Shown: one piece after another, positions 1 through 60,249 of the stretch | How positions within the stretch are numbered: position 1 is the stretch's first letter | Layout of the letters: each line of letters starts with the position of its first letter | Source: an uncultured Nitrospira sp. | Lineage (GTDB): Bacteria; Nitrospirota; Nitrospiria; Nitrospirales; Nitrospiraceae | NCBI GenBank assembly: GCA_902500995.1 | Contig: CABVSR010000022.1 | Location: 1 to 60,249 of the forward strand | Length of the DNA: 60,249 bases | Reading direction: 5' to 3' | Notes under the pieces: model-generated | What the model was told of the DNA's origin: nothing | Seen by the model: the letters and a program-made list of their open reading frames with translations, nothing else | Databases searched by the model: none | Position numbers and translations under genes: made by a program

Positions 1-150
1 CCAAACGTGACCTCGTTGTATTGTGAGTCTTGACGCTTTTGCTGTGGCTGCTCATCGCGCCGCAGGGAAGCGTCTTTTTTTTCTGTCGATGGTTATGGGT
101 GGCTGCGCATGAAACGGCGCGGGCATGAAGAAAGGAGCGGGGATTTGTTT

Positions 151-657
151 ATGAAACAGGCAGGCATGAAGCGATTGGCTCTGATGGTCGGCATTCTTGG
201 ATTTGGCTTCGGTATGGTGGGATGTGGCGGCGGCGGTGAAGGCGGGGGCGAAGGGCCGATCGTTCCGCCACCTCCTGCTCCCGCAGAATATGCCGACAAG
301 CACATGCCTGCTGGTTGGTGGACGGATCCGAAGATCGTGGAAGAGGGGAAGGAACTGTACATCGGCGGCAAGAATCCCGACGTCAACTGTGCCAGCTGCC
401 ATGGCAAGGATGGCAAGCCGGTCAAGGCTGGTGCGCGTGACTTCCGCAATGGCGATCGGATGAAGATGTACTCCGACTCTGTCTGGTTCTGGCGCATTTC
501 AGAAGGCGTGCCGAACACGAAGATGAAGCCGTGGAAGAGCAAGTTGTCCGAAGAAGATCGCTGGAAGATTCTGGCGTTCGAGCGCTCGTTCGGATTGTCC
601 GGCAAGGGCTGGGATGCCAATAAGAAGGATTGGGTGCCTGCTGACCAGGTGAAGTAA
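151..657 (+). CDS. Monohaem cytochrome c lipoprotein
   Basis: A 168-residue c-type cytochrome, probably a periplasmic electron carrier of the respiratory cluster that follows. The N-terminus is a lipoprotein signal with a GMVGC lipobox (lipidated Cys about residue 25), then a Gly/Pro-rich linker. The haem site is CASCH at residues 80-84, and the likely sixth ligand is a Met in the TKMKPW segment near residue 125. The ATG at 151 was chosen over an in-frame ATG at 109 because an AAAGGAG Shine-Dalgarno lies 13 bases before it and it leads directly into the signal. An ATG at 166 is also possible. Its FWRIxxG...MxPW layout resembles the cytochrome at 9002, so the two look related. The function is inferred from the haem motif and position. 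Confidence 0.85.
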   Translation: MKQAGMKRLALMVGILGFGFGMVGCGGGGEGGGEGPIVPPPPAPAEYADKHMPAGWWTDPKIVEEGKELYIGGKNPDVNCASCHGKDGKPVKAGARDFRNGDRMKMYSDSVWFWRISEGVPNTKMKPWKSKLSEEDRWKILAFERSFGLSGKGWDANKKDWVPADQVK

Positions 658-722
658 TTCGCGTCTGGTTTGGTCCGAGTCATGGGTCAATCGGTTGGAA
701 TGAGGAGGAGCGGCGAGACATC

Positions 723-2426
723 ATGAAAATCTGGCAGCGCTGTTTATTGGTCATGTTCGCGCTAGTGGCGGTATTGGGAGGAGTGGCCTACGCCCAGGCT
801 CCCAGTGCGCCCCCCGTCGAGTTCCCCTATACGGGGAATCGCACGGCGGTATGGATCGTCGCTCAGCTCCACATTCTCTTTGCAGGATTTATCTTGGGCG
901 CGCCGATTTTCGTCGTCATTTCGGAATGGCTGGGGTATCGCAAGCAAGATCCTCGCTATGACCGGCTGGCCAAAGAGGTCACGAAGGTGACGGTCATTCT
1001 CTACAGTATGACCGCATTGACGGGCGGCCTGTTTATCTTTGTGTTGCTCGCCACCTATCCGCAGTTTACGACCTGGTTGATCAATCACTTCTTCCTGATT
1101 TTCGCCGTCGTCTACCCGCTCCTGTTCATCGGCGAAACCATCGTCCTGTACATGTATTTTTATACCTGGGATGCCTGGAAAGGTGAAAAGAAGGGGCGGC
1201 ACATTGCCTTGGGCGTGCTGTTGAATCTCATTGGTTCTATTACGCTGTTTGTGATCGACGCGCCGACTTCCTTCATGAACACTCCGGTCCGGGCGGAAGG
1301 AATTTCCCCGGCAGAATTTTTGGCGACCGCCTCCCTCTGGGATAAGGTGTTCAATTACAGCTGGATGCCGCTCAATCTGCATCGCCTCGTCGGCAACGTG
1401 ACCTTCGGGGGGTTCGTGGCGGGCCTCATCGCCGCCTACATGTTCATGGGGTCGAAGAAGGAAGAGGATCGGGCCTATTACGATTGGATGGGCTTCGTCG
1501 GCAATATGATCGGCGTGGGTGCGCTGTTGTTCCTGCCGTTCATGGGCTATTTGTTGGCCTACGAGCTCTGCGACTACGACGCCTCCATCTGCCCCTACAT
1601 GATGGCCGACCAGTTGTCGATGTTCTTTGAAATGCAGGGCGCGATGATCGGCCTCATCTTCTTGGCCAGTAATTACTATATTTGGCTGAGCATGAAGCGC
1701 ATCGAGGGTGTCGAACGGGTTCGAATGACGGTCGTGGCGCCGATCGTCATGGTCCTGCTACCGATCGTCATGACGAAGGTGCTGACCGATTATCCCGTGC
1801 CGGACCCAACATCGCTAGCCTTCCTCCTCCCGCTGCTGCTGGCGCCCGCCATCCTGGGACGGTTCATCCCGCTGACGGTATCTTCCAGTACCGTCATTAA
1901 GATCGGCTTTTTGATGGTGGTGGTCGGTAATGCGATTTGGATGACGCCGCATGGATTTGTGCCGACCGGCGCAAAGTTGGTGGCAGAATTGGAGTTGCCG
2001 TCTGATTGGAACTTCCTGGCGCTCATGCCGGCGAAAAATTCCGCCGCCTTCACGCTGGTCTTCGTCACGGTTGTGAACTATGTCATTTATAACCGGGCGG
2101 TTTCGCAAGGCACGATCGTGTGGGGCAAAATCGATTTCGCGTCGCAGTTCGTCCTGGTGTTCCTTGCGTTCAGCGCCATTTGGACGATGGGCCTGATGGG
2201 TGCGGTGCGATCCCTGTTGCGGAAATACTTCCACACCTACAACCTGTTGCCGGACTTCACGGCGGAATCCTTTACGCCGACGCTGTCGTATTCGGCTTGG
2301 TGGATTACCGGGATTACGATCGTCTTTTATGCAGTCGTCAGCTTCGCGATCATCGTGACGTTGCGCCCGAATGATTCCAAGGGCCATGCGCACGAGGGGA
2401 GCCCGGTTCCGGCAGGGGCCAAGTAG
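723..2426 (+). CDS. CydA-like (cytochrome bd subunit I-like) membrane protein, copy 1
   Basis: A 567-residue polytopic membrane protein of the cytochrome bd oxidase subunit I superfamily, with about 13-14 hydrophobic segments after a cleavable-looking signal (AYAQA, residues 22-26). A conserved His in VAQLHILFAG (residue 50) aligns with the first-helix haem ligand of CydA, and an NLHRLVGNV segment near residue 222 aligns with the second His. The quinol-loop motif GRQPW of true CydA is absent and no CydB neighbour exists, so it is unlikely to be a normal bd oxidase. It sits 65 bases after the cytochrome c gene and 39 bases before a cytochrome c membrane protein. A paralogue lies at 6404-8284. 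I infer a haem-b-carrying membrane subunit of the bc-type complex encoded here. Confidence 0.85.
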   Translation: MKIWQRCLLVMFALVAVLGGVAYAQAPSAPPVEFPYTGNRTAVWIVAQLHILFAGFILGAPIFVVISEWLGYRKQDPRYDRLAKEVTKVTVILYSMTALTGGLFIFVLLATYPQFTTWLINHFFLIFAVVYPLLFIGETIVLYMYFYTWDAWKGEKKGRHIALGVLLNLIGSITLFVIDAPTSFMNTPVRAEGISPAEFLATASLWDKVFNYSWMPLNLHRLVGNVTFGGFVAGLIAAYMFMGSKKEEDRAYYDWMGFVGNMIGVGALLFLPFMGYLLAYELCDYDASICPYMMADQLSMFFEMQGAMIGLIFLASNYYIWLSMKRIEGVERVRMTVVAPIVMVLLPIVMTKVLTDYPVPDPTSLAFLLPLLLAPAILGRFIPLTVSSSTVIKIGFLMVVVGNAIWMTPHGFVPTGAKLVAELELPSDWNFLALMPAKNSAAFTLVFVTVVNYVIYNRAVSQGTIVWGKIDFASQFVLVFLAFSAIWTMGLMGAVRSLLRKYFHTYNLLPDFTAESFTPTLSYSAWWITGITIVFYAVVSFAIIVTLRPNDSKGHAHEGSPVPAGAK

Positions 2427-2465
2427 GGGCCTCACATACTGGACTGGCGATAAACGAGGGCATTC

Positions 2466-3272
2466 ATGGGAAATATTATTAAAAAGCTGGTAGTGGGAGT
2501 CGTCATCGGCGGAATTCTCTTCGGCGCCACCAATGCGCTGGGTTTTCCGTTCGTCTTTCAGGCGCTGTTTTTCGGCTATGCCATGCTCGGCGCCATTGTC
2601 TTCATGATTCTCGATTTTCCTGCGCTCAAGCCGTTCGGCGGAGTGAAGGCGGTCGGGGCCTTGCTCGTGTTCTACGTCATTCTGTCGGCCAGTTATATTG
2701 CGGTCGGGGCGATGTGGCCACAGTATGACCCGGAGGACGAAAAGGGGAAAATTGAGAAGATTTTGAAGCCCAAACGGGAGCACTACGAGGCCGGCAAGGT
2801 AGAAGTGCTGATGCAGCGCGCCAAGGCTCTCGACGAAAAGGCCAAGGAACTCACCGCTCGCTTGCAGGCGTTGGGAGCGGCTCAGGCTCCGGCGGATCAG
2901 AAAGCCGGAGGAGAGAGCGCGCCGACTCCCACCACGGCTGCAGCCAGTGGTGATATCGCGAAGCTGGGTGAAGAGCAGTGGCAACTCCAGGAATGCTACA
3001 ACTGCCACAAGCTGAACGGCGAAGGCGGAAAGAAGCGCGGCCCGGAACTGGATAACATCGGCAACTTGCTGCCGGCTGCAGAGATCGCCAGAAAAATTCT
3101 CGATCCAAAGAGTTACAAGGCGGAAGGATTCGAGCAGGAATACGAAAAGGGCAAGATGCCCGACAAGTATAAGGACCTGATGGAGCCGAAGGACGTGGAT
3201 GCTTTGGCGGCCTGGTTAGCTGGGTACAAGAACGCTTCGGTGAATACGCCGAAGCCGATCAAGATGAAGTGA
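2466..3272 (+). CDS. Membrane-anchored monohaem cytochrome c with coiled coil
   Basis: A 268-residue protein with three N-terminal membrane helices (about residues 8-26, 30-50 and 60-82), a charged helical coiled-coil stretch (about 95-138), an Ala/Pro-rich linker and a C-terminal class I cytochrome c domain. The haem motif is CYNCH at 177-181 and the likely axial Met is in KGKMPDKY near residue 235. This suggests a haem domain held near the periplasmic face by the anchor. The gene lies between the CydA-like gene and the Rieske gene and ends 5 bases before the preferred Rieske start, so they are very likely cotranscribed. Its role as the cytochrome c1 equivalent is inference. Confidence 0.85.
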   Translation: MGNIIKKLVVGVVIGGILFGATNALGFPFVFQALFFGYAMLGAIVFMILDFPALKPFGGVKAVGALLVFYVILSASYIAVGAMWPQYDPEDEKGKIEKILKPKREHYEAGKVEVLMQRAKALDEKAKELTARLQALGAAQAPADQKAGGESAPTPTTAAASGDIAKLGEEQWQLQECYNCHKLNGEGGKKRGPELDNIGNLLPAAEIARKILDPKSYKAEGFEQEYEKGKMPDKYKDLMEPKDVDALAAWLAGYKNASVNTPKPIKMK

Positions 3273-3277
3273 GCACC

Positions 3278-4216
3278 ATGCAGCCGAAACTCAAATCAAC
3301 AGTTCGATGTACGGACGGTGAAGTCGGCGAAGTGCGTCGGGTCATTATGGACCCGCTCTCCCACGAAATCAGCCATATCGTGGTGGGTGGCGGCACGGCC
3401 GGTTTAGTTGAGCGCCAGGTTCCGATGGGGCAGGTCCAAGGGGTCACCGATGAAGTGGTGACGCTCCGTGGCACTTCAGTTGAATTTGCCGCATTGCCCG
3501 CCTTCAAGCGCGATGACTACGTGACGACCCACGAGGTGGAAATCGCGCATCTGGAAGATAGGATCCATGTCACGCCCGGCGAAGTCCTGGTGCCGTTCCC
3601 CGAACTGGAACGGAGCGTGAAGCGCAGAACGTTCTTCGCCAACTTCACCCATGCCATCGGTTTTCTGATCGGTTTCCCGCTTGCGTTTCCAGTGCTGCGT
3701 TACCTGATGAAGCCCATGTATTCGCCCTTTGACAACGAGTGGCTCAAGATCGGCAACTCCGGAAAAATCAAGCAGGACGATGTCGGTGTTCAGTTCAAGT
3801 ACAAGCGCAAAATCAAAGAAGCGTACATGCCTGAGCAGGAAATCGATAAGAACGTCTGGGTCTTGAAAGCGACGCCCAAGGTGCTGGAGACGATTTATCA
3901 AGGGAAGGATATGGAATTCCGTGACTCGGCCGGAAAACATATCTGGACGAACAAGAAAGATGTTCCCTATATCGCCTACTCAGGCAAATGCCCGCACCTG
4001 GGTTGCGGGTTCAAATGGCGCACGCACAAAACGCTGGGGCAGGTCTTTCTTTGCCCCTGTCACTTGAGTATCTACGACGCCGCGGGGAAGGTCCTGGACG
4101 GACCGGCTCCACGCCCGTTGGACCCCCTCCCCATCAAGGTTACGGCAACGGGTGATATCACCATTATTGATATGGAATTTAAGGCGGGCACGAAGGCCCA
4201 GGTTCGGATTGTCTAA
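3278..4216 (+). CDS. PRC-barrel/Rieske [2Fe-2S] fusion protein
   Basis: A 312-residue protein. Residues 1-80 resemble a PRC-barrel (DGEVGEVRRVIMDP, then IVVGGG), residues about 118-143 form one membrane anchor, and the C-terminus is a Rieske domain. The cluster ligands are Cys238 and His240 (CPHLGC) and Cys259 and His262 (CPCH). Cys243 and Cys261 match the disulfide cysteines of high-potential bc1/b6f Rieske proteins. The protein would oxidise quinol together with the cytochrome b encoded next. The ATG at 3278 is preferred, and a GTG at 3269 that overlaps the upstream stop is the alternative. The stop overlaps the cytochrome b start by one base, which indicates coupled translation. An N-terminal PRC-barrel on a Rieske subunit is unusual; its role is unknown. 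Confidence 0.88.
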   Translation: MQPKLKSTVRCTDGEVGEVRRVIMDPLSHEISHIVVGGGTAGLVERQVPMGQVQGVTDEVVTLRGTSVEFAALPAFKRDDYVTTHEVEIAHLEDRIHVTPGEVLVPFPELERSVKRRTFFANFTHAIGFLIGFPLAFPVLRYLMKPMYSPFDNEWLKIGNSGKIKQDDVGVQFKYKRKIKEAYMPEQEIDKNVWVLKATPKVLETIYQGKDMEFRDSAGKHIWTNKKDVPYIAYSGKCPHLGCGFKWRTHKTLGQVFLCPCHLSIYDAAGKVLDGPAPRPLDPLPIKVTATGDITIIDMEFKAGTKAQVRIV

Positions 4217-5331
4217 TGGATACGACTACGCAGCCGACGACCACGCAACCCTCAGTCATTGAAAAAGTCTTCGACTTTGTCGACGAACGCGTCGGACTGA
4301 AGACTTTACAGGCCAAAATGCTCAACGAGCCCGTCCCCGGCGGGTCACGATGGGCCTATGTGTTTGGCTCGGTGTTGCTCTTCATCTTCATCATGCAGGC
4401 GGTGACCGGCATTCTGTTGATGTTCTATTACGTGCCCACCGCCGACCACGCCTATGCCAGCACGCAGTACATCATCCACACGGTGGATTATGGCTGGTTT
4501 CTCCTGAGTTATCACTTCTGGGGCTCAACGGCGATGGTCGTCTGCGTCTTTGCGCACATGTCCCAAGTCTTTCTTTGGGGCGCGTATAAGAAGCCTCGTG
4601 AGCTCATCTGGTTGGTCGGGCTCGCGTTGTTCGGCATCGTCATGGGATTCGGCTTCACCGGTTATCTGCTCCCCTGGGACCAGCGCGCCTATTGGGCGAC
4701 GACCGTCGGCGTCGAAATCATGGACAAGACCCCGGTGCTGGGCGACTTCATGGCCAGATTCCTGAAGGGCGGTGCGACGCCGGGCCAGATGACGCTGAGC
4801 CGCTTCTTCGTGATTCACGTCATGGTGCTGCCGGCCGCGCTCATGGGATTGGCCGGATTGCATCTCTTCTTGTTCCGCAAGGCCGGCCCTGCCGGTCCGT
4901 TCCGTGGGAGTGTCGAAGAGATCAAGGCGAAGACGGATTATTTCTTTCCGCGCCAAATCTGGAAAGACATCGTCGGCATGGTCGCCGTGTTTCTCTCCAT
5001 CTGCAGCCTGGCCTTCTGGGAGCCGATCGTGCTGCTCGAAGAGGCGACCCCAGATCCCGGCGATTACCACCCTGAGCCGGAATGGTACTTCCTGTTCCTC
5101 TTTCAGCTGTTACGCCTGAAAGTGTTCGCGGGCGAATTCGGGCAGTTTCTGGGCGCCATTGCGTTACCCGGTATCTTCATGGCCCTGCTCGCGGCCCTGC
5201 CTTTCATCGATCGCGACCCGGAGCGAAATATCTTTAAACGGCCGATTGCATTAATCAGTTGGATTGTGGTCATGGCGAGCATTCTCATTTTCACCGTGGC
5301 GGCAATCATCAACCGCGAATTTTTGGAATAG
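4216..5331 (+). CDS. Cytochrome b (b6-type with C-terminal PEWY segment)
   Basis: A 371-residue diheme cytochrome b, the quinol-oxidising membrane core of a bc-type complex. The four haem-ligating histidines are visible as His100/His114 (13 residues between) and His201/His216 (14 residues between). The 14-residue spacing in the second pair is the b6 pattern, where bc1 cytochromes have 13. The Qo-site motif PEWY is at 288-291, followed by three more hydrophobic segments, so the b6 and subunit IV parts are in one chain, though it is shorter than typical full-length cytochrome b. It starts on the last base of the Rieske stop codon. The family assignment is firm; the exact partner set is inferred from the operon. 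Confidence 0.93.
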   Translation: MDTTTQPTTTQPSVIEKVFDFVDERVGLKTLQAKMLNEPVPGGSRWAYVFGSVLLFIFIMQAVTGILLMFYYVPTADHAYASTQYIIHTVDYGWFLLSYHFWGSTAMVVCVFAHMSQVFLWGAYKKPRELIWLVGLALFGIVMGFGFTGYLLPWDQRAYWATTVGVEIMDKTPVLGDFMARFLKGGATPGQMTLSRFFVIHVMVLPAALMGLAGLHLFLFRKAGPAGPFRGSVEEIKAKTDYFFPRQIWKDIVGMVAVFLSICSLAFWEPIVLLEEATPDPGDYHPEPEWYFLFLFQLLRLKVFAGEFGQFLGAIALPGIFMALLAALPFIDRDPERNIFKRPIALISWIVVMASILIFTVAAIINREFLE

Positions 5332-5349
5332 GCGGAGGGGCTTGGGCAC

Positions 5350-6375
5350 ATGACTGGTCGAGAGACGATGTCGTCATTCAAATTGGGGCTGGGCATTCTC
5401 TGGCCTGCTTGTTGGACCGCTCTGCCGATCAAGATGGCATTCGCCATGTTGTTTATGGCCATGGGCACCATCCATCTTGAGACCAAGCTCGGGATTACCT
5501 TCCTGATGCTGCTCATGAGCCCCGTCAGTGTCTTTGCGTTTTTCGTCATTTCGCTGGGTGTCGGATTTCACTTCGGTGAAGGAGTCGGGTTGCCCTTGCT
5601 CTTTTTGGTCTCCATTCCGGTCGATATCTGGGCACTGGGGCTGGTCGCTCGAACCGTATTTCTTGAGCGTCTACGGCTTGAACCACCGGATTCACTCGGG
5701 GTGGCCCTGTGGGTCCGGTTTGCCGTTGCAGGGGCCCTGTATCTGCCGCTGCTGTGGGTGATTGAGAGTGGTGCGACCGACCTCGCTCGCTCCATCGTGA
5801 AGTCGATTCTCGACATGGACATGTTGAAGGGGCTTCCGGTCGCCGAACGCATCGGTCTGGAATTCACCGCCTGGGGAAGCGCGTCCTTGCTGGTACTGAT
5901 CGCCCTGACCTATATCGGACTTTCGATCCTTGGCAAGTTGGTCGAAGGGAAGGCCGCTGCGGCGCAGCCGGCAGGCGACAATTATCAGGGGCTGATTTCG
6001 CGATGGGATATGATTCGCGTGCCGGCCGATCAGAGCCTGATGCTCACGGCCTTTACGGCAGCCGGCGCCGTGCTCAGTATTTTGTTCTGGATGGTGCTTC
6101 CCGTGTCGACCCCGCATCCCCATGAATGCTGCAAGCCGGCCACTGTCGCTCCCGCCCCGCCCTTCGACCCTCAGAAATCCCTCTCTAAAGGGGAAAAAGT
6201 CCTCAAGGACGCGGAAGTGAAGATCGCGGCGTTAGAGCAAAAGACGGCCGAAGACGAGAAAGACAAGCTAGAAAAATCAAAGGGCGGGAAGGAAAAGGCC
6301 GGTGCTAAAGACAGCTCCGCCAAGAGCGACGGCAAGCCTTCGCAAGCAACGGCCGGGAAACCGGCGGGTAAGTGA
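5350..6375 (+). CDS. Unknown polytopic membrane protein with Lys/Ala-rich tail
   Basis: A 341-residue protein that I do not recognise. About six hydrophobic segments span residues 10-255, and the last 80 residues form a charged Lys/Glu/Ala-rich helical tail. A CC pair (HPHECCKP) follows the last membrane segment; with the neighbouring histidines it could bind a metal, but this is speculation. A GGAGGGG Shine-Dalgarno lies about 9 bases before the ATG; a second in-frame ATG is at 5368. It sits 18 bases after cytochrome b and just before the second CydA-like gene, so it is probably an accessory or structural subunit of the same complex. Confidence 0.75.
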   Translation: MTGRETMSSFKLGLGILWPACWTALPIKMAFAMLFMAMGTIHLETKLGITFLMLLMSPVSVFAFFVISLGVGFHFGEGVGLPLLFLVSIPVDIWALGLVARTVFLERLRLEPPDSLGVALWVRFAVAGALYLPLLWVIESGATDLARSIVKSILDMDMLKGLPVAERIGLEFTAWGSASLLVLIALTYIGLSILGKLVEGKAAAAQPAGDNYQGLISRWDMIRVPADQSLMLTAFTAAGAVLSILFWMVLPVSTPHPHECCKPATVAPAPPFDPQKSLSKGEKVLKDAEVKIAALEQKTAEDEKDKLEKSKGGKEKAGAKDSSAKSDGKPSQATAGKPAGK

Positions 6376-6403
6376 CATCATGCGGAACGACGAGGTGGGA
6401 ACA

Positions 6404-8284
6404 ATGATGAACCAAGGGCTGAATGTCACCAATCACGGTCGCCAGATTGCGGGCCGCATGGCCCTAGTCGCGGGATGTGCCGCATTGCTGGGATGGATCG
6501 GCTCTCCGGACGCAGCCTTCGCGCAGGACGCCGCTGCCGCGGCACCGACTGCTTATCGCGATCTTCCTTATATCGGTAGTCGAAACCTGGTGTGGATCAT
6601 CGCCCAACTACATCTCCTGCTGGCGGGATTTGTGCTCGGGGTGCCGATTTTCGCTTGGTTATGCGAAGTCGTCGGTTGGAAGTCCGGCGACAAGCGGTAC
6701 GACAAGCTGGCAAAAGAGTTTACCAAGCTGCTGACATCGTCCTATGCCACCACCGCCTTGTTCGGCGGCATCCTGCTCTTTCTCTTGATCGGTTTCTATC
6801 CCAAGCTCATGGCATACCTGACGGATATTTTCTTTCCGTCATTCCTCGTCTATTGCGCGCTGTTTCTTGTGGAGACCGCGACACTCTATCTCTACTGGTA
6901 TGGCTGGGATGCCATGTCGGAAGGGAACGGCAAGAAGTTTCATATTTTCCTGGGTTTCCTCCTGAATGTGTTCGCCTTCTTCATCATGATCGTGCCGAAC
7001 TCCTGGGCCACCTTCCAGGCAAGTCCCGTGGTCATTGCCGAAGGTACGGACTTCGAGCGCGCATGGGCTGCCACCTGGAATCCCACCTGGTGGCCGGTCA
7101 ACATTCACCGTATCATCGCGAACGTCGTGTTGGGAGGGTACATTTGCGGCGCCTACGCGGGGATCCGGTATTTGTCGGCCAAGAGCACGGAGGAGCGCTA
7201 TCACTACGATTGGATGGGATACGTCGGGAATTTTATCGGCGTGTTCGGCTTGTTGCCACTGCCCTTCGCCGGCTATTGGCTGATGCGTGAAATTTACCAA
7301 TACAATCAGCAGATGGGCATCACGCTCATGGGCGGATTCCTGTCCTGGCTGTTCATCTTGCAGGCCATGCTGATCGGAGTGTTGTTCCTCGGATCCAATT
7401 ATTATTTCTGGATGGGAATTACCCATCGAATACCGGGGTCTGAAGGCCAATATCGAAAACCGATCATGGCGATGTTGATTATTCTGCTGCTCTGTCTCGC
7501 GGTGTGGATGACGCCGCATTCACTGGTCGCCAGTCTGGAAGAAGCCCAGAAAATGGGAGGCACGCACCATCCGCTCCTGGGTGTGTTCGGCGTCATGTCG
7601 GCCAAGATGACCGTATCGAACCTGATGGTGCTTGTCACCTTCATGAGTTTCATCATGTACTGGCGGGCGGGAAAGGAAGATACGGCCGGCTGGGCCAAGG
7701 TCGCGAAGTCCGTCATGGGTGCCGTGCTCGTACTGGCCGGACTGGCCGTCATCGTGCTGGGTGTGTGGGGATACTTTGTCCCGGCCATCATCCGCATCAA
7801 TTATTTCTCCACCTCGCAGGTCGCCATCGTCATCTTCGTGATGCTCACGATTACGCCGCTGACTGCCTTGCTCTTGAAAAGCGCCAAGACCACGACCGAA
7901 ATGGTCTGGGGAAAAATGCCGCCTCGCGCCGGTTATTCGCTGGTGCTCAACGCCGTGATGGTCATCCTGCTGATGACCTTGATGGGCTACGCTCGCTCCT
8001 CCTCCCGCGTTCACTGGCACGTGTATGGTGTCATGCGCGATTCCTCCCAATATGCATTCTCACCGGCGCTCGGGTATGCGGCGGCGCTGATGGCCTTGAA
8101 TACATTCTTGTTCTGTCTGCTGGTGGCCTTTATTTTCTGGGTCGCTACCATGGGCGACAAGGCGAAAGCCGCCGCCGGCGCAAAGGGTTCGCCCGAGCCA
8201 GGCCGCATTCCGGCCATGGCGGGAGGTGCGCAAGCATTAGATGGAGCAGTGGCAGACAGGTCCGAACATCCGGGGCAGGTCTGA
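6404..8284 (+). CDS. CydA-like membrane protein, copy 2
   Basis: A 626-residue paralogue of the protein at 723-2426 with the same order of features: signal segment ending near AFAQD (about residues 38-42), first-helix haem His in IAQLHLLLAG (residue 70), later His in NIHRIIANV, a shared WMTPH motif, and no GRQPW quinol loop. The start at 6404 was chosen because GAGGTGGG precedes it by about 4 bases. An ATG at 6380 or the adjacent ATG at 6407 is possible, and the open frame extends back into the previous gene. No cydB is found nearby. Two CydA-like chains in one cluster could form a heterodimer, which would parallel the CydA/CydB pseudo-symmetry; that is inference. Confidence 0.84.
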   Translation: MMNQGLNVTNHGRQIAGRMALVAGCAALLGWIGSPDAAFAQDAAAAAPTAYRDLPYIGSRNLVWIIAQLHLLLAGFVLGVPIFAWLCEVVGWKSGDKRYDKLAKEFTKLLTSSYATTALFGGILLFLLIGFYPKLMAYLTDIFFPSFLVYCALFLVETATLYLYWYGWDAMSEGNGKKFHIFLGFLLNVFAFFIMIVPNSWATFQASPVVIAEGTDFERAWAATWNPTWWPVNIHRIIANVVLGGYICGAYAGIRYLSAKSTEERYHYDWMGYVGNFIGVFGLLPLPFAGYWLMREIYQYNQQMGITLMGGFLSWLFILQAMLIGVLFLGSNYYFWMGITHRIPGSEGQYRKPIMAMLIILLLCLAVWMTPHSLVASLEEAQKMGGTHHPLLGVFGVMSAKMTVSNLMVLVTFMSFIMYWRAGKEDTAGWAKVAKSVMGAVLVLAGLAVIVLGVWGYFVPAIIRINYFSTSQVAIVIFVMLTITPLTALLLKSAKTTTEMVWGKMPPRAGYSLVLNAVMVILLMTLMGYARSSSRVHWHVYGVMRDSSQYAFSPALGYAAALMALNTFLFCLLVAFIFWVATMGDKAKAAAGAKGSPEPGRIPAMAGGAQALDGAVADRSEHPGQV

Positions 8285-8350
8285 TCGGCAAGATGCTCTT
8301 CTCCTGTTGATCAGGAATGGGTCGTGTTCATTATCCTTTGTTGAGGACTT

Positions 8351-8971
8351 ATGAGTGAAGTTGTCAAATTGCAGCTAATCGGTCTGTGCGTCGTCGGCCT
8401 GGGAGTCGTGATTCTACTCTTCATCAAGGGGCAGTTTCTCCGGGTCATCGGCTTTGTGGCGATCGTGCTCGGCTTGTTCTCGCTGGTTGCGTTAGCCGTG
8501 CCTCAAATGGCCTCGTTGCCGCCCGCCGAAGAAAGCATCAATATTGCCGACATCAAAACCCCCACGGACATGGCCACGATCGGCCAAAAAATATTCTTCA
8601 GTAAGGGCCAGTGCGCGCTGTGCCATTCCATCGGCCCCAGCGAGTCCGCTCGCTGCCCCGATTTGAAAGGCATCGGCGCCAAATTGTCACGGGAGTTCAT
8701 CTTTGAAAGTTTGACGGAACCGCAAGCCTATCTGTACCTGGACTATCGGCACGAGGGTATCCCGAAGGAATATCCGGCGCGGATGCCGTACATCAATAAG
8801 AATCCGATCGGCCTGTCCAAGAACGAAATTCTTTCGGTGATCGCGTTCCTCCAGCAGATGAGTGGTGAGCCGATCAGTGTGAACCCCTCCGAACTGGACC
8901 TTCCCCGCGCCACTCCGGCACCGGTGAAGGCGGCGGACGCCGGCACGGTGGCGGTCGCTCAGGCACGATAA
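8351..8971 (+). CDS. Membrane-anchored monohaem cytochrome c
   Basis: A 206-residue protein with two N-terminal membrane helices (about residues 5-26 and 30-52) and a cytochrome c domain with CALCH at 88-92. The domain carries an ARMPYINK segment whose Met is the likely sixth ligand. Two further cysteines around the haem region (one is in SARCPD) may form a disulfide. It follows the second CydA-like gene by 66 bases and precedes another cytochrome by 30 bases. It is inferred to be an electron-transfer subunit of the same complex. Confidence 0.85.
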   Translation: MSEVVKLQLIGLCVVGLGVVILLFIKGQFLRVIGFVAIVLGLFSLVALAVPQMASLPPAEESINIADIKTPTDMATIGQKIFFSKGQCALCHSIGPSESARCPDLKGIGAKLSREFIFESLTEPQAYLYLDYRHEGIPKEYPARMPYINKNPIGLSKNEILSVIAFLQQMSGEPISVNPSELDLPRATPAPVKAADAGTVAVAQAR

Positions 8972-9001
8972 GTTATTCTCGGTGAAGGAGAGGAGGAAGG
9001 T

Positions 9002-9727
9002 ATGGGAGGCGTACTCATCAGACCCGTCATACTGACGATCTGCATCTATTTGTTTTTGAAATTTATTGTTCCGATCTTGCCGCATAGCGCGCCGCTGCCT
9101 TCCAGCTTGATTTTTCTCTATCTGATGCTGGTGATGTCCGGCTCAGTGTTGTTCGCCACCCTGAGCGGGGAGTCAAAAGACGCCTTTTTTCAACCGATCC
9201 TTCGCTTCCTGACGGGGGAGGGCGGCGGAGCGCTCGGTAGCGCCCGGTATCTTGTGCTAGCGTTATTCCCGTTGCTCGTCGGATGGCAGACGTACGGGAG
9301 TACGGCGTCCAGCGACGCACCTCCCGGTGAAAATCGCACGATTCACCCCGCTCCTCCAGGCGAATACACCGGACTGTCTAACCCAGTCCCGAAGACGCCG
9401 GAGAATATTATGTATGGCAAAGGCTTGTACGCCTCGCGTTGCGCACCCTGCCATGGCAATTTCGATGGCAAGGGTTTCGCCGCTCCTGGATTTACGCCAC
9501 CGCCTGCCAACTTCAAGGATCCGACGACGATCGCCATGTTGCAGGAAAGCTACCTCTTCTGGCGGATCAAGAAGGGTGGCGTCGGACTTCCTGTCGAAGG
9601 CATGCCGTGGAAAACGGCTATGCCGCGGTGGGAACTGGAAATGTCCGATGAGGACATCTGGAAAGTCATCATGGGCGAATATGACGGGGCCGGACAGAAA
9701 CCGAGAACTTGGGATGAGTCCGAATAA
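9002..9727 (+). CDS. Membrane-anchored monohaem cytochrome c
   Basis: A 241-residue protein with three hydrophobic segments in the first 100 residues (about 5-25, 34-54 and 80-98) and a C-terminal haem domain with CAPCH at 147-151. The tail has a FWRIKKG stretch and GMPWKTAMPRW, where a Met is the probable axial ligand. This layout matches the lipoprotein cytochrome at 151-657, so the two domains are probably homologous with different anchors. A GGAGAGGAGG ribosome-binding region lies just before the ATG. Confidence 0.85.
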   Translation: MGGVLIRPVILTICIYLFLKFIVPILPHSAPLPSSLIFLYLMLVMSGSVLFATLSGESKDAFFQPILRFLTGEGGGALGSARYLVLALFPLLVGWQTYGSTASSDAPPGENRTIHPAPPGEYTGLSNPVPKTPENIMYGKGLYASRCAPCHGNFDGKGFAAPGFTPPPANFKDPTTIAMLQESYLFWRIKKGGVGLPVEGMPWKTAMPRWELEMSDEDIWKVIMGEYDGAGQKPRTWDESE

Positions 9728-9767
9728 TTTCTCCGCTAAGAGATGGTTGAGCAATTAAGGGGAACGT

Positions 9768-10595
9768 ATGGCACGAGTGAGGAGAGTCGGAAAGAGATGG
9801 TGGGTTGGAGCCGTCGGCCTTCTAGGGCTGTGCGTGGCGGCTGAAGTGCAGCCCGCCTATAGTCAGCAGAGCGTCGCAGTGCGCGCGGCACTTGTGAAGG
9901 GATCCCTTCCGGCCGATGATCCTACGGCTGCGGCATGGGCTACCGCCTCCGTGTCTGAATTCCCCATGTCTCCTCAGGTCCACTGGCCGGTTCGCATCAC
10001 GGACGTGACCGCAAAAAGTGTCAAGGTCCGCGGCCTTCATGACGGGACCAACGTGGCCATCATGCTGGAGTATACCGATCCATCCGAAGATCCTGATGAT
10101 GCGGCGGCCCTGGAATTCATGGTCGGCGATACCAAGGCGCACTTTGCTCACGGCCAGCCGATGGCCCAGGTCGAGGGGGGGCCGGTCAATATTTGGTATT
10201 GGAAGAACAAGGACGGTAAGGGTGCAGACCTTGGCGCGAAGGGCTTCGGCACGCTCAAGCCACACAGTCATCAGGACGTCAAGGCCAAGGGCGTCTACCA
10301 GGGCGGCGTGTGGAAGGTGGTCTTTTCGCGGCCGTTGACCACCGAGCATCTTGCGGAAGATACCCAGTTCAAGCCCGGAGTATTTGGCAGCATCGCGTTT
10401 GCCGTCTGGGACGGTAAGAAGATGGAGACCGGGCAGCCGAAGGAAAAGGGGTCTGAAAAGGCCATTTCCTCCTGGTGGTATTTCCGGGCCGATGCGCCGC
10501 CGGACTATTCGCCGTACATGTATGCATTACTCGCGGTGGCCTTAGCGTTGGGCTTTGAGTTGGTCCTCGTGAGACGTTTAAAGAAAGGGTCCTGA
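9768..10595 (+). CDS. Ethylbenzene-dehydrogenase-type haem-b-binding protein, membrane anchored
   Basis: A 275-residue protein with a signal segment (residues about 10-32, ending near AYSQQ), a soluble domain of the ethylbenzene dehydrogenase gamma/DMSO-reductase-like haem-b family, and one C-terminal membrane helix (about 248-268) followed by RRLKKG. Family hallmarks are the VRGLHDGTNVAIMLEYTD segment and the NIWYWKNKDG motif. In known members this domain binds one haem b with Met and Lys ligands; I cannot assign those residues here with certainty. Related gamma-type subunits are associated with nitrite oxidoreductase in Nitrospira. Its place inside a bc-type cluster suggests an extra haem b in the electron path. 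Confidence 0.75.
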   Translation: MARVRRVGKRWWVGAVGLLGLCVAAEVQPAYSQQSVAVRAALVKGSLPADDPTAAAWATASVSEFPMSPQVHWPVRITDVTAKSVKVRGLHDGTNVAIMLEYTDPSEDPDDAAALEFMVGDTKAHFAHGQPMAQVEGGPVNIWYWKNKDGKGADLGAKGFGTLKPHSHQDVKAKGVYQGGVWKVVFSRPLTTEHLAEDTQFKPGVFGSIAFAVWDGKKMETGQPKEKGSEKAISSWWYFRADAPPDYSPYMYALLAVALALGFELVLVRRLKKGS

Positions 10596-10597
10596 GC

Positions 10598-11614
10598 ATG
10601 AGGGCGTGGCGAAGAATACGCGTAGTTGGAACGGTCTCAGTCGTCGTCGGACTCTCGGGGCTCATCGGAGCCGGGGGTTGTTCCATGTTTCAGAGTGAAC
10701 AATCCGCGAAGGGCAAGAAGCTCTACGCGCATTACTGCATGCATTGCCACGGCGAAAATGGAAGACAGAACGAAGGGTTCAATTGGTCTTCGATGACCGA
10801 CCCAAAACCGAAAGATCTGTCCAATAAATCGGAAATGGGCACTTTCAAAGACGAAGATATTTTCGCCACGATCTCCAGGGACATGAAAGATACGAGCCCC
10901 AACGGCGACAAGATCGGGGACGACGAGTTTGCCGTGCCGACCATGCCGACCTTCAAGTACACGCTGTCGGAAGAGGAAATTTGGGGCATCGTCGGGTATG
11001 TGCGCTCCTTGCACGGCAAGAAGCTGGAGTTCAATGTCGAGGGCCGGAAGAAAGAACTCCAAGAAGCCAAGCAATCCGCAGAGCAAAAGTATACAGAGGC
11101 GGAACGTCTGGAGCAGGAGGCCGAGAAGAAGGCCAGCGACGAAGCCGACAAGAAGGGTGTTGAAGTCGACGATAACGCCTATGCCAAAGAAGTGCAGGCC
11201 ATGGGGCAGGCGAAAAAAGAGCTCGATCAGGCCACAGCCGCGCTGGCGAACTTCACCACCAGGCCCGGCAAAGGCGTGAACATTGCGCGTCCTGATTTGA
11301 ACATGAAACCGGATGCGGCGGCCAAGATGGTTGAAGTGGGCAAGCAGATCTATGTCACCAAGTACGGATGCAATGGCTGCCACAAGATCGGTGACGACGG
11401 TGGAAAGGTCGGTCCCGCTCTCGATCGGGCAGGGTACCGCCTGAATCCTACTTGGGTGTATCGATGGTTGCGGAATCCGCAAGCCATGAAGCCGGACACG
11501 CGCATGCCGAGCTTGGGGTTGAACGATGCCGACGCCAAAGCTGTTGCACTCTATCTGAAAACGCTCCGCGCTCCCAAGCCCGACAAGCCGCTCGGCAAAG
11601 TCGGCGAGGAATAG
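10598..11614 (+). CDS. Dihaem cytochrome c lipoprotein with central coiled coil
   Basis: A 338-residue protein with a signal and lipobox-like GAGGC (Cys28), an N-terminal cytochrome domain (CMHCH at 47-51), a long Glu/Lys/Ala-rich helical stretch (about 148-220) and a C-terminal cytochrome domain (CNGCH at 258-262, with a Met in DTRMPSLG as the likely ligand). The second domain resembles the NorC/cytochrome-oxidase-associated type. The ATG starts 3 bases after the previous stop. It is the last gene of the + strand cluster and ends 1 base before the convergent prenyltransferase. Confidence 0.86.
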   Translation: MRAWRRIRVVGTVSVVVGLSGLIGAGGCSMFQSEQSAKGKKLYAHYCMHCHGENGRQNEGFNWSSMTDPKPKDLSNKSEMGTFKDEDIFATISRDMKDTSPNGDKIGDDEFAVPTMPTFKYTLSEEEIWGIVGYVRSLHGKKLEFNVEGRKKELQEAKQSAEQKYTEAERLEQEAEKKASDEADKKGVEVDDNAYAKEVQAMGQAKKELDQATAALANFTTRPGKGVNIARPDLNMKPDAAAKMVEVGKQIYVTKYGCNGCHKIGDDGGKVGPALDRAGYRLNPTWVYRWLRNPQAMKPDTRMPSLGLNDADAKAVALYLKTLRAPKPDKPLGKVGEE

Positions 11615-11615
11615 G

Positions 11616-12530
11616 CTAGGGCGACTCGTTCCACGTGCTGAGCCACAGCGTGACGAGAATGACGACTCCGGCCAGGACGTGCTGCTGAAACATGGTAAAG
11701 GCTTGTGACGGCGTCACGGGAAACCGTAGACGCCGTACCTGCCAGCTAAACACTCCCGCAAGCCCTCCCATCGCGACATAATATTCCGGCCCGAGTTCTG
11801 ACAACCAACCCACGATTGTCAGACAGATCAGCATCCCCAGCAGGAACAGCCCGACGGCTGCAGGGACGGCTGTCCCGAAGAAGAGCGCGGAGGATTTCAC
11901 TCCGATGCGGCGATCATCCTCGCGGTCCTGCAGCGCGTAAATCGTATCGTAAGCTACGGCCCAGCAGGCCGTAGCGGCAAATAACCACCAGGCCGACGAA
12001 GCGATCGATCCGCGCGAGGCCGCCCAGGCCATGATGGTCCCCCACCCAAACGCGATCCCCAGCACCGCCTGCGGAATCTGAATCCATCGTTTGCAAAACG
12101 GATACACCGCGGCCAGGAACAAGGCGATGGGGCTGAGGAGAATGGTCAGCCAATTGAGTGTGGACACGAGAGCTGCTGCAAGAACGGCGAGGCCGAGGGC
12201 AACGAGCAGCGCCTGCCGCGGAGTCAAATGCCCGGCGGCCAACGGCCGGTTTCTCGTGCGCTCGACGTGTTGATCAAAACGGCGATCCGCCAGGTCGTTG
12301 AACACCACGCCGAGGCTCCGCATCACAAAGGCCCCGAGCATGAAGACGGCCAGCAAGCGGATCGGTGGGCGACCGTGATTGGCCAAGATCAAGGACCAGA
12401 GACTTGGCAGCAGCAGCAGCCAGGTGCCTGACTGGTTGTCGAGGCGAATCAGGTCGGCGACGGCGCGCCACGTCCACGGGGGGGTGCCGCGTCCGGTTGC
12501 ATCGTTGGCAGAAACCACGCGTGGGACCAT
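11616..12530 (-). CDS. ubiA: UbiA-family prenyltransferase (4-hydroxybenzoate polyprenyltransferase-like)
   Basis: A 304-residue integral membrane prenyltransferase with about eight to nine helices. The two Asp-rich prenyl-diphosphate/Mg motifs are present: NDLADRRFD followed by RTRNRPL, and YALQDREDDRRIG. These match UbiA closely. The substrate is not proven by the sequence: many Nitrospira-like bacteria use menaquinone through the futalosine pathway, where a UbiA homologue (MqnP) acts, so the UbiA-versus-MqnP question stays open. It is convergent to the respiratory cluster with one base between stop codons, consistent with a role in the quinone used by that complex. Confidence 0.85.
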   Translation of the reverse strand: MVPRVVSANDATGRGTPPWTWRAVADLIRLDNQSGTWLLLLPSLWSLILANHGRPPIRLLAVFMLGAFVMRSLGVVFNDLADRRFDQHVERTRNRPLAAGHLTPRQALLVALGLAVLAAALVSTLNWLTILLSPIALFLAAVYPFCKRWIQIPQAVLGIAFGWGTIMAWAASRGSIASSAWWLFAATACWAVAYDTIYALQDREDDRRIGVKSSALFFGTAVPAAVGLFLLGMLICLTIVGWLSELGPEYYVAMGGLAGVFSWQVRRLRFPVTPSQAFTMFQQHVLAGVVILVTLWLSTWNESP

Positions 12531-12609
12531 AACGAAGCCTCACGGAGCTGTCAACGCGGTCGCCAGGCGGTTGTCATGTCTTTGCCGGATTGGGTATAAC
12601 AAAACTATT

Positions 12610-14571
12610 GTGCAGCGATTGATCGGCGGTGGCATCACGTGTCGCAGGTGGCGGTCCTCCCAGTGTGCTCTTGCGGCGCTCATGGGGGCATTGCTCGTGT
12701 CAACCGGATGCCAGTACTTCAGCCCGCGTCACGTGTCCACCCACTACAATCTCCCGTTGACCGTCTTGTTGCGTCTCGATCCCAGCATCGGCGCCGCAGC
12801 CTTGGACTATCGCGACGCCTGCGCCCAGCCTGTCGCGTTGCCCATTCATGAGCCGTTAGCGGCCGAACTCAAGAAGCGGATGGATCAAGTATTTGAGCGG
12901 GTCGTCGTTCAGACGGGGCCGTCCAATGAACGGATCGATGGCGTCGTTGATGTGGCGCTGGGACTTCGTCGAGTGGACCTGTTCGTCGCCCGTAAAGCCA
13001 ACAAATCCTATCCTGCCACGGTGGCACTCGGACTCGACGTTGTCTATACCGATCCGCAAGGGACAGCGCTTCACAGCAAGAAACTACAAAGCGTGACCAC
13101 GGGGGAGGTGGAAGCGCGGGCGGAATCCTGTGACCTCACAGGCCTCGATATGGTAGCCAAGGACGTGATTGCCACTGTCGTAGAAGGCGTAGCCCAACAA
13201 CTGGGCACCGCCACCAAAATCCGTGAACAAGCTCAGACCAACAAAACGCAGCGTGGCGCGATGGCGCAGGCAGGGGCGCCGACGCCGCTCCCTCCGCCCG
13301 CTGCCAGGTTATCGAATACGCCGGAGATCCCAGCGCCGGCGACCGCCGCGACAGATCAGCCCACGCCGGCAGCCGCTTTGCCGACCGGGACGACCCAATT
13401 GTCCTTTCGCACCATTCTGCGGGACCAGAATCAAAACCATATCCTGGAGCAAGGCGAGCGTTTCAGCGTGGAATTCGAGGTCAAAAACGAAGGCACGACC
13501 CCGGCCGATGCCGTCGGGGTAGATCTCAGCGGGCACCCCGCCATGGTCGCGTCGGTGAAGACGCCCGTCTCAGTCGGCTCGTTACAGCCGGGCGAGATCC
13601 GGCGCGTGACGGTCGAGGGGACTGTCGGCAAGGTGTCGGAGGCGGAACAGGCGGAATTGATCTGCGCGTTGCAGGCCGCAGCGAATGTCACGCTTCCCTC
13701 GTCGAAGAAGTTTTTCGTCGCCGTAAGGCCTGAAGCGACTGACGCCACCGAAGTGATGTCGGTGGATGTGGATCAACTGCCGGGTAAAAAAGCAAAACCG
13801 GCACTGCCGCATGCCGTGGCCATTGCGATCGGAGTCGGCGCGTTCCGGGATCCCGCCATGCCGGCGATGAAACTGGCTGCCCATGATGCCGAAGTGATGA
13901 GCGGCTATTTTACGACTGTGATGGGGATTCCGCCGCAAAAGGTCAAGCTCGTACTGGATGGCAAGGGGCTGAAGGATGATTGGATCGAGGTGCTTGAACA
14001 ATGGTTGCCCAAGCAGGCGGGGGCGCAGACCACGGCGTATGTCTATGTGTCCGGTCGAGCCCTTGTGGATCATGAGACGGGCGCCGTCTCGCTGTTGCCG
14101 TTCGACGCGACGTTATCCGGATCGACCCGTGCTTTTTCCCTGGCCAGGTTGCAGCGTGCCTTGGCGAATGCGCCGGTTAAGCAAGCCGTCGTGATGTTGG
14201 ATCTCTCACTCGAGCCCTCGTCCGGTGCGGATCCCGCTCGCGTGGCTGCACCGAGGTGGATGGCACAGGATTCGAACGGGGAGGCGGAGCGAGTGATGTT
14301 GATGGTGGGCAACTCCACTCTACAGGAAGCCCAAGCGTACCAACCAGGCCAACACGGCCTCTTCACCTACTTTTTGCTCAAGGGCCTGCGAGGCGCCGCC
14401 GATCTCGACAAGAATGGCTCGGTCCTCGCCGGCGAACTCTGTGCCTATGTGAAGAAACAGGTGACGTCGGTTGGTCGGTCGGCATTGGGGAATTCACAAC
14501 AACCCCTGTGCCTTCCGGAATCCAACGGAGCATCTCCACTCCGACAGCTTCCGCTTAGCAAGGTGCCTTAA
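12610..14571 (+). CDS. Lipoprotein with degenerate caspase-like (peptidase C14) domain
   Basis: A 653-residue protein from GTG 12610; no clear Shine-Dalgarno is visible, and TTG 12622 is the alternative. The N-terminal signal ends in a VSTGC lipobox. Residues about 40-220 form an unknown domain, then a Pro/Ala linker, a beta-sandwich region (about 260-370, LEQGERFSVEFEVKNEG) and a C-terminal caspase-like fold (about 395-640) with AIAIGVGAFRDPAMP and GLFTYFLLKGLRG. The expected catalytic GHG is replaced by GRA (YVSGRALVD, about residue 484), and the Cys motif DACFSG is replaced by DLSLEPSSG (about 531). It therefore looks like an inactive caspase homologue, perhaps a scaffold or binding protein. 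It is divergent from ubiA. Confidence 0.75.
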   Translation: MQRLIGGGITCRRWRSSQCALAALMGALLVSTGCQYFSPRHVSTHYNLPLTVLLRLDPSIGAAALDYRDACAQPVALPIHEPLAAELKKRMDQVFERVVVQTGPSNERIDGVVDVALGLRRVDLFVARKANKSYPATVALGLDVVYTDPQGTALHSKKLQSVTTGEVEARAESCDLTGLDMVAKDVIATVVEGVAQQLGTATKIREQAQTNKTQRGAMAQAGAPTPLPPPAARLSNTPEIPAPATAATDQPTPAAALPTGTTQLSFRTILRDQNQNHILEQGERFSVEFEVKNEGTTPADAVGVDLSGHPAMVASVKTPVSVGSLQPGEIRRVTVEGTVGKVSEAEQAELICALQAAANVTLPSSKKFFVAVRPEATDATEVMSVDVDQLPGKKAKPALPHAVAIAIGVGAFRDPAMPAMKLAAHDAEVMSGYFTTVMGIPPQKVKLVLDGKGLKDDWIEVLEQWLPKQAGAQTTAYVYVSGRALVDHETGAVSLLPFDATLSGSTRAFSLARLQRALANAPVKQAVVMLDLSLEPSSGADPARVAAPRWMAQDSNGEAERVMLMVGNSTLQEAQAYQPGQHGLFTYFLLKGLRGAADLDKNGSVLAGELCAYVKKQVTSVGRSALGNSQQPLCLPESNGASPLRQLPLSKVP

Positions 14572-14620
14572 TGAGGCTGACCGCAGTGAGGCCGCGTCTC
14601 GTCCAGTCAGCTGGATATAT

Positions 14621-14656
14621 GAGGCGTTCTCTCTCCGCGAGAACGCCTCTTCAATG
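14621..14656 (+). terminator. Hairpin terminator after the caspase-like gene
   Basis: A perfect 11-bp stem (gaggcgttctc / gagaacgcctc, 14621-14631 and 14639-14649) with a 7-base loop, followed by ttcaatgttt. It lies 50 bases past the stop at 14571. The T-tract is weak, so it may work as a bidirectional or weak terminator. Confidence 0.6.
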
Positions 14657-14739
14657 TTTAACGGCGGCGACCTGCAGCCGAAGCCCACGCATTGACAGGT
14701 GTTTCTCCGTCTGAGTAATATTGCGCCTCACCCCGCCTG

Positions 14740-14815
14740 GCCGGCGTAGCTCAGTTGGCAGAGCAGCGGTTTCGTAAACCGCAGGTCGGTGGTTCGATTC
14801 CACTCGCCGGCTCCA
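14740..14815 (+). tRNA. tRNA-Thr (anticodon CGT)
   Basis: A full 76-base cloverleaf. The acceptor stem gccggcg pairs with cgccggc (14805-14811), the discriminator is T and CCA is encoded. The D arm is gctcagttggcagagc, the anticodon loop ttcgtaa carries CGT (reads ACG, threonine), and the T arm is gtggttcgattccac. It stands alone. The genes downstream to 19251 are accessory in character, so its 3' end is a plausible integration site, but I found no repeat of the 3' end that would mark an att site. Confidence 0.97.
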
Positions 14816-14955
14816 GAAATTTCTCCGATGTTTCAACCTGTTGACGGTTTGCGACACCGCTGCTCTCACCCCTCAATTCTGCCAGTGTGACTGAGAGTGT
14901 TCGGTCCCGTTTGAATCGTGCTTCCATCGGCCTTGTTCGGACCGAGCGGCTTATC

Positions 14956-14984
14956 TTGACAGGACAGGTACAACCTCCTAGCCT
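14956..14984 (+). promoter_or_regulatory. Candidate sigma70 promoter of the toxin-antitoxin pair
   Basis: TTGACA at 14956-14961, a 17-base spacer and TAGCCT at 14979-14984. The -35 is perfect and the -10 weak. It lies about 37 bases before the DUF433 start codon, the right distance for a short leader. Confidence 0.4.
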
Positions 14985-15020
14985 CGAGCTGACTCACCGG
15001 TTAGTTAGTGAGGAGCGGTC

Positions 15021-15242
15021 ATGGATGATCGTATCGTTGTCGATCCCAAAGTCTGCAGCGGGAAGCCCACGATTCGCGGCACCCGTATTATGGTGAAGAA
15101 TATCCTCGGCATGGTGGCCGGTGGCTATACCATGGCCGGGATCATTGAGGCGTACCCGGAACTGACCAACAACGATGTCACTGCAGCGCTTGAGTATGCC
15201 AGCCAGGTGATTGACGAAGAGAAAGTCATTCCGCGTGCCTGA
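15021..15242 (+). CDS. DUF433 antitoxin
   Basis: A 73-residue DUF433 protein with the family signature VDPKVCSGKPTIRGTRI, followed by an HTH-like second half (GYTMAGIIEAYPELTNNDV). Proteins of this family are usually antitoxins of DUF5615 PIN-like toxins; they bind DNA and the toxin. GAGGAG lies upstream of the ATG. The stop overlaps the next gene by 8 bases, a typical toxin-antitoxin arrangement. Confidence 0.9.
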   Translation: MDDRIVVDPKVCSGKPTIRGTRIMVKNILGMVAGGYTMAGIIEAYPELTNNDVTAALEYASQVIDEEKVIPRA

Positions 15243-15615
15243 TCGCCTGCCCATCCTTCTCGACCAAAATGTTCCCCAAGCCGTCGTTTCTTGGCTGAAG
15301 CTGTTGAAGCCGACGTGGGCCGTCTTCCACACCGCCGATGTAGGATTGTCCGGGAAGGCTGATGAAGAGGTCTTCGCCTGGGCGCAACAACAGAGCGCTG
15401 TCGTTGTGACCTTCGATGAAGACTTTGCCGATGGCCGTTCGTTTCCGGCACAACGACACCATGGCATCGTGTGCCTACGGGTTTGGCCGACCACGATCGA
15501 AGAATCCGAGCAGGCTTTGGGACGATTGCTCAGTGAGGTCACCGAAGCCGAACTCACCACGTCTCTCCTCATCGTAGACCGCTCTCAAATCCGCGTGCGG
15601 ACCCGACCCCAATAA
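15235..15615 (+). CDS. DUF5615 PIN-like toxin
   Basis: A 126-residue predicted RNase toxin of the DUF5615 PIN-like family. The acidic residues of the PIN-like site are visible as LLDQNVP (start), GKADEEVF and TFDEDFAD (middle). I chose GTG 15235 because it overlaps the antitoxin stop and begins the conserved core PDRLPILLDQN. A frame opening earlier would lie inside the antitoxin. A truncated copy of the first third of this gene is present at 18478-18600. Toxin activity is inferred from the family. Confidence 0.88.
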   Translation: MPDRLPILLDQNVPQAVVSWLKLLKPTWAVFHTADVGLSGKADEEVFAWAQQQSAVVVTFDEDFADGRSFPAQRHHGIVCLRVWPTTIEESEQALGRLLSEVTEAELTTSLLIVDRSQIRVRTRPQ

Positions 15616-15742
15616 GGTTGCACGCCCCACTTCGCGACATCTTTTCACTCACCGCTTGCTGAGATGAGACGGGCATGGAAAGATCGAGCACAGGTGCGTA
15701 GGTGTTCTGGCGAGAAAAATGCGGTTCACGCGGGGGTACACA

Positions 15743-16636
15743 ATGGCCATCACCATGAAATCGTTCGCCTGGGTGCTTGTGCTCAGTGTGATCGCCTTCT
15801 ATTCAGCCTCCTTTGCTGCCCCGAGTGGGACGGGCGCAGTTCCATCCGCAGACAAGAGCACGCCACGGGCACTGGCCCGTGAGGCCTATTATCAAATCGA
15901 AGCCAACGTGTTCAGTCGAGCACAGCTGCAGGATGCCTATACCAAGATCAATCTGGCGGCGGACCAGAACCGCAATGAGGCGTTTATTTATGTCGCAGTC
16001 TCGCTGGGAACCCTGGTCGGTGGGTATACCATTGGCGATTGGTATGATCTCACCACGTTTGGTGGAACGGCGGTTCAGGACGCATTAACGCATGCTCGGC
16101 AGGCGGTGAGCTTGGATCCGAATCTCGGTGCAGCGCATGCGCAGCTGGCACGGGTCTTAATTGTCAAGAAAGAGTTTCTCGAGGCCGCCGAACACATTGC
16201 GAAAGCCAAGGCGCTTGACCCAAGTAGCTTCTACCCGTGGTATTTCGAGGGCATCTGGCATGAGAAGCAAGGTCACGTGGCCGAGGCTACTCACGCCTTT
16301 GATCGCGCGCAACAGACGGCAACACTTCCACATCATCCGATGTTGGTTCTAGTGCATCGGGCAAGTGTAGCGAAAGTTGGAGGCGACGCTGCGTTGCAGG
16401 AACAGCTGCTGAAAGAGGGCATCGCCTTGAATCCGGGAAGTGCCTATGCGTATGGCGACTATGCTGCGTTTCTGATGTGCAAAGGCCGCTACCGAGATGC
16501 CATCGTACAGTGGGAAAAGGCCATTCACATTGCTCCCTTTCCACGCGCGGTGTCGCAACTTGAAAAGGCCAAACAATACCTTGCAGAAGAGCGAACGAAA
16601 ACAGCTCAGGCGAAACCGAAGACGGGCTGTGGCTGA
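15743..16636 (+). CDS. Secreted TPR-repeat protein
   Basis: A 297-residue protein with an N-terminal signal (MKSFAWVLVLSVIAFYSASF, cut near SFAAP) and at least four tetratricopeptide-like helical pairs, for example LGAAHAQLARVLIVKKEFLEA, YPWYFEGIWHEKQGHVAEA and YAYGDYAAFLMCKGRYRDA. TPR folds mediate protein binding; no catalytic motif is seen. The start could be ATG 15743 or 15755 (inside the same signal); an upstream ATG at 15719 adds eight residues. It lies alone, 127 bases after the toxin gene. Confidence 0.78.
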   Translation: MAITMKSFAWVLVLSVIAFYSASFAAPSGTGAVPSADKSTPRALAREAYYQIEANVFSRAQLQDAYTKINLAADQNRNEAFIYVAVSLGTLVGGYTIGDWYDLTTFGGTAVQDALTHARQAVSLDPNLGAAHAQLARVLIVKKEFLEAAEHIAKAKALDPSSFYPWYFEGIWHEKQGHVAEATHAFDRAQQTATLPHHPMLVLVHRASVAKVGGDAALQEQLLKEGIALNPGSAYAYGDYAAFLMCKGRYRDAIVQWEKAIHIAPFPRAVSQLEKAKQYLAEERTKTAQAKPKTGCG

Positions 16637-17250
16637 GGATGGTGGAAACCAGGTTGATCACTCGCTTGGTAGGCTCCTACTCATGAGTGAGTGTAGTGGC
16701 AGATATGTTGCTCAGCCGTTGTTCCGATGATGCAGAAGAAAGCACGGACGTGAACAACGGACTGCCGGGCTTGACCAGTCTGCTGGCGAAAGCCATTCGC
16801 ATCGGCAGCGGAGACTTGGGCATAAGTCCGTTCACTAACCACCTCGGTGAAATTGCGATGGCTGATTGGGCATGGGGGCGTGGCGGAACTCTGCAGGCAA
16901 CGCAGGTGCAAAAACAACCGGTCGTGACCTATGGATAGGATGTCGTCTCCCGACGGACGGCGAGGAACGAGAACGGTGGCCTACTGAGCCGAAACGGTGA
17001 GGTTTGCGAGTAGAGTCACCAGTAGCAGCAACTGCCGGAAGTACAAGGCCCGCCCCCAGGCCTGCGCGTCAGAAATTTCGTCGTCGCGTGTGCCCACTGC
17101 CTGAAGAAAGACCCGTCCAAGATTTCCTAATGAGTCCCCAATCATCACAGCCACCTCACGAACAAACGAGCCAACCTTCGAAAAACTAAGCCGCTGCTTC
17201 TACCGCTCCGAATCGACTCTATTTGATCGGACTGTTTCCCTTCCGTCCGG
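16637..17250. other. Non-coding stretch before the Fic gene
   Basis: About 610 bases without a gene I can support. Short open frames on both strands (one of 83 codons at 16687-16938) have no ribosome-binding site and no recognisable sequence. The DNA may hold eroded material, since the whole 14.8-19.2 kb segment looks accessory, but I see no transposase remnant or repeat in it. Confidence 0.5.
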
Positions 17251-17347
17251 TGAGGCGAATCTATATACATTCGCCTCAGATAATGATGTGAATAGCTAGC
17301 ATCGTGATGCAAATAGGCGTATATTCGCGTCATGTTGTGAGGCGAAT
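17251..17347 (+). promoter_or_regulatory. Palindromic operator cluster of the fic gene
   Basis: A perfect inverted repeat, tgaggcgaat at 17251-17260 and attcgcctca at 17269-17278, encloses the AT-rich core ctatatac. A second exact copy of the left arm is at 17338-17347, ending on the base before the fic start codon and again followed by a TATAT-rich stretch. A degenerate version (taggcgtatattcgcgtca) lies between them at 17314-17332. This looks like an autoregulatory operator; the Fic protein has a C-terminal HTH-like region that could bind it. No separate repressor gene lies nearby. Confidence 0.65.
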
Positions 17348-18454
17348 GTGTATATCTGGGAATTATCTGATTGGCCGCACTTCCGCTGGAATGCTGAGCC
17401 ATTGCTCAACCCGCTCGGCAAGGCCCATCTGAAGCAAGGTCGGCTCCTTGGCAAAATGATGCAGTTGGGCTTCGAGCTACGCCGTGAGGCTGAACTTGTG
17501 GCTATGACGGAAGAAGCCGTCAAAAGTGCAGACATAGAGGGCGAACGATTGGATCCGTCGAGTGTCCGCTCTTCAGTGGCGCGCCGGCTTGGTGTTCCTG
17601 GAGCCGCCCTCGACCCCCAAGACCGACGCACTGAGGGCATGGTTGCGATGATGCTCGATGCGACAGGCCAGCTGGATACCCCTCTCACGCGCAAGCGACT
17701 GTATGGGTGGCAGGCCGCGCTGTTTCCGACCGGCTATTCAGGTGTGGGCAAGATAAAGACCGGGGGGTGGCGGGATGATGCCGATGGTCCCATGCAAGTA
17801 CGCTCAGGTCCGGTCGGACGTGAAAAGGTTCACTTTCAAGCGCCACCAGCTGAGCGAGTGGATGCTGAGATGGAGGTGTTCCTCGCATGGCTGAATGAGC
17901 CCCTCACCATCGACGGCATCCTCCATGCGACGATCGCACACCTGTGGTTTGTCACCATCCATCCATTCGACGATGGGAACGGCAGGATTGCGCGTGCGCT
18001 CGCAGAGCGGAGTCTTGCGCGCTCTGAACAGTCACCTCAGCGATTCTACAGCCTAGCGGGACAGATTCACCGCCAGCGCCCCGCGTATTACGCCTCGCTC
18101 GAAGCGACTCAGAAAGGCGATCTCGACATCACTCAGCGGATGCTGTGGTTTATCGAATGCGTGTCCAGCGCGATCGATGCCGCCGAGGCGGGATGCGCGG
18201 ATGTGCTGCGTAAGGCCGCGTTCTGGCAACGTCATACCGGCCTCGCTCTCAATGAACGCCAGAGGAACGTGCTGAATCGAATTCTAGACGGGTTCGAAGG
18301 CAAGCTGACGGCGAGGAAATGGGCAGCGCTGGCGAAATGTTCGATGCCCACTGCCCAACGTGACATCAAGGATTTGATTGATCGAGGGGTGCTCATCCGC
18401 AATGAGGGTGGCAGTAAGAACACCAATTACAGCCTCACGCTAGCCTCTGAGTAA
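17348..18454 (+). CDS. Fic-family AMP-transferase with C-terminal HTH
   Basis: A 368-residue Fic protein. The N-terminal region (YIWELSDWPHFRW) matches the DUF4172-type start of this subfamily. An inhibitory helix motif, Ser60-x3-Glu64-Gly65 (SADIEG), marks it as a self-inhibited class II Fic. The active-site loop HPFDDGNGRIAR at 205-216 is complete, so it should transfer AMP from ATP to Ser/Thr/Tyr of a target. The last 70 residues look like a winged helix (LTARKWAALAKCSMPTAQRDIKDLI). The start is GTG 17348; no nearer ATG is in frame, and an operator half-site ends just before it. The target is unknown. Confidence 0.88.
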   Translation: MYIWELSDWPHFRWNAEPLLNPLGKAHLKQGRLLGKMMQLGFELRREAELVAMTEEAVKSADIEGERLDPSSVRSSVARRLGVPGAALDPQDRRTEGMVAMMLDATGQLDTPLTRKRLYGWQAALFPTGYSGVGKIKTGGWRDDADGPMQVRSGPVGREKVHFQAPPAERVDAEMEVFLAWLNEPLTIDGILHATIAHLWFVTIHPFDDGNGRIARALAERSLARSEQSPQRFYSLAGQIHRQRPAYYASLEATQKGDLDITQRMLWFIECVSSAIDAAEAGCADVLRKAAFWQRHTGLALNERQRNVLNRILDGFEGKLTARKWAALAKCSMPTAQRDIKDLIDRGVLIRNEGGSKNTNYSLTLASE

Positions 18455-18477
18455 AGGGGCTATGCGGATGTCTATTC

Positions 18478-18600
18478 CGCCTGCCTGACCGCCTCACCGT
18501 CTTTGTCGGCCAACATGTTCTCAAAGCCGTCGTTTCCTGGCTGAAGCTGTTGAAGACTACGGGGCCGTTGTCCACGTCGCACTGTCGAATTGTCTGCTCG
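18478..18600 (+). pseudogene. Truncated copy of the DUF5615 toxin gene
   Basis: This stretch aligns with the first third of the toxin gene at 15235: both read (V/L)PDRL...QxVxxAVVSWLKLLK in frame, with long identical DNA runs such as ggctgaagctgttgaag. The first acidic residue is lost (LLDQN to FVGQH), there is no start codon, and similarity ends near 18600. It is a relic of a duplication flanking the fic gene. Confidence 0.75.
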
Positions 18601-18621
18601 AAGGTTGTGTATAATTTTCGA

Positions 18622-19251
18622 ATGAAATCACATGTTGCATCACCTGTTTGGGCGCTGTGGGTCGTATCACTGGTCGCGTGCTTCGGCCTACAGAGCTGTG
18701 TGACTGATGCGCCAACATCCACGTCGCCGCATGATGAAACCAGAAAGGTCTTAATCCTTGGGCAGGTGGTCACTGTGCTGACCGGAGAGCGCGCGAGAAA
18801 GTTTGAGCCGGTCGTAGACGAGATCGAATTGATGGAGCCGACTGCCGGCCAGCGCTGGAATATCCTCGTTGGTGAGGCCAACAAGCAGTTCGCCGTGTTT
18901 ATCCCGCCGGGACAGTATGAAATGACTCGGGTGAAAATCCACGAGGGTCCGTTTTTGTCGATCGCGAATCTCGCCTCCTCGTTTTCAGTGCCAGACGGGC
19001 CGCCTGTGTTTGTCGGCACCTGGCGATTCGGCGTGGAATCCTCCCGCTATGGTCGGCTGGTGTTTTTGTCTATGGTCCAGGAGGAAGGCGCGCAGCAACA
19101 GGCGGAGGAGCAGGTTCGCGCCAGCTATCCGACGTTGGCCTCGGCTCCATTGGCGACGGTGCTTCCCGAGCCGGCGGACATGGAGGCTCGCCTGTATGAG
19201 GTTGCTCCGTATCCACGGATACAAAGGTATTTCCGTCGGCACAACTGGTGA
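18622..19251 (+). CDS. Putative lipoprotein of unknown function
   Basis: A 209-residue protein starting MKSHVASPVWAL with a hydrophobic signal and a lipobox-like LQSC. The body (residues 40-200) is probably mainly beta, with FVPP-like FIPPGQYEMTRVKI reminiscent of carboxypeptidase-regulatory or DUF2846-type lipoproteins, but I cannot assign a family. The open frame continues upstream into the toxin relic, so the ATG at 18622, which starts the signal, is preferred. It has no obvious operon partner. Confidence 0.6.
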   Translation: MKSHVASPVWALWVVSLVACFGLQSCVTDAPTSTSPHDETRKVLILGQVVTVLTGERARKFEPVVDEIELMEPTAGQRWNILVGEANKQFAVFIPPGQYEMTRVKIHEGPFLSIANLASSFSVPDGPPVFVGTWRFGVESSRYGRLVFLSMVQEEGAQQQAEEQVRASYPTLASAPLATVLPEPADMEARLYEVAPYPRIQRYFRRHNW

Positions 19252-19597
19252 CACGCAATCCGGGACATCATCCGACCCCATGGGCCTGCCGACACTGAGT
19301 CGCCTCTCCTTCCCTCTCCAGATGTCGAAGAGCATCAAAGTCGCCGGTCGCTTCGAGGTTGGCTGCGTCCCGGCAAACTCCCTGGTCACAAAAAAAGGTC
19401 AGGCTGCATCGTCTGAGATCACGAAGAGTCCGCGCACAGGATGTTCAAAATGGCCGTCCAGCGCGGCCGCAGCAAGCGAGGAGGCGAAGCGTACTCCGAG
19501 TACGTTGAGCCTCTGGAGGACGCGAGAACAAAGCCAGCGGACATTTTCACCATCCTGCTAGGGTTTCCCCTATTTCTCAGAAGAAGCGGGATAGCCC
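19252..19597. other. Intergenic region carrying an interspersed repeat
   Basis: A 346-base gap. Its second half is the imperfect inverted repeat described at 19437-19557. The first half shows no supported gene or clear promoter. Confidence 0.6.
19437..19557. repeat. Imperfect inverted-repeat element A
   Basis: The ends caggatgttcaaaatg and cattttcaccatcctg pair as an inverted repeat with few mismatches, and the pairing extends inward (gtccagc / gccagcgg). The centre has a small hairpin gtactc-c-gagtac. It is non-coding and 121 bases long. Related elements of the same style are at 43065 and 47918. Comparable repeats are, from memory, common in Nitrospira intergenic DNA. It could act as a REP-like or miniature element. 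Confidence 0.7.
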
Positions 19598-20110
19598 ATG
19601 ATCGATCAGGGCCTTATGGCAAAAGACTTAGAAATCCAACAGGATCTGTCTTACCAGTATCGCCACTGGCGGCGGGAACGCGCGGGGTGGGTAGGGATTG
19701 CCTGCATCCTGGCGGCTGGTCTCCTTGGATTGTTCGGTCACCATCCGTTCTCTCGGGCCATAGCTCACAGTGATAGCCGTGATCTCATCATCACGTACGA
19801 TCGTTATGGCCGGGTCGAAAGCAATGCCGAGATTGCCGTCACGCTGGCGCCTGAGAAGAGACCCGGCGAGGGAACAATCCGGATCTGGTTCAACGCCCCC
19901 TACCTCGACGCGGTGCGAGTCCTGTCTGTCTCGCCGCTGCCACTCCGAGGCGAGGCGCGTCAGGGCGGTCACGATTTCGTCATTCAGACGGATGGCAGCC
20001 CGTTGACGGTGTTGTTCTCTGTCCAGTTTCACGAGTTCGGGGTGATACAGGGCCAGGTCAAGGTCGATGATGGCAAGCCGTTGGCGATAACCCACTATGT
20101 GTGGCCCTAG
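19598..20110 (+). CDS. Unknown single-pass membrane protein
   Basis: A 170-residue protein with one hydrophobic segment (about residues 29-47) and an extracytoplasmic beta-rich domain. It is not a family I recognise. The ATG at 19616 is an alternative start six codons in. It ends 11 bases before the DUF421 gene and leads a four-gene operon, so it may work with the DUF421 membrane protein. Confidence 0.65.
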   Translation: MIDQGLMAKDLEIQQDLSYQYRHWRRERAGWVGIACILAAGLLGLFGHHPFSRAIAHSDSRDLIITYDRYGRVESNAEIAVTLAPEKRPGEGTIRIWFNAPYLDAVRVLSVSPLPLRGEARQGGHDFVIQTDGSPLTVLFSVQFHEFGVIQGQVKVDDGKPLAITHYVWP

Positions 20111-20121
20111 ACGGAGGATGT

Positions 20122-20571
20122 ATGGATGCGATTCTACGAGGGTTCATGATCTATCTCTTCCTTTTGGTGTTGTTCCGGATCGCAGGCCGGCGGACGCTTG
20201 GGCAGATGACCAATTTTGATTTCGTGCTGCTCTTGATCGTCAGCGAAGCCACGCAAAATGCGATGATCGGCAATGATTTTTCCCTGACGAACGGCATGCT
20301 GGTCATCCTGTCCCTGGTGGGCCTCGACATTGCTTTTTCGCTGCTCAAGCAGCGATTCCCGGCGTTGAATCGTCATCTCGAGGGCTTGCCGCTGGTGCTG
20401 GTAGAGCAGGGACGGCCGTTGAAGGAGTTGATGCGCAAGTCCCGGGTAGACGAGCAGGACATTCTGTCTTCCGCGCGAGAGAAACATGGCATTGCACGCA
20501 TGGAGCAGATCAAATACGCGGTGCTTGAAACCAATGGCGGGATTTCCATCATTCCTCAGACGTCGTCGTAA
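20122..20571 (+). CDS. DUF421/YetF-type membrane protein
   Basis: A 149-residue DUF421 protein. It has the family features: a short N-terminal helix, FRIAGRRTLGQMTNFDFVLLL, SEATQNAMIG, then three membrane segments and a cytoplasmic tail (PLVLVEQGRPLKELMRKSRVDEQDIL). GGAGG lies 6 bases before the ATG. It is shorter than typical YetF/YcaP proteins (about 160-220 residues). The biochemical role of DUF421 proteins is not established. Confidence 0.88.
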   Translation: MDAILRGFMIYLFLLVLFRIAGRRTLGQMTNFDFVLLLIVSEATQNAMIGNDFSLTNGMLVILSLVGLDIAFSLLKQRFPALNRHLEGLPLVLVEQGRPLKELMRKSRVDEQDILSSAREKHGIARMEQIKYAVLETNGGISIIPQTSS

Positions 20572-20577
20572 CTGCTC

Positions 20578-20901
20578 ATGCACGGGAAGAACGACACTCC
20601 TTCCACCGTTGTATGGCGCGTGATCGCGCTGGGCCTCTTGTCCGGTCTGGCTGCAATCGGGCTGGAGGGCTGCGCGGGAGGGAACTATGCCGCCGATGAT
20701 GCCCTGGCCTCACGCATTGATCAGGCGCTCCTGGTCACCGATGAATTGAATCTCAGCCGGATCGAAGTCAGCGTCGAGCCCGGCGTGATTTATCTCAGCG
20801 GCATGTCGGATGACCACGAAAGCAAGGTCCACGCAGAGCAGGTGGCGCAGGATTTCGCGGAGGAGAGGAAAATCATGAATAAAATCGAGGTGGATTTTTA
20901 G
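20578..20901 (+). CDS. BON-domain lipoprotein
   Basis: A 107-residue protein with a lipoprotein signal (lipobox LEGC) and one BON domain (ALASRIDQALLVTDELN...IEVSVEPGVIYLSGMSD). BON domains bind membranes or other envelope proteins; single-BON lipoproteins are usually periplasmic. It starts 6 bases after the DUF421 stop, so the two are cotranscribed. Confidence 0.85.
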   Translation: MHGKNDTPSTVVWRVIALGLLSGLAAIGLEGCAGGNYAADDALASRIDQALLVTDELNLSRIEVSVEPGVIYLSGMSDDHESKVHAEQVAQDFAEERKIMNKIEVDF

Positions 20902-20931
20902 TCGGTCGCATCGCCTCGAGAGCGAGCCTCC

Positions 20932-22065
20932 ATGCTTGTGGCCATTCTCCTGACGGTCCTTTTCTGCGTGATGGGCTGGGACGGCGCCCGCGCGGCGGAT
21001 CTCTGGCAATACGGCGGATTCGCCGATCTCAGTTACGCGCAGAGCGGGCACCATCCCGAAAACCATCAGTGGCGCAGTAAAGAAACGTCGCCGAGGACCA
21101 ATGAGCTGGCCCCTAACATCGGGCTGCTCTACCTCCGAAAAGACCCGGCAGCACATTCTCGCTGGGGCGTGGAACTGGCCTTCCAAGCCGGGTACGACAC
21201 CAATGATCTGGTCCCTGAGCCGAGGGCCGACGGAACCCGGCCTGTTTCAGGCGCCGATACCCTGCGCCATATCGCTCGCGCGAATGTCAGCTATCTGGCG
21301 CCGGTCGGACATGGTGTCACCTTCTCCGCCGGTCTCATGAAAGGTTCAAAAACCTATGAAGAGTTTTATGCCAAGTACAACGCAAACTACACGCGAAGCT
21401 ACATTACCGATTACAACCCGAATTTTGTGCTGGGAGTCGGCGCGTCCTATCCCGTGACCAAATCGCTGGAGCTCGGCTTGTATCTGATCAATGAGTACCG
21501 CCACCTGGCGCATGCGAACGACAGTCCAAGTTATCTCTCCAAGATGGAATGGCGCGTATCAGACCATCTGACCCTCTATGAAAACCTGTATCTCGGACCA
21601 GACCAGCGCACGGCGTCAGTTGAATATTGGCGGACGTTTTCCGATACGACCGCGGAATGGCGCAAGCCGGATTGGCGAGTCGCCTTATCGTACAACGTCG
21701 GAACCGAAAGGATGGCGGATGTGTCCGGCGCTCCACGGGCTGTCTGGATGGGGGCGGCCCTGTTCACGCAGCGGCACCTGGCCGGCCCATGGAGTGTCGC
21801 GATCCGGCCTGAATTCTACTGGGATCCCCAAGGCAGGATGACGGATCATGAACAATTGCTCTGGGCGAACACCACCACCCTCGAATTTAAGAAACATGTG
21901 GGGCAACAGCTGGTCATTGTGCGTCTGGAGCACCGGTACGATCGATCGACCGGTTCACAAGGCGGATTCTTCCGCGATGGGTTTTCCTCACCGGGTGTCC
22001 AGCGGCTCACCGCAGACCAACACCTCGCCATCCTCGGGCTGATCCTCGCCTTTGACTCAGCGTAA
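20932..22065 (+). CDS. Outer-membrane beta-barrel protein
   Basis: A 377-residue protein with a signal peptide (cut near ARAAD) and alternating amphipathic strands typical of an outer-membrane barrel, e.g. LWQYGGFADLSYAQ and HRYDRSTGSQGGFF. The length and pattern fit the outer membrane beta-barrel family 2 (porin-like); no pore or ligand specificity can be read. It ends the operon begun at 19598, 30 bases after the BON gene. Confidence 0.72.
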   Translation: MLVAILLTVLFCVMGWDGARAADLWQYGGFADLSYAQSGHHPENHQWRSKETSPRTNELAPNIGLLYLRKDPAAHSRWGVELAFQAGYDTNDLVPEPRADGTRPVSGADTLRHIARANVSYLAPVGHGVTFSAGLMKGSKTYEEFYAKYNANYTRSYITDYNPNFVLGVGASYPVTKSLELGLYLINEYRHLAHANDSPSYLSKMEWRVSDHLTLYENLYLGPDQRTASVEYWRTFSDTTAEWRKPDWRVALSYNVGTERMADVSGAPRAVWMGAALFTQRHLAGPWSVAIRPEFYWDPQGRMTDHEQLLWANTTTLEFKKHVGQQLVIVRLEHRYDRSTGSQGGFFRDGFSSPGVQRLTADQHLAILGLILAFDSA

Positions 22066-22257
22066 CGGAGTCTCTTAGCGGCGCAGAGAGCCGATCGAAT
22101 CAGCCACGGGTTTATCTTGATGGCAAGGACGATCAACGAAGGCCGGCTAGGAGAACAACGTTGCGAAGATCTTCAGCGTTAGGCCGTTAGAGAAGCTCTG
22201 AAGGAACGGTCGGCTGAGACAAGGAGATGGGAAGTGAAGTTTAGCGATGGATCCCGA

Positions 22258-25200
22258 TCAAGGCATCCTGGTGATCCGCAGTTCCGCATTTGGGGGAAAT
22301 GCCGGGCCGAGCCTGATGGTTCGTGACGGACCCTGCAGCGTGACGTGCATGGCCTGTCCATCCCATTGCCAGGCGAGGGAGCCGCCGGGAAGCGCGAGTC
22401 CGGAAGCCGACATCCGATGCGCGAGCCAGGAGGCCGGCATTCCTGCCCCGATCACCACGGCCGGGTCTGTTGCGTGGTCCTCCAGATAAGCCAGCATGTC
22501 CTGTTGCAGCAGTAACAGCAGGGCTGCGGTTTCATAGTCGGGGGACACGGTGGCCCGATCATGCCATCCCCGTGCATACTGCCAGCCATCGGCCACTTCC
22601 TCGGTGGTGGGCGCCGGTCTATTCCACGTATACAGACCCGGCGACGCCTGGACCGCCCAGAGCCGGCGAAGCGTTTCCCAGACCTCTTCCGGGCGGCCTT
22701 CTCGCAAGGCCCTATGCGCAAGCGCCACCTGCGCCGCCATGCTCTGCTGTTCGGCGGAGGGCCGCAAGGTCGGCGGCAGTTGCGCCAAGTCGTGATGATC
22801 GTGAGACGAGTTGCTCGGAAGGGTGAACTGCACGGTCGAGATGCCGCTTGGAGCCCCGCTGTTTTCGATCCGGCGTTCCCAGTTCGCTTGCAGTTTGGTG
22901 GCGCGCGCACGCCAGCCCGCGGCCTGGCGCGGCTTGCCGAGCCGTTCCGCAAAATCGGCCGCAGCGAGCAACCCGCGATAGCTGACAGCGTTGACATACA
23001 GTAAGGGCCATTCCGATCCCACACGGCCGACGATCAAGCCATCCTGAGAAGGTTTGGCCAGAATCGCTGTCCGGACCGCTTGCCCATGCTGCAGGTCATA
23101 GGGGGATGGAATGGAGAACGACTCCATCATCGGAGCCTGTGCCTCCAGCATCGCTTCTATACGGTGAGCTTTTCGAACGATATGCGGCCAGAGCCACTGA
23201 TCGTGCTGACGATCGGCCGCGTAGGCGGACGATTCTGTGAGGGCCCAGATGGAGAGTCCAGGAATGTCGGCTTCCGGTCCGGCCCCGCCGCCGAAATCAT
23301 GCGTGGCGAGATATTGAGACAGTACCCGGCTCGCATGGGCCCCTCCGGAACGGGCCAGAGTCGACACGATATAGGCGCCCTGCCGTTGCCAGGCGCGGTG
23401 GAAAACTGCGGGATCGCCGGGCCTGGTCTCCGCGGCGATCAATCCCATCATGAGATGAGCCACTTGCGCATCCATCGATGCTTGAAACCGCGGATCCGGC
23501 AGGTTGAGATGGATTTGCTGCGAAGGCTGTTTGTACCAGCGATGCATTTCGATGGGAATGCGCAGGTCGGAAACCACCACGCGATATTCAATGGACGTGG
23601 TAGGTAGGGATGGTTGCAGCATGAGGCGCGCATATCCCCAGCCTGAACCGTCCTTCCACGCCGTGTCGGTTGATTGTGCGGTCATCCAGCCGTCGCGGGT
23701 CTCATCGCCGAGCGTGACTTGTGCGGGAGCCGGCGTCACCTGCACCGTCCACCGATCGTTCACTTCCACCCGTTCCCCGGTCCACTCCAACGCCGTGACC
23801 GGGCCTCCCGCCGGTCCCACGCTTCGAACGACGATCGCCGGCCGATAGGCGGAACGATTCGTGAACCGGAGTTCCCAGCGCGTGGCATCCAGGCGTGACC
23901 AGGTCGCATCGTAGTAGGGTGTCTGCGTGACGATGGCCGGGACATCCGGATCGCTCGACGGCGCGAACGTCTGCTGAATCTCCTGGAGCGGCACGGTCTG
24001 GCTGGTCAGCACCGGTCGCCCTTGAGCATCGCAAAGCCACAAGGACAAGCCGAAACTTGGAGTCTGCGGGCTAAAGTCTCCTCCTGGTTCGTGATACGCG
24101 TGTTCAGCTTCGGACGCGCCTGGCTTCGCCAGCGGAATGTGTCCGACCGAGCGTGGCCAGGGGCGTTCAGGATCACGCTCCATCATGCCGGTCATCAACT
24201 CTCGCTGGGACGTGAAATGTGTCGCAGCGTCCCTGGCTTCTTGGAACTGCTGCCAGTTGTTCACGCCGGCGCAGAGGGCGAGAAGGCCGGCGAGGACCAC
24301 CACGATCCGCACTCTCCGGCCGGAACCGACGGCCCCGAGCGCCGCCACTGCCAGGAGCAGCGGGATGAAATTCAGACTGTAGGTGAAGGTTTCTTCACCG
24401 TACACCATATGCAGGGAGAGCTCAAAGGCAAGGAGTGCGCTCACCACAAGACGGAAGCGAAGGTGCTCTCCCATCGTGACGAGTCGCCAGAATCCGTGAA
24501 GGAGCAAGGCTGACCAGAGGCCCACGGCGAGCCATCCCAGCGGGCCTGCCGAACCGGGCGAGGAAAATTGAAAGGCCAGTCGTTGCGAGATGCGGAATGA
24601 ATCCTCGCCGAACTGGATGTACCCATCGTCATCGATGAATCGCACCGCCGGTGCGATCAGGGTGTGAAACACAAAGGAAGAGGCGATGTTCAGGCTTGAT
24701 CCGGACTGCGGGTGATTGATCCAGGTGGCTTCTTTGCGACTTCCAATAAAAAACTCCGCCGATGGAAACAGAAACTTCTGCAGGCCCCAGAGGAGCACGA
24801 CGAGACAGAAGGCATTGATGGACAGTTGCGCGGCCTGTTTCCATGGCCATCGCGCCAGCGTGACGAGAAGGCCGGCCATCCAATTCGTCACCGTGATGCT
24901 TAAACTAAACGCGCTGGTGACCACATACATTCCCGCGCCGACCTGGCGCTGTTCGGCGAAGAGCAGCAGGATGAGCGCCAGCATGATCGACAGGGATCCC
25001 CAGGAATAGGAATTCGGAACCGGCAGCCAAAAGAGTGCCGACGCGCTCGAGAGCCCGAGTCCTGTGAAGACGGCCGCATCCAGCTTCCGGCACCCGAGAA
25101 GCCGCAGTAGCATATAGAGCGTGGCCGCCCAGATTCCGCCGATCACACTGGTCATGGCGAGAACTGCTTGAGTCGACGACAGGGACAGGATTTTTGCCAG

Positions 25201-25551
25201 CAGGTAGGTCGGCGTGAAGGTCAGGATGGAAAACAGTGGATGGACGGACGTGCGGGAGTGATCGTCCTGCCTCGACGTCATGTTGGACACTTCGCGGATC
25301 GTGTCCGCTTCGAACCAGAAATCCATCGACTGCAGCAGAAACGGCGGCATGGTCTGCGCCAAAGTCAGGCACCCCGCACAGACGGCTATCGCGAGCACCA
25401 ACGCGACGATTCCATCCACGACGTCCACAACGGCCGGACGGGGAGGCGGCTGAGGAGCCGGGGAAGTTGACGGTTCTGTTGCTCCCCCGTCGGGGTCTTG
25501 GTCGTCGTATGGAAGCGGTCGAGCGGTATTCCCGTCGCTGATGAAACTCAT
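22258..25551 (-). CDS. Large membrane protein with a C-terminal alpha/alpha-toroid-like region
   Basis: A 1097-residue protein. After a Pro-rich cytoplasmic tail come about eleven membrane helices (residues about 45-455), arranged like a GT-C or ArnT-type transferase. A large soluble part follows (about 455-1097): a beta-rich region, then repeated helical segments with Trp, Tyr and Gly that look like a six-hairpin glycosidase fold. A DDD/DDGYIQFGED stretch in the membrane half is a possible metal/substrate loop. I do not know the family. It is divergent from the GT87-like gene with a 199-base spacer, suggesting joint control of a surface glycan step. Confidence 0.7.
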   Translation of the reverse strand: MSFISDGNTARPLPYDDQDPDGGATEPSTSPAPQPPPRPAVVDVVDGIVALVLAIAVCAGCLTLAQTMPPFLLQSMDFWFEADTIREVSNMTSRQDDHSRTSVHPLFSILTFTPTYLLAKILSLSSTQAVLAMTSVIGGIWAATLYMLLRLLGCRKLDAAVFTGLGLSSASALFWLPVPNSYSWGSLSIMLALILLLFAEQRQVGAGMYVVTSAFSLSITVTNWMAGLLVTLARWPWKQAAQLSINAFCLVVLLWGLQKFLFPSAEFFIGSRKEATWINHPQSGSSLNIASSFVFHTLIAPAVRFIDDDGYIQFGEDSFRISQRLAFQFSSPGSAGPLGWLAVGLWSALLLHGFWRLVTMGEHLRFRLVVSALLAFELSLHMVYGEETFTYSLNFIPLLLAVAALGAVGSGRRVRIVVVLAGLLALCAGVNNWQQFQEARDAATHFTSQRELMTGMMERDPERPWPRSVGHIPLAKPGASEAEHAYHEPGGDFSPQTPSFGLSLWLCDAQGRPVLTSQTVPLQEIQQTFAPSSDPDVPAIVTQTPYYDATWSRLDATRWELRFTNRSAYRPAIVVRSVGPAGGPVTALEWTGERVEVNDRWTVQVTPAPAQVTLGDETRDGWMTAQSTDTAWKDGSGWGYARLMLQPSLPTTSIEYRVVVSDLRIPIEMHRWYKQPSQQIHLNLPDPRFQASMDAQVAHLMMGLIAAETRPGDPAVFHRAWQRQGAYIVSTLARSGGAHASRVLSQYLATHDFGGGAGPEADIPGLSIWALTESSAYAADRQHDQWLWPHIVRKAHRIEAMLEAQAPMMESFSIPSPYDLQHGQAVRTAILAKPSQDGLIVGRVGSEWPLLYVNAVSYRGLLAAADFAERLGKPRQAAGWRARATKLQANWERRIENSGAPSGISTVQFTLPSNSSHDHHDLAQLPPTLRPSAEQQSMAAQVALAHRALREGRPEEVWETLRRLWAVQASPGLYTWNRPAPTTEEVADGWQYARGWHDRATVSPDYETAALLLLLQQDMLAYLEDHATDPAVVIGAGMPASWLAHRMSASGLALPGGSLAWQWDGQAMHVTLQGPSRTIRLGPAFPPNAELRITRMP

Positions 25552-25750
25552 CGCAGACTCACATTGCAGAACAGCTGCCTGTCCCGGCAGGGCGCAGGAT
25601 GCCTGGGCGAGAAAGGGCGAGCAGGGCTGCCCGCCTTCGTCAAATGTAGCAGAGGCATGGAAATTCGCTGTGAAGGCTGCCGGGAGAGGAGCCGGCGGGA
25701 ATCGGCCTCAATATTTCGGCGCGGACTGCCGATAAGGACCGTGCTGCCCT

Positions 25751-27109
25751 ATGCACCAGCACCTACTCGTTTACGCCCTTGCGCTGTTCCCCAGCCTGCT
25801 GGCACTGCTCGCCATCCGATTGAACCGGGGAGGCCTCGCGGCCAGCGGTCTGGCGGGTCTGACGCTCTGCGGGATCTTGACCTGGTCTTGGAACGTCTCC
25901 GAACCGGCGGTGACCTTTTCTGACTTCTCCGTGGCCTACTACCCTGCGGGCCGTGCGATCATCGACGATATTCCTCACCTCTTCGTGCGCTGCTGGGATA
26001 CGCCGGTGTGCGGGTTCGTCAATATCCCCATCGTAGCCCTGCTGTTCACGCCTTTTTCGATGCTCACCCTGCGCCATGCGCAGTGGCTCTTTGTCATCTT
26101 CTCGATTGGGAGCCTAGTCCTGAGCCTGTGGCTGCTCTGGTCGATTTCGGAAACGACCGCGTGGAGAAAGTGGCTGATCGTGCTCCTCTTCATGGCGAAC
26201 GGGCCGCTGGTCTATAGCGTCAAAGAAGGGAACCTGACGCACATCGCTCTCCTCTTGCTCATCGCGGGCGTCGTCGGCATGGAGAAAACCTGGGAACGAT
26301 GCGCAGGCGCTTGTTTCGCGCTGGCCGCCATCATCAAGCTCCCGCTGTTGCTGTTTGCCCTCTATTTTGTGGGCGTGCGGCGGTGGCGCGTGGTGACTGG
26401 TTACGGGCTGACGCTCATGACCGTCACCGCGATGTCGCTGTGGTATGCCGGATGGGCCAGTCACGTCGAATGGTATCGCGAGGTGATTCAGCCGTTATCC
26501 GGCCAAGGCCTGGCCGCATTTAATGTGCAATCGATCGAGGGTCTGCTGTTGCGGTTCCAGGATGGCGCGCGGCTGTATGATTGGAAACCGATGCCGGCGC
26601 CGATGGACATCCGGATGACGGGTCAAGCCGCCGCTGTTCTGCTGGTCGGATTGTCCTGCATCGTGTCTTTGCGCAAGCCGGTCAGCAGAGGCAAGGACAC
26701 GACCTATGTTGAGCTTTCGATGGTGCTTTGCCTCGCGCTGTTGATCAGTCCCATTTCCTGGACACATTACTACCTGTTTCTGCTGCTGCCGCTGTCGCTG
26801 TATGCGGGAAATCGGCTGCCGATCCCGGATCAGGGTCGGTGGGTTGCGGCAATGGCCTTCTGCGGGTTGCTCATTTCCGCTCCCGTGATCTATGCGGGGG
26901 AGGACGCGACGAATGGGTGGGCAGGCACGCTGCTGTTGTCCCACTATGTGTTGGGCGCCTTCTTGTTGTGGGGGCTGCTGGCCTACAGGCGTTGGACCAT
27001 CGGCGCGGCGCAGCCTCTTCGCCTGGTTGAAACAGCGGGGAAACGGCAGCTTCCCGCCCCGGCTCGGCCGGATCAGGATTCCGAAGAGCCTCATGAGCGT
27101 TTGGCTTAA
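25751..27109 (+). CDS. GT87/DUF2029-like membrane glycosyltransferase
   Basis: A 452-residue protein with about eleven to twelve membrane helices. The extracytoplasmic loop after helix 2 has DFSVAYYPAGRAIID, as in the DUF2029/GT87 polyprenyl-phosphomannose-dependent mannosyltransferases, where the first Asp is catalytic. A second signature, NGPLVYSVKEGN, follows. The ribosome-binding site (AAGGA) is weakly spaced. Its 3' end overlaps the convergent sortase gene by 4 bases. The donor and acceptor sugars cannot be told. Confidence 0.75.
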   Translation: MHQHLLVYALALFPSLLALLAIRLNRGGLAASGLAGLTLCGILTWSWNVSEPAVTFSDFSVAYYPAGRAIIDDIPHLFVRCWDTPVCGFVNIPIVALLFTPFSMLTLRHAQWLFVIFSIGSLVLSLWLLWSISETTAWRKWLIVLLFMANGPLVYSVKEGNLTHIALLLLIAGVVGMEKTWERCAGACFALAAIIKLPLLLFALYFVGVRRWRVVTGYGLTLMTVTAMSLWYAGWASHVEWYREVIQPLSGQGLAAFNVQSIEGLLLRFQDGARLYDWKPMPAPMDIRMTGQAAAVLLVGLSCIVSLRKPVSRGKDTTYVELSMVLCLALLISPISWTHYYLFLLLPLSLYAGNRLPIPDQGRWVAAMAFCGLLISAPVIYAGEDATNGWAGTLLLSHYVLGAFLLWGLLAYRRWTIGAAQPLRLVETAGKRQLPAPARPDQDSEEPHERLA

Positions 27110-27693
27110 GGCACTGCTTCGGCCCGCACCACATACCGCAACGGCCCGCCGGTCGTGATCGCATCGAAGGGAAAGCAGGTCACCAAAATCAGCTCCTCGC
27201 CTTCCTGGTTCGTGGCAATGCTGTCACTCCGTTGATCCATGACCCGCTGTTCGATGATCCTGTATTGGCGGGCCGTTCCATCCGATCCCATCATTTCGAG
27301 CCGGTCGTCCGGTTGCAGGTTCTGCAAAAACTGAAAATGCGTGTCTCGATGCCCGACGAGTATCATGGTGCCTTCCTGTCCCGGCAAGGCACTTGACCCG
27401 ACGTGCCCCGGACCGAAGGCCAAGGTGCGCCCGTAGGCGCCGGCCAAGACGATCAGATCCACCGATAAACGCGGCACCTGCAGGCGAGCGATGGGCCAGG
27501 TGTCGGCCCAGGGCCATGGCTTGGCCATGGTTTCTCCACTCAGTGAACGGCTCCAGGCCCGCTCGAGCAGAAGCTGAGCGAGCCCGGCCTTGGCATAGAT
27601 CCATGATCCTTCCCAAACCTGCCACAATCCAACGGCGAAGAGGCTCGCGATCAGCCAGATTACGAAAGGCGCATGCGGTCTGCTGCGGTTCAT
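27106..27693 (-). CDS. Class GN sortase (transpeptidase)
   Basis: A 195-residue sortase with one N-terminal anchor (residues 10-26). The catalytic triad is His115 (VGHRDTHF), Cys173 (LVTCFPF) and Arg186 (PLRYVV). The class GN ('marine proteobacterial') sortases of Gram-negatives are normally next to one dedicated substrate, as here. The start ATG at 27693 overlaps the substrate stop as ATGA, so the two are coupled. An in-frame extension to 27771 would overlap the target gene by 80 bases and is rejected. Confidence 0.9.
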   Translation of the reverse strand: MNRSRPHAPFVIWLIASLFAVGLWQVWEGSWIYAKAGLAQLLLERAWSRSLSGETMAKPWPWADTWPIARLQVPRLSVDLIVLAGAYGRTLAFGPGHVGSSALPGQEGTMILVGHRDTHFQFLQNLQPDDRLEMMGSDGTARQYRIIEQRVMDQRSDSIATNQEGEELILVTCFPFDAITTGGPLRYVVRAEAVP

Positions 27694-29813
27694 GCGGCTG
27701 TCTTCCGCAATTCTCGAAGCCAGGCGGCCAGCAGGAGTGACGCCAATCCCAGCAGGATCTGCAGTTGCCATCCGGTAGCCGTCTTCGGTAACGCTCCGAG
27801 TTCCTGCGCACTCGCCCGGTTCATCGCCTGGCCCTGGTCGGTTCCAGTGATGTCCGGTCGGGCCGGTGTGACATCCACTGCCACGAGACTCGTATAGCGA
27901 CTCACCAGGTGGTGGGCCAGCGCCGTTTCGAGGATGGAGGTTTTCGTTGCCTCGTCGCTGCCGACCTTCGTGGCTTCATCCATCAGCGAGGAAATTTTTT
28001 GCCGTGCCCAGTAGACGGAGAGTCCGCCATGCGCAGCGGCCTGGTTGAATGTGATGGGAAGCGACCAGGAGCGGCCCCCCGCCTGCCCCTGCAGCACCGC
28101 CTGCGAGGGGAGTGTATTGGCCTTGAGGGCCAGCAGGATCGGCTCGCCTACGTAGAGGTCGGCAATCTTGGCTGGATATTGTTCCAGACCGGACCAGCCG
28201 GCCTGATCGAGGGAGATGTCCCCCAGCACCGGGCGTTCCAATTTCTTGAACAGGCGCTCCAGCTTCTCTTCGACCTCGTTCACCTTGCCGATGTAGGTGA
28301 ACGTGCCGCGCCCGAATTCGGCGGCTTTTCGCATCAGGTAACTATTGGGCGTGGACCCGATGCCGATGGTGAATAACCGCCGGTTGCCCACTCGGTGGTG
28401 CAGCAGCTCGAAGAGTTCTTCCTCATTTCCGACCTGGCCATCGGTGAGCAACATGATCTGTTGCAGTCTCGAGCTGTCTTGCGGGCTCTTGAGGGCTTGT
28501 CGCAAGGCGGGAATCACTTCGGTGCCGCCATCAGCATACAGCTGCTCGGTATACCGGACGGCCTGTTTGATGGTCGTGATGGTCACCGGCTGAGGGACTG
28601 AAAAGAGCGAGCGGACGGTATGGTTGAATTGGATGATGTTGAAGCGATCCTGCGTGGAAAGTCGCGTGAGCGCCGCGGCCAAGGCCCGTTTGGCTTGGTC
28701 GATCGACGGGCCGGCCATGGAGCCGGAGGTATCGATGATGAAGGCGAGGTCGCGAGGAATGCGCGGCGCCTGCTCGGCATGCTGTGTCGGCGGGACCAGC
28801 ATCAGCATGGCATAGGTCTCCCCGTTCTTTTGCTCCGTAAAGACGGTGGCGATGGGCTTGCTGCTCGGCGCCGGGTGCCACGTGAGTTGAAAGTCGCGAT
28901 CGGCCGGTACCGCGTCGGCCCGGAGGGTGACGTGATAGCCGCCTTCCGCGTCCGGAATGGTCATGATGGGGTGATACGGCGACTTGACATCGTCGATGGG
29001 GAAACCTGGCTGAAGCGTCACTGAGAGGCTGACGGGATTGATCGAGCCATGCCCCGGTGATTGCACAGGCGGCGTGATGCGCGAGGCATCGGGGACACGG
29101 TCTGTGTCCAACATGGTGCCGGACCCGGCTGGAGGCTGCCCTTCGATGATGACCGGCGTGCCGGGAATGTAGCGCTGTCCCACGGCCATGGGAAAGCGGA
29201 GCTGAAACTGCTCGTCCTCGTATCGGACGGTTTCCTGATACTCGATTTCGATCGTGACGCGCTCGCCTGGTCCGATATTGGCCACAGAGGTCGTGAAGAT
29301 GTTCGGCCGTTCCTGATCCAGCAAACTAGTGCGTTTGCCTTCCCGTTTGGCCTGGTCATAGACCTTCTTTGCTTCGGCCCGTTCCTTGATCTGTCCTTCA
29401 ATGATCCGCTCGCCGATTCGCATCCGCAGGTGATCGACGGCTGCCGTTTCCGGCAAAGGGAACACGTACATGCCTTCCAGCCAGTCCCCTTTCCTGTGGC
29501 TGGGGTTTGTAAATTCCTGCCGGACCGTCGCGCGGGCTATGGAACCGGTGACGGCGATCTGCACGTCGGTTCTTAGAACAGGAGCCGGCGTGAATCGGCC
29601 GGCCTGCTCGGTACGGAACAGCAGCGCGCCTTCCGTGACCTCGTTGATACCCATGGTAGGAACGACGCCGGTGCTCAACCTGGGCGGGGAGTCGATCGAG
29701 TGGGCGTTCGGAGGAGCAGTGCCAAGACCAATGGCCAGCACCATGCAGGCCATCAAGCAGCGTGCAGATCTATGAAGTCGAGAGCGGCGAGCAAAGAACC
29801 ATTTAGTCATCAT
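27690..29813 (-). CDS. VIT/vWA sortase target protein
   Basis: A 707-residue surface protein, the family partner of the class GN sortase. Order: N-terminal signal (about residues 18-38), VIT domain (about 65-190, TVRQEFTNPSHRKG), vWA domain (about 355-520) with the MIDAS motif DTSGSMAG, a beta-rich region, and a C-terminal sorting signal: LPKTATG at 675-681, a hydrophobic span and a basic RELRK tail. The sortase probably cleaves in LPKTATG and attaches or processes the protein at the envelope. It is the first gene of the two-gene operon. Confidence 0.92.
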   Translation of the reverse strand: MMTKWFFARRSRLHRSARCLMACMVLAIGLGTAPPNAHSIDSPPRLSTGVVPTMGINEVTEGALLFRTEQAGRFTPAPVLRTDVQIAVTGSIARATVRQEFTNPSHRKGDWLEGMYVFPLPETAAVDHLRMRIGERIIEGQIKERAEAKKVYDQAKREGKRTSLLDQERPNIFTTSVANIGPGERVTIEIEYQETVRYEDEQFQLRFPMAVGQRYIPGTPVIIEGQPPAGSGTMLDTDRVPDASRITPPVQSPGHGSINPVSLSVTLQPGFPIDDVKSPYHPIMTIPDAEGGYHVTLRADAVPADRDFQLTWHPAPSSKPIATVFTEQKNGETYAMLMLVPPTQHAEQAPRIPRDLAFIIDTSGSMAGPSIDQAKRALAAALTRLSTQDRFNIIQFNHTVRSLFSVPQPVTITTIKQAVRYTEQLYADGGTEVIPALRQALKSPQDSSRLQQIMLLTDGQVGNEEELFELLHHRVGNRRLFTIGIGSTPNSYLMRKAAEFGRGTFTYIGKVNEVEEKLERLFKKLERPVLGDISLDQAGWSGLEQYPAKIADLYVGEPILLALKANTLPSQAVLQGQAGGRSWSLPITFNQAAAHGGLSVYWARQKISSLMDEATKVGSDEATKTSILETALAHHLVSRYTSLVAVDVTPARPDITGTDQGQAMNRASAQELGALPKTATGWQLQILLGLASLLLAAWLRELRKTAA

Positions 29814-29860
29814 GCGATCCTCTGGTTGTCCGATGCAGGTGTGTTGCGTAGTAGGGGGTT

Positions 29861-29891
29861 CCCTGGGAAAAACCGTGGGTCTTTCCCAGGG
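29861..29891 (-). terminator. Hairpin between the OmpA-domain gene and the sortase target gene
   Basis: Perfect 10-bp arms ccctgggaaa (29861-29870) and tttcccaggg (29882-29891) with an 11-base loop. There is no long T-run on the - strand, so it could be an attenuator or a transcript-stabilising structure instead of a full terminator. Confidence 0.45.
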
Positions 29892-29908
29892 TGAACCCCG
29901 GCGTTGCC

Positions 29909-30727
29909 TTAGTTGCCGGTGGCCGATTCAATGGGAGACTCAGCCCCGTCGGAGGAAGCAGGGGAAGGAGAACCACTGTCGCTGCCTGAATCCACCGGAG
30001 CCGGTTCCAAGGAAAAGTCAGAGGTGCTGGAGAAAGGATCCGTCACTGACTCCGTGGTCACGGCCGGAATCACCATGTGCTCACGGCCGATCTTCCGCAG
30101 TTCCATATGCACGCGCCGATTCATCTGCCGGCAGACATCGCTCTGGTCGATGCACAGCGCGCCTTCCTCACCCAGACTCACCGTGCGGATGGCCGATTCC
30201 GGCACGCCTAGGGAAATGAGCTGTTGTTTGACCGTCTCGGCCCGTTTCATGCCCAGAATCTTGTTAAAGCTCACCGAGCCCTGTTGATCCGTATAGCCTT
30301 GAAGCAACACGCCCCAATCCGGTTCGTTCTTCAGGAATTCCGCATGGCGCTGTAGAGCAGCCTTGCCGTCGTCGCTCAAACCCTTGCGGCCGATTTCAAA
30401 ATGGATATCGTCGTGCAGGATGTCCGTACTTCTCGCCGCCAATGGCACGGTCTCCACATGAGTGATCGGCATGGCAGCCGACACCGGCATCTTGTCGGTG
30501 GAGTCCTTGAGGACCTGGGACACTTGGGTACTATCGAGCGCTTCTAATGCTCGGTTGCTATGTGCCGCTTCATCCGCCTGGGAGTAGTACCAGAAGGCGG
30601 CGACGACGATGGCGAGGAACCCGACGAGACCGCTCAGGATATAGACATCCTTCATGTCCCGATCGGGGCCGATGATGGTGGGAGAAACCGGTCCTGCGCT
30701 GACTGAGGCTGTGGGGGCTTTCTGCAT
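29909..30727 (-). CDS. OmpA-domain protein with single membrane anchor
   Basis: A 272-residue protein with a cytoplasmic stub, one membrane helix (about residues 29-46) and an OmpA C-like peptidoglycan-binding domain (about 110-205, with FEIGRKGLSDDGKAALQRHAE and LQGYTDQQGSVSFNKILGMKRAE). It ends in an acidic Ser/Pro-rich tail. An internal Cys pair (CIDQSDVC) lies in the domain. ATG 30727 has AAGGAGC 9 bases upstream, better than an upstream in-frame start at 30931. It is oriented like the sortase pair and may help to anchor the envelope. Confidence 0.8.
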   Translation of the reverse strand: MQKAPTASVSAGPVSPTIIGPDRDMKDVYILSGLVGFLAIVVAAFWYYSQADEAAHSNRALEALDSTQVSQVLKDSTDKMPVSAAMPITHVETVPLAARSTDILHDDIHFEIGRKGLSDDGKAALQRHAEFLKNEPDWGVLLQGYTDQQGSVSFNKILGMKRAETVKQQLISLGVPESAIRTVSLGEEGALCIDQSDVCRQMNRRVHMELRKIGREHMVIPAVTTESVTDPFSSTSDFSLEPAPVDSGSDSGSPSPASSDGAESPIESATGN

Positions 30728-31354
30728 GGTGGCCTGCTCCTTGTGTTGTGGCGCCGGATTGCTCCGGCTCCTTGGTTGCTGATGGAGGATTCGATCGCCT
30801 TGCGCTTGCGGGGTCGGCTTGCTGTTGCTCACCTCCTTCCTGCCGAGCACCCGCCGTTGGCCGGTGCGTAGAGCAAGGCAAAGGCCAGGCGCAGTCGCCG
30901 GCTGGATGATCCGAAAGCCATTACGCAACAAGGGGTTAGGTAAATTGGGTAGATGCGTAGAACGCGCTAATCATGCGGGGATCAGCGGGGATGCGGGGCT
31001 GGCCCCGCATGGCATACCTTCGCGATCTTCGTGAGGGAGAAGCTTGCATCCCCCTCTTGCCTGTCACGAGCGCTGCCTGTTAAAACACCCGAGCCGGTTG
31101 TGCCTTGGTCGTAGTTTCGGATACTCCACTCGATCCGACAGCAACAACCAGCCTACTTCTCACAACTCTTGCTATCGGGCGGTGCGTTGACCTCTCGGGC
31201 GCCCGGGGAAAACATCATCGCAGGTGCAGGCTATCGTGACGACGGCCCGGCGCAGTTCCAGGAATATGTTTGTGAGGCTTGGGTGCTGCTGTAAGATCGA
31301 ACAAAAAATGCGAGTGATCACCTGTGTATGGCTTCAAGCAGGGAGATGCGTTCG
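30728..31354. other. Divergent intergenic region with a GC hairpin
   Basis: A 627-base gap between the OmpA-domain gene (- strand) and the secreted protein (+ strand). It contains a strong GC palindrome at 30991-31010 (arms atgcggggc and gccccgcat). No supported gene is seen in it. The true promoters of both flanking genes probably lie here, but I cannot name clear -35/-10 pairs. Confidence 0.5.
30991..31010. repeat. GC-rich palindrome
   Basis: Arms of 9 bp, atgcggggc and gccccgcat, around a TG centre (in RNA, an 8-bp stem with a ctgg loop). It follows two partial copies of the arm (tgcggggat, gcggggat). Its function is unknown; it could be an operator or a REP-like hairpin. Confidence 0.5.
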
Positions 31355-32164
31355 ATGAAGTGGTTGTTCTCGTGGCTGTTGTTGTCTTGGCTTCTCATGG
31401 TGTCGTTGGTGCAGGCGGCGGATTATCAGCTGACGCTCGGTCAGGGGATCGACGTCTGTGAGGCCTGTAAAGAAAATCTGGAACGGATGACCGTGCATCC
31501 CGCCTGCGAGCGGGAGTACAGTGCGCAGTTTGACTTGGAGCCTGCGGCATGGACGCCGTTTGATGTGGCGGGCCATCTCGACGCGATGGAACAGGTCCTC
31601 TATTTCCTCGCCTCCGGCAGCGAATCTGCCGGCAATTCCCTCCTGGACGACAGCCGATTCGAGGATGCGATCCGCAGAATCAGCACCAAAGAGGAGCCGT
31701 GGGCCTATTGGGCGCAGGTGGATATCAACAATGATGGAAAGGCGGAGCCGGTGCTCAAACTCCATTCCGCCTTGTGCCGTTCACACAATGATGGATCAGT
31801 CGGCCGGGCCTACTCGGCTCCCATTGTGGTGCTCACGGAAAACCTCGGCGGCATCGATCGCGCCTTGACGAATCTGGTTCTGCAGAATCCCCGCCAGGAC
31901 GGGCGCGTGGCCGGTGAAACCAATTACCAGCTCTATGGAGTGTTCCGGTACAAAGGGGTGACCTATTTCGATCGCTGGGACGATGCGGGGAGCGGGGATC
32001 AGGCCGACCGGTTTACGCTGAGCATCTACGCATCGAGCGGAGACGGTACTCGAAAACTCTGCCGCTTAAAGGAACTGCAAACGAAACGCTGGTTTCCTGG
32101 TTTGCCTTGCGCATCCCGCCAGTGCCAGGCGGCAAGGCCCCTTCCCACGCGCTTTATCCCCTGA
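31355..32164 (+). CDS. Secreted protein of unknown function, Cys-rich
   Basis: A 269-residue protein with a signal peptide (MKWLFSWLLLSWLLMVSLVQAAD). The mature part has about eight cysteines, with an early CEAC and a late pair in CASRQC, and a DINNDGKAEPVLKL stretch resembling an EF-hand-like or FG-GAP calcium loop. The family is unknown. ATG 31355 is preferred because GGGAG precedes it by 7 bases and it begins the signal; upstream ATGs are at 31346 and 31328. It is convergent with the methyltransferase. Confidence 0.65.
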   Translation: MKWLFSWLLLSWLLMVSLVQAADYQLTLGQGIDVCEACKENLERMTVHPACEREYSAQFDLEPAAWTPFDVAGHLDAMEQVLYFLASGSESAGNSLLDDSRFEDAIRRISTKEEPWAYWAQVDINNDGKAEPVLKLHSALCRSHNDGSVGRAYSAPIVVLTENLGGIDRALTNLVLQNPRQDGRVAGETNYQLYGVFRYKGVTYFDRWDDAGSGDQADRFTLSIYASSGDGTRKLCRLKELQTKRWFPGLPCASRQCQAARPLPTRFIP

Positions 32165-32199
32165 CGCCATCGGCGTGGCGTGAGGAGGTACCTCGCCCG

Positions 32200-33321
32200 T
32201 CATCGGTGTTTCAATCGCCAGAGCGAGGTGAGTTCCGCCGCGCGGGCGGCGCGTAGGGGATCGGCCTGATCGGAGGCGCGTGGATGCTGCGGCCGGATGT
32301 CGGACTTGCCGGCGACGACAAGCCCGGCCCGCTCGAAGGCGGCGAGAAGTTCGCGCCTGGATCTGAGTGCCAGATGTTCGGCGAGGTCGGAGAGCAACAG
32401 CCAGCCTTCTCCACCCGGCTCCAGGTGGCCGGCCAGCCCATTCAGAAATCCATACAACATGCGGCTATCGGGATCGTAGATCGCCTGTTCAAGGGGCGAG
32501 GTCGGCCGTGCGGGTACCCATGGCGGGTTACACACGATAAGTTGAGCTGTGCCTTCCGGAAAAAGATCGGCCTGCACCACTTCCACCCGGTTACTCAGCT
32601 CAAGCCGTTCGAGATTCTCGCGCGCGCAGGCTAGGGCGCGGGGATCCTGGTCGGTCGCAATGACTCGCGGGACCGCGCGGCGGGCCAAGACAGCCGCCAG
32701 CACCGCGGTGCCCGTGCCGATATCGAAGGCCAGCGTACAAGGGGGCAGCGGCTCATCGGCCACCAGTGTGACGTACTCGCTCCGTATCGGCGAAAACACT
32801 CCGTAGTGCGGATGGATACGATCGCCCAAGGCGGGGACTTGGAGCCCGTTCTTTCGCCATTCATGTGCGCCGATCACCCCGAGCAACTCTCGCAGCGAAA
32901 TTAATGCGCGAGCCGTTGCCGGGCCGTAGGCTTCGGTGCAGGCCTGCCGGAGGTCGGGGGCGCGGCGCAGCCGGATGGAGTAATCATCCTCCAAGGCGAT
33001 CAACAACATACCCAGGATGCGGGCGCGGCGAGATTGCGTCTGCCGGTGAAAATGAAAGGACTCCGCCGGGGACGTGCCGGGCTTGGGAGGATGGCGATCC
33101 GCCCGTCTGGCCATGGCATTGAGCAGCTGTTTTCCGTTGTGAAAGTCACCCTGCCACAGGAGTGCGGTACCTTCGCAGGCCAACCGATGGGCAGCATCGG
33201 CAGTCATGCTGTCGTCGGCGATCATCACTCGGGTAGGCGGCGGCGCGCCCCACTCCGAACGCCAATGTGCGGAGCAAGACCGCCCTCCTTCTGACCAACT
33301 CACGGACCCTGATTCGTTCAT
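32200..33321 (-). CDS. Class I SAM methyltransferase (PrmC/HemK-like)
   Basis: A 373-residue protein. The C-terminal half (about 190-370) is a Rossmann methyltransferase with motif I FDIGTGTAVLA, an acidic post-I strand (ATDQDPRAL) and the catalytic NPPW motif of N5-glutamine or N6-adenine methylases (IVCNPPWVPAR). The N-terminal half is a helical region unlike PrmC, so this is a HemK-like relative and not a certain release-factor methylase. Substrate unknown. No operon partner; it is convergent with the secreted protein. Confidence 0.82.
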   Translation of the reverse strand: MNESGSVSWSEGGRSCSAHWRSEWGAPPPTRVMIADDSMTADAAHRLACEGTALLWQGDFHNGKQLLNAMARRADRHPPKPGTSPAESFHFHRQTQSRRARILGMLLIALEDDYSIRLRRAPDLRQACTEAYGPATARALISLRELLGVIGAHEWRKNGLQVPALGDRIHPHYGVFSPIRSEYVTLVADEPLPPCTLAFDIGTGTAVLAAVLARRAVPRVIATDQDPRALACARENLERLELSNRVEVVQADLFPEGTAQLIVCNPPWVPARPTSPLEQAIYDPDSRMLYGFLNGLAGHLEPGGEGWLLLSDLAEHLALRSRRELLAAFERAGLVVAGKSDIRPQHPRASDQADPLRAARAAELTSLWRLKHR

Positions 33322-33767
33322 GCTCTATTGTTCATACAGTTCTGAGTGGTCTGGATTATTCTTCGCGGTCTGGCTTGGCCGTTAGGCGGCCTTGTTCTGC
33401 AACGAACTATCATTGATCCGAGTCATTCTAACGGAAATGTTGAGTGACGGACATTGTCGTCGCGTAATCCTTTGTGGGAGAGGCTGTATCGCTTGCTCCG
33501 TGCTTATGAAATTTCAGCCTCGACCACCGAGCGGGGGTTCCAAATCTTTACGGATGACACCCGACTGATCCACGCAAAATATGATGGCCTCGACTGGATC
33601 CCGGAGCAGAGATCGGTCGGGGATGTATTCTGTCAGAGGGGCAAACCCTTGATGATACGACCCTGACGATTGAAGATCACGAAGGAGGGTGAGGGTAGAT
33701 AAACGGCGCATGTTTCAGTACACTCGGATTCAAGAAATGGCGAAAGCCATAGGGCAAAGACAGCACG
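33322..33767. other. Intergenic region with one weak small open frame
   Basis: A 446-base gap before the toxin-antitoxin pair. A 70-codon frame at 33454-33666 (listed separately) starts with TTG and has no convincing ribosome-binding site. A GAAGGAGG sequence near 33683-33690 suggests translation further downstream, but no long frame follows it. Confidence 0.45.
33454..33666 (+). CDS. Possible small protein, weak support
   Basis: A 70-residue frame from TTG 33454, with FQIFTDDTRLIHAKYDGLDWIPEQRSV. The composition looks protein-like, but there is no start ATG or Shine-Dalgarno and I recognise no family. It could be a fragment of an older gene. Confidence 0.25.
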   Translation: MSSRNPLWERLYRLLRAYEISASTTERGFQIFTDDTRLIHAKYDGLDWIPEQRSVGDVFCQRGKPLMIRP

Positions 33768-34004
33768 GTGAAAGCTACTAAATACTTTGAATTCATTCGA
33801 CAACGTCCGGACCGTGCTATGATTCGTCAAGAATGGATTGAGCGAGTAGTTCGTGATCCAGTGAAGGAAATTGTGCAAGCGGATGGGCGTGTTCGTCTGT
33901 GGGCGCCAATTCACGAAATGGATGACAGATTCTTGCGGGTTGTACTACTGCCTGATCGCGATACAATCCATAATGCTTTCTTTGATAGGAGCTTCAGGCT
34001 ATGA
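33768..34004 (+). CDS. DUF4258-like toxin of a toxin-antitoxin pair
   Basis: A 78-residue protein with the pattern YFEFIRQRPDRAMIRQEWIE, QADGRVRLWAPI, LRVVLL and HNAFFDR, typical of small toxin-like proteins encoded directly before DUF2283 proteins. The start is GTG 33768. Its TGA overlaps the next ATG as ATGA, so the pair is translationally coupled. A role as toxin is inferred from context. Confidence 0.75.
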   Translation: MKATKYFEFIRQRPDRAMIRQEWIERVVRDPVKEIVQADGRVRLWAPIHEMDDRFLRVVLLPDRDTIHNAFFDRSFRL

Positions 34005-34198
34005 CCATCAAGTATTTTCAGGATACCGACACTCTGCATATTACATTTAGAGCCGCGGATGTTGCCGAGACGAAAGATTTGGACGAAAACACCCAACTCG
34101 ATCTCGACAAGGAGGGCAATATTTGCGCGATGACTATCGAGCATGCGAGAGACAGAGCCGACATTCCTCATTTTTCGTTTGAACAGATCGCGGCGTAA
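34001..34198 (+). CDS. DUF2283 antitoxin-like protein
   Basis: A 65-residue DUF2283 protein with the family features KYFQDTDTLHITF, DLDENTQLDLDKEGNI and ITIEHA-like MTIEHA. DUF2283 proteins are commonly the partners of small toxin-like genes. It is coupled to the previous gene by a 4-base overlap and followed by the IS481 relic. Confidence 0.82.
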   Translation: MTIKYFQDTDTLHITFRAADVAETKDLDENTQLDLDKEGNICAMTIEHARDRADIPHFSFEQIAA

Positions 34199-34573
34199 AT
34201 AGTGGGAGGTGCCTGGTGCTCACCAGTAATCAATTTATGGGTAGCTCAAGACTTCATCTGACAGACAGCGAGTCCCCGCCGAGTTTAGGCCGCTAACATT
34301 TTCTCCTTCGCCAACGGCACACTGTCCGCGAACGTCTACAAAGGCGTTTTTGCCGTAACACCAGCGTCCCTAGTGGGGTCTCGGTAACATCGTTCAGCAT
34401 TGTCTTGTGGAGCCGTTCACAGATTCCGTTGGTCTAGGTATGCTACAGCCCATCACCTGGCAGGCCTTGACGACATTCTCCAGGTGTTTCGCCAATTCCA
34501 ATACGCCCACCTTGGTCTTGATGATCTTCTGTTCCGTCGTCATTAGCAATTGGTAAGTCACCTCATGGTGCTA
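34199..34573. other. Intergenic region holding an IS481 relic
   Basis: A 375-base gap between the DUF2283 gene and the end of the CHASE2-sigma54 activator gene. It is largely the internally deleted transposase described at 34285-34543. I did not resolve terminal inverted repeats. Confidence 0.6.
34285..34543 (-). pseudogene. IS481-family transposase remnant
   Basis: Read on the - strand from 34543, the start MTTEQKIIKTKVGVLELAKH matches IS481-type transposase N-termini. At about 34436 it jumps, out of frame, to the C-terminal part TNGICERLHKTMLNDV (the integrase-core end) and then VPLAKEKMLAA and a stop at 34285. The central few hundred codons with the DDE residues are deleted, so it is inactive. 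This also implies an old insertion next to the toxin-antitoxin pair. Confidence 0.8.
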
Positions 34574-37276
34574 CTACTCGAAATGCCGCCGCACCAAGGC
34601 CTCGACGGATTTGAAGTGGCGCTCGGGCAAGTTTTTGAAACGCCGCTTGCAATCGAGCAGGGCCTCGTCCACGCTGGAAAACGGGCTGATGGTCTCCATG
34701 AGGTGGCCATGGTAATCCATCAATTTCAGCTCGACGGTACGCAGGAGGGACGGGTCTCCGGCCAGCGCGGCCGCGGCCTTGGCCTGATCCCCGGCCGAAT
34801 CCACGAGCGCTTGAAAGCAGAGCCCTTTGAGCCGCTGCGTCACCGTACTGCGATCCCATCCTAGCGCTTTCGCCGTCGCTTGCATGTCGAAGCGCAGTTG
34901 ACGCAGTTGATGTAAGACTGCGAGGTCGCCCGCGGGATCCGGCAAGAGCGGCGCGGGACCAGTCGGCCCGCTGCTCTGCAATGATGGGCCGAACAGGCGG
35001 AGATCCGCCGCAGACAGGACGGGATTGTCCGACAGCGCGGCGGCCTGCTCCAGACACTGCCGCAATTCACGCACGTTGCCCGGCCAAGGCTGTTGCATCA
35101 GCGCCGAGACCGCTTCTTCTGAAAGGCGCAGGGATGGATGTTGGGTGTGTCGCATGGTTTCGCGCAAGCAGGCGTCGGCAATGAGCGGGATATCGCCCCG
35201 GCGCTCGCGCAGCGGCGGCAGGTGCAACACGAGGCCCTTGAGTCGGAAATACAGATCTTCCCGGAACCAGCCCTCCGAGACGCCGCGCTGCAGATCCTTG
35301 TTGGTTGCCGCCACGATTCGGACATCCACGGTGGTGGGGGTCGCGGCGCCTACCCGATAGAACGACCGGTCCTGTAAGACCCGCAAGAGTTTGCTTTGAT
35401 GGTCAAGCCGCAGGTCGCCGATTTCATCGAGGAAAATCGTGCCGTGGTGCGCTAGTTCGAAATATCCTTTGCGGTCTGCATGCGCGCCCGTGAAGCTGCC
35501 GCGGACATGACCGAAGAGTTCACTTTCGAAAAGTTCCGGTGAGATGGCCGCCATGTTCACGGCGATGAACGGGTGTGCCGCCCGCGGGCTCAAGCGGTGG
35601 ACGGCCCGGGCGCAGAGTTCTTTGCCGGTTCCCGCCTCGCCCGTGATCAGGACCGTGACCGTCGTGCGCGCGCCTTTTTTGAGGTCGCGAAACATCGTGA
35701 GGATCGCCGGGTGACTGGTGATCATCCCGGCCTGCTCGCATTCCCGGCGAAGCGCCTCTTGTTCGACGTTGCCCAGCGGCTCTGCGCTGATGGTCGCGGC
35801 CCGCATACGCTCAAGCTGCTGTTCGAGAGCGTCCATCCGTTGCCGCGTCGCGTCTTCCTGCGCCTGGGCCTCGGCGATCCTGAGTTGTAGATCCGCAGCG
35901 AGCCGGCTCGATTCGGCTTCTTTGGAGGCAGACTGTGACATGCTCGCCCGGGCGGATTCCAAATCCTCTTGCAGGCTTTCCACGGCCGTTTCCCGGTAGA
36001 TCAGCGCTTCACGCACCGCCACGAGATGCTGTTGAACCTGCAGCATATCCTGCTCGAGCAGCACCAGACGTCTGGTGGCCACCGACTGGCCGAGGAGGCT
36101 GCCGGTGATGAGAACGATGCTGGTGGCAGTGGCGGGAATGACGAACGGCAGCACCCAGTGGACGGTGGCCAGCATGGTCCAACTCAGGCTGACATAAAGC
36201 AGCAACATGGCCGCGCCCAGCGCCGGGCCCTTCCAATCCGCGCGACGGAGCACCATCCAGGCCGCGCCGAAGCAGAGGGCAAACGTCACGACGACTCGTT
36301 GCAGCGGAGGCAGGTCACGGATCCAGTCTTGCGTCAGCAGCGTGCGGAGCAGATGCGCTTGCAGGAGCATGTCCGAAGCCTCCTCCCCGGACGGGATCGT
36401 TCGTTCCAGTTGAGGCGGCTGGGTGAGAAGCATCACCGATTTGCCGTTGACCAGCGCGCCTAGACTGTCACTGTCTTTGCGGTCGATCAAGCGGGAGAGA
36501 TCCAGTACGGTGCTGGTCGGGAAGCCTGTGCGAAACGGATGTCCGGCAAAGTTGATGAGCAGTCGGCCGTGATGGTCCAGCGGGATGGGAATGTCACGGG
36601 TCGATCCATCCGGTAGGCCGGCGTTGTGTAGCCGCACCAGTCCGGATCGTCCTTCGATCTGACGTGGCGGGATGTGCCAGAACGTGGCGGCCAATGCGAA
36701 TCCCAAGGCCGGAAGTTCCCCCGTTCCTTCCCGTTGATAGAGCGGCAATCGGCGGGCGACGCGATCGAGATCGAGGGTGGGTTGCACAGCACTTCTTCCT
36801 GCCGTGAGCTGTGATGACAGGGGGGAGGGGAAGGTTGCATCCTGGTCCGGCAGGGGAGTCATGAACGCTGGATAGGAGACCGTCCCGGCTGACTTCACCG
36901 CTTCGATCAGCAGGGCGTCACTGACGGCGCCTCCGAGATTGGGAGGGCTGGGAACGTCGAGCGGAATGTCCAGGCCGATCGAGGCGGCTCCGGCATCATG
37001 CAGCGCGGTGATCAGTTTTGCCGGGAGCGCGCGATCCCAGGAGCCGGTGCCGAACTGCTGATCGCTGGGCTGGTCTCTGACGATCAGGAGCAGGCGCGGG
37101 TCCGGCGCCGGTTGGGCACGCAGGCGCATCCAGGTGTCGTACAAGGCCCAGTCCAGCGCCTGCCGCGTGGCCGGTGCCGGCATCCACATGAGTTCGCTGA
37201 GGGCGATCGCGGCTAGCGCCATGACCAAGGCTTGTAGCCAGATAGTCCTGACGAACAGGCGGGTGGCGATTCGCAT
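34574..37276 (-). CDS. CHASE2-sensor sigma54-dependent transcription activator
   Basis: A 900-residue membrane-bound enhancer-binding protein. An N-terminal helix precedes an extracytoplasmic CHASE2 domain (about 40-320), followed by three membrane helices (about 325-400), a coiled coil (about 400-500), a sigma54-contacting AAA+ domain (about 515-750) with Walker A GEAGTGKE (about residue 545), GSFTGA (about 590, GAFTGA variant) and Walker B IFLDEIG, and a C-terminal helical region. It should sense an envelope signal and open sigma54 promoters. It is the last gene of the - strand operon; its targets are unknown and I found no convincing -24/-12 site nearby. Confidence 0.88.
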   Translation of the reverse strand: MRIATRLFVRTIWLQALVMALAAIALSELMWMPAPATRQALDWALYDTWMRLRAQPAPDPRLLLIVRDQPSDQQFGTGSWDRALPAKLITALHDAGAASIGLDIPLDVPSPPNLGGAVSDALLIEAVKSAGTVSYPAFMTPLPDQDATFPSPLSSQLTAGRSAVQPTLDLDRVARRLPLYQREGTGELPALGFALAATFWHIPPRQIEGRSGLVRLHNAGLPDGSTRDIPIPLDHHGRLLINFAGHPFRTGFPTSTVLDLSRLIDRKDSDSLGALVNGKSVMLLTQPPQLERTIPSGEEASDMLLQAHLLRTLLTQDWIRDLPPLQRVVVTFALCFGAAWMVLRRADWKGPALGAAMLLLYVSLSWTMLATVHWVLPFVIPATATSIVLITGSLLGQSVATRRLVLLEQDMLQVQQHLVAVREALIYRETAVESLQEDLESARASMSQSASKEAESSRLAADLQLRIAEAQAQEDATRQRMDALEQQLERMRAATISAEPLGNVEQEALRRECEQAGMITSHPAILTMFRDLKKGARTTVTVLITGEAGTGKELCARAVHRLSPRAAHPFIAVNMAAISPELFESELFGHVRGSFTGAHADRKGYFELAHHGTIFLDEIGDLRLDHQSKLLRVLQDRSFYRVGAATPTTVDVRIVAATNKDLQRGVSEGWFREDLYFRLKGLVLHLPPLRERRGDIPLIADACLRETMRHTQHPSLRLSEEAVSALMQQPWPGNVRELRQCLEQAAALSDNPVLSAADLRLFGPSLQSSGPTGPAPLLPDPAGDLAVLHQLRQLRFDMQATAKALGWDRSTVTQRLKGLCFQALVDSAGDQAKAAAALAGDPSLLRTVELKLMDYHGHLMETISPFSSVDEALLDCKRRFKNLPERHFKSVEALVRRHFE

Positions 37277-37316
37277 GGTGGTCGCTGACGAACCGGGTGT
37301 TGGACAGGCCCGTTAG

Positions 37317-38657
37317 TTACGGCTTCGGAGGCTCGGCGGCGATTTCGTCAAGGATGCGTTTGGCGTCATCCTTCGGCAACCCTTTCAGATAGCTCTTGGC
37401 CTTGGCCTGATCGGGGGCGAGACCGAGGCCTTTCCCATAGATACGGGCCAGCGCCATGCGGGAGGGACCGGCGCCGTCGGCGGCAGTGGATTCGAGGTAA
37501 CTCAAAATCCATTGGCCATGCGGAGGGAGTTGGCCGTCGAGCCCCTGTTCATACAGTTGCACCAATGTCGCATGGGAGATTTCGTTGAGGGCGTAGGCTT
37601 CACGCAGGAGCACCGGAAGCGCCTCTGCCGTGCGGCCCTGCTTCAGCAACGTCGTGCCGACGGTTTCCGTGGGCTGATCCCGGTCGAGGTCGGGAAAATC
37701 CAGCCAGATTTGGTCGCAATAGTTCTTGAAGGCTTCAGCGGCCGCCTTGGACTGTTTGGTCTGCAGATTGCCTTTGACGGCTGCCAGCCGCCGAAGTTGG
37801 GTCAGTGCCTGAGCGGCTTCCGGTAATCCCTGCTCGAAGGCTTGCGCCCACCAGGTGATCGCCATGATTTGGCTCTTCTCGACTCCCTGTCCCGAGCGGT
37901 AGGCGTTGCCGAGAAAGTATTGGGCCTTGGCCAGACCGGCCAGCGCCGCCGCTTCAAGTTCTTGCGCCGCGTCCTTGTCTTTGCCCGCGACCTTGAGGAC
38001 CAGTCCCAGCCGGTAATGGGCTTCGGCAAAATCCGGCTTCAACCGCAGCGCTTCCTGGTAAGCCTTGATGGCCGACTGGATGTTGCCGCGTGTGTATTGG
38101 ATGGTGCCCATGCTGTAGTGGGCGAGCACGAGCGTGGGATCAAGGCGGACGGCCTCTTGCAGCTCGGTCATCGCGCCGCGCCAGTCCTGCTTGGCCATGA
38201 GCGCGGTGCCGAGATCGAGATGCGCTTGGGCGACTGTGGGATGGAAGCGTAGGGCGGTCCGGTATTCGTCGATTGCGCCATCGGTATCGCCCAGCTGGAA
38301 CAGGGTTCTGCCCAGCGTGAGGCGGGGCTCCTGGGCATCGGGTTCGATATGCAAGGCTTGGCGGGCCTTTTCCAGAGTCTCGAGCGGCGTCAGGGGGGCC
38401 GGGGGCGGCGGCGTAACCGGGGCCGGCGACGTGGACGGCTCGATGGGAAGCGGTTCCACACGCACGGCTTCTTGCGCGTTCTGTTCAGGCGGCGGAGCCA
38501 CCGGCGTTTCGGTGACGGGTGGCGCTTCCGCTTGAACGGTGCCTGTGGTCCCGACGGAAGGAGGCTCTTCTTGCGCGCCGGCCGGAAGGGCGTGAAACGG
38601 CAATGCCACAGTGACGATGAAAAACCATTGTCCGACGGCGAGGCGTTGCAAGAACAT
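37317..38657 (-). CDS. Secreted TPR/Sel1-repeat protein
   Basis: A 446-residue protein from ATG 38657, whose first 30 residues form a signal peptide (FFIVTVALPFHALPAGAQ). A Pro/Val-rich linker follows, then about four TPR units (RLTLGRTLFQLGDTDGAIDEY, VAQAHLDLGTALMAKQDW, LAHYSMGTIQYTRGN, AEAHYRLGLVLKVAGKD) and Sel1-like repeats (AQYFLGNAYRSGQG, ALARIYGKGLGLAPDQAKA). An earlier start at 38729 has a better Shine-Dalgarno (GAGG) and adds a second hydrophobic stretch, so it remains possible. Sandwiched in the operon, it may be a scaffold for envelope sensing. Confidence 0.75.
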   Translation of the reverse strand: MFLQRLAVGQWFFIVTVALPFHALPAGAQEEPPSVGTTGTVQAEAPPVTETPVAPPPEQNAQEAVRVEPLPIEPSTSPAPVTPPPPAPLTPLETLEKARQALHIEPDAQEPRLTLGRTLFQLGDTDGAIDEYRTALRFHPTVAQAHLDLGTALMAKQDWRGAMTELQEAVRLDPTLVLAHYSMGTIQYTRGNIQSAIKAYQEALRLKPDFAEAHYRLGLVLKVAGKDKDAAQELEAAALAGLAKAQYFLGNAYRSGQGVEKSQIMAITWWAQAFEQGLPEAAQALTQLRRLAAVKGNLQTKQSKAAAEAFKNYCDQIWLDFPDLDRDQPTETVGTTLLKQGRTAEALPVLLREAYALNEISHATLVQLYEQGLDGQLPPHGQWILSYLESTAADGAGPSRMALARIYGKGLGLAPDQAKAKSYLKGLPKDDAKRILDEIAAEPPKP

Positions 38658-38737
38658 AAGCGCTGGCAGGGCTCCACGTAAAAAGTCTCCGACTATATAC
38701 ACATAGATGACGAGAAATTTCCACGGCATCTCACGCC

Positions 38738-39394
38738 TCACAGGGCCAGCGCGATCGCCACGGCGGCGAGCAACATCAGCAGCGCCAGGAGGAGGTACCG
38801 CCACATGGACAATTGGTCCAGGACCGGCATGAATCCCAGACTCACGCCTTCGGCGAGCAGCCAGTTTCGAAAGTCCTGGGGCGCAACGACATGAATGCCG
38901 CGCGACGTGCAGGACGCGATGAAGCGATCGACCACCAGGCCTCGCACTGCTGCGCGAAGCAGCCGTTCCAGCCATTGTGGAAGCCGCAGACGACGCCCTG
39001 CTTGCGCCACCGCCTGATCGACCAAGGTTTCGTATTCTTGCCGAACGGTGGAAAGGTCCCGGTCCGGTGTTGCTCCGGTCGTAGTCAGCGCGGGCAAGGT
39101 GTGAAGCCAATCACGCAGGGCCGTCTCCAGCCGCTCCACCATGCGCCGGGATGCATCCAATAGGCCGGCGACCACTCCGCCGGCGAGCCCGATGATGACA
39201 GACAAGCCAATCAGCGACCAGCCGCCCAGGGTGGCCCAGGTTCCCGGGTCTGAGAGGGAGTTGTGATAAAAAAATGCCGCCCCGCCCAGGATGCTGGTCG
39301 TCGCCAGCACATGCAGAGGCAGGGTGCGAATCACCGTCTGGAAGAACGTGCGGGGGGATTGTCCATTCGACCTTGCTGGCGGGAGCAATGACAT
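38738..39394 (-). CDS. Integral membrane protein of unknown function
   Basis: A 218-residue protein with two N-terminal membrane helices (about residues 25-45 and 55-80), a central helical region with LDQAVAQAGRR-like charge, and a C-terminal helix (about 200-217). No family is recognised. The start is taken at the ATG that begins MSLLPPARSN; it lies 13 bases past the stop of the HIT gene. Same operon as the TPR gene. Confidence 0.6.
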   Translation of the reverse strand: MSLLPPARSNGQSPRTFFQTVIRTLPLHVLATTSILGGAAFFYHNSLSDPGTWATLGGWSLIGLSVIIGLAGGVVAGLLDASRRMVERLETALRDWLHTLPALTTTGATPDRDLSTVRQEYETLVDQAVAQAGRRLRLPQWLERLLRAAVRGLVVDRFIASCTSRGIHVVAPQDFRNWLLAEGVSLGFMPVLDQLSMWRYLLLALLMLLAAVAIALAL

Positions 39395-39407
39395 GGCCGA
39401 TCGGTAC

Positions 39408-39857
39408 TTACGGCTTGAATGGCGCCGGCAGCCGGTGAATCGGCCAGATCGTCCGGAGCCGGTGCACCTGCGAAGCCAACCTGTCCGGCTCAAGGCGTAC
39501 CGGTTCATGCGTGATGCGCCACACCGGTTCGAGCGGAGCCGGGTCCCGGGAGAGGCGCGGGATCAAGTGCCAATGGATGTGCGGGAGCTGGTTGCCGAGC
39601 AATTCATAATTGATTTTCACCGCCTGCCATTCCTCGGCGAGCAGAGCGGACACTTGGGCGACTTCTTCGATGAGGCTGCTGCGTTCTTCGCGGGAGAGAT
39701 GGAACAGTTCCGTCGCATGGCGCTTCAGCACGAGCACCGTCCAGCCAGGGAAGAATTGGTCGTCGTGGAGATAGGCTTTTGTGAGGCCGCAATCGGCGAC
39801 GAAATGATCCTCGCTTGGCCAGGTCCCGACGCAGGCCTTGCAGGAAGGGTCGGTCAT
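39408..39857 (-). CDS. HIT-family hydrolase
   Basis: A 149-residue histidine-triad protein with the motif LPHIHWHLIPR near its C-terminal half (HxHxHxx pattern). HIT proteins hydrolyse or transfer nucleotides from nucleoside-phosphate substrates (Ap4A, AMP-lysine and similar); which one cannot be seen. An N-terminal CKAC pair is present. The start overlaps the stop of the upstream gene as ATGA. Confidence 0.88.
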   Translation of the reverse strand: MTDPSCKACVGTWPSEDHFVADCGLTKAYLHDDQFFPGWTVLVLKRHATELFHLSREERSSLIEEVAQVSALLAEEWQAVKINYELLGNQLPHIHWHLIPRLSRDPAPLEPVWRITHEPVRLEPDRLASQVHRLRTIWPIHRLPAPFKP

Positions 39858-40474
39858 GGCTGATTGAGGGTCCGCGCCTCTTCCGCCGTGATCACGCCCT
39901 TTTTGAGCAGGAGCTGGATGAGTTTGTCGATGGCGGCTTTGTGTGGCGCGGCCGCCGCCGCGGCGGCAGCTGCCTGGGATTTCTGTTTGGGTGGCTCCCG
40001 CCGCTGGCCCATAACGCGGAAGGAAGGGGTGAAGACGGCCACATAGTCGCGATTGCGGATGCGGACGGAGACGGGAAGGCTTTCGCTGTTCGGAGTGAGG
40101 TCGGGTCCGGCTCCTTGTGGTATCCGGAAGAAGGGTTTGCCGTCTTCCGTGGTCCCGTCCTGGCCGATGATTTCCATCCTCGTCAAGAGGGATTCGCCCG
40201 TCAGGTTCTCACGATCCTGTCCCGCGGTGTTGGTGATGTGATCCAGGACCAGGATGAGGCTGTCGGCCACAAAAAGATCGGGCGAGCTGTTCCGGACCGT
40301 GACGTCGTAACGATACTCGCTCGAAAAATTGTCCCGGCTGCGCAGGGTGACGAAGGGGGTGACCTTGCCCGTCACATCCACCAGTTGATCGAACGTGGCT
40401 GCGGGGGCGGCTGTTGCCGCCAGCAGGAGGCAACAGCCGCCTGCCAGGAGCTGCATGGATCGGGTCCTTCTCAT
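39854..40474 (-). CDS. Secreted protein of unknown function
   Basis: A 206-residue protein with a signal peptide (LLAGGCCLLLAATAAPAA), an immunoglobulin-like beta domain (about 25-150) and, after a poly-Ala linker, a C-terminal short helical hairpin (AIDKLIQLLLKKGVITAEEARTL) like a SHOCT motif. It is the first gene of the - strand operon, overlapping the HIT gene by 4 bases. The function is unknown. Confidence 0.65.
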   Translation of the reverse strand: MRRTRSMQLLAGGCCLLLAATAAPAATFDQLVDVTGKVTPFVTLRSRDNFSSEYRYDVTVRNSSPDLFVADSLILVLDHITNTAGQDRENLTGESLLTRMEIIGQDGTTEDGKPFFRIPQGAGPDLTPNSESLPVSVRIRNRDYVAVFTPSFRVMGQRREPPKQKSQAAAAAAAAAPHKAAIDKLIQLLLKKGVITAEEARTLNQP

Positions 40475-40564
40475 GATGTCCTCCCCTGATCGATCGACTG
40501 AGGTTCAGAATAACAAAGCATCGCGGCCAGTGCGAGGAAATCCTCTCCCCGTGCGGGAGTCTGC

Positions 40565-40594
40565 TTGACACGTTCTTTTCATGAACGATATTCT
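40565..40594 (+). promoter_or_regulatory. Candidate sigma70 promoter for the HD-domain gene
   Basis: TTGACA at 40565-40570, an 18-base spacer and TATTCT at 40589-40594. The -35 is perfect and the -10 has 4 of 6 consensus bases. It precedes the HD gene start by 39 bases. Confidence 0.4.
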
Positions 40595-40633
40595 GCCTGG
40601 CGGTCAATCGTTGCCCCGGCAGCCTCATCCTGC

Positions 40634-41506
40634 ATGGTACGTACACGTCGTAGCTCCCTTCCCTTGCTTGTGCCCCGTCCATTCGCCTCCACGCTGTTAC
40701 GGCTCTACGACTATCCAGACCCGCGCCGTCCCGGGCGACTGATCAAGGGGTACGACTGCCCCCATGCGCTGCGAACCGCCCGGATGTGCGCGGCGGTCGC
40801 CCAGCGGTTGGGGCATGACGCCGTACGCGTGAAACAGTACCAGATCGCCTGCCTCCTCCATGACCTGGGGCGGGCCGGGCTCGACCGGCCGCTCTTCGGG
40901 CGGATCTGGTCTTGGGCCCGCGCGCAGGGCATTCCCACCCGGCCTCGCGAATGGCGGGCAGCCCATCCGGAAACCCGCTACGGCCGCGAGACCGAAGCCT
41001 TTGTCGCCCGGTATCGAGCCCCGATGGAGTCGGCCGGGATCACGCTGGACCCATGGGCCTGCGAGCAGGTGGAGATGCGGCTGGGCTACGCCCGCCGTCT
41101 GGCGGCGCGGCTTCGTCTCGTCAAACCGGACTTGCGCCGGATGGGAGTGGTCTGGGCGCCTTGGATGGGACGGATCATGCTCTACTATTACTATCCCGAG
41201 AAACTAGCCGGGGCGGCGCCCTGGGTCCGGCAGTTGGCGGAGATTCTTGTCGCCTGCGAGCAGTTCGAAGCCTTCAGCAACCAGCGTCGGGGGCGCGACT
41301 ACTACGTGCGGCGCCGTGAGGATCTGGCCGAAGCATTCGCCTATCTCACTGGCCTGCAGCAAGAAGGGATCATCAGTCGTCCAGTCGTGCGGGCCCTGCG
41401 TGAACTGGCGGCAGAGGGGACGTTTGACGCCCTGCTGGAGCAGGCGAGGGGGCGTGCCCTGTCGCGGCGGGAGCGGGCGTTTCTCAGGCAAGCGGGGAAG
41501 GAGTAG
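40634..41506 (+). CDS. HD-domain phosphohydrolase-like protein
   Basis: A 290-residue protein with the HD superfamily signature (YDCPHALRTARM, then CLLHDLGRAG), indicating a metal-dependent phosphohydrolase fold. A later tyrosine-rich helix (GRIMLYYYYPEK) and a QRRGRDYY segment follow, typical of HD relatives that act on nucleotides or signalling molecules. Substrate unknown. ATG 40634 is used because the candidate promoter lies just upstream. It is 3 bases before the next gene. Confidence 0.72.
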   Translation: MVRTRRSSLPLLVPRPFASTLLRLYDYPDPRRPGRLIKGYDCPHALRTARMCAAVAQRLGHDAVRVKQYQIACLLHDLGRAGLDRPLFGRIWSWARAQGIPTRPREWRAAHPETRYGRETEAFVARYRAPMESAGITLDPWACEQVEMRLGYARRLAARLRLVKPDLRRMGVVWAPWMGRIMLYYYYPEKLAGAAPWVRQLAEILVACEQFEAFSNQRRGRDYYVRRREDLAEAFAYLTGLQQEGIISRPVVRALRELAAEGTFDALLEQARGRALSRRERAFLRQAGKE

Positions 41507-41509
41507 ACG

Positions 41510-41932
41510 ATGACCGTCAAGACCGTGTCGATTCGAGTGCCGATGCAAGGCGACAGCCGGATGGAAAATATCACCGGGCAGGTGCAGGCGGCCGTTGAGC
41601 AGACAGAGTTGCGGGCGGGCATCGTCACGGTGTTCATCAAACATACGACTGCGTCGGTGCTGATTGTCGAGGATGAGCCCGGGATTCGCGCCGACACGAA
41701 AGCCCTGTGGGAGCGGCTGGTCCCCGCCGATCCTCGCTGGCAGCACAATGAGCGCAATGCAGGCGAGGATAATGGTCATAGCCACCTGCGCGGGCAGCTC
41801 CAGGGGCAGTCGCTCACGATTCCATTCACGGATGGGGTGATGACCTTGGGAACCTGGCAACAGATCGTCGTTCTGGACTTCGATACGCGCGCGCGAACCA
41901 GAGAGCTGGTGCTGCAGGTGATGGGTGAATAG
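41510..41932 (+). CDS. YjbQ/UPF0047-family protein
   Basis: A 140-residue protein of the YjbQ family with the signature IKHTTASVLIVED followed by HNERNAGEDNGHSHLRGQL and the C-terminal TWQQIVVLDFD. The family includes enzymes with thiamine-phosphate-synthase-like activity; the exact role is uncertain. It sits between the HD and HtrA-like genes with tight spacing, so the three are cotranscribed. Confidence 0.93.
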   Translation: MTVKTVSIRVPMQGDSRMENITGQVQAAVEQTELRAGIVTVFIKHTTASVLIVEDEPGIRADTKALWERLVPADPRWQHNERNAGEDNGHSHLRGQLQGQSLTIPFTDGVMTLGTWQQIVVLDFDTRARTRELVLQVMGE

Positions 41933-43060
41933 ATGCGACCGGCGAGTCTGAGCGCAACGAGAATGGGCGGCCGCTGCGTCGCTGCCTGGTTGTTCTCGAG
42001 CCTGGTCCTGGGGCTTTCGCTGCCTGCCCGCGGGACGACGGACAGACACAGTCTGCCGCTGCAGGTGGCGCAAGCTGCCGCTCCGACGGACCTCGGCCCG
42101 GAGGAGCAGGCGACGATTGCGGTGTTCGATCGAGCGACCCGATCGGTGGTGTTCATTGCCAACACAGCGAAGCAGCGTGATCCCTGGTCGTTCAACGTGT
42201 TTGAAGTGCCGCAGGGGTCCGGGACCGGATTCGTCTGGAGCCGGCAAGGCCACATCGTCACCAACTATCACGTCATCTACGGCGCGGATTCGATCACGGT
42301 GACGCTGGCGGACCGTACCGAATATAAGGCGAAGGTCATCGGGGTCGATCCCGATCATGATATCGCGGTGCTTCACATTCAGGCGTCCGAAGCGGCACTC
42401 CAGCCGGTCGCCATCGGTAACTCGCAGTCCTTACGGGTGGGGCAAAAGGTGCTGGCGATCGGGAACCCGTTCGGCCTCGATCACACGTTGACGACCGGTG
42501 TGGTCAGCGCCTTGGGCCGGACGATCAAATCGATGAGCAACCGGACTATCGAGGGCGTGATTCAAACCGATGCGGCGATCAATCCGGGCAACTCGGGCGG
42601 GCCGTTGCTGGACAGCGGCGGGCGCCTAATCGGGGTGAACACACAGATCGTCAGCCCCAGCGGGGCCTTTGCCGGGATCGGATTCGCCGTGCCGGTCGAT
42701 ACGGTCAATCGCATCGTGCCGGAGTTGATCAAGCATGGGAAGCTGATCAGGCCGGGATTGGGTATTTCGCTGGTGCCCGATGCCATGGCCCGGCGTTGGG
42801 GGGTCAATGGCGTCATCATCGGAAAAGTCGGGCGTGGAAGCGCGGCGGAACGGATCGGACTGCACGGCGCGCGTGAGACCGCCGGAGGCCGCATTGAGCT
42901 GGGCGATATTATCGTGGCCGTGGACGGCAAGCCGGTTGAGACCATTGAAGACCTGATGGATCTCATGGAGCAGCACAAGGTCGGTGATCAGGTCACGATC
43001 GAATTCATGCGCGGCAATCGCCGGGTGCAGGCTGTGGCGACCCTCCAGGCCGTCAACTGA
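41933..43060 (+). CDS. HtrA/DegP-like serine protease with PDZ domain
   Basis: A 375-residue periplasmic protease of the S1C family. A signal-like N-terminus precedes the protease domain with the catalytic triad His113 (TNYHVI), Asp143 (DHDIAVL) and Ser221 (GNSGGPL), then one PDZ domain (about 270-370). It should degrade or chaperone misfolded envelope proteins. The ATG directly abuts the previous stop. One PDZ domain makes it DegS/HhoB-like in layout, not DegP. The proteasome block follows after an inverted-repeat element. Confidence 0.92.
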   Translation: MRPASLSATRMGGRCVAAWLFSSLVLGLSLPARGTTDRHSLPLQVAQAAAPTDLGPEEQATIAVFDRATRSVVFIANTAKQRDPWSFNVFEVPQGSGTGFVWSRQGHIVTNYHVIYGADSITVTLADRTEYKAKVIGVDPDHDIAVLHIQASEAALQPVAIGNSQSLRVGQKVLAIGNPFGLDHTLTTGVVSALGRTIKSMSNRTIEGVIQTDAAINPGNSGGPLLDSGGRLIGVNTQIVSPSGAFAGIGFAVPVDTVNRIVPELIKHGKLIRPGLGISLVPDAMARRWGVNGVIIGKVGRGSAAERIGLHGARETAGGRIELGDIIVAVDGKPVETIEDLMDLMEQHKVGDQVTIEFMRGNRRVQAVATLQAVN

Positions 43061-43064
43061 GCGG

Positions 43065-43210
43065 CAGGAGACTGAAAAAGTCCTCCAGCGGCGTTCTCGC
43101 ATCGCGAAAAACCTCAACGTATCACACACGGGAAAAGAGCTTGTCTTGGCAAGCTCGGGGTGGGCGGGTAAGAAGAGTGTGCGTGCTGGACAGTCTTTTT
43201 GAGTCTCCTG
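43065..43210. repeat. Imperfect inverted-repeat element B
   Basis: Ends caggagactgaaaaagtc and gactgtccagcac...tttttgagtctcctg form an imperfect inverted repeat; the outer 9 bases pair exactly. The left part also reads tccagcggcgttctcgcatcg, the same words seen in elements A and C. It begins 5 bases after the protease stop and may also end its transcription. Confidence 0.72.
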
Positions 43211-43363
43211 CGGGATCGCGCGATTCCATTGTGAAGCCCTCATTCACGGAAGCTTCCATAGACGTGCGCCGCAATGGGATGATCGATGCTGCCTAGGCGA
43301 CAGTGGCATGGCTCCCTGTGTTAGGATGACGGAAGTTTGCATCAGCCGGACGGAGGAATGACC

Positions 43364-45115
43364 ATGAGTGACCATCGGAATACGGACCAGCCCGAGCAGG
43401 GTGCGCGCTCATCACCGTCGCGCGACGCCTCGGCGCCTGCGGATCCGATCGAACTGATAGACGAATGCCTGGCTGCCTTTCCAGACGGCGATCCCCGGCA
43501 GAAGCTCCTCTATAAGTTACGCCACGTCGTGACGGCGCAGGCGGTGGCCCAGGATCGGCGCGATACGGAACTGAAAAAGCTCAATGAGGTCGTCGCGAAG
43601 CTCACGGCACCGGCCAATCGCGTGGGCTTGCTCGTGGAAGTCCCGGCGGAGGGCGTGGCGCGTATTGTGGTCGGAGGGGCGGAGTATTATGCCAATATCG
43701 ATCCGCGGCTTGCGGCGGAAGACCTCAAGATCGGCACGCAGATCCTGGTCAACGAGGCCTATACGGTCATCAAGACCCTGGGTTATGACCGCAACGGGCC
43801 GGTGTTGAAGGTCGCAGAGATTTTGCCGGACGGCCGGATTCGTTTTGAACAGGACATGGGCCGGCAGGCCTTGATTCTGCAGCGATCCAGCGACCTGCTC
43901 GGCGCGGACCTCAAAGCCGGCGACGAGGTCCGTATTGAACCGACCCACCGGATCGCGATCGAAAAGTTTGAGAATCGTCAGGCGCGTGCGCATGTTCTGG
44001 ATGACGTGCCGAATGTCACATGGGCACAGATCGGAGGGCAGCATCAGGCGATCGATGCCATCCGCAAGGCGATTGAATATCCCCTCCTGCATGCCGACAC
44101 CTTCTCGAAATATCAGTTTACGCAGCCGAAGGGGTTTCTGCTGTATGGCCCGCCGGGCTGCGGCAAGACCCTGATCGGCCAGGCGGCGGCGGCCAGTTTG
44201 TCTCAGCTCGTGCGGGAGTCGCAGGGGCAGGCCGCCTCAGACGGTCATGCGAAAAATCCCCCGGTGACGAGCGGCGCCTTCCTGCATATCAAAGGACCGG
44301 AAATTCTGAACATGTGGCTGGGCGAGTCCGAACGGATCGTGCGTGACCTCTTTGCCAAGGCGCGGGCCAGGCGTAAAGAAGGAGCGCTGCCGTTTATTTT
44401 TATCGATGAGGCGGAGTCGGTGTTAGGCACCAGACGGTCGATGCGGTCCTTTAACATCAACAATACGCTGGTGCCGATGTTCTGCGCGGAAATGGATGGA
44501 ATTGAATCGCTGCAGGATGTCGTGATCATTCTGGCCTCGAACCGGCCGGATTTGATCGATCCCGCGGTGCTGCGGCCGGGCCGGATCGATCGCAAGATCA
44601 AAGTGGCTCGCCCGAATCGCGAGGCAGCCATGGAAATTCTCTCGGTGTATCTCACGGCCGCGCTCCCGCTGGATGCCACGGTGCTGGAGCAACACCATCA
44701 CGAGCCCGAGTCGGCGCGCCGTGCGGTGATCGATCAGGTCGTCGAGAGCCTCTTTGCGCGCAGCGATCAGAACCGCGTGTTGTCCATACGTCTCCGGAAC
44801 GGGCAGAACAAAGTGCTGTATCGCGGAGATCTCGTCAGCGGCGCCATTCTCTCGTCTATCGTCCAGCGGGCGAAGGAAAAGGCGATCGAGCGGGCGGTGG
44901 CAGAGACCGGCGCGGCAGCCGGCGACGGCATTCGGGTGCAAGACCTGCTCGATGCGGTGCAGGAGGAGTATCGAGAAGGGGAGATGTTGCCGCCCGACGA
45001 TGCGGCGGAAGAATGGTTGAAGCTGTTGGACCATCATCCCGAGCAGGTGGTGGGCGTGTCGTCGTTCCGCCGCGGGAGACCGACGGAAGAACGATTGGTG
45101 AACCAAATTATCTGA
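43364..45115 (+). CDS. mpa: Proteasome-associated AAA ATPase (ARC/Mpa)
   Basis: A 583-residue unfoldase of the ARC/Mpa family that feeds tagged proteins to the 20S core. Order: short acidic N-terminus, helical segment (about 35-85), OB-fold domains (about 85-205), AAA module with Walker A GPPGCGKT (262-269), Walker B FIFIDEAES and arginine-finger region RPGRIDRK. The C-terminus ends NQII; the GQYL tail of actinobacterial Mpa/ARC is absent, so docking to the core must differ. GGAGG precedes the ATG by about 7 bases; an ATG at 43358 is the alternative. It starts the proteasome operon. Confidence 0.92.
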   Translation: MSDHRNTDQPEQGARSSPSRDASAPADPIELIDECLAAFPDGDPRQKLLYKLRHVVTAQAVAQDRRDTELKKLNEVVAKLTAPANRVGLLVEVPAEGVARIVVGGAEYYANIDPRLAAEDLKIGTQILVNEAYTVIKTLGYDRNGPVLKVAEILPDGRIRFEQDMGRQALILQRSSDLLGADLKAGDEVRIEPTHRIAIEKFENRQARAHVLDDVPNVTWAQIGGQHQAIDAIRKAIEYPLLHADTFSKYQFTQPKGFLLYGPPGCGKTLIGQAAAASLSQLVRESQGQAASDGHAKNPPVTSGAFLHIKGPEILNMWLGESERIVRDLFAKARARRKEGALPFIFIDEAESVLGTRRSMRSFNINNTLVPMFCAEMDGIESLQDVVIILASNRPDLIDPAVLRPGRIDRKIKVARPNREAAMEILSVYLTAALPLDATVLEQHHHEPESARRAVIDQVVESLFARSDQNRVLSIRLRNGQNKVLYRGDLVSGAILSSIVQRAKEKAIERAVAETGAAAGDGIRVQDLLDAVQEEYREGEMLPPDDAAEEWLKLLDHHPEQVVGVSSFRRGRPTEERLVNQII

Positions 45116-45153
45116 GCGCTGCAAAGCGTGAAGCGTAAAAGGTGAAACGTAAA

Positions 45154-45181
45154 CCTGAAACCTGAAACCTGAAACCTGAAA
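45154..45181 (+). repeat. Heptamer tandem repeat
   Basis: Four exact copies of cctgaaa, preceded by related gtgaaacgtaaa words. It lies in the 98-base gap between the ATPase and dop genes. Small repeats of this kind can vary in copy number by slippage; here they sit about 30 bases before the dop start. Confidence 0.8.
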
Positions 45182-45213
45182 CCCAAGAGAAGATCTCAGG
45201 CGTCTTCACGATC

Positions 45214-46734
45214 ATGCATCTGTTCGGCATTGAAACAGAGTACGGCATCACCAGAGAGGATCTTGATGCGGTCGATCCGGTCGAGGAATCGATGGAGTTG
45301 GTGCGCGCCCATCTGACCGGTGCGTTCGAGCGGCGGTGGGATTACCGGGGTGAAGATCCCCATGAGGATGCGCGCGGCTTCCGTGTGTCCGGTCTGCAGC
45401 AGGACAAGGAGGAGGACGACTTCGCCAAGGTCGATGCCCATCGTCCGTACTCCTTCCATGAGATGAAGAGCGATTTGGTTCTCCCGAACGGCGCGCGGTT
45501 TTACAACGACCACACGCATCCGGAATATTCGACTCCGGAATGCCGCAGGCTCAAAGATCTCATCGCGCATGACCGGGCGGGGGAGCGCATCGTGCAACGG
45601 GCGGCCGATCGCCGCAATCAGCGGCTGGGCGGCGCCTATGTGCAACTGTACAAGAATAACACCGACTTCCACGGTCATAGCTACGGCTGCCACGATAACT
45701 ATCTCGTTCCGCGATCGGTGCCCTTTCCGCAGTTGGTACAAGGCCTGTTGCCGTTTTTGGTGAGTCGCCAATTGGTTGCCGGGGCTGGGAAAGTGGGCAT
45801 GGAAGCGCAGGAATCCGGCTTTGTGCCGGGGCCCTTCCAGCTCTCGCAGCGCGCAGATTTTATGGAAGCGGAGCTGGGCGTCGATACGATGCACAACCGG
45901 CCCATCCTCAATACCCGCGACGAGCCGCATGCCGATCGGACGAAATATCGGCGGCTGCATCTGATCGTCGGTGATGCCAACTTCTGCGAATACGCCACCG
46001 CGCTCAAGGTCGGGACCACGAGGCTGGTGTTGGATCTGATACAGCGCGGCATGGCTCCGCACATAGAACTGGATCAGCCGGTGGCCGCCATCAAGCAGCT
46101 GTCGCGCGATCCGGACCTCAAGGCCACGGTGCGGTTAAAGGATGGGCGGATGTGGACCGGCTTGGCCATTCAGGAAGAGTACTGGAAGGAGGCCAGCCGC
46201 GTGTGCGGCGGCAGTGATCCGGATGCAGATTGGGTGCTGCATGAATGGCGGGACACCCTGCAGGCGCTCGGGGGCGATCGCGCGCAGCTTATCGGGAAAT
46301 TGGATTGGGTGACGAAGCACTGGTTATTGGAAACCTTCATGCGCGAGGAGCAGCTCGCGTGGGAAGATCCCTGGCTCGCCAGTCTGGATTTGGAATACCA
46401 TAATCTGAGCCCCGACCGTGGATTGTTTCTCGGCCTGGAAGCCGAAGGGAAGACGTGGCGCATGACGACCGACCGTGACATTGCGCAGGCGCTCGCAGCC
46501 GGTCCAGCGGATACCCGCGGAGGTTTGCGCGGGTTATGTGTCAGGCGGTTTCCCGAACAGATCCAGGGGATGCAGTGGGAGCGGGTGCAGTTTGCCGGCG
46601 GGTTGCGCGCCCGCACGTTGGAGATGGGCGATTTGTTCGATCCGGAGGCGGTGAAGGCCTGTGCCGGGTTGTTCGAAACCGCAGAGTCTCCCGCTGAGGC
46701 CCTGGCGGCGTGGGCCAAACGAAAGGAATCATAA
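45214..46734 (+). CDS. dop: Depupylase/deamidase-type Dop protein
   Basis: A 506-residue member of the carboxylate-amine ligase-like Dop/PafA family. The N-terminal catalytic ETEYG motif and the Asp-containing FYNDHTHPEYSTPE motif are present. Between them is a long acidic insert (about residues 12-70), the Dop loop, which is why I call this one Dop and the gene at 48977 PafA. It should remove the Pup-like tag from substrates. The following tag already ends in Glu, so a deamidase step looks unnecessary. No clear Shine-Dalgarno precedes its ATG. Confidence 0.9.
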   Translation: MHLFGIETEYGITREDLDAVDPVEESMELVRAHLTGAFERRWDYRGEDPHEDARGFRVSGLQQDKEEDDFAKVDAHRPYSFHEMKSDLVLPNGARFYNDHTHPEYSTPECRRLKDLIAHDRAGERIVQRAADRRNQRLGGAYVQLYKNNTDFHGHSYGCHDNYLVPRSVPFPQLVQGLLPFLVSRQLVAGAGKVGMEAQESGFVPGPFQLSQRADFMEAELGVDTMHNRPILNTRDEPHADRTKYRRLHLIVGDANFCEYATALKVGTTRLVLDLIQRGMAPHIELDQPVAAIKQLSRDPDLKATVRLKDGRMWTGLAIQEEYWKEASRVCGGSDPDADWVLHEWRDTLQALGGDRAQLIGKLDWVTKHWLLETFMREEQLAWEDPWLASLDLEYHNLSPDRGLFLGLEAEGKTWRMTTDRDIAQALAAGPADTRGGLRGLCVRRFPEQIQGMQWERVQFAGGLRARTLEMGDLFDPEAVKACAGLFETAESPAEALAAWAKRKES

Positions 46735-46736
46735 TC

Positions 46737-46931
46737 ATGCGATATATGTTGATGCCGGAACGTCGTGAGGCTCCTGGCGATCCGATGCCGAAGCCACCGG
46801 GCCCGTCGGAAGAGGGCGGGGGTCCCCGGCGGCCGGAGACAGGTTCGCCGGACAAGGATAATTTGCTGAAGCGGATGCGAAAGGTCGATCCCAAACAAGC
46901 AGAGCGGTACCGGCAGCGGACCGGAGAGTGA
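46737..46931 (+). CDS. UBact/Pup-like protein tag
   Basis: A 64-residue tag protein of the UBact type (Gram-negative Pup homologue). It has a Pro/Gly-rich N-terminus (MPERREAPGDPMPKPPGP) and a basic C-terminal region KRMRKVDPKQAERYRQRTGE. The chain ends in Glu, the reactive form for isopeptide bonding to lysines by PafA; many actinobacterial Pups end in Gln and need Dop to deamidate them. The GG before the end is TG here. It starts 2 bases after the dop stop. Confidence 0.9.
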   Translation: MRYMLMPERREAPGDPMPKPPGPSEEGGGPRRPETGSPDKDNLLKRMRKVDPKQAERYRQRTGE

Positions 46932-47023
46932 GGCCGGCCACCGAGTCAGGGCTTTTGCTCGCGCAACGCGCGGCCTCGGAAGGCCCTCGTTGGACGCGCG
47001 CAGTTAACCCCTGATCTCAGTGT

Positions 47024-47039
47024 CCGCCAGAAATGGCGG
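47024..47039. other. Small hairpin before prcB
   Basis: A 6-bp stem ccgcca/tggcgg with a GAAA loop (47024-47039) lies 27 bases upstream of the prcB start and 92 bases after the tag gene. It is short, but a GNRA tetraloop hairpin in this gap could affect prcB translation or mRNA stability. Confidence 0.3.
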
Positions 47040-47066
47040 GAGTGAACGACTCGGAGGGGTAGAGAG

Positions 47067-47840
47067 ATGGGGATGCAAGGGGATTTTTTTCAGCTGTTGA
47101 AAGAGCAGGGCTATCAGTTCGGTAATCCTGCGGCGGCCTCGGCGGGACTGGAGATTCCGAACGCCACGACGATTCTCGCGCTGAAGTATCGCGACGGAGT
47201 GCTGGTCGCGGGTGATCGCCGGGCCACCGCCGGCAACATGGTGATGTACGACCGTACCGACAAGGTGTTGGAGATCGATCGCCACAGTGTGTTGGCGATT
47301 GCCGGGGTGCCCGCCACGGCCTATGAGATGGTGCGTGTGCTGGAGCATTCGTTCAAGTACTATCGCCGCACGCAGCTGCAGGAACTGAGTTTTGAAGGGA
47401 AGCTCCGCGCGGTCTCCAAGTTGCTCAAAGAAAACGTGGCGGCGGCGTTGGCCGGAACGGGCGCGGTGGTGCCGGTCTTTGCCGGGTATGACCAGGAGCA
47501 GGGAGCGGCCAAGATTTATTTTTACGACATTCTCGGGGCCGAGTTCGAAGCGGTGGAGTACGCCGTGTCCGGGTCCGGCTCGCCGACCATCCGGGGCATC
47601 CTCCATTATGTCAACACCTGGGGGCCTCAACCGCTCGCGGCGTTACCGGAAGAGCAGGCGACCGTGCAGGCCCTGCGATTGCTTGCAAGCGCGGCAGAAT
47701 TCGATTCGGCGACCGGTGGTGTGAATCGTGAGCTGAATCTCTATCCGGTCGTGAAACTCATAACGGCCGCCGGCGTGCAAACCATCCCGAATGCCAATCT
47801 GAAGGCATTGTATGAGCGTGACGTGGTCCGCGCGCTGTAG
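47067..47840 (+). CDS. prcB: Proteasome beta subunit
   Basis: A 257-residue 20S core beta subunit with a 33-residue propeptide ending before Thr34 (NATTILALKY), which becomes the catalytic N-terminal threonine. The supporting residues are visible: Asp in GDRRATAG and Lys in DRTDKVLEID. GGAGGGG precedes the ATG. It is separated from prcA by an inverted-repeat element at 47918, an unusual spacing for this gene pair. Confidence 0.96.
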   Translation: MGMQGDFFQLLKEQGYQFGNPAAASAGLEIPNATTILALKYRDGVLVAGDRRATAGNMVMYDRTDKVLEIDRHSVLAIAGVPATAYEMVRVLEHSFKYYRRTQLQELSFEGKLRAVSKLLKENVAAALAGTGAVVPVFAGYDQEQGAAKIYFYDILGAEFEAVEYAVSGSGSPTIRGILHYVNTWGPQPLAALPEEQATVQALRLLASAAEFDSATGGVNRELNLYPVVKLITAAGVQTIPNANLKALYERDVVRAL

Positions 47841-47917
47841 TCGACCCATGGAACTTTTTGTGCGGGTAATTTCAGGCCAACTCTCGCAGAATAGAGAGAC
47901 TCAATCAGCGGGCTATT

Positions 47918-48042
47918 CAGACTATTCAAAAACGCTGTCCAGCAAGGCCGCAGGGAGCGGGTCGACTGAGTCGTACCCGTTGGGTACGTCGCAGGGAGTC
48001 GCGCGACCGAGAACGCAGCTGGCGGGGTTTTTCAATAGTCTG
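47918..48042. repeat. Imperfect inverted-repeat element C
   Basis: The ends cagactattcaaaaac and gtttttcaatagtctg pair almost perfectly over 16 bases, and the pairing continues inward (ccagc / gctgg). The middle carries gagtcgtaccc and gggtacgtcgc, a further hairpin. It lies between prcB and prcA and fills most of the gap; it resembles elements A and B in length and word content. Confidence 0.75.
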
Positions 48043-48062
48043 CCGCAGGAAGGTGACAGCTG

Positions 48063-48896
48063 ATGTATGAAGAACCCTACCGGTGGATCGAGGCGGTCGG
48101 TAATCGCCGCCACTATCTCGACGAACAATTTGCGATGGGCGCTCCAGTCGTCGCCTTGGCCTACGCCGACGGCATTGTGATGCTCACGGTCAGCCGCGGC
48201 ACGCCCAAGCTCTATGAGATCTATGATCGTATTGCGCTTGGCGGCATGGGACATCCGGCCGATCTGGAGAAATTGCGGTTTTCGCTGCTGGAAATGGCCC
48301 ATGTCGAAGGGTTCAATCGCTCGCCCTCCGATGTGACGGGGGCGAGGCTGATGAAGTATGGGTTGGCGCCGACTATCAAACAAGCCTTTGAAGAAATTTA
48401 CAAAGCGCCCTTCATCGCCAAGATTTTGCTGGCCGAATTGGGATTGAAACCCGAGCGCGACCTGTTCCTCACCATTAACTACGATGGCAATTTTGAGGAA
48501 CGGCGGGGCTGGGCTGCACTTGGCGCGACGCCTGCCGTGCAACGTGAGATGGGACGGTCGATCGAGGGACGGCCGGAATTTGCCCGAGCCTCATTGGCAG
48601 AGGCTGTCGAAATCGGCCTCTGCGCCTGGGGGGCAGGGTCTCTGGCGCAAGCCTCGGCCGAGGAGGCCGAGGGCGAACCCTCACCCGCTGCCCGGGATGG
48701 AGAACAAGCGAAGGCGGAGGCCTTGCCGGATAAAGCGGCCCTGCTGGCTCATGTGCGGAAGACCGTCGCAGAAAAATCTCTGGAATGTATTGTGCTGGAA
48801 CGAAATGGCCCTGGCTCGTCGAAATATCGGGCGCTTCGGCCGGAGGAACTGGGCCGGCTGCTGCCGCCGGCTGTACGCGCCTCAGGCTCTGATTAA
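48063..48896 (+). CDS. prcA: Proteasome alpha subunit
   Basis: A 277-residue 20S core alpha subunit. It lacks a propeptide and catalytic threonine, and keeps family features: GAPVVALAYADGIVML, SRGTPKLYEIYDRIA and FNRSPSDV. A Glu/Ala-rich C-terminal part is longer than in many alpha subunits. GGTGACAGCTG lies just before the ATG. Two alpha rings gate two PrcB rings; the ATPase at 43364 would dock here. Confidence 0.94.
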   Translation: MYEEPYRWIEAVGNRRHYLDEQFAMGAPVVALAYADGIVMLTVSRGTPKLYEIYDRIALGGMGHPADLEKLRFSLLEMAHVEGFNRSPSDVTGARLMKYGLAPTIKQAFEEIYKAPFIAKILLAELGLKPERDLFLTINYDGNFEERRGWAALGATPAVQREMGRSIEGRPEFARASLAEAVEIGLCAWGAGSLAQASAEEAEGEPSPAARDGEQAKAEALPDKAALLAHVRKTVAEKSLECIVLERNGPGSSKYRALRPEELGRLLPPAVRASGSD

Positions 48897-48976
48897 AAGG
48901 TCTCGGCGCATGGCGGAGTGACAAGAGCCGTGACGTCAGGCGGGACAGGGGCAATCGTGATCGACAGTTGGCTGAT

Positions 48977-50467
48977 ATGCTGAATCGTATTTTCGGGCTG
49001 GAAACCGAATATGGCCTTCTGGTCAACCAGGATCGGCCGGACCATTCGCCCTCCTGGGTGGCTCAGCGCATTCGGGATCACATCTTTCACGTCGCTCGTC
49101 GCGGGGTCCTTGATCTGCATCACCGCGGGCACGATGAGCCACCGGGCAACGGCGGGTTTCTCACCAACGCCGGAAGACTCTACATCGACATGGGGCATCT
49201 GGAATATGCCTCGCCGGAATGTACCACCCTCGCGGATCTCGTGGCATCGGACCGGGCCGGTGACCGGATTATTCAGCAGGCTGTAACCGCGCTGGGCTTG
49301 GAAGAGACCGTCTCGCTCATCAAAAATAATATTGACCACGAAACCGACGCCACCTTCGGCTCGCACGAAAACTATCTCGTCACCCGACAGTTTCCCTTTT
49401 CCCGGCGCGGTCTTGGGCCTCTCGTAACCTTTTTAGTCACCCGCCAGGTCTTTACCGGCGCGGGGCGGATCGGTTGTGCCGGTGATCCCAATGAATGGGT
49501 CCAAATAGGCGGGCTCATCTTGCATCGGCCGGGGCTGCGGGATGCGCAGGATCGATCTATCGTCCCGTTTCAGATCTCGCAGCGGGCCGATTACATCGTG
49601 AACGACTTTTTCGAATGGGTACAGCACAACCGAGCGATCGTCAATACGCGCGATGAGCCGCTGGCCGATCCCAATCAATACCGCCGTATCCACCTCCTTT
49701 GCGGCGATTCGAATATGGCGGAATATGCCACGGCGTTGAAGATGGGCACGACCGGATTGGTCCTGCAACTGATCGAAGCGGGGCAGGCGCCCCGTGGATT
49801 GGGAATCAACGAGCCGGTCGAGGCTTTGCAGGAAATTTCGCGGGATCCGGATCGCCAATGGATCGTCCAACTGGAATCCGGGCAGTCGATCTCCGCCCTG
49901 GACATTCAAGAGCAGTTTCTCGCCGCGGCGCAGCGCCATTGCCAGGGGCAGGACGAAGAGACGGATTGGGTGCTGGAACAATGGGAATCCGTGTTGACCG
50001 ACTTGCGGCAGGGTTATGACAAACTGGTGGGACGAATCGACTGGGCTTCCAAACTCTGGCTCTTGGAGGCCTACCGCGAAGCGGAAGAGCTGGCATGGGA
50101 TGATCCCATGTTGAAGAGTCTCGATCTGGAATATCACAACCTGCATCCAGCGCGTGGACTCTGCTACGGAATTGAGGAGGAAGGGCGAGGGCTTCGCCTG
50201 ACGACGGACAAGAGCGTGCAGCTCGCGGAGGACCATCCGCCGCGAAATACGCGCGCCTTCGGCCGGGGCGAATTGGTCCGGCATTTGTTGAACTCCGTCG
50301 CGAAGGGACCGGGTGCAGACGTCGCCCACAGTTATGGGGATCACGCGTCTTGCGAGTACATCATCAACTGGTCGAATTTTAAGTTGCGGGATGCCGCGCC
50401 GTTTTTTATGGCCGATCCCTTCAAAACCTATGTGCAAGATGTGCGGAGTCATCTGATTGAGAGATAG
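48977..50467 (+). CDS. pafA: Pup ligase PafA
   Basis: A 496-residue ligase of the Dop/PafA family that joins the tag's C-terminal Glu to substrate lysines using ATP. The catalytic FGLETEYG motif and YIDMGHLEYASPE are present, and there is no Dop-loop insert, which distinguishes it from the gene at 45214. ATG 48977 is chosen; TTG 48968 is also in frame. It is the last gene of the proteasome block and is convergent with the gene at 50475. Confidence 0.92.
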   Translation: MLNRIFGLETEYGLLVNQDRPDHSPSWVAQRIRDHIFHVARRGVLDLHHRGHDEPPGNGGFLTNAGRLYIDMGHLEYASPECTTLADLVASDRAGDRIIQQAVTALGLEETVSLIKNNIDHETDATFGSHENYLVTRQFPFSRRGLGPLVTFLVTRQVFTGAGRIGCAGDPNEWVQIGGLILHRPGLRDAQDRSIVPFQISQRADYIVNDFFEWVQHNRAIVNTRDEPLADPNQYRRIHLLCGDSNMAEYATALKMGTTGLVLQLIEAGQAPRGLGINEPVEALQEISRDPDRQWIVQLESGQSISALDIQEQFLAAAQRHCQGQDEETDWVLEQWESVLTDLRQGYDKLVGRIDWASKLWLLEAYREAEELAWDDPMLKSLDLEYHNLHPARGLCYGIEEEGRGLRLTTDKSVQLAEDHPPRNTRAFGRGELVRHLLNSVAKGPGADVAHSYGDHASCEYIINWSNFKLRDAAPFFMADPFKTYVQDVRSHLIER

Positions 50468-50474
50468 GTCCCGT

Positions 50475-51395
50475 CTACCGCTTCAATCCCATTCGCTCTA
50501 TTGCGCCTTTAGACACATCGAACGCGAAGCGCAGTTGCACCGCAACGTACTTCTGGACCAGCCCTGATTGATCCAGCGGCCGGTCTTCTTCACGGTAGAC
50601 AGCCAGCTCCATATCCTGCCAGCGCACGGCGATGCCCACGATCCAGTCAAGTTCCGACGGGTTCAGGGTGTTACTCGCTTCCCGATCGGTGAAGAAGTTC
50701 ATGTCTCCATAGAGCACGACTCTGTTCTTGTAGAGGTCCAGGTCGGCGTGGGCGACATACCGGAACAGGGCGCGGCCCGTATTATTGGGCCGCGCGAAAT
50801 ACTGACTATTGTGAAAGAGCCAGCCTGCCCCGGCGTAGGCGGTGAGATTCTGGTGAGGCAAGGCGCGCCGCCACCAGGCGAGGTCTTGAACGGCTTGAAA
50901 TCGCGCGGTCACAAGGGCGTCGGCATAGACCTGTTTCAAACCCCGTCGATCGAGTGGCGCATCGCGCTCATACTGTAGGCGCCAATTGAACCGGTCGAGC
51001 ACCCCGGTGAACGCGAACGTGGCGTCCCATTCTGATAGTTTGATCCACCCGTCGGTTCGATCGGAGAAAAAATTCTGATCGGTATAAAAGGTGAGGTATT
51101 GCTTGTAGATGTCTGTTTCCAGATGCAGCATGTGGCGCATGCCGACGAGGCCTGTATTGTCAGGGCGGGCGGCGAAGGTCGGGTTTTTCACAAACGCGCC
51201 CGTCAGCAAGTATCCGCCAAAGAGGGTTTCCTCCTCCTCCCGTGCTTCGTGCTCCGGTTCGTCCATGGATGGAAGTGGGCGGCCATATTTTTCGAGCCCA
51301 TAGGCGGGTGAGAGCCAGCCAGCCAGAAGTTCCAGGCCACCGGCCAGCACCATCAGGCCCAGCACCAGTCCAGCGTTGAGGCGCCGGGTCCTCAT
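50475..51395 (-). CDS. Outer-membrane beta-barrel-like protein
   Basis: A 306-residue protein with an N-terminal signal/anchor (RRLNAGLVLGLMVLAGGLELLAGW) and alternating strands (LHLETDIYKQYLTFYTDQNFF, VVLYGDMNFFTDRE) typical of a barrel. Two near-repeats, TDQNFFSDRTDGW and YGDMNFFTDREASN, indicate internal duplication. Function not recognised. The ATG at 51395 overlaps the upstream lipoprotein stop (ATGA), so they are coupled. Confidence 0.68.
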   Translation of the reverse strand: MRTRRLNAGLVLGLMVLAGGLELLAGWLSPAYGLEKYGRPLPSMDEPEHEAREEEETLFGGYLLTGAFVKNPTFAARPDNTGLVGMRHMLHLETDIYKQYLTFYTDQNFFSDRTDGWIKLSEWDATFAFTGVLDRFNWRLQYERDAPLDRRGLKQVYADALVTARFQAVQDLAWWRRALPHQNLTAYAGAGWLFHNSQYFARPNNTGRALFRYVAHADLDLYKNRVVLYGDMNFFTDREASNTLNPSELDWIVGIAVRWQDMELAVYREEDRPLDQSGLVQKYVAVQLRFAFDVSKGAIERMGLKR

Positions 51396-51790
51396 TCCTG
51401 GCAGCTCGCGAAGATGTCTTCGCAATCGTTGGACGCATCCACGGAACCGGGCACGAAGTGATATCGAACCCGGTCGACCCGTTCGTCTTGAAGGATCACC
51501 GTGGCCCAACAGCCATGGTGGACCGTGGGCCGGCTCCCCTTCGACGACACCATGGATTCTTCCAGGAGCGGCGCTTCTCGGTAATACCGGAAAATGGTCG
51601 CCGGGCCTTCCTCTCGTTTCTGCAATGGAGTGCCGGCGCAGGCCAAGACCTGCTGGAGAGTTTTTCCCCGCAACGCTTCCTGATGCGGATATCCCTCTGT
51701 GACGGGCGGCATGCTGTGGCAACCGAGCATAAATCCGGCCATGGACAGGCTCAGCAACGCGATCTGTAATCGGATGTCAGCGGGGCGCAT
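51392..51790 (-). CDS. Small lipoprotein
   Basis: A 132-residue lipoprotein with a signal and FMLGC lipobox. It has an SmpA/OmlA-like feel (ALRGKTLQQVLACAGTPLQKREEG, VDRVRYHFVPGS), where such small lipoproteins assist outer-membrane proteins; two further cysteines may form a disulfide. The upstream in-frame start at 51847 adds a hydrophilic stretch before the signal and is rejected. It is paired with the barrel gene at 50475. Confidence 0.68.
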   Translation of the reverse strand: MRPADIRLQIALLSLSMAGFMLGCHSMPPVTEGYPHQEALRGKTLQQVLACAGTPLQKREEGPATIFRYYREAPLLEESMVSSKGSRPTVHHGCWATVILQDERVDRVRYHFVPGSVDASNDCEDIFASCQE

Positions 51791-52450
51791 GATCGGTTCA
51801 GTCAGACTGAGGTCAGGTTCTGTGGGTAACATACCTGTCCGGTTCAAAGCAACCGGCGGCCGGCGCTGCCCGGCGCGGCCAGACCACTATGGATTGAACG
51901 CCGCTGTCATCGGCGCATGCCTGTTTTCCCACACGCTCGCGAAGCAGCGCAGATCAGGCCCGTTGTGAAACGGCGGTCGAACGATGATCATAAGCGCGTG
52001 GCTTCTCGCATACGTATTCTCCATATGTGTGCGCGTCAGGATCATGACGGTCGTCAGCGTTCTGACTTGGGTTGCCAGATCTCTGGCGTTCAGGGGCGCC
52101 CTCACCACGGACAGTCGGCCCTGCAGCTAACAACTAAGTTTTTTCCTGTATGCGTTGGCATTCTTTTTCTTGTGATGAGTTGACAATTATGTCTAATTCC
52201 CTAGAATAAGCTTCGAAGTCAGACAGGTTAGCTCCTCGCTGTGTGCCTACACTGAGGCCGTGCGTGCCGCTTATCCGTCCCCGTTTCGACCATCCCACAT
52301 CCTCCCGTAATTTTGGAATCGTTCGTGCGCTTGCAAGAGTCCAGCCTCGCCCGGAGCTCACTGCATGAGGGGGCGAAGCGGCCACTGGTTATTCACCACG
52401 ATGCCGTGGCAGGACCGCCACCAGGACTCACATTTGCGGGAGGAATAGAT
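51791..52450. other. Divergent intergenic region with a strong promoter
   Basis: A 660-base region between the lipoprotein gene (- strand) and the PilZ fusion (+ strand). No gene is supported. The + strand promoter at 52180 lies in it, and about 235 bases of leader follow that promoter. Confidence 0.55.
52180..52207 (+). promoter_or_regulatory. Strong sigma70-type promoter
   Basis: TTGACA (perfect) at 52180-52185, a 16-base spacer and TAGAAT (5 of 6) at 52202-52207. Transcription would start near 52214, giving a leader of about 237 bases before the ATG at 52451. This is the best promoter match in the window. Confidence 0.7.
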
Positions 52451-55180
52451 ATGTCGTCTCACATCACTGCGCTTCACGTGACTCAGCCGGTACCTGCCCT
52501 CCACGGGCATGAGGATAGCCTGAATGTTCCTGCGGCGGATCGGAAGAAAACGAGCGAGGCCTGGTCGCTTTCGCTCGCGGAACGGCGGGCTTCTCGTCGT
52601 CTCGCTCTTCGCCTGTCCACGCAGCTGTTCTTTCAGGGCCAGACGTGGAAAGGCATCACGAAAAGCATCGGGCTGGGCGGCCTGTCGATGGACTTCGTGT
52701 CCGAGATTCCCGCCATGCTGAATCAGCAGATGCGATTAAGTTTCAGCCCCGAGAAGGGGTCGCTGAACAGCCTCGGAATCGTGTGTGGGATTCGCTCCGG
52801 GGAGGCGATACCTGTGCCTGGCCGGACTGACACTGCCGTGACCTTGGCTATCCAATTCGTGCACCTGAGCGCCGCCGACGAAGCGGTCGTGGCCGCGCTG
52901 CTCAACGAAGGACGTTCTCCGTCGAAACAGATGCGCCTGGCAGCGGCCTTGGTCGTGCAGGAAGGTGAAGAGACCCTCATCGATACCGGTTCGCAACCGA
53001 CCTCCGGTGGGGCGGCGCCCATTTACCTGGTGCGAGGTCCCGAACGACCACGGCAGGAGCGGCGCCGCCAGCAGCGGGTGGTGGTCGGGCTCAGCACGGA
53101 AGTGAGTCTCCGGTCTCGCGGAGGTGGGCGGCAGCTGGCGGCCGCCATGACCACGGACTTGTCCCACAACGGCGCCTGCGTCCATCTGTCGGCTGAGGAA
53201 GACCTGTTGGGTTCAGAACTCGAGTTGCGTTGGTTGCAATCAACCGCGCTGCATGGATCCGCCGCCGCCTCCTTGCCGGCAACACTATGCGCGGTTTCAG
53301 GCGAAGTCGTGTGGACCAGACCGGTGCCAGCGGATGCCCGCCCTGGTTGCGTCTCCCTGGCAGGGCGAACGGTGCTGGCGGGCGTGCGATTTCTTCCGGT
53401 GGCCAAGGAAGCCGAAGACATTATTGAGCATCTGTTGGCACAGAGGCCAGGGCCGAGCGCCGAAGCTCAAGCCGAAGGTCCTGCCGTTATCAGCACCTTT
53501 TCCGAATGTTTCCGGCCCTCCGGTCTCCGGATCGCCCTCTGCCATGACCGCCCCCGCGCCGAACCGGCGGCCGATGCCCCGATTGTCGTGCTCGCGCCCG
53601 GATATGGGGAGAGCAAGCGCGATTATGTTCCGTTGGCCTATTATCTGGCCGGCAATGGGTTCAACGTGGTTCGCTACGATAATGTGAATCATGTGGGCGA
53701 AAGCGACGGCCTGGTGACTCAATTCCGGTTGGAAGATATGGAGACCGATCTCGAAACGGTGCTGCAGCATGTTGCCGATCAATGGCCGGGGCGACCGATC
53801 GGGCTCGTGGCTACGAGTCTGGCCGGCCGCGTGGCACTGAAGGTTGCCGGCAAGGTGCCTCATGTGCGGCTGCTGACGTTGATCAACGGGATCATGGATA
53901 TCCGGCATACGCTGCAGGCCGTGCATCAAGAAGATTTGATCGGAGAGCATTTGGCGGGCGTGCACAAAGGCGTGGTGAATATCCTGGGTCTCACCATCGA
54001 CGCGGACCGCTGGCTGGAGCATGCGGTGCGAGGGGAGTATGCGGACCTGCTGACAACTCAGCGCGACGCCGCGCGTCTGCGCACTCCGGTCGTGCTGTTT
54101 CACGCCGAGCAGGACGCCTGGGTTGATTCGGCCTCCATCGAACGGGTCGCGGAAGCGATCGGTCCGTATGTGCGCCATTCCTTCGTCGTGCCCGGTGCGT
54201 TACATCGCCTGCAGGAGAGCCCGCGGAAAGCCCGCACGGTCTACCGGCAAATTGCCGCCTGTTGCCAGCAGGAGCTATGGCCCGCGCGCCGCCAGGAGCG
54301 GATGATCGAACCGTCCCACCGTGAAATCGGCATGCAGAACCGGATGGAGCGCGAACGGAGGAAGAAGCGGCGGCCGATGGAAAAATCGGATCACGTGGCA
54401 TTCTGGCAAGACTATTTGCAGAACTTTCAGACCATTCCCAATGTGGCCGATTTCTGGCGCCTCATGGATCATCTCTATCGATTGATGGGCCCCTGCCACC
54501 AGGGCGAGCGGATTTTGGATGCCGGGTGCGGTAACGGGAATTTCGGCGTCTTCCTGCAATTGAATCACGCATTCCGGCAGCGCTACGGCAAGCGCGGGGA
54601 TTTTCGCTCCCCGGACTATGTCGGCCTCGACTTCGTGCCGGCGGCCCTGGCGCAAGCCATGACGAATTTTTCGCAAGTCGGCACGACGTTGCAGGGGCAA
54701 TTTTATGAAGGGTTGCGGGCCTATGAACCCATGTCGATGCGCGTCTGCCAGGCCGATCTCGAATGTGCGTTGCCGTTTCCCGATCATTCGTTCGACCGCG
54801 TCGTGTGCAATCTCGTGTTGGGGTATGTGCGGGACCCCCTCTCCACCCTGCGGGAATATCTCCGGGTGTTGACTCCGCAGGGGCGGCTGGTCATTTCCAA
54901 TTTGAAGCCGTATGCGGATCTGTCGGCCATCTATCGCAATTTTGTGGATACCGCGCAGACGAAGGATCAGGTTGAGGAAGGTCGTCGCCTCCTGGACAAT
55001 TCTGGTAGAATCAAGGAACGCGAAGGCGAAGGCACCTTCCATTTCCACTATCAGACTGAATTAGAAAGTCTGCTGCGCGCTGCGGGCGTCTCGCGCCCGA
55101 GAATTTATTCCACGTTCGGAAATCAAGCCCTCATTGCCGTGGCCGAGAAGGGCATGGCGCACATCACGGTGGCAGCATGA
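52451..55180 (+). CDS. PilZ-PilZ-LuxD-like-methyltransferase fusion protein
   Basis: A 909-residue, four-domain protein. Residues about 40-140 are a degenerate PilZ domain. Residues about 200-335 are a second PilZ with an intact c-di-GMP motif (RxxxR at 205-209, DLSHNG at 236-241). Residues about 360-610 are an alpha/beta hydrolase most like LuxD: FNVVRYDNVNHVG, GLVATSLAGR (nucleophile Ser456), Asp555 (EQDAWVD) and His585. Residues about 660-905 are a class I methyltransferase with DAGCGNGNFG (Asp690). GGGAGGA lies just before ATG 52451; an upstream TTG frame at 52313 lacks a ribosome-binding site. The histidine kinase gene follows after 33 bases. This may be a c-di-GMP-regulated enzyme acting on acyl chains; that function is inferred. 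Confidence 0.8.
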   Translation: MSSHITALHVTQPVPALHGHEDSLNVPAADRKKTSEAWSLSLAERRASRRLALRLSTQLFFQGQTWKGITKSIGLGGLSMDFVSEIPAMLNQQMRLSFSPEKGSLNSLGIVCGIRSGEAIPVPGRTDTAVTLAIQFVHLSAADEAVVAALLNEGRSPSKQMRLAAALVVQEGEETLIDTGSQPTSGGAAPIYLVRGPERPRQERRRQQRVVVGLSTEVSLRSRGGGRQLAAAMTTDLSHNGACVHLSAEEDLLGSELELRWLQSTALHGSAAASLPATLCAVSGEVVWTRPVPADARPGCVSLAGRTVLAGVRFLPVAKEAEDIIEHLLAQRPGPSAEAQAEGPAVISTFSECFRPSGLRIALCHDRPRAEPAADAPIVVLAPGYGESKRDYVPLAYYLAGNGFNVVRYDNVNHVGESDGLVTQFRLEDMETDLETVLQHVADQWPGRPIGLVATSLAGRVALKVAGKVPHVRLLTLINGIMDIRHTLQAVHQEDLIGEHLAGVHKGVVNILGLTIDADRWLEHAVRGEYADLLTTQRDAARLRTPVVLFHAEQDAWVDSASIERVAEAIGPYVRHSFVVPGALHRLQESPRKARTVYRQIAACCQQELWPARRQERMIEPSHREIGMQNRMERERRKKRRPMEKSDHVAFWQDYLQNFQTIPNVADFWRLMDHLYRLMGPCHQGERILDAGCGNGNFGVFLQLNHAFRQRYGKRGDFRSPDYVGLDFVPAALAQAMTNFSQVGTTLQGQFYEGLRAYEPMSMRVCQADLECALPFPDHSFDRVVCNLVLGYVRDPLSTLREYLRVLTPQGRLVISNLKPYADLSAIYRNFVDTAQTKDQVEEGRRLLDNSGRIKEREGEGTFHFHYQTELESLLRAAGVSRPRIYSTFGNQALIAVAEKGMAHITVAA

Positions 55181-55213
55181 TGAGACGGTGCCGGTCCTCC
55201 CAGAGTAGCTGAT

Positions 55214-58200
55214 ATGAAAGTGCTCGCATTCAGCGCGTTGGTCAATGCGTTGGCTGCGACAGGGCTCGGAATGTTCGTCTATTTCCGGGATCCTGCCGCG
55301 GCGCGCAACCGGATCTACGGGCTGTATTGTCTGAGCATTGCCTTCTGGAGCATTTTCTACTGCGGGTGGCATCTCGCGGAATCCAAGGACCTCGCGCTGA
55401 GCCTGTTGCGCCTGGTCATGGCCGGTGCGTCGCTCATCCCGATCCTCTATTTTCATCACACGGTTACCTTTCTCGACATTGCGGCTCGCCATGCCCGGGC
55501 GCTGAAGATCGGCTATGGATTAGCCGGACTGTTCCTGCTGGCCGATACGACCCCCTGGTTTGTCGCGGGGGTGCATCCGGCGATGTCGTTTTCCTTCTGG
55601 CCCGTTCCCGGCCCGTTCTTCCACCCGTTTCTCGTGTATTTCCTCTGGTACGTGATCTACGCTACGTCGCTCGTGGGGGTGGCGCTTCGCGATGCCAATG
55701 GGATCCGCCGCCATCAATATGCCTACATGCTGGCCGCCAGTGTGATTGGATACGCGGGCGGGGCGACGAATTTTCCGCTCTGGTACGGCGTCCCGCTCTT
55801 GCCGTACGGCACGGTGCTCATCACGATGTACACCGCCCTGATGGCCTATACCATCGTTCGGTACCGCCTGATGAATATCAGCGTCGTGCTGAACAAGGGA
55901 TTGGGCTATGCCATCGTGCTGGCGATTATCGTGGTGGCGACTTCCATCGGCGCGGTGCTGAGCAATCGGGCGACCGGGCATTCCACCCCTCCGTTGCTGG
56001 CCGGCACCTTGTTTCTGATCTGTGCCTTGTGGGTCCTCAGCAACAATCCCCGCTCATCCTCGAATACTGTCTTCAGCGCCGTTTGCGGGGCCGCATGCCT
56101 GTGGTTGTTCGGCTGCTTCATGCTGTTCTCCGCCGCCAATGAGACGGAAGCCCTGTTCTGGATGCGAGTCATTTATACGGGGATCGTGTTTCTGCCTGCG
56201 TTGACCTATCACTTCGCGCATAGGCTTTCCGCAGGGGCTGCGCAGGACCGGGTGATTCTTTGGAACTATGCCCTCGGCGGGCTGTTCTGGAGTCTCCTCT
56301 TCACGACCTATCTGGTGGACGGACAGTACGTCTATTACTGGGGCCGGTACCCCAAGGCCGGTGTTCTTCACCCATGGCTGGTCGCCTACGTAGTGGCAGG
56401 CGGCGGCCTGACGGTGTATCGGCTGTATCAGGGGTACCGCGACCATCAAACATCCGCGCCTCTTCTATCCGCCCAATTGAAATATACCCTGGTGGCGCTG
56501 TTGCTGGGGTTCCTGTCCTCCCTCGACTTCCTGCAAAACTATGGCGTGGGATTCTATCCGGTCGGCTACTTGCTGGCGGGATTGTCCGTCACGGTCGTCG
56601 CGTATGCGATTGCCCGTTACGAATTGATGGACATCTCGTTCGCGCCGACCAGGCCGAAAGTCATGTTGTCGATCAAGCTCGCGGGGCTGATTCCGGCGTA
56701 CATGATGATTTTGCTCGTCATTCGGATTTTTACCGGAACCTTCCACTACCTCCTGGCGGGGGTGCTGTTCGGGCTCTTCGTGATCGTGTCGAGCGGGTTG
56801 GCCAATCTGCAAAAGGGCGTGGAACGCGCGATCGGGCAGACGCTGTTCCGAGAGCGCTATGATGCCTATGACACGCTGGTGCAATTCTCCAAATCCCTGG
56901 TGGCGATTCTTGAACTGAAATCGCTGACCAAGGAAATCGTGCAAACGTTGGCCCGGGTGATGAACATCAAGACCGCGTCAGTCTATGTCCTCGATAAGGA
57001 GCAGGGAGTCTACAGTTTGACGGCATCATACGGATTTGTGACCAGAGATGTGATTGTGCCTCCCATCAAGATGGAGAGCGAATTTCCGCGGGCGCTCTTG
57101 CGAACTGAAACGGCCCTGGTTCGAGAAGAAATCGAATATGATAAAGCTGATACCGATTACTTGCGACTGCTGGGCACCTTGAAGGCGCTGGAATCGGAAG
57201 TCTGTATCCCCTTGGTCAGCAAGGAGCGCCTAGTCGGCTTCTGCAATTTAGGGCGCCGTGCGAATCACGGTATGTATTCGACGGAAGAATTGGCGTTGCT
57301 GAAAACGCTGGCGCAGCATGCGGCCATCGCGATCGATAACGCGCTCCTGTATGAAGACCTGCGCCGATCCCAGTTGCTGATGCGCCGCACCGACCGGCTG
57401 CGATCACTGGAAACGATGGCCGGAGGATTCGCGCATGAGATTCGCAATCCGCTGACGTCTATCAAGACATTCGTTCAGCTGGCGCCCGACCGGCGAGACG
57501 ATGTCGAATTCATGGAGCAGTTCAGTCAGGTGGTCTGTGAGGATGTCGAGCGAATTGAACGGCTGGTCCACGAAATTCTTGACTATGCGCGGTATATGAC
57601 GCCGAAACTCACGCAGGAGAGCTTGAACGACGTGGTGTCTTCCTGCCTGTATTTTATCGAGGTGAAGGCGAGCAGCAAGGCCATCACCATTCAGAAGGAA
57701 CTCGCGCCGGATTTGCCCTTCGTCAAGCTGGATCGGCAACAGATCAAACAGGTGTTGCTCAACTTATTCATCAACGCGATGGAAGCGATCGGAGGGGAAC
57801 AGGGCGGCCGCTTGTCCGTGCGCACCAGAAAGCTTGTCAAGGCGGTCAATGAGCCGTGGGTTCAGATCGAGGTGGAGGACAGCGGACCCGGGATTGAACC
57901 GCACGACTTGGATCATATATTTGACCCGTTTTACACGACCAAACATGAGAGCGGGGAACGCGAGGGAACCGGGTTAGGGCTGACCATCGCTCATCAAATT
58001 GTTCAGGAACACGGAGGATATGTGGAAGTGGTCAGTGAAGTGGGGCATGGCACGAAGTTCATGGTGAGCCTTCCCGTAAACCCGCCGATGACGGAATGGC
58101 AGGCGACTCAGCCGCTCTACGAAGATAGTCGAAAACTCGCGGGCGCATTTCTCGCGAGGCCCCACCTGAGTTTGGAGGAACAGTTCAGCAAGCCCGATTC

Positions 58201-58222
58201 ACCCGTCAAAACCCGAACCTGA
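55214..58222 (+). CDS. Membrane histidine kinase with tandem 7TM sensor modules
   Basis: A 1002-residue histidine kinase. The membrane region (about residues 5-540) has two consecutive 7TM-type modules, recognised by near-repeated ends VRYRLMNIS (about 217) and ARYELMDIS (about 473). A GAF domain (about 560-715) follows, then HisKA with the phospho-acceptor His741 (AHEIRNPLTSIK), and an HATPase with NLFINAMEAIG, an N box, and G boxes (EDSGPGIE, GTGLGLTI). It is 33 bases after the fusion gene and probably coexpressed. No response regulator is adjacent. Confidence 0.86.
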   Translation: MKVLAFSALVNALAATGLGMFVYFRDPAAARNRIYGLYCLSIAFWSIFYCGWHLAESKDLALSLLRLVMAGASLIPILYFHHTVTFLDIAARHARALKIGYGLAGLFLLADTTPWFVAGVHPAMSFSFWPVPGPFFHPFLVYFLWYVIYATSLVGVALRDANGIRRHQYAYMLAASVIGYAGGATNFPLWYGVPLLPYGTVLITMYTALMAYTIVRYRLMNISVVLNKGLGYAIVLAIIVVATSIGAVLSNRATGHSTPPLLAGTLFLICALWVLSNNPRSSSNTVFSAVCGAACLWLFGCFMLFSAANETEALFWMRVIYTGIVFLPALTYHFAHRLSAGAAQDRVILWNYALGGLFWSLLFTTYLVDGQYVYYWGRYPKAGVLHPWLVAYVVAGGGLTVYRLYQGYRDHQTSAPLLSAQLKYTLVALLLGFLSSLDFLQNYGVGFYPVGYLLAGLSVTVVAYAIARYELMDISFAPTRPKVMLSIKLAGLIPAYMMILLVIRIFTGTFHYLLAGVLFGLFVIVSSGLANLQKGVERAIGQTLFRERYDAYDTLVQFSKSLVAILELKSLTKEIVQTLARVMNIKTASVYVLDKEQGVYSLTASYGFVTRDVIVPPIKMESEFPRALLRTETALVREEIEYDKADTDYLRLLGTLKALESEVCIPLVSKERLVGFCNLGRRANHGMYSTEELALLKTLAQHAAIAIDNALLYEDLRRSQLLMRRTDRLRSLETMAGGFAHEIRNPLTSIKTFVQLAPDRRDDVEFMEQFSQVVCEDVERIERLVHEILDYARYMTPKLTQESLNDVVSSCLYFIEVKASSKAITIQKELAPDLPFVKLDRQQIKQVLLNLFINAMEAIGGEQGGRLSVRTRKLVKAVNEPWVQIEVEDSGPGIEPHDLDHIFDPFYTTKHESGEREGTGLGLTIAHQIVQEHGGYVEVVSEVGHGTKFMVSLPVNPPMTEWQATQPLYEDSRKLAGAFLARPHLSLEEQFSKPDSPVKTRT

Positions 58223-58378
58223 GAGCGGGAATTTCCTGGCTGACCTGGACTGCATCGAGTTCCATGCTGATGGCGCTCGCCGATTGCGCTGATGTATTGG
58301 TCTGAAGCGGCGCCTGAAGGAATCTACAGCGCCCAATGATACAGGATGGCACAGGTAAGCAAACTCATTGCGGTCAAC

Positions 58379-59362
58379 TCACGACCGGGAAGACAGCCAC
58401 TCGATAATTCTGTTCTCCGCCCAAAAGCGATCTTCTCCAGGCCGACGCTTCTGGAAGAATCCGCAGTGCCCGCCGCTCCCTAGCATCGTCAAGGTAATAT
58501 GACGATTGTGTCTGATGCCCGGCGTCTCAAACATCGATGTCGGAATGAACGGATCGTCCTGGGCTGTGATAATCAGCGTGGGCACCGCGATTTCAGATAA
58601 CACGTGGCGCGCTCCGGCTCGATGGTAATAATCCGAGGCATCCCGATAGCCCCCATCGGGCGCCGTATAGGTCTCGTCGAACTGAGTGATCGTTTTCATC
58701 GAGCGCAATGGCGAGAGATTCCATTGGCCGGGAAACAGCAGCGCTTTCCGTCGCATACGAGCTTTAAGGCTCGACAGAAAGTGCGCATGGTAGAGCCAGT
58801 TCCTCGGCTCCTCCAGGGCGGCGACGCAGTGTGTGGGGTCGATATTCGGACTGACGGCCACGACGCCGGCTAGCGCGGGTTCTGAACGATGCAGTTCACC
58901 TGCCGCCTTGAGGACAAGATTCCCTCCCATTGAATACCCGATGAGCCAGATGCGGCTTAGGCCATCGCGCTCGCGTAACTCGCGCACGATGGCGCGGTAA
59001 TCATGACTGAGGCCGCTGTTATACAGAGTCGGGGTCAGATGATCCGTGCCCCCGCAGGTGCGTTGGTTCATGCGGATAACATTGAGGCCTGCACGGAAAG
59101 CCTTCGTCGCCATCCCGCGCATATAGTGGGAATCGGCCGATCCTTCAAGGCCATGGACCAAGAAGACGGTGGGTGCCGTCATGGGAGCAGGCTGCCAATG
59201 ACAAATGCCGAGAAGCTGGGTGCCAGGCTGGGTCGTGAAGAGACGTTCGCTGGAAGGCAGATGCTGTTTCCATCCCGGGCGAGGCCAGTAACGAGGAATC
59301 ACCGTCATGAGATGCGGGTTTCGGAGCAGCGGCGCGGGATGAAACCTGTCCTGGCCAGTCAT
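58379..59362 (-). CDS. YheT-family alpha/beta hydrolase
   Basis: A 327-residue alpha/beta hydrolase of the UPF0017/YheT type. The family start (LLRNPHLMTVIPRYWPRP) is intact. The nucleophile elbow is GYSMGGN (Ser near residue 145), with VFLVHGLEGS as the oxyanion part, an Asp in AQDDPF and a catalytic His in GGHCGFF. Family members are esterase-like; the physiological substrate is not known. The ATG at 59362 begins the homologous part; an in-frame extension to 59812 overlaps the divergent aldolase gene and is rejected. Confidence 0.88.
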   Translation of the reverse strand: MTGQDRFHPAPLLRNPHLMTVIPRYWPRPGWKQHLPSSERLFTTQPGTQLLGICHWQPAPMTAPTVFLVHGLEGSADSHYMRGMATKAFRAGLNVIRMNQRTCGGTDHLTPTLYNSGLSHDYRAIVRELRERDGLSRIWLIGYSMGGNLVLKAAGELHRSEPALAGVVAVSPNIDPTHCVAALEEPRNWLYHAHFLSSLKARMRRKALLFPGQWNLSPLRSMKTITQFDETYTAPDGGYRDASDYYHRAGARHVLSEIAVPTLIITAQDDPFIPTSMFETPGIRHNRHITLTMLGSGGHCGFFQKRRPGEDRFWAENRIIEWLSSRS

Positions 59363-59503
59363 ACGAATCTCATCATAACCAATACTGATCGGGCGGCCCA
59401 AACAAATTTTGCTGTCGGTCAAGGTCGTTGTCTTCCGCTCAAGGCCTGCCGGTAACAAACCGATAACAGATGCTGGAGCCTTGTTTCCTAAGAGGAGGCA
59501 GCT

Positions 59504-60130
59504 ATGCTGACGGCGATCGGTGATGTGATGAGGCGGGTCTATGAGCGAGGCTGGATTACGACGAGGGACGGGAATATCAGCATGCGGAAACGGGAAGGCA
59601 AATATCTGTATATCACCCCGTCCGGATGGCGAAAGACGATCGTTCATCCGGAACACGTGGTGCGATTGGAAGTGATTGCCGACCCGACCAGCGGCCTGCC
59701 GGTTCCTCACGTGCGAGACGGGCAGCAGCCTTCGGGGGAACTTTGGATGCATTGGAATCTCCAGCGGGATACGAAAAAAACACGGACAGTCGTCCACGTT
59801 CATGCGACCCATATTGTCGCAGCCATGTATGCCGGCATTGACTTACAGCGAATGAGTGCCGAGTTCCCTGAAATCTCCCGCTACACCCGTGTCGGCTCTA
59901 CCGTGCCGGCGCTGCCTGCTTTATCCCGTGATTTAGCCGATGTGACGGCGGAATGTTTAGGGCTGAGAAAAGATGGCACCTTGGAGTTTGACATTGTCGG
60001 GCAAACGAATCACGGGGTGTGTGCGGTGGCGACTGATCCGTGGGCGGCCTATGAACACATAGAGCGGCTCGATCATATTTGTGAAATCGTGTTAAAGAGC
60101 GGAGTCGCTTCCCAGTCAATTGGGCGATAG
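59504..60130 (+). CDS. Class II aldolase/adducin-family protein
   Basis: A 208-residue zinc enzyme of the class II aldolase family. Metal-binding histidines are seen in VVHVHATHIVAAMYAG and the third in the GQTNHGVCAVATD to HIERLDHICEI region. The substrate could be a sugar phosphate (fuculose-phosphate-like) or methylthioribulose phosphate; neither is proven. A GAGGAGG Shine-Dalgarno precedes the ATG. It is divergent from the YheT-type gene and followed by a terminator. Confidence 0.87.
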   Translation: MLTAIGDVMRRVYERGWITTRDGNISMRKREGKYLYITPSGWRKTIVHPEHVVRLEVIADPTSGLPVPHVRDGQQPSGELWMHWNLQRDTKKTRTVVHVHATHIVAAMYAGIDLQRMSAEFPEISRYTRVGSTVPALPALSRDLADVTAECLGLRKDGTLEFDIVGQTNHGVCAVATDPWAAYEHIERLDHICEIVLKSGVASQSIGR

Positions 60131-60192
60131 CGGCCTAACTGCAGACAGCACGATCCAGGGTCAAGGCGTAGGGAAGCGTTGCAGATGAGAAA

Positions 60193-60229
60193 GGGGGTTC
60201 CCGGTATGTTGCCGGGAACCCCCTTTTAT
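60193..60229 (+). terminator. Rho-independent terminator of the aldolase gene
   Basis: A perfect 12-bp GC-rich stem (gggggttcccgg / ccgggaaccccc, 60193-60204 and 60212-60223) with a 7-base loop, followed by ttttata. It lies 62 bases after the stop at 60130. Confidence 0.92.
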
Positions 60230-60249
60230 ATTCTTAGATTGGCTCCCCG

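Follow-up and report, generated by a model that had tools for sequence, protein, structure and literature searches.

The gene studied here encodes a four-domain fusion of two PilZ domains, a LuxD-like hydrolase and a methyltransferase, and it forms a conserved pair with the gene for a 7TM histidine kinase. On balance, we favor the view that it represents the synthase half of a two-gene lipid-signaling module, and that this module belongs to a modular family linked to c-di-GMP. The gene lies in a stretch of 60,249 nucleotides (contig CABVSR010000022.1 of assembly GCA_902500995.1; hereafter the window) from an uncultured Nitrospira sp. Members of this genus are key nitrite oxidizers that grow as flocs and biofilms; to our knowledge, little is known about whether and how they may use lipids to communicate. 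The features of the locus are compiled in Table 1.

Table 1. Features of the fusion gene, its 5' region and the partner kinase gene (coordinates refer to the window).
Feature	Coordinates	Strand	Remarks
sigma70-type promoter-like site, TTGACA - 16 nt - TAGAAT	52180..52207	+	hexamers invariant
Conserved 5' leader, ~240 nt	52215..52450	+	RNAalifold, covariation
PilZ-PilZ-LuxD-like hydrolase-methyltransferase gene	52451..55180	+	909 aa, single uninterrupted ORF
PilZ1 domain	52580..52900 (approximate)	+	RxxxR present, [DN]xSxxG degenerate
PilZ2 domain	53057..53443	+	R205-R209 and D236-G241 intact
LuxD-like alpha/beta hydrolase domain	53552..54352	+	Ser456, Asp555, His585; PF02273; 1tht
Class I SAM-dependent methyltransferase domain	54461..55090	+	PF13847, PF08241, PF13489
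Partner sensor histidine kinase, 1002 aa	55214..58222	+	HisKA_7TM, GAF, HisKA, HATPase_c; adjacency conserved
First 7TM domain (7TM_A)	55214..55948	+	type tracks partner enzyme
Second 7TM domain (7TM_B)	55961..56668	+	PF16927; secondary 7TM-profile match at 55997-56644
GAF, HisKA and HATPase domains	56912..58081	+	Pfam

The fusion gene starts with an ATG at 52451, preceded by a Shine-Dalgarno sequence (GGGAGG), and ends with a stop codon at 55178-55180. Pfam recovered all domains of the four-domain protein that a previous sequence-only reading had proposed: two PilZ stretches (3.2e-17), an Acyl_transf_2/LuxD domain (PF02273; 9.7e-23, its 81.3 bits lying above the curated cut-off of 20.3) and a Methyltransf_31/11 match (9e-16) with the SAM motif DAGCGNGNFG, which that reading had also noted. 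PilZ domains read c-di-GMP; both motifs for this ligand (RxxxR and [DN]xSxxG) are intact in PilZ2 only, at the very residues (205-209 and 236-241) to which they had been assigned, while PilZ1 has kept RxxxR but carries SIGLGG where [DN]xSxxG is expected. The proposed LuxD-like signatures and Ser/Asp/His set hold up as well, since the best solved relative of the hydrolase is LuxD of V. harveyi (1tht; E=4.2e-16, residues 377-628), on which Ser456 aligns with Ser114, Asp555 and His585 align with the LuxD Asp and His, and RYDNVNHVG stands opposite RYDSLHHVG. The NCBIfam LuxD equivalog model assigns the hydrolase 80.5 bits, below its cut-off of 420; judged by sequence against this curated cut-off, the domain is LuxD-like but not LuxD. 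Structure prediction, which had been suggested as a check, went in the same direction: the best Foldseek match of an AlphaFold2 model of the hydrolase domain alone was again 1tht (TM 0.63), which at the low confidence of this model (mean pLDDT 53.6) provides weak support for a LuxD fold. The full-length model (mean pLDDT 41.8) was left out of the evidence.

The fusion does not result from a frameshift or an assembly artefact, as the protein is matched over its full length, with identities of 74-88%, in 12 public Nitrospira loci, including that of Ca. Nitrospira defluvii; in locus L015, the matching stretch is divided between two ORFs. The concern that the domains might belong to separate genes is thereby answered, and so is the question whether the architecture recurs elsewhere: a close relative is present in 16 of 16 sampled genomes of the genus. 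Two of these proteins (G245 and G139) possess a single PilZ domain and do not have the PilZ2 arginine motif, and PilZ2 of several orthologs carries DxT in place of DxS. Our in-depth genome search covered the phylum Nitrospirota (296 genomes), and we found relatives in 69 genomes representing 18 of 135 genera. Outside the phylum, where plasmids were searched for the same architecture, only lone LuxD proteins or lone methyltransferases came to light; in keeping with the sequence-only reading, we found no described system combining these domains in the open-access literature.

The hydrolase-methyltransferase unit forms the core of this family, and its N-terminus is variable (two PilZ domains, one PilZ domain, three PilZ matches, none recognized, or REC-PAS-PilZ-PilZ). 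PilZ2 is weakened or lost in some relatives; it is eroded in those of family f2, and L058 is devoid of any PilZ domain. Since the c-di-GMP motif is eroded or absent in these sister lineages, the core association does not depend on it. Two classes of proteins can be distinguished. The enzyme class, to which the window protein belongs, has kept the catalytic triad and the SAM motif from g1 to f38, f4 and f8, down to identities of about 23-47%, whereas in a class of ~1200-1400 aa the serine is replaced by Asp or Gly, the remaining triad residues are lost, and most members have an eroded SAM motif; going by these residues, the latter are likely pseudoenzymes. The genome under study contains a paralog of this second class (L045, 1518-5735; contig 14 of G000) whose hydrolase and SAM motifs are eroded, and downstream of it lie genes for a GAF kinase, a sigma54 regulator and a REC-HD-GYP protein whose GYP motif is degenerate. 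The order of events envisaged in the sequence-only reading, acyl release followed by methylation, fits the conservation of the triad and the SAM motif across several families, and it is from these residues that we infer activity. In families f4 and f8, homologous acyl-CoA dehydrogenase-type genes are located 5' of the LuxD-methyltransferase gene (L063 10161-11486, L064 4423-5754, L065 10815-12305).

While the domains were read correctly at that time, the partner kinase gene, which starts only 33 nt 3' of the fusion gene, was overlooked. The LuxD-methyltransferase gene is situated immediately 5' of a 7TM kinase gene in g1, g3, g10, f17 and f38 (gaps of -4 to 33 nt) and 157-428 nt 5' of it in genomes of family f2 (L050-L053). 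A single ORF of 1641 aa encodes both enzyme and kinase in G293. In f4 and f8, the partner kinases fall outside the 7TM profile. Genes of the pseudoenzyme class are followed by those for GAF kinases that lack transmembrane segments (L045, L054, L055, L060), and one of them (L061) has no kinase gene downstream. In L046, L048 and L062 as well as in the pseudoenzyme clusters, genes for a sigma54 regulator and a REC-HD-GYP regulator come next; no response regulator of these or other types adjoins the window pair. A search for solved structures related to the 7TM domain found none. Relatives of the window kinase are also encoded on plasmids of Ca. Manganitrophus (L159-L161), next to a sigma54 regulator and with no acyl enzyme 5'. 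Outside the Nitrospirota, a plasmid of Burkholderia pyrrocinia (L162, 4986-6915) carries a gene for a kinase with a 7TM of the second type, convergent to an annotated thioesterase gene.

We gathered relatives of the 7TM kinase via its membrane part and then with a profile of the first 7TM domain, and inspected the gene directly upstream. Acyl-thioester enzymes of various kinds are encoded there: PilZ-KAS III, KAS II and thioester reductase. Other partners encoded at this place, each with or without PilZ, are HMG-CoA reductase, long-chain acyl-ACP reductase-like proteins (PilZ-fused in g2, g4 and g11 as judged by profile or phmmer) and methyltransferase; an aldehyde dehydrogenase and an FAD oxidase-like protein were each found once 5' of a 7TM kinase. 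Counting one lineage per genus and enzyme class, with both genes on the same strand and no more than 50 nt apart (the overlap in g4 depends on the choice of start), an acyl-thioester or methyl-transfer enzyme precedes the 7TM kinase in 24 of 26 lineages, compared to none of 18 controls (Fisher p=2e-10), and in 16 of 18 once loci found through LuxD or KAS III are left aside (p=4e-8); the enzyme classes were assigned after the matches had been seen, so that these p values serve only as a guide. As controls we took 40 kinase loci in five genomes of the same set; an equally close upstream gene is present at 18 of these loci. Seventeen of these genes, at distances of up to 30 nt, were scanned for domains; none encodes such an enzyme, and 11 encode a response-regulator DNA-binding domain. 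The eighteenth, a 101-aa ORF 49 nt away, was left out of the scan. Conversely, 14 of the 18 genomes with an acyl-ACP reductase-like gene have a 7TM kinase gene beside it, and the two occur in the same ten genomes of g2 and g4. More than a dozen 7TM kinases have no close enzyme neighbor (L072-L078, L087, L103-L105, L111, L112, L114 and those on the Manganitrophus plasmids). In f2 genomes, TENA/haem-oxygenase-like genes are located 208-506 nt 5' of 7TM kinase genes (L084 5065-5952, L095 8608-9411).

The main rival to a diffusible lipid signal is protein-based signaling, in which the fusion protein would sense c-di-GMP and a metabolite and contact the kinase directly. The persistence of the paralogs whose Ser/Asp/His and SAM motifs have degenerated, fused to REC/PAS and encoded beside GAF kinases, speaks in its favor, as does the enzyme-kinase fusion in G293, and direct contact between synthase and sensor is known for RpfF and RpfC (PMC13220807). 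However, the class represented in the window has preserved its triad and SAM motif over long distances, and the occurrence of unrelated folds at the same place is better explained by a common kind of product than by a common docking surface. We consider signaling by direct contact unlikely.

Equally improbable in our view is a second alternative: the protein may be an enzyme that acylates or methylates membrane lipids, hopanoids or EPS, with its expression controlled by a PrsK-like kinase that senses the envelope and not a product. Regulation of EPS by c-di-GMP is common and would suit this explanation. The kinase does resemble PrsK, and the regulators of the related clusters resemble AtoC/PrsR; proteins of these types act on exopolysaccharide and PEP-CTERM systems (PMC1569441, PMC9850573). 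Nevertheless, the kinase scores 141.5 bits against the PrsK model TIGR02916, below the cut-off of 300, no EPS or exosortase gene was recognized among the scanned neighbors, and the variety of enzymes sharing one type of sensor would be left unexplained. The membrane-GAF-HisKA kinase and sigma54 regulator organization is indeed that of the PrsK/PrsR proteins of exosortase systems, but the scores lie below the model cut-offs and an enzyme partner takes the place of the sorting genes. Taken as a whole, the arrangement is more suggestive of a signaling system than of an enzyme that modifies lipids on its own.

Similarity among the first 7TM domains tracks the class of the partner enzyme, in contrast to that among the kinase cores. 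For 22 of 27 first 7TM domains, the nearest relative from another genus has the same class of partner enzyme, compared to 9 of 27 for the kinase cores of the same proteins; label shuffles on this comparison ignore relatedness and were not taken as a probability. On the tree of the first 7TM domain, the enzyme class has to change 9 times (minimum 8), and on that of the kinase core 15 times (shuffled mean 17.5). The first 7TM domains of kinases with a KAS III partner group together in a single clade (100/99); such a clade is rejected by the kinase-core data (p-AU 2e-72). G141 has no hydrolase; in its place, the methyltransferase and kinase genes flank a PilZ-KAS III gene, whose product carries the Cys-His-Asn residues of FabH. 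In two other families, too, PilZ-KAS III is found next to a kinase with the same 7TM. The first 7TM domain of the G141 kinase shares 44-45% identity with that of KAS III-partner kinases from other families, compared to 35-38% with that of its own family, to which its second 7TM domain (58%, the best match) and its kinase core (73-76%) are closest; linker and GAF domain resemble own-family kinases as well. These comparisons suggest a joint exchange of the enzyme and the first sensor domain, with the remaining kinase retained. Because the enzyme gene directly adjoins the part of the kinase gene that encodes the first 7TM domain, one recombination may have been enough to transfer the two, and the retention of the exchange fits a functional match without proving it. 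That such linkage of adjacent DNA, mechanically easy as co-transfer would be, accounts by itself for the association of enzyme class and 7TM type is very improbable, given that enzyme identity is non-random relative to the control kinases, that in G141 the breakpoint coincides with the boundary of the two 7TM domains, and that loss of the triad accompanies loss of the 7TM. A similar co-swap involving acyl-ACP reductase in G249 was suggestive, but a clade with the other acyl-ACP reductase partners is not rejected by the kinase-core tree (p 0.33); on the sequence evidence, co-exchange is claimed for the KAS III case alone.

Two well-studied signaling systems resemble the pair described here. In the Phc system of Ralstonia, the SAM-dependent PhcB produces a 3-OH fatty-acid methyl ester that is sensed by the kinase PhcS (PMC11960443, PMC8578825). 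As in Phc, a methyltransferase gene is positioned next to a sensor kinase gene, here with a conserved short gap, but the methyltransferase is fused to PilZ and a LuxD-like hydrolase and the kinase contains HisKA_7TM and GAF domains. Of the Rpf/DSF components, RpfF is a crotonase-type thioesterase/dehydratase that also binds RpfR, and RpfG is an HD-GYP regulator. The Rpf/DSF system comprises RpfF, the kinase RpfC and the regulator RpfG (PMC13220807). With the pair described here it has in common an acyl-thioester enzyme and a membrane kinase, and a REC-HD-GYP protein is part of the cluster in the relatives L046, L048 and L062 and stands beside the own-genome paralog, but, unlike in Rpf/DSF, none is found beside the window pair. 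Furthermore, LuxD-like or other folds take the place of the crotonase, the domain scan gave no enoyl-CoA hydratase match (crotonase-type RpfF), and c-di-GMP would be read by PilZ at the synthase. As far as compared, the pair thus stands outside Phc and Rpf by its protein families and resembles them by arrangement. With LuxD of luminous bacteria (luxCDABE) the hydrolase shares its fold, sequence signatures and Ser/Asp/His triad; unlike LuxD, it is part of a four-domain fusion outside a lux operon, and no lux gene was detected among the scanned neighbors. The order of hydrolase first and methyltransferase second recurs in E. coli YnbC, which we rejected as an ancestor of the fusion on account of a lack of BLASTP similarity; its gene context is different, too. 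The location of such kinases beside many different lipid-making enzymes throughout the phylum points to a so far undescribed family of lipid-signaling systems.

LuxD of V. harveyi releases acyl chains from acyl-ACP, and the 1tht entry is entitled a myristoyl-ACP-specific thioesterase. In the lipid-signaling module that we favor, with acyl-ACP or acyl-CoA as donor, the LuxD-like domain would by analogy take an acyl chain, and the methyltransferase fused to it would methylate the released product, our guess being a fatty-acid methyl ester. This product would be sensed by the first 7TM domain of the adjoining kinase, possibly between cells, and the kinase would then phosphorylate a response regulator; the sigma54 regulator and the REC-HD-GYP protein linked to the paralogous cassette are the likely candidates in this genome. 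Through PilZ2, c-di-GMP may modulate synthesis. More tentatively, and at slightly less than even chances, we envisage modular lipid-autoinducer systems throughout the Nitrospirota that use one 7TM kinase scaffold with exchangeable signal synthases of the acyl-thioester or methyl-transfer kind, many of them gated by PilZ and c-di-GMP; an exchange of the synthase would here include the sensor 7TM. If this is correct, synthases encoded beside their sensors and exchanged with them would offer a supply of matched pairs in which to look for new signals, and c-di-GMP would be linked directly to signal synthesis.

The 5' region of the fusion gene is conserved as well. Both hexamers of the promoter-like site are invariant and its spacer is nearly so across 10 orthologous upstream regions; a search for a sigma54 promoter 5' of the fusion gene yielded no site above shuffles. 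In the leader, RNAalifold predicts that an anti-Shine-Dalgarno sequence (52300-52308) pairs with the Shine-Dalgarno region (52436-52444). Among 11 orthologs, this helix contains 15 doubly changed cells, with a covariation of 0.188 compared to 0.143 in shuffled alignments, and none of 500 shuffles scored as high. An Rfam search of the leader returned no known RNA family. The ~240-nt leader, with its helix that covers the Shine-Dalgarno sequence, is a candidate regulatory leader RNA. Further 5' of the fusion gene lie two genes of the Pup-ligase family (45214-46734 and 48968-50467) that are 45% identical to each other.
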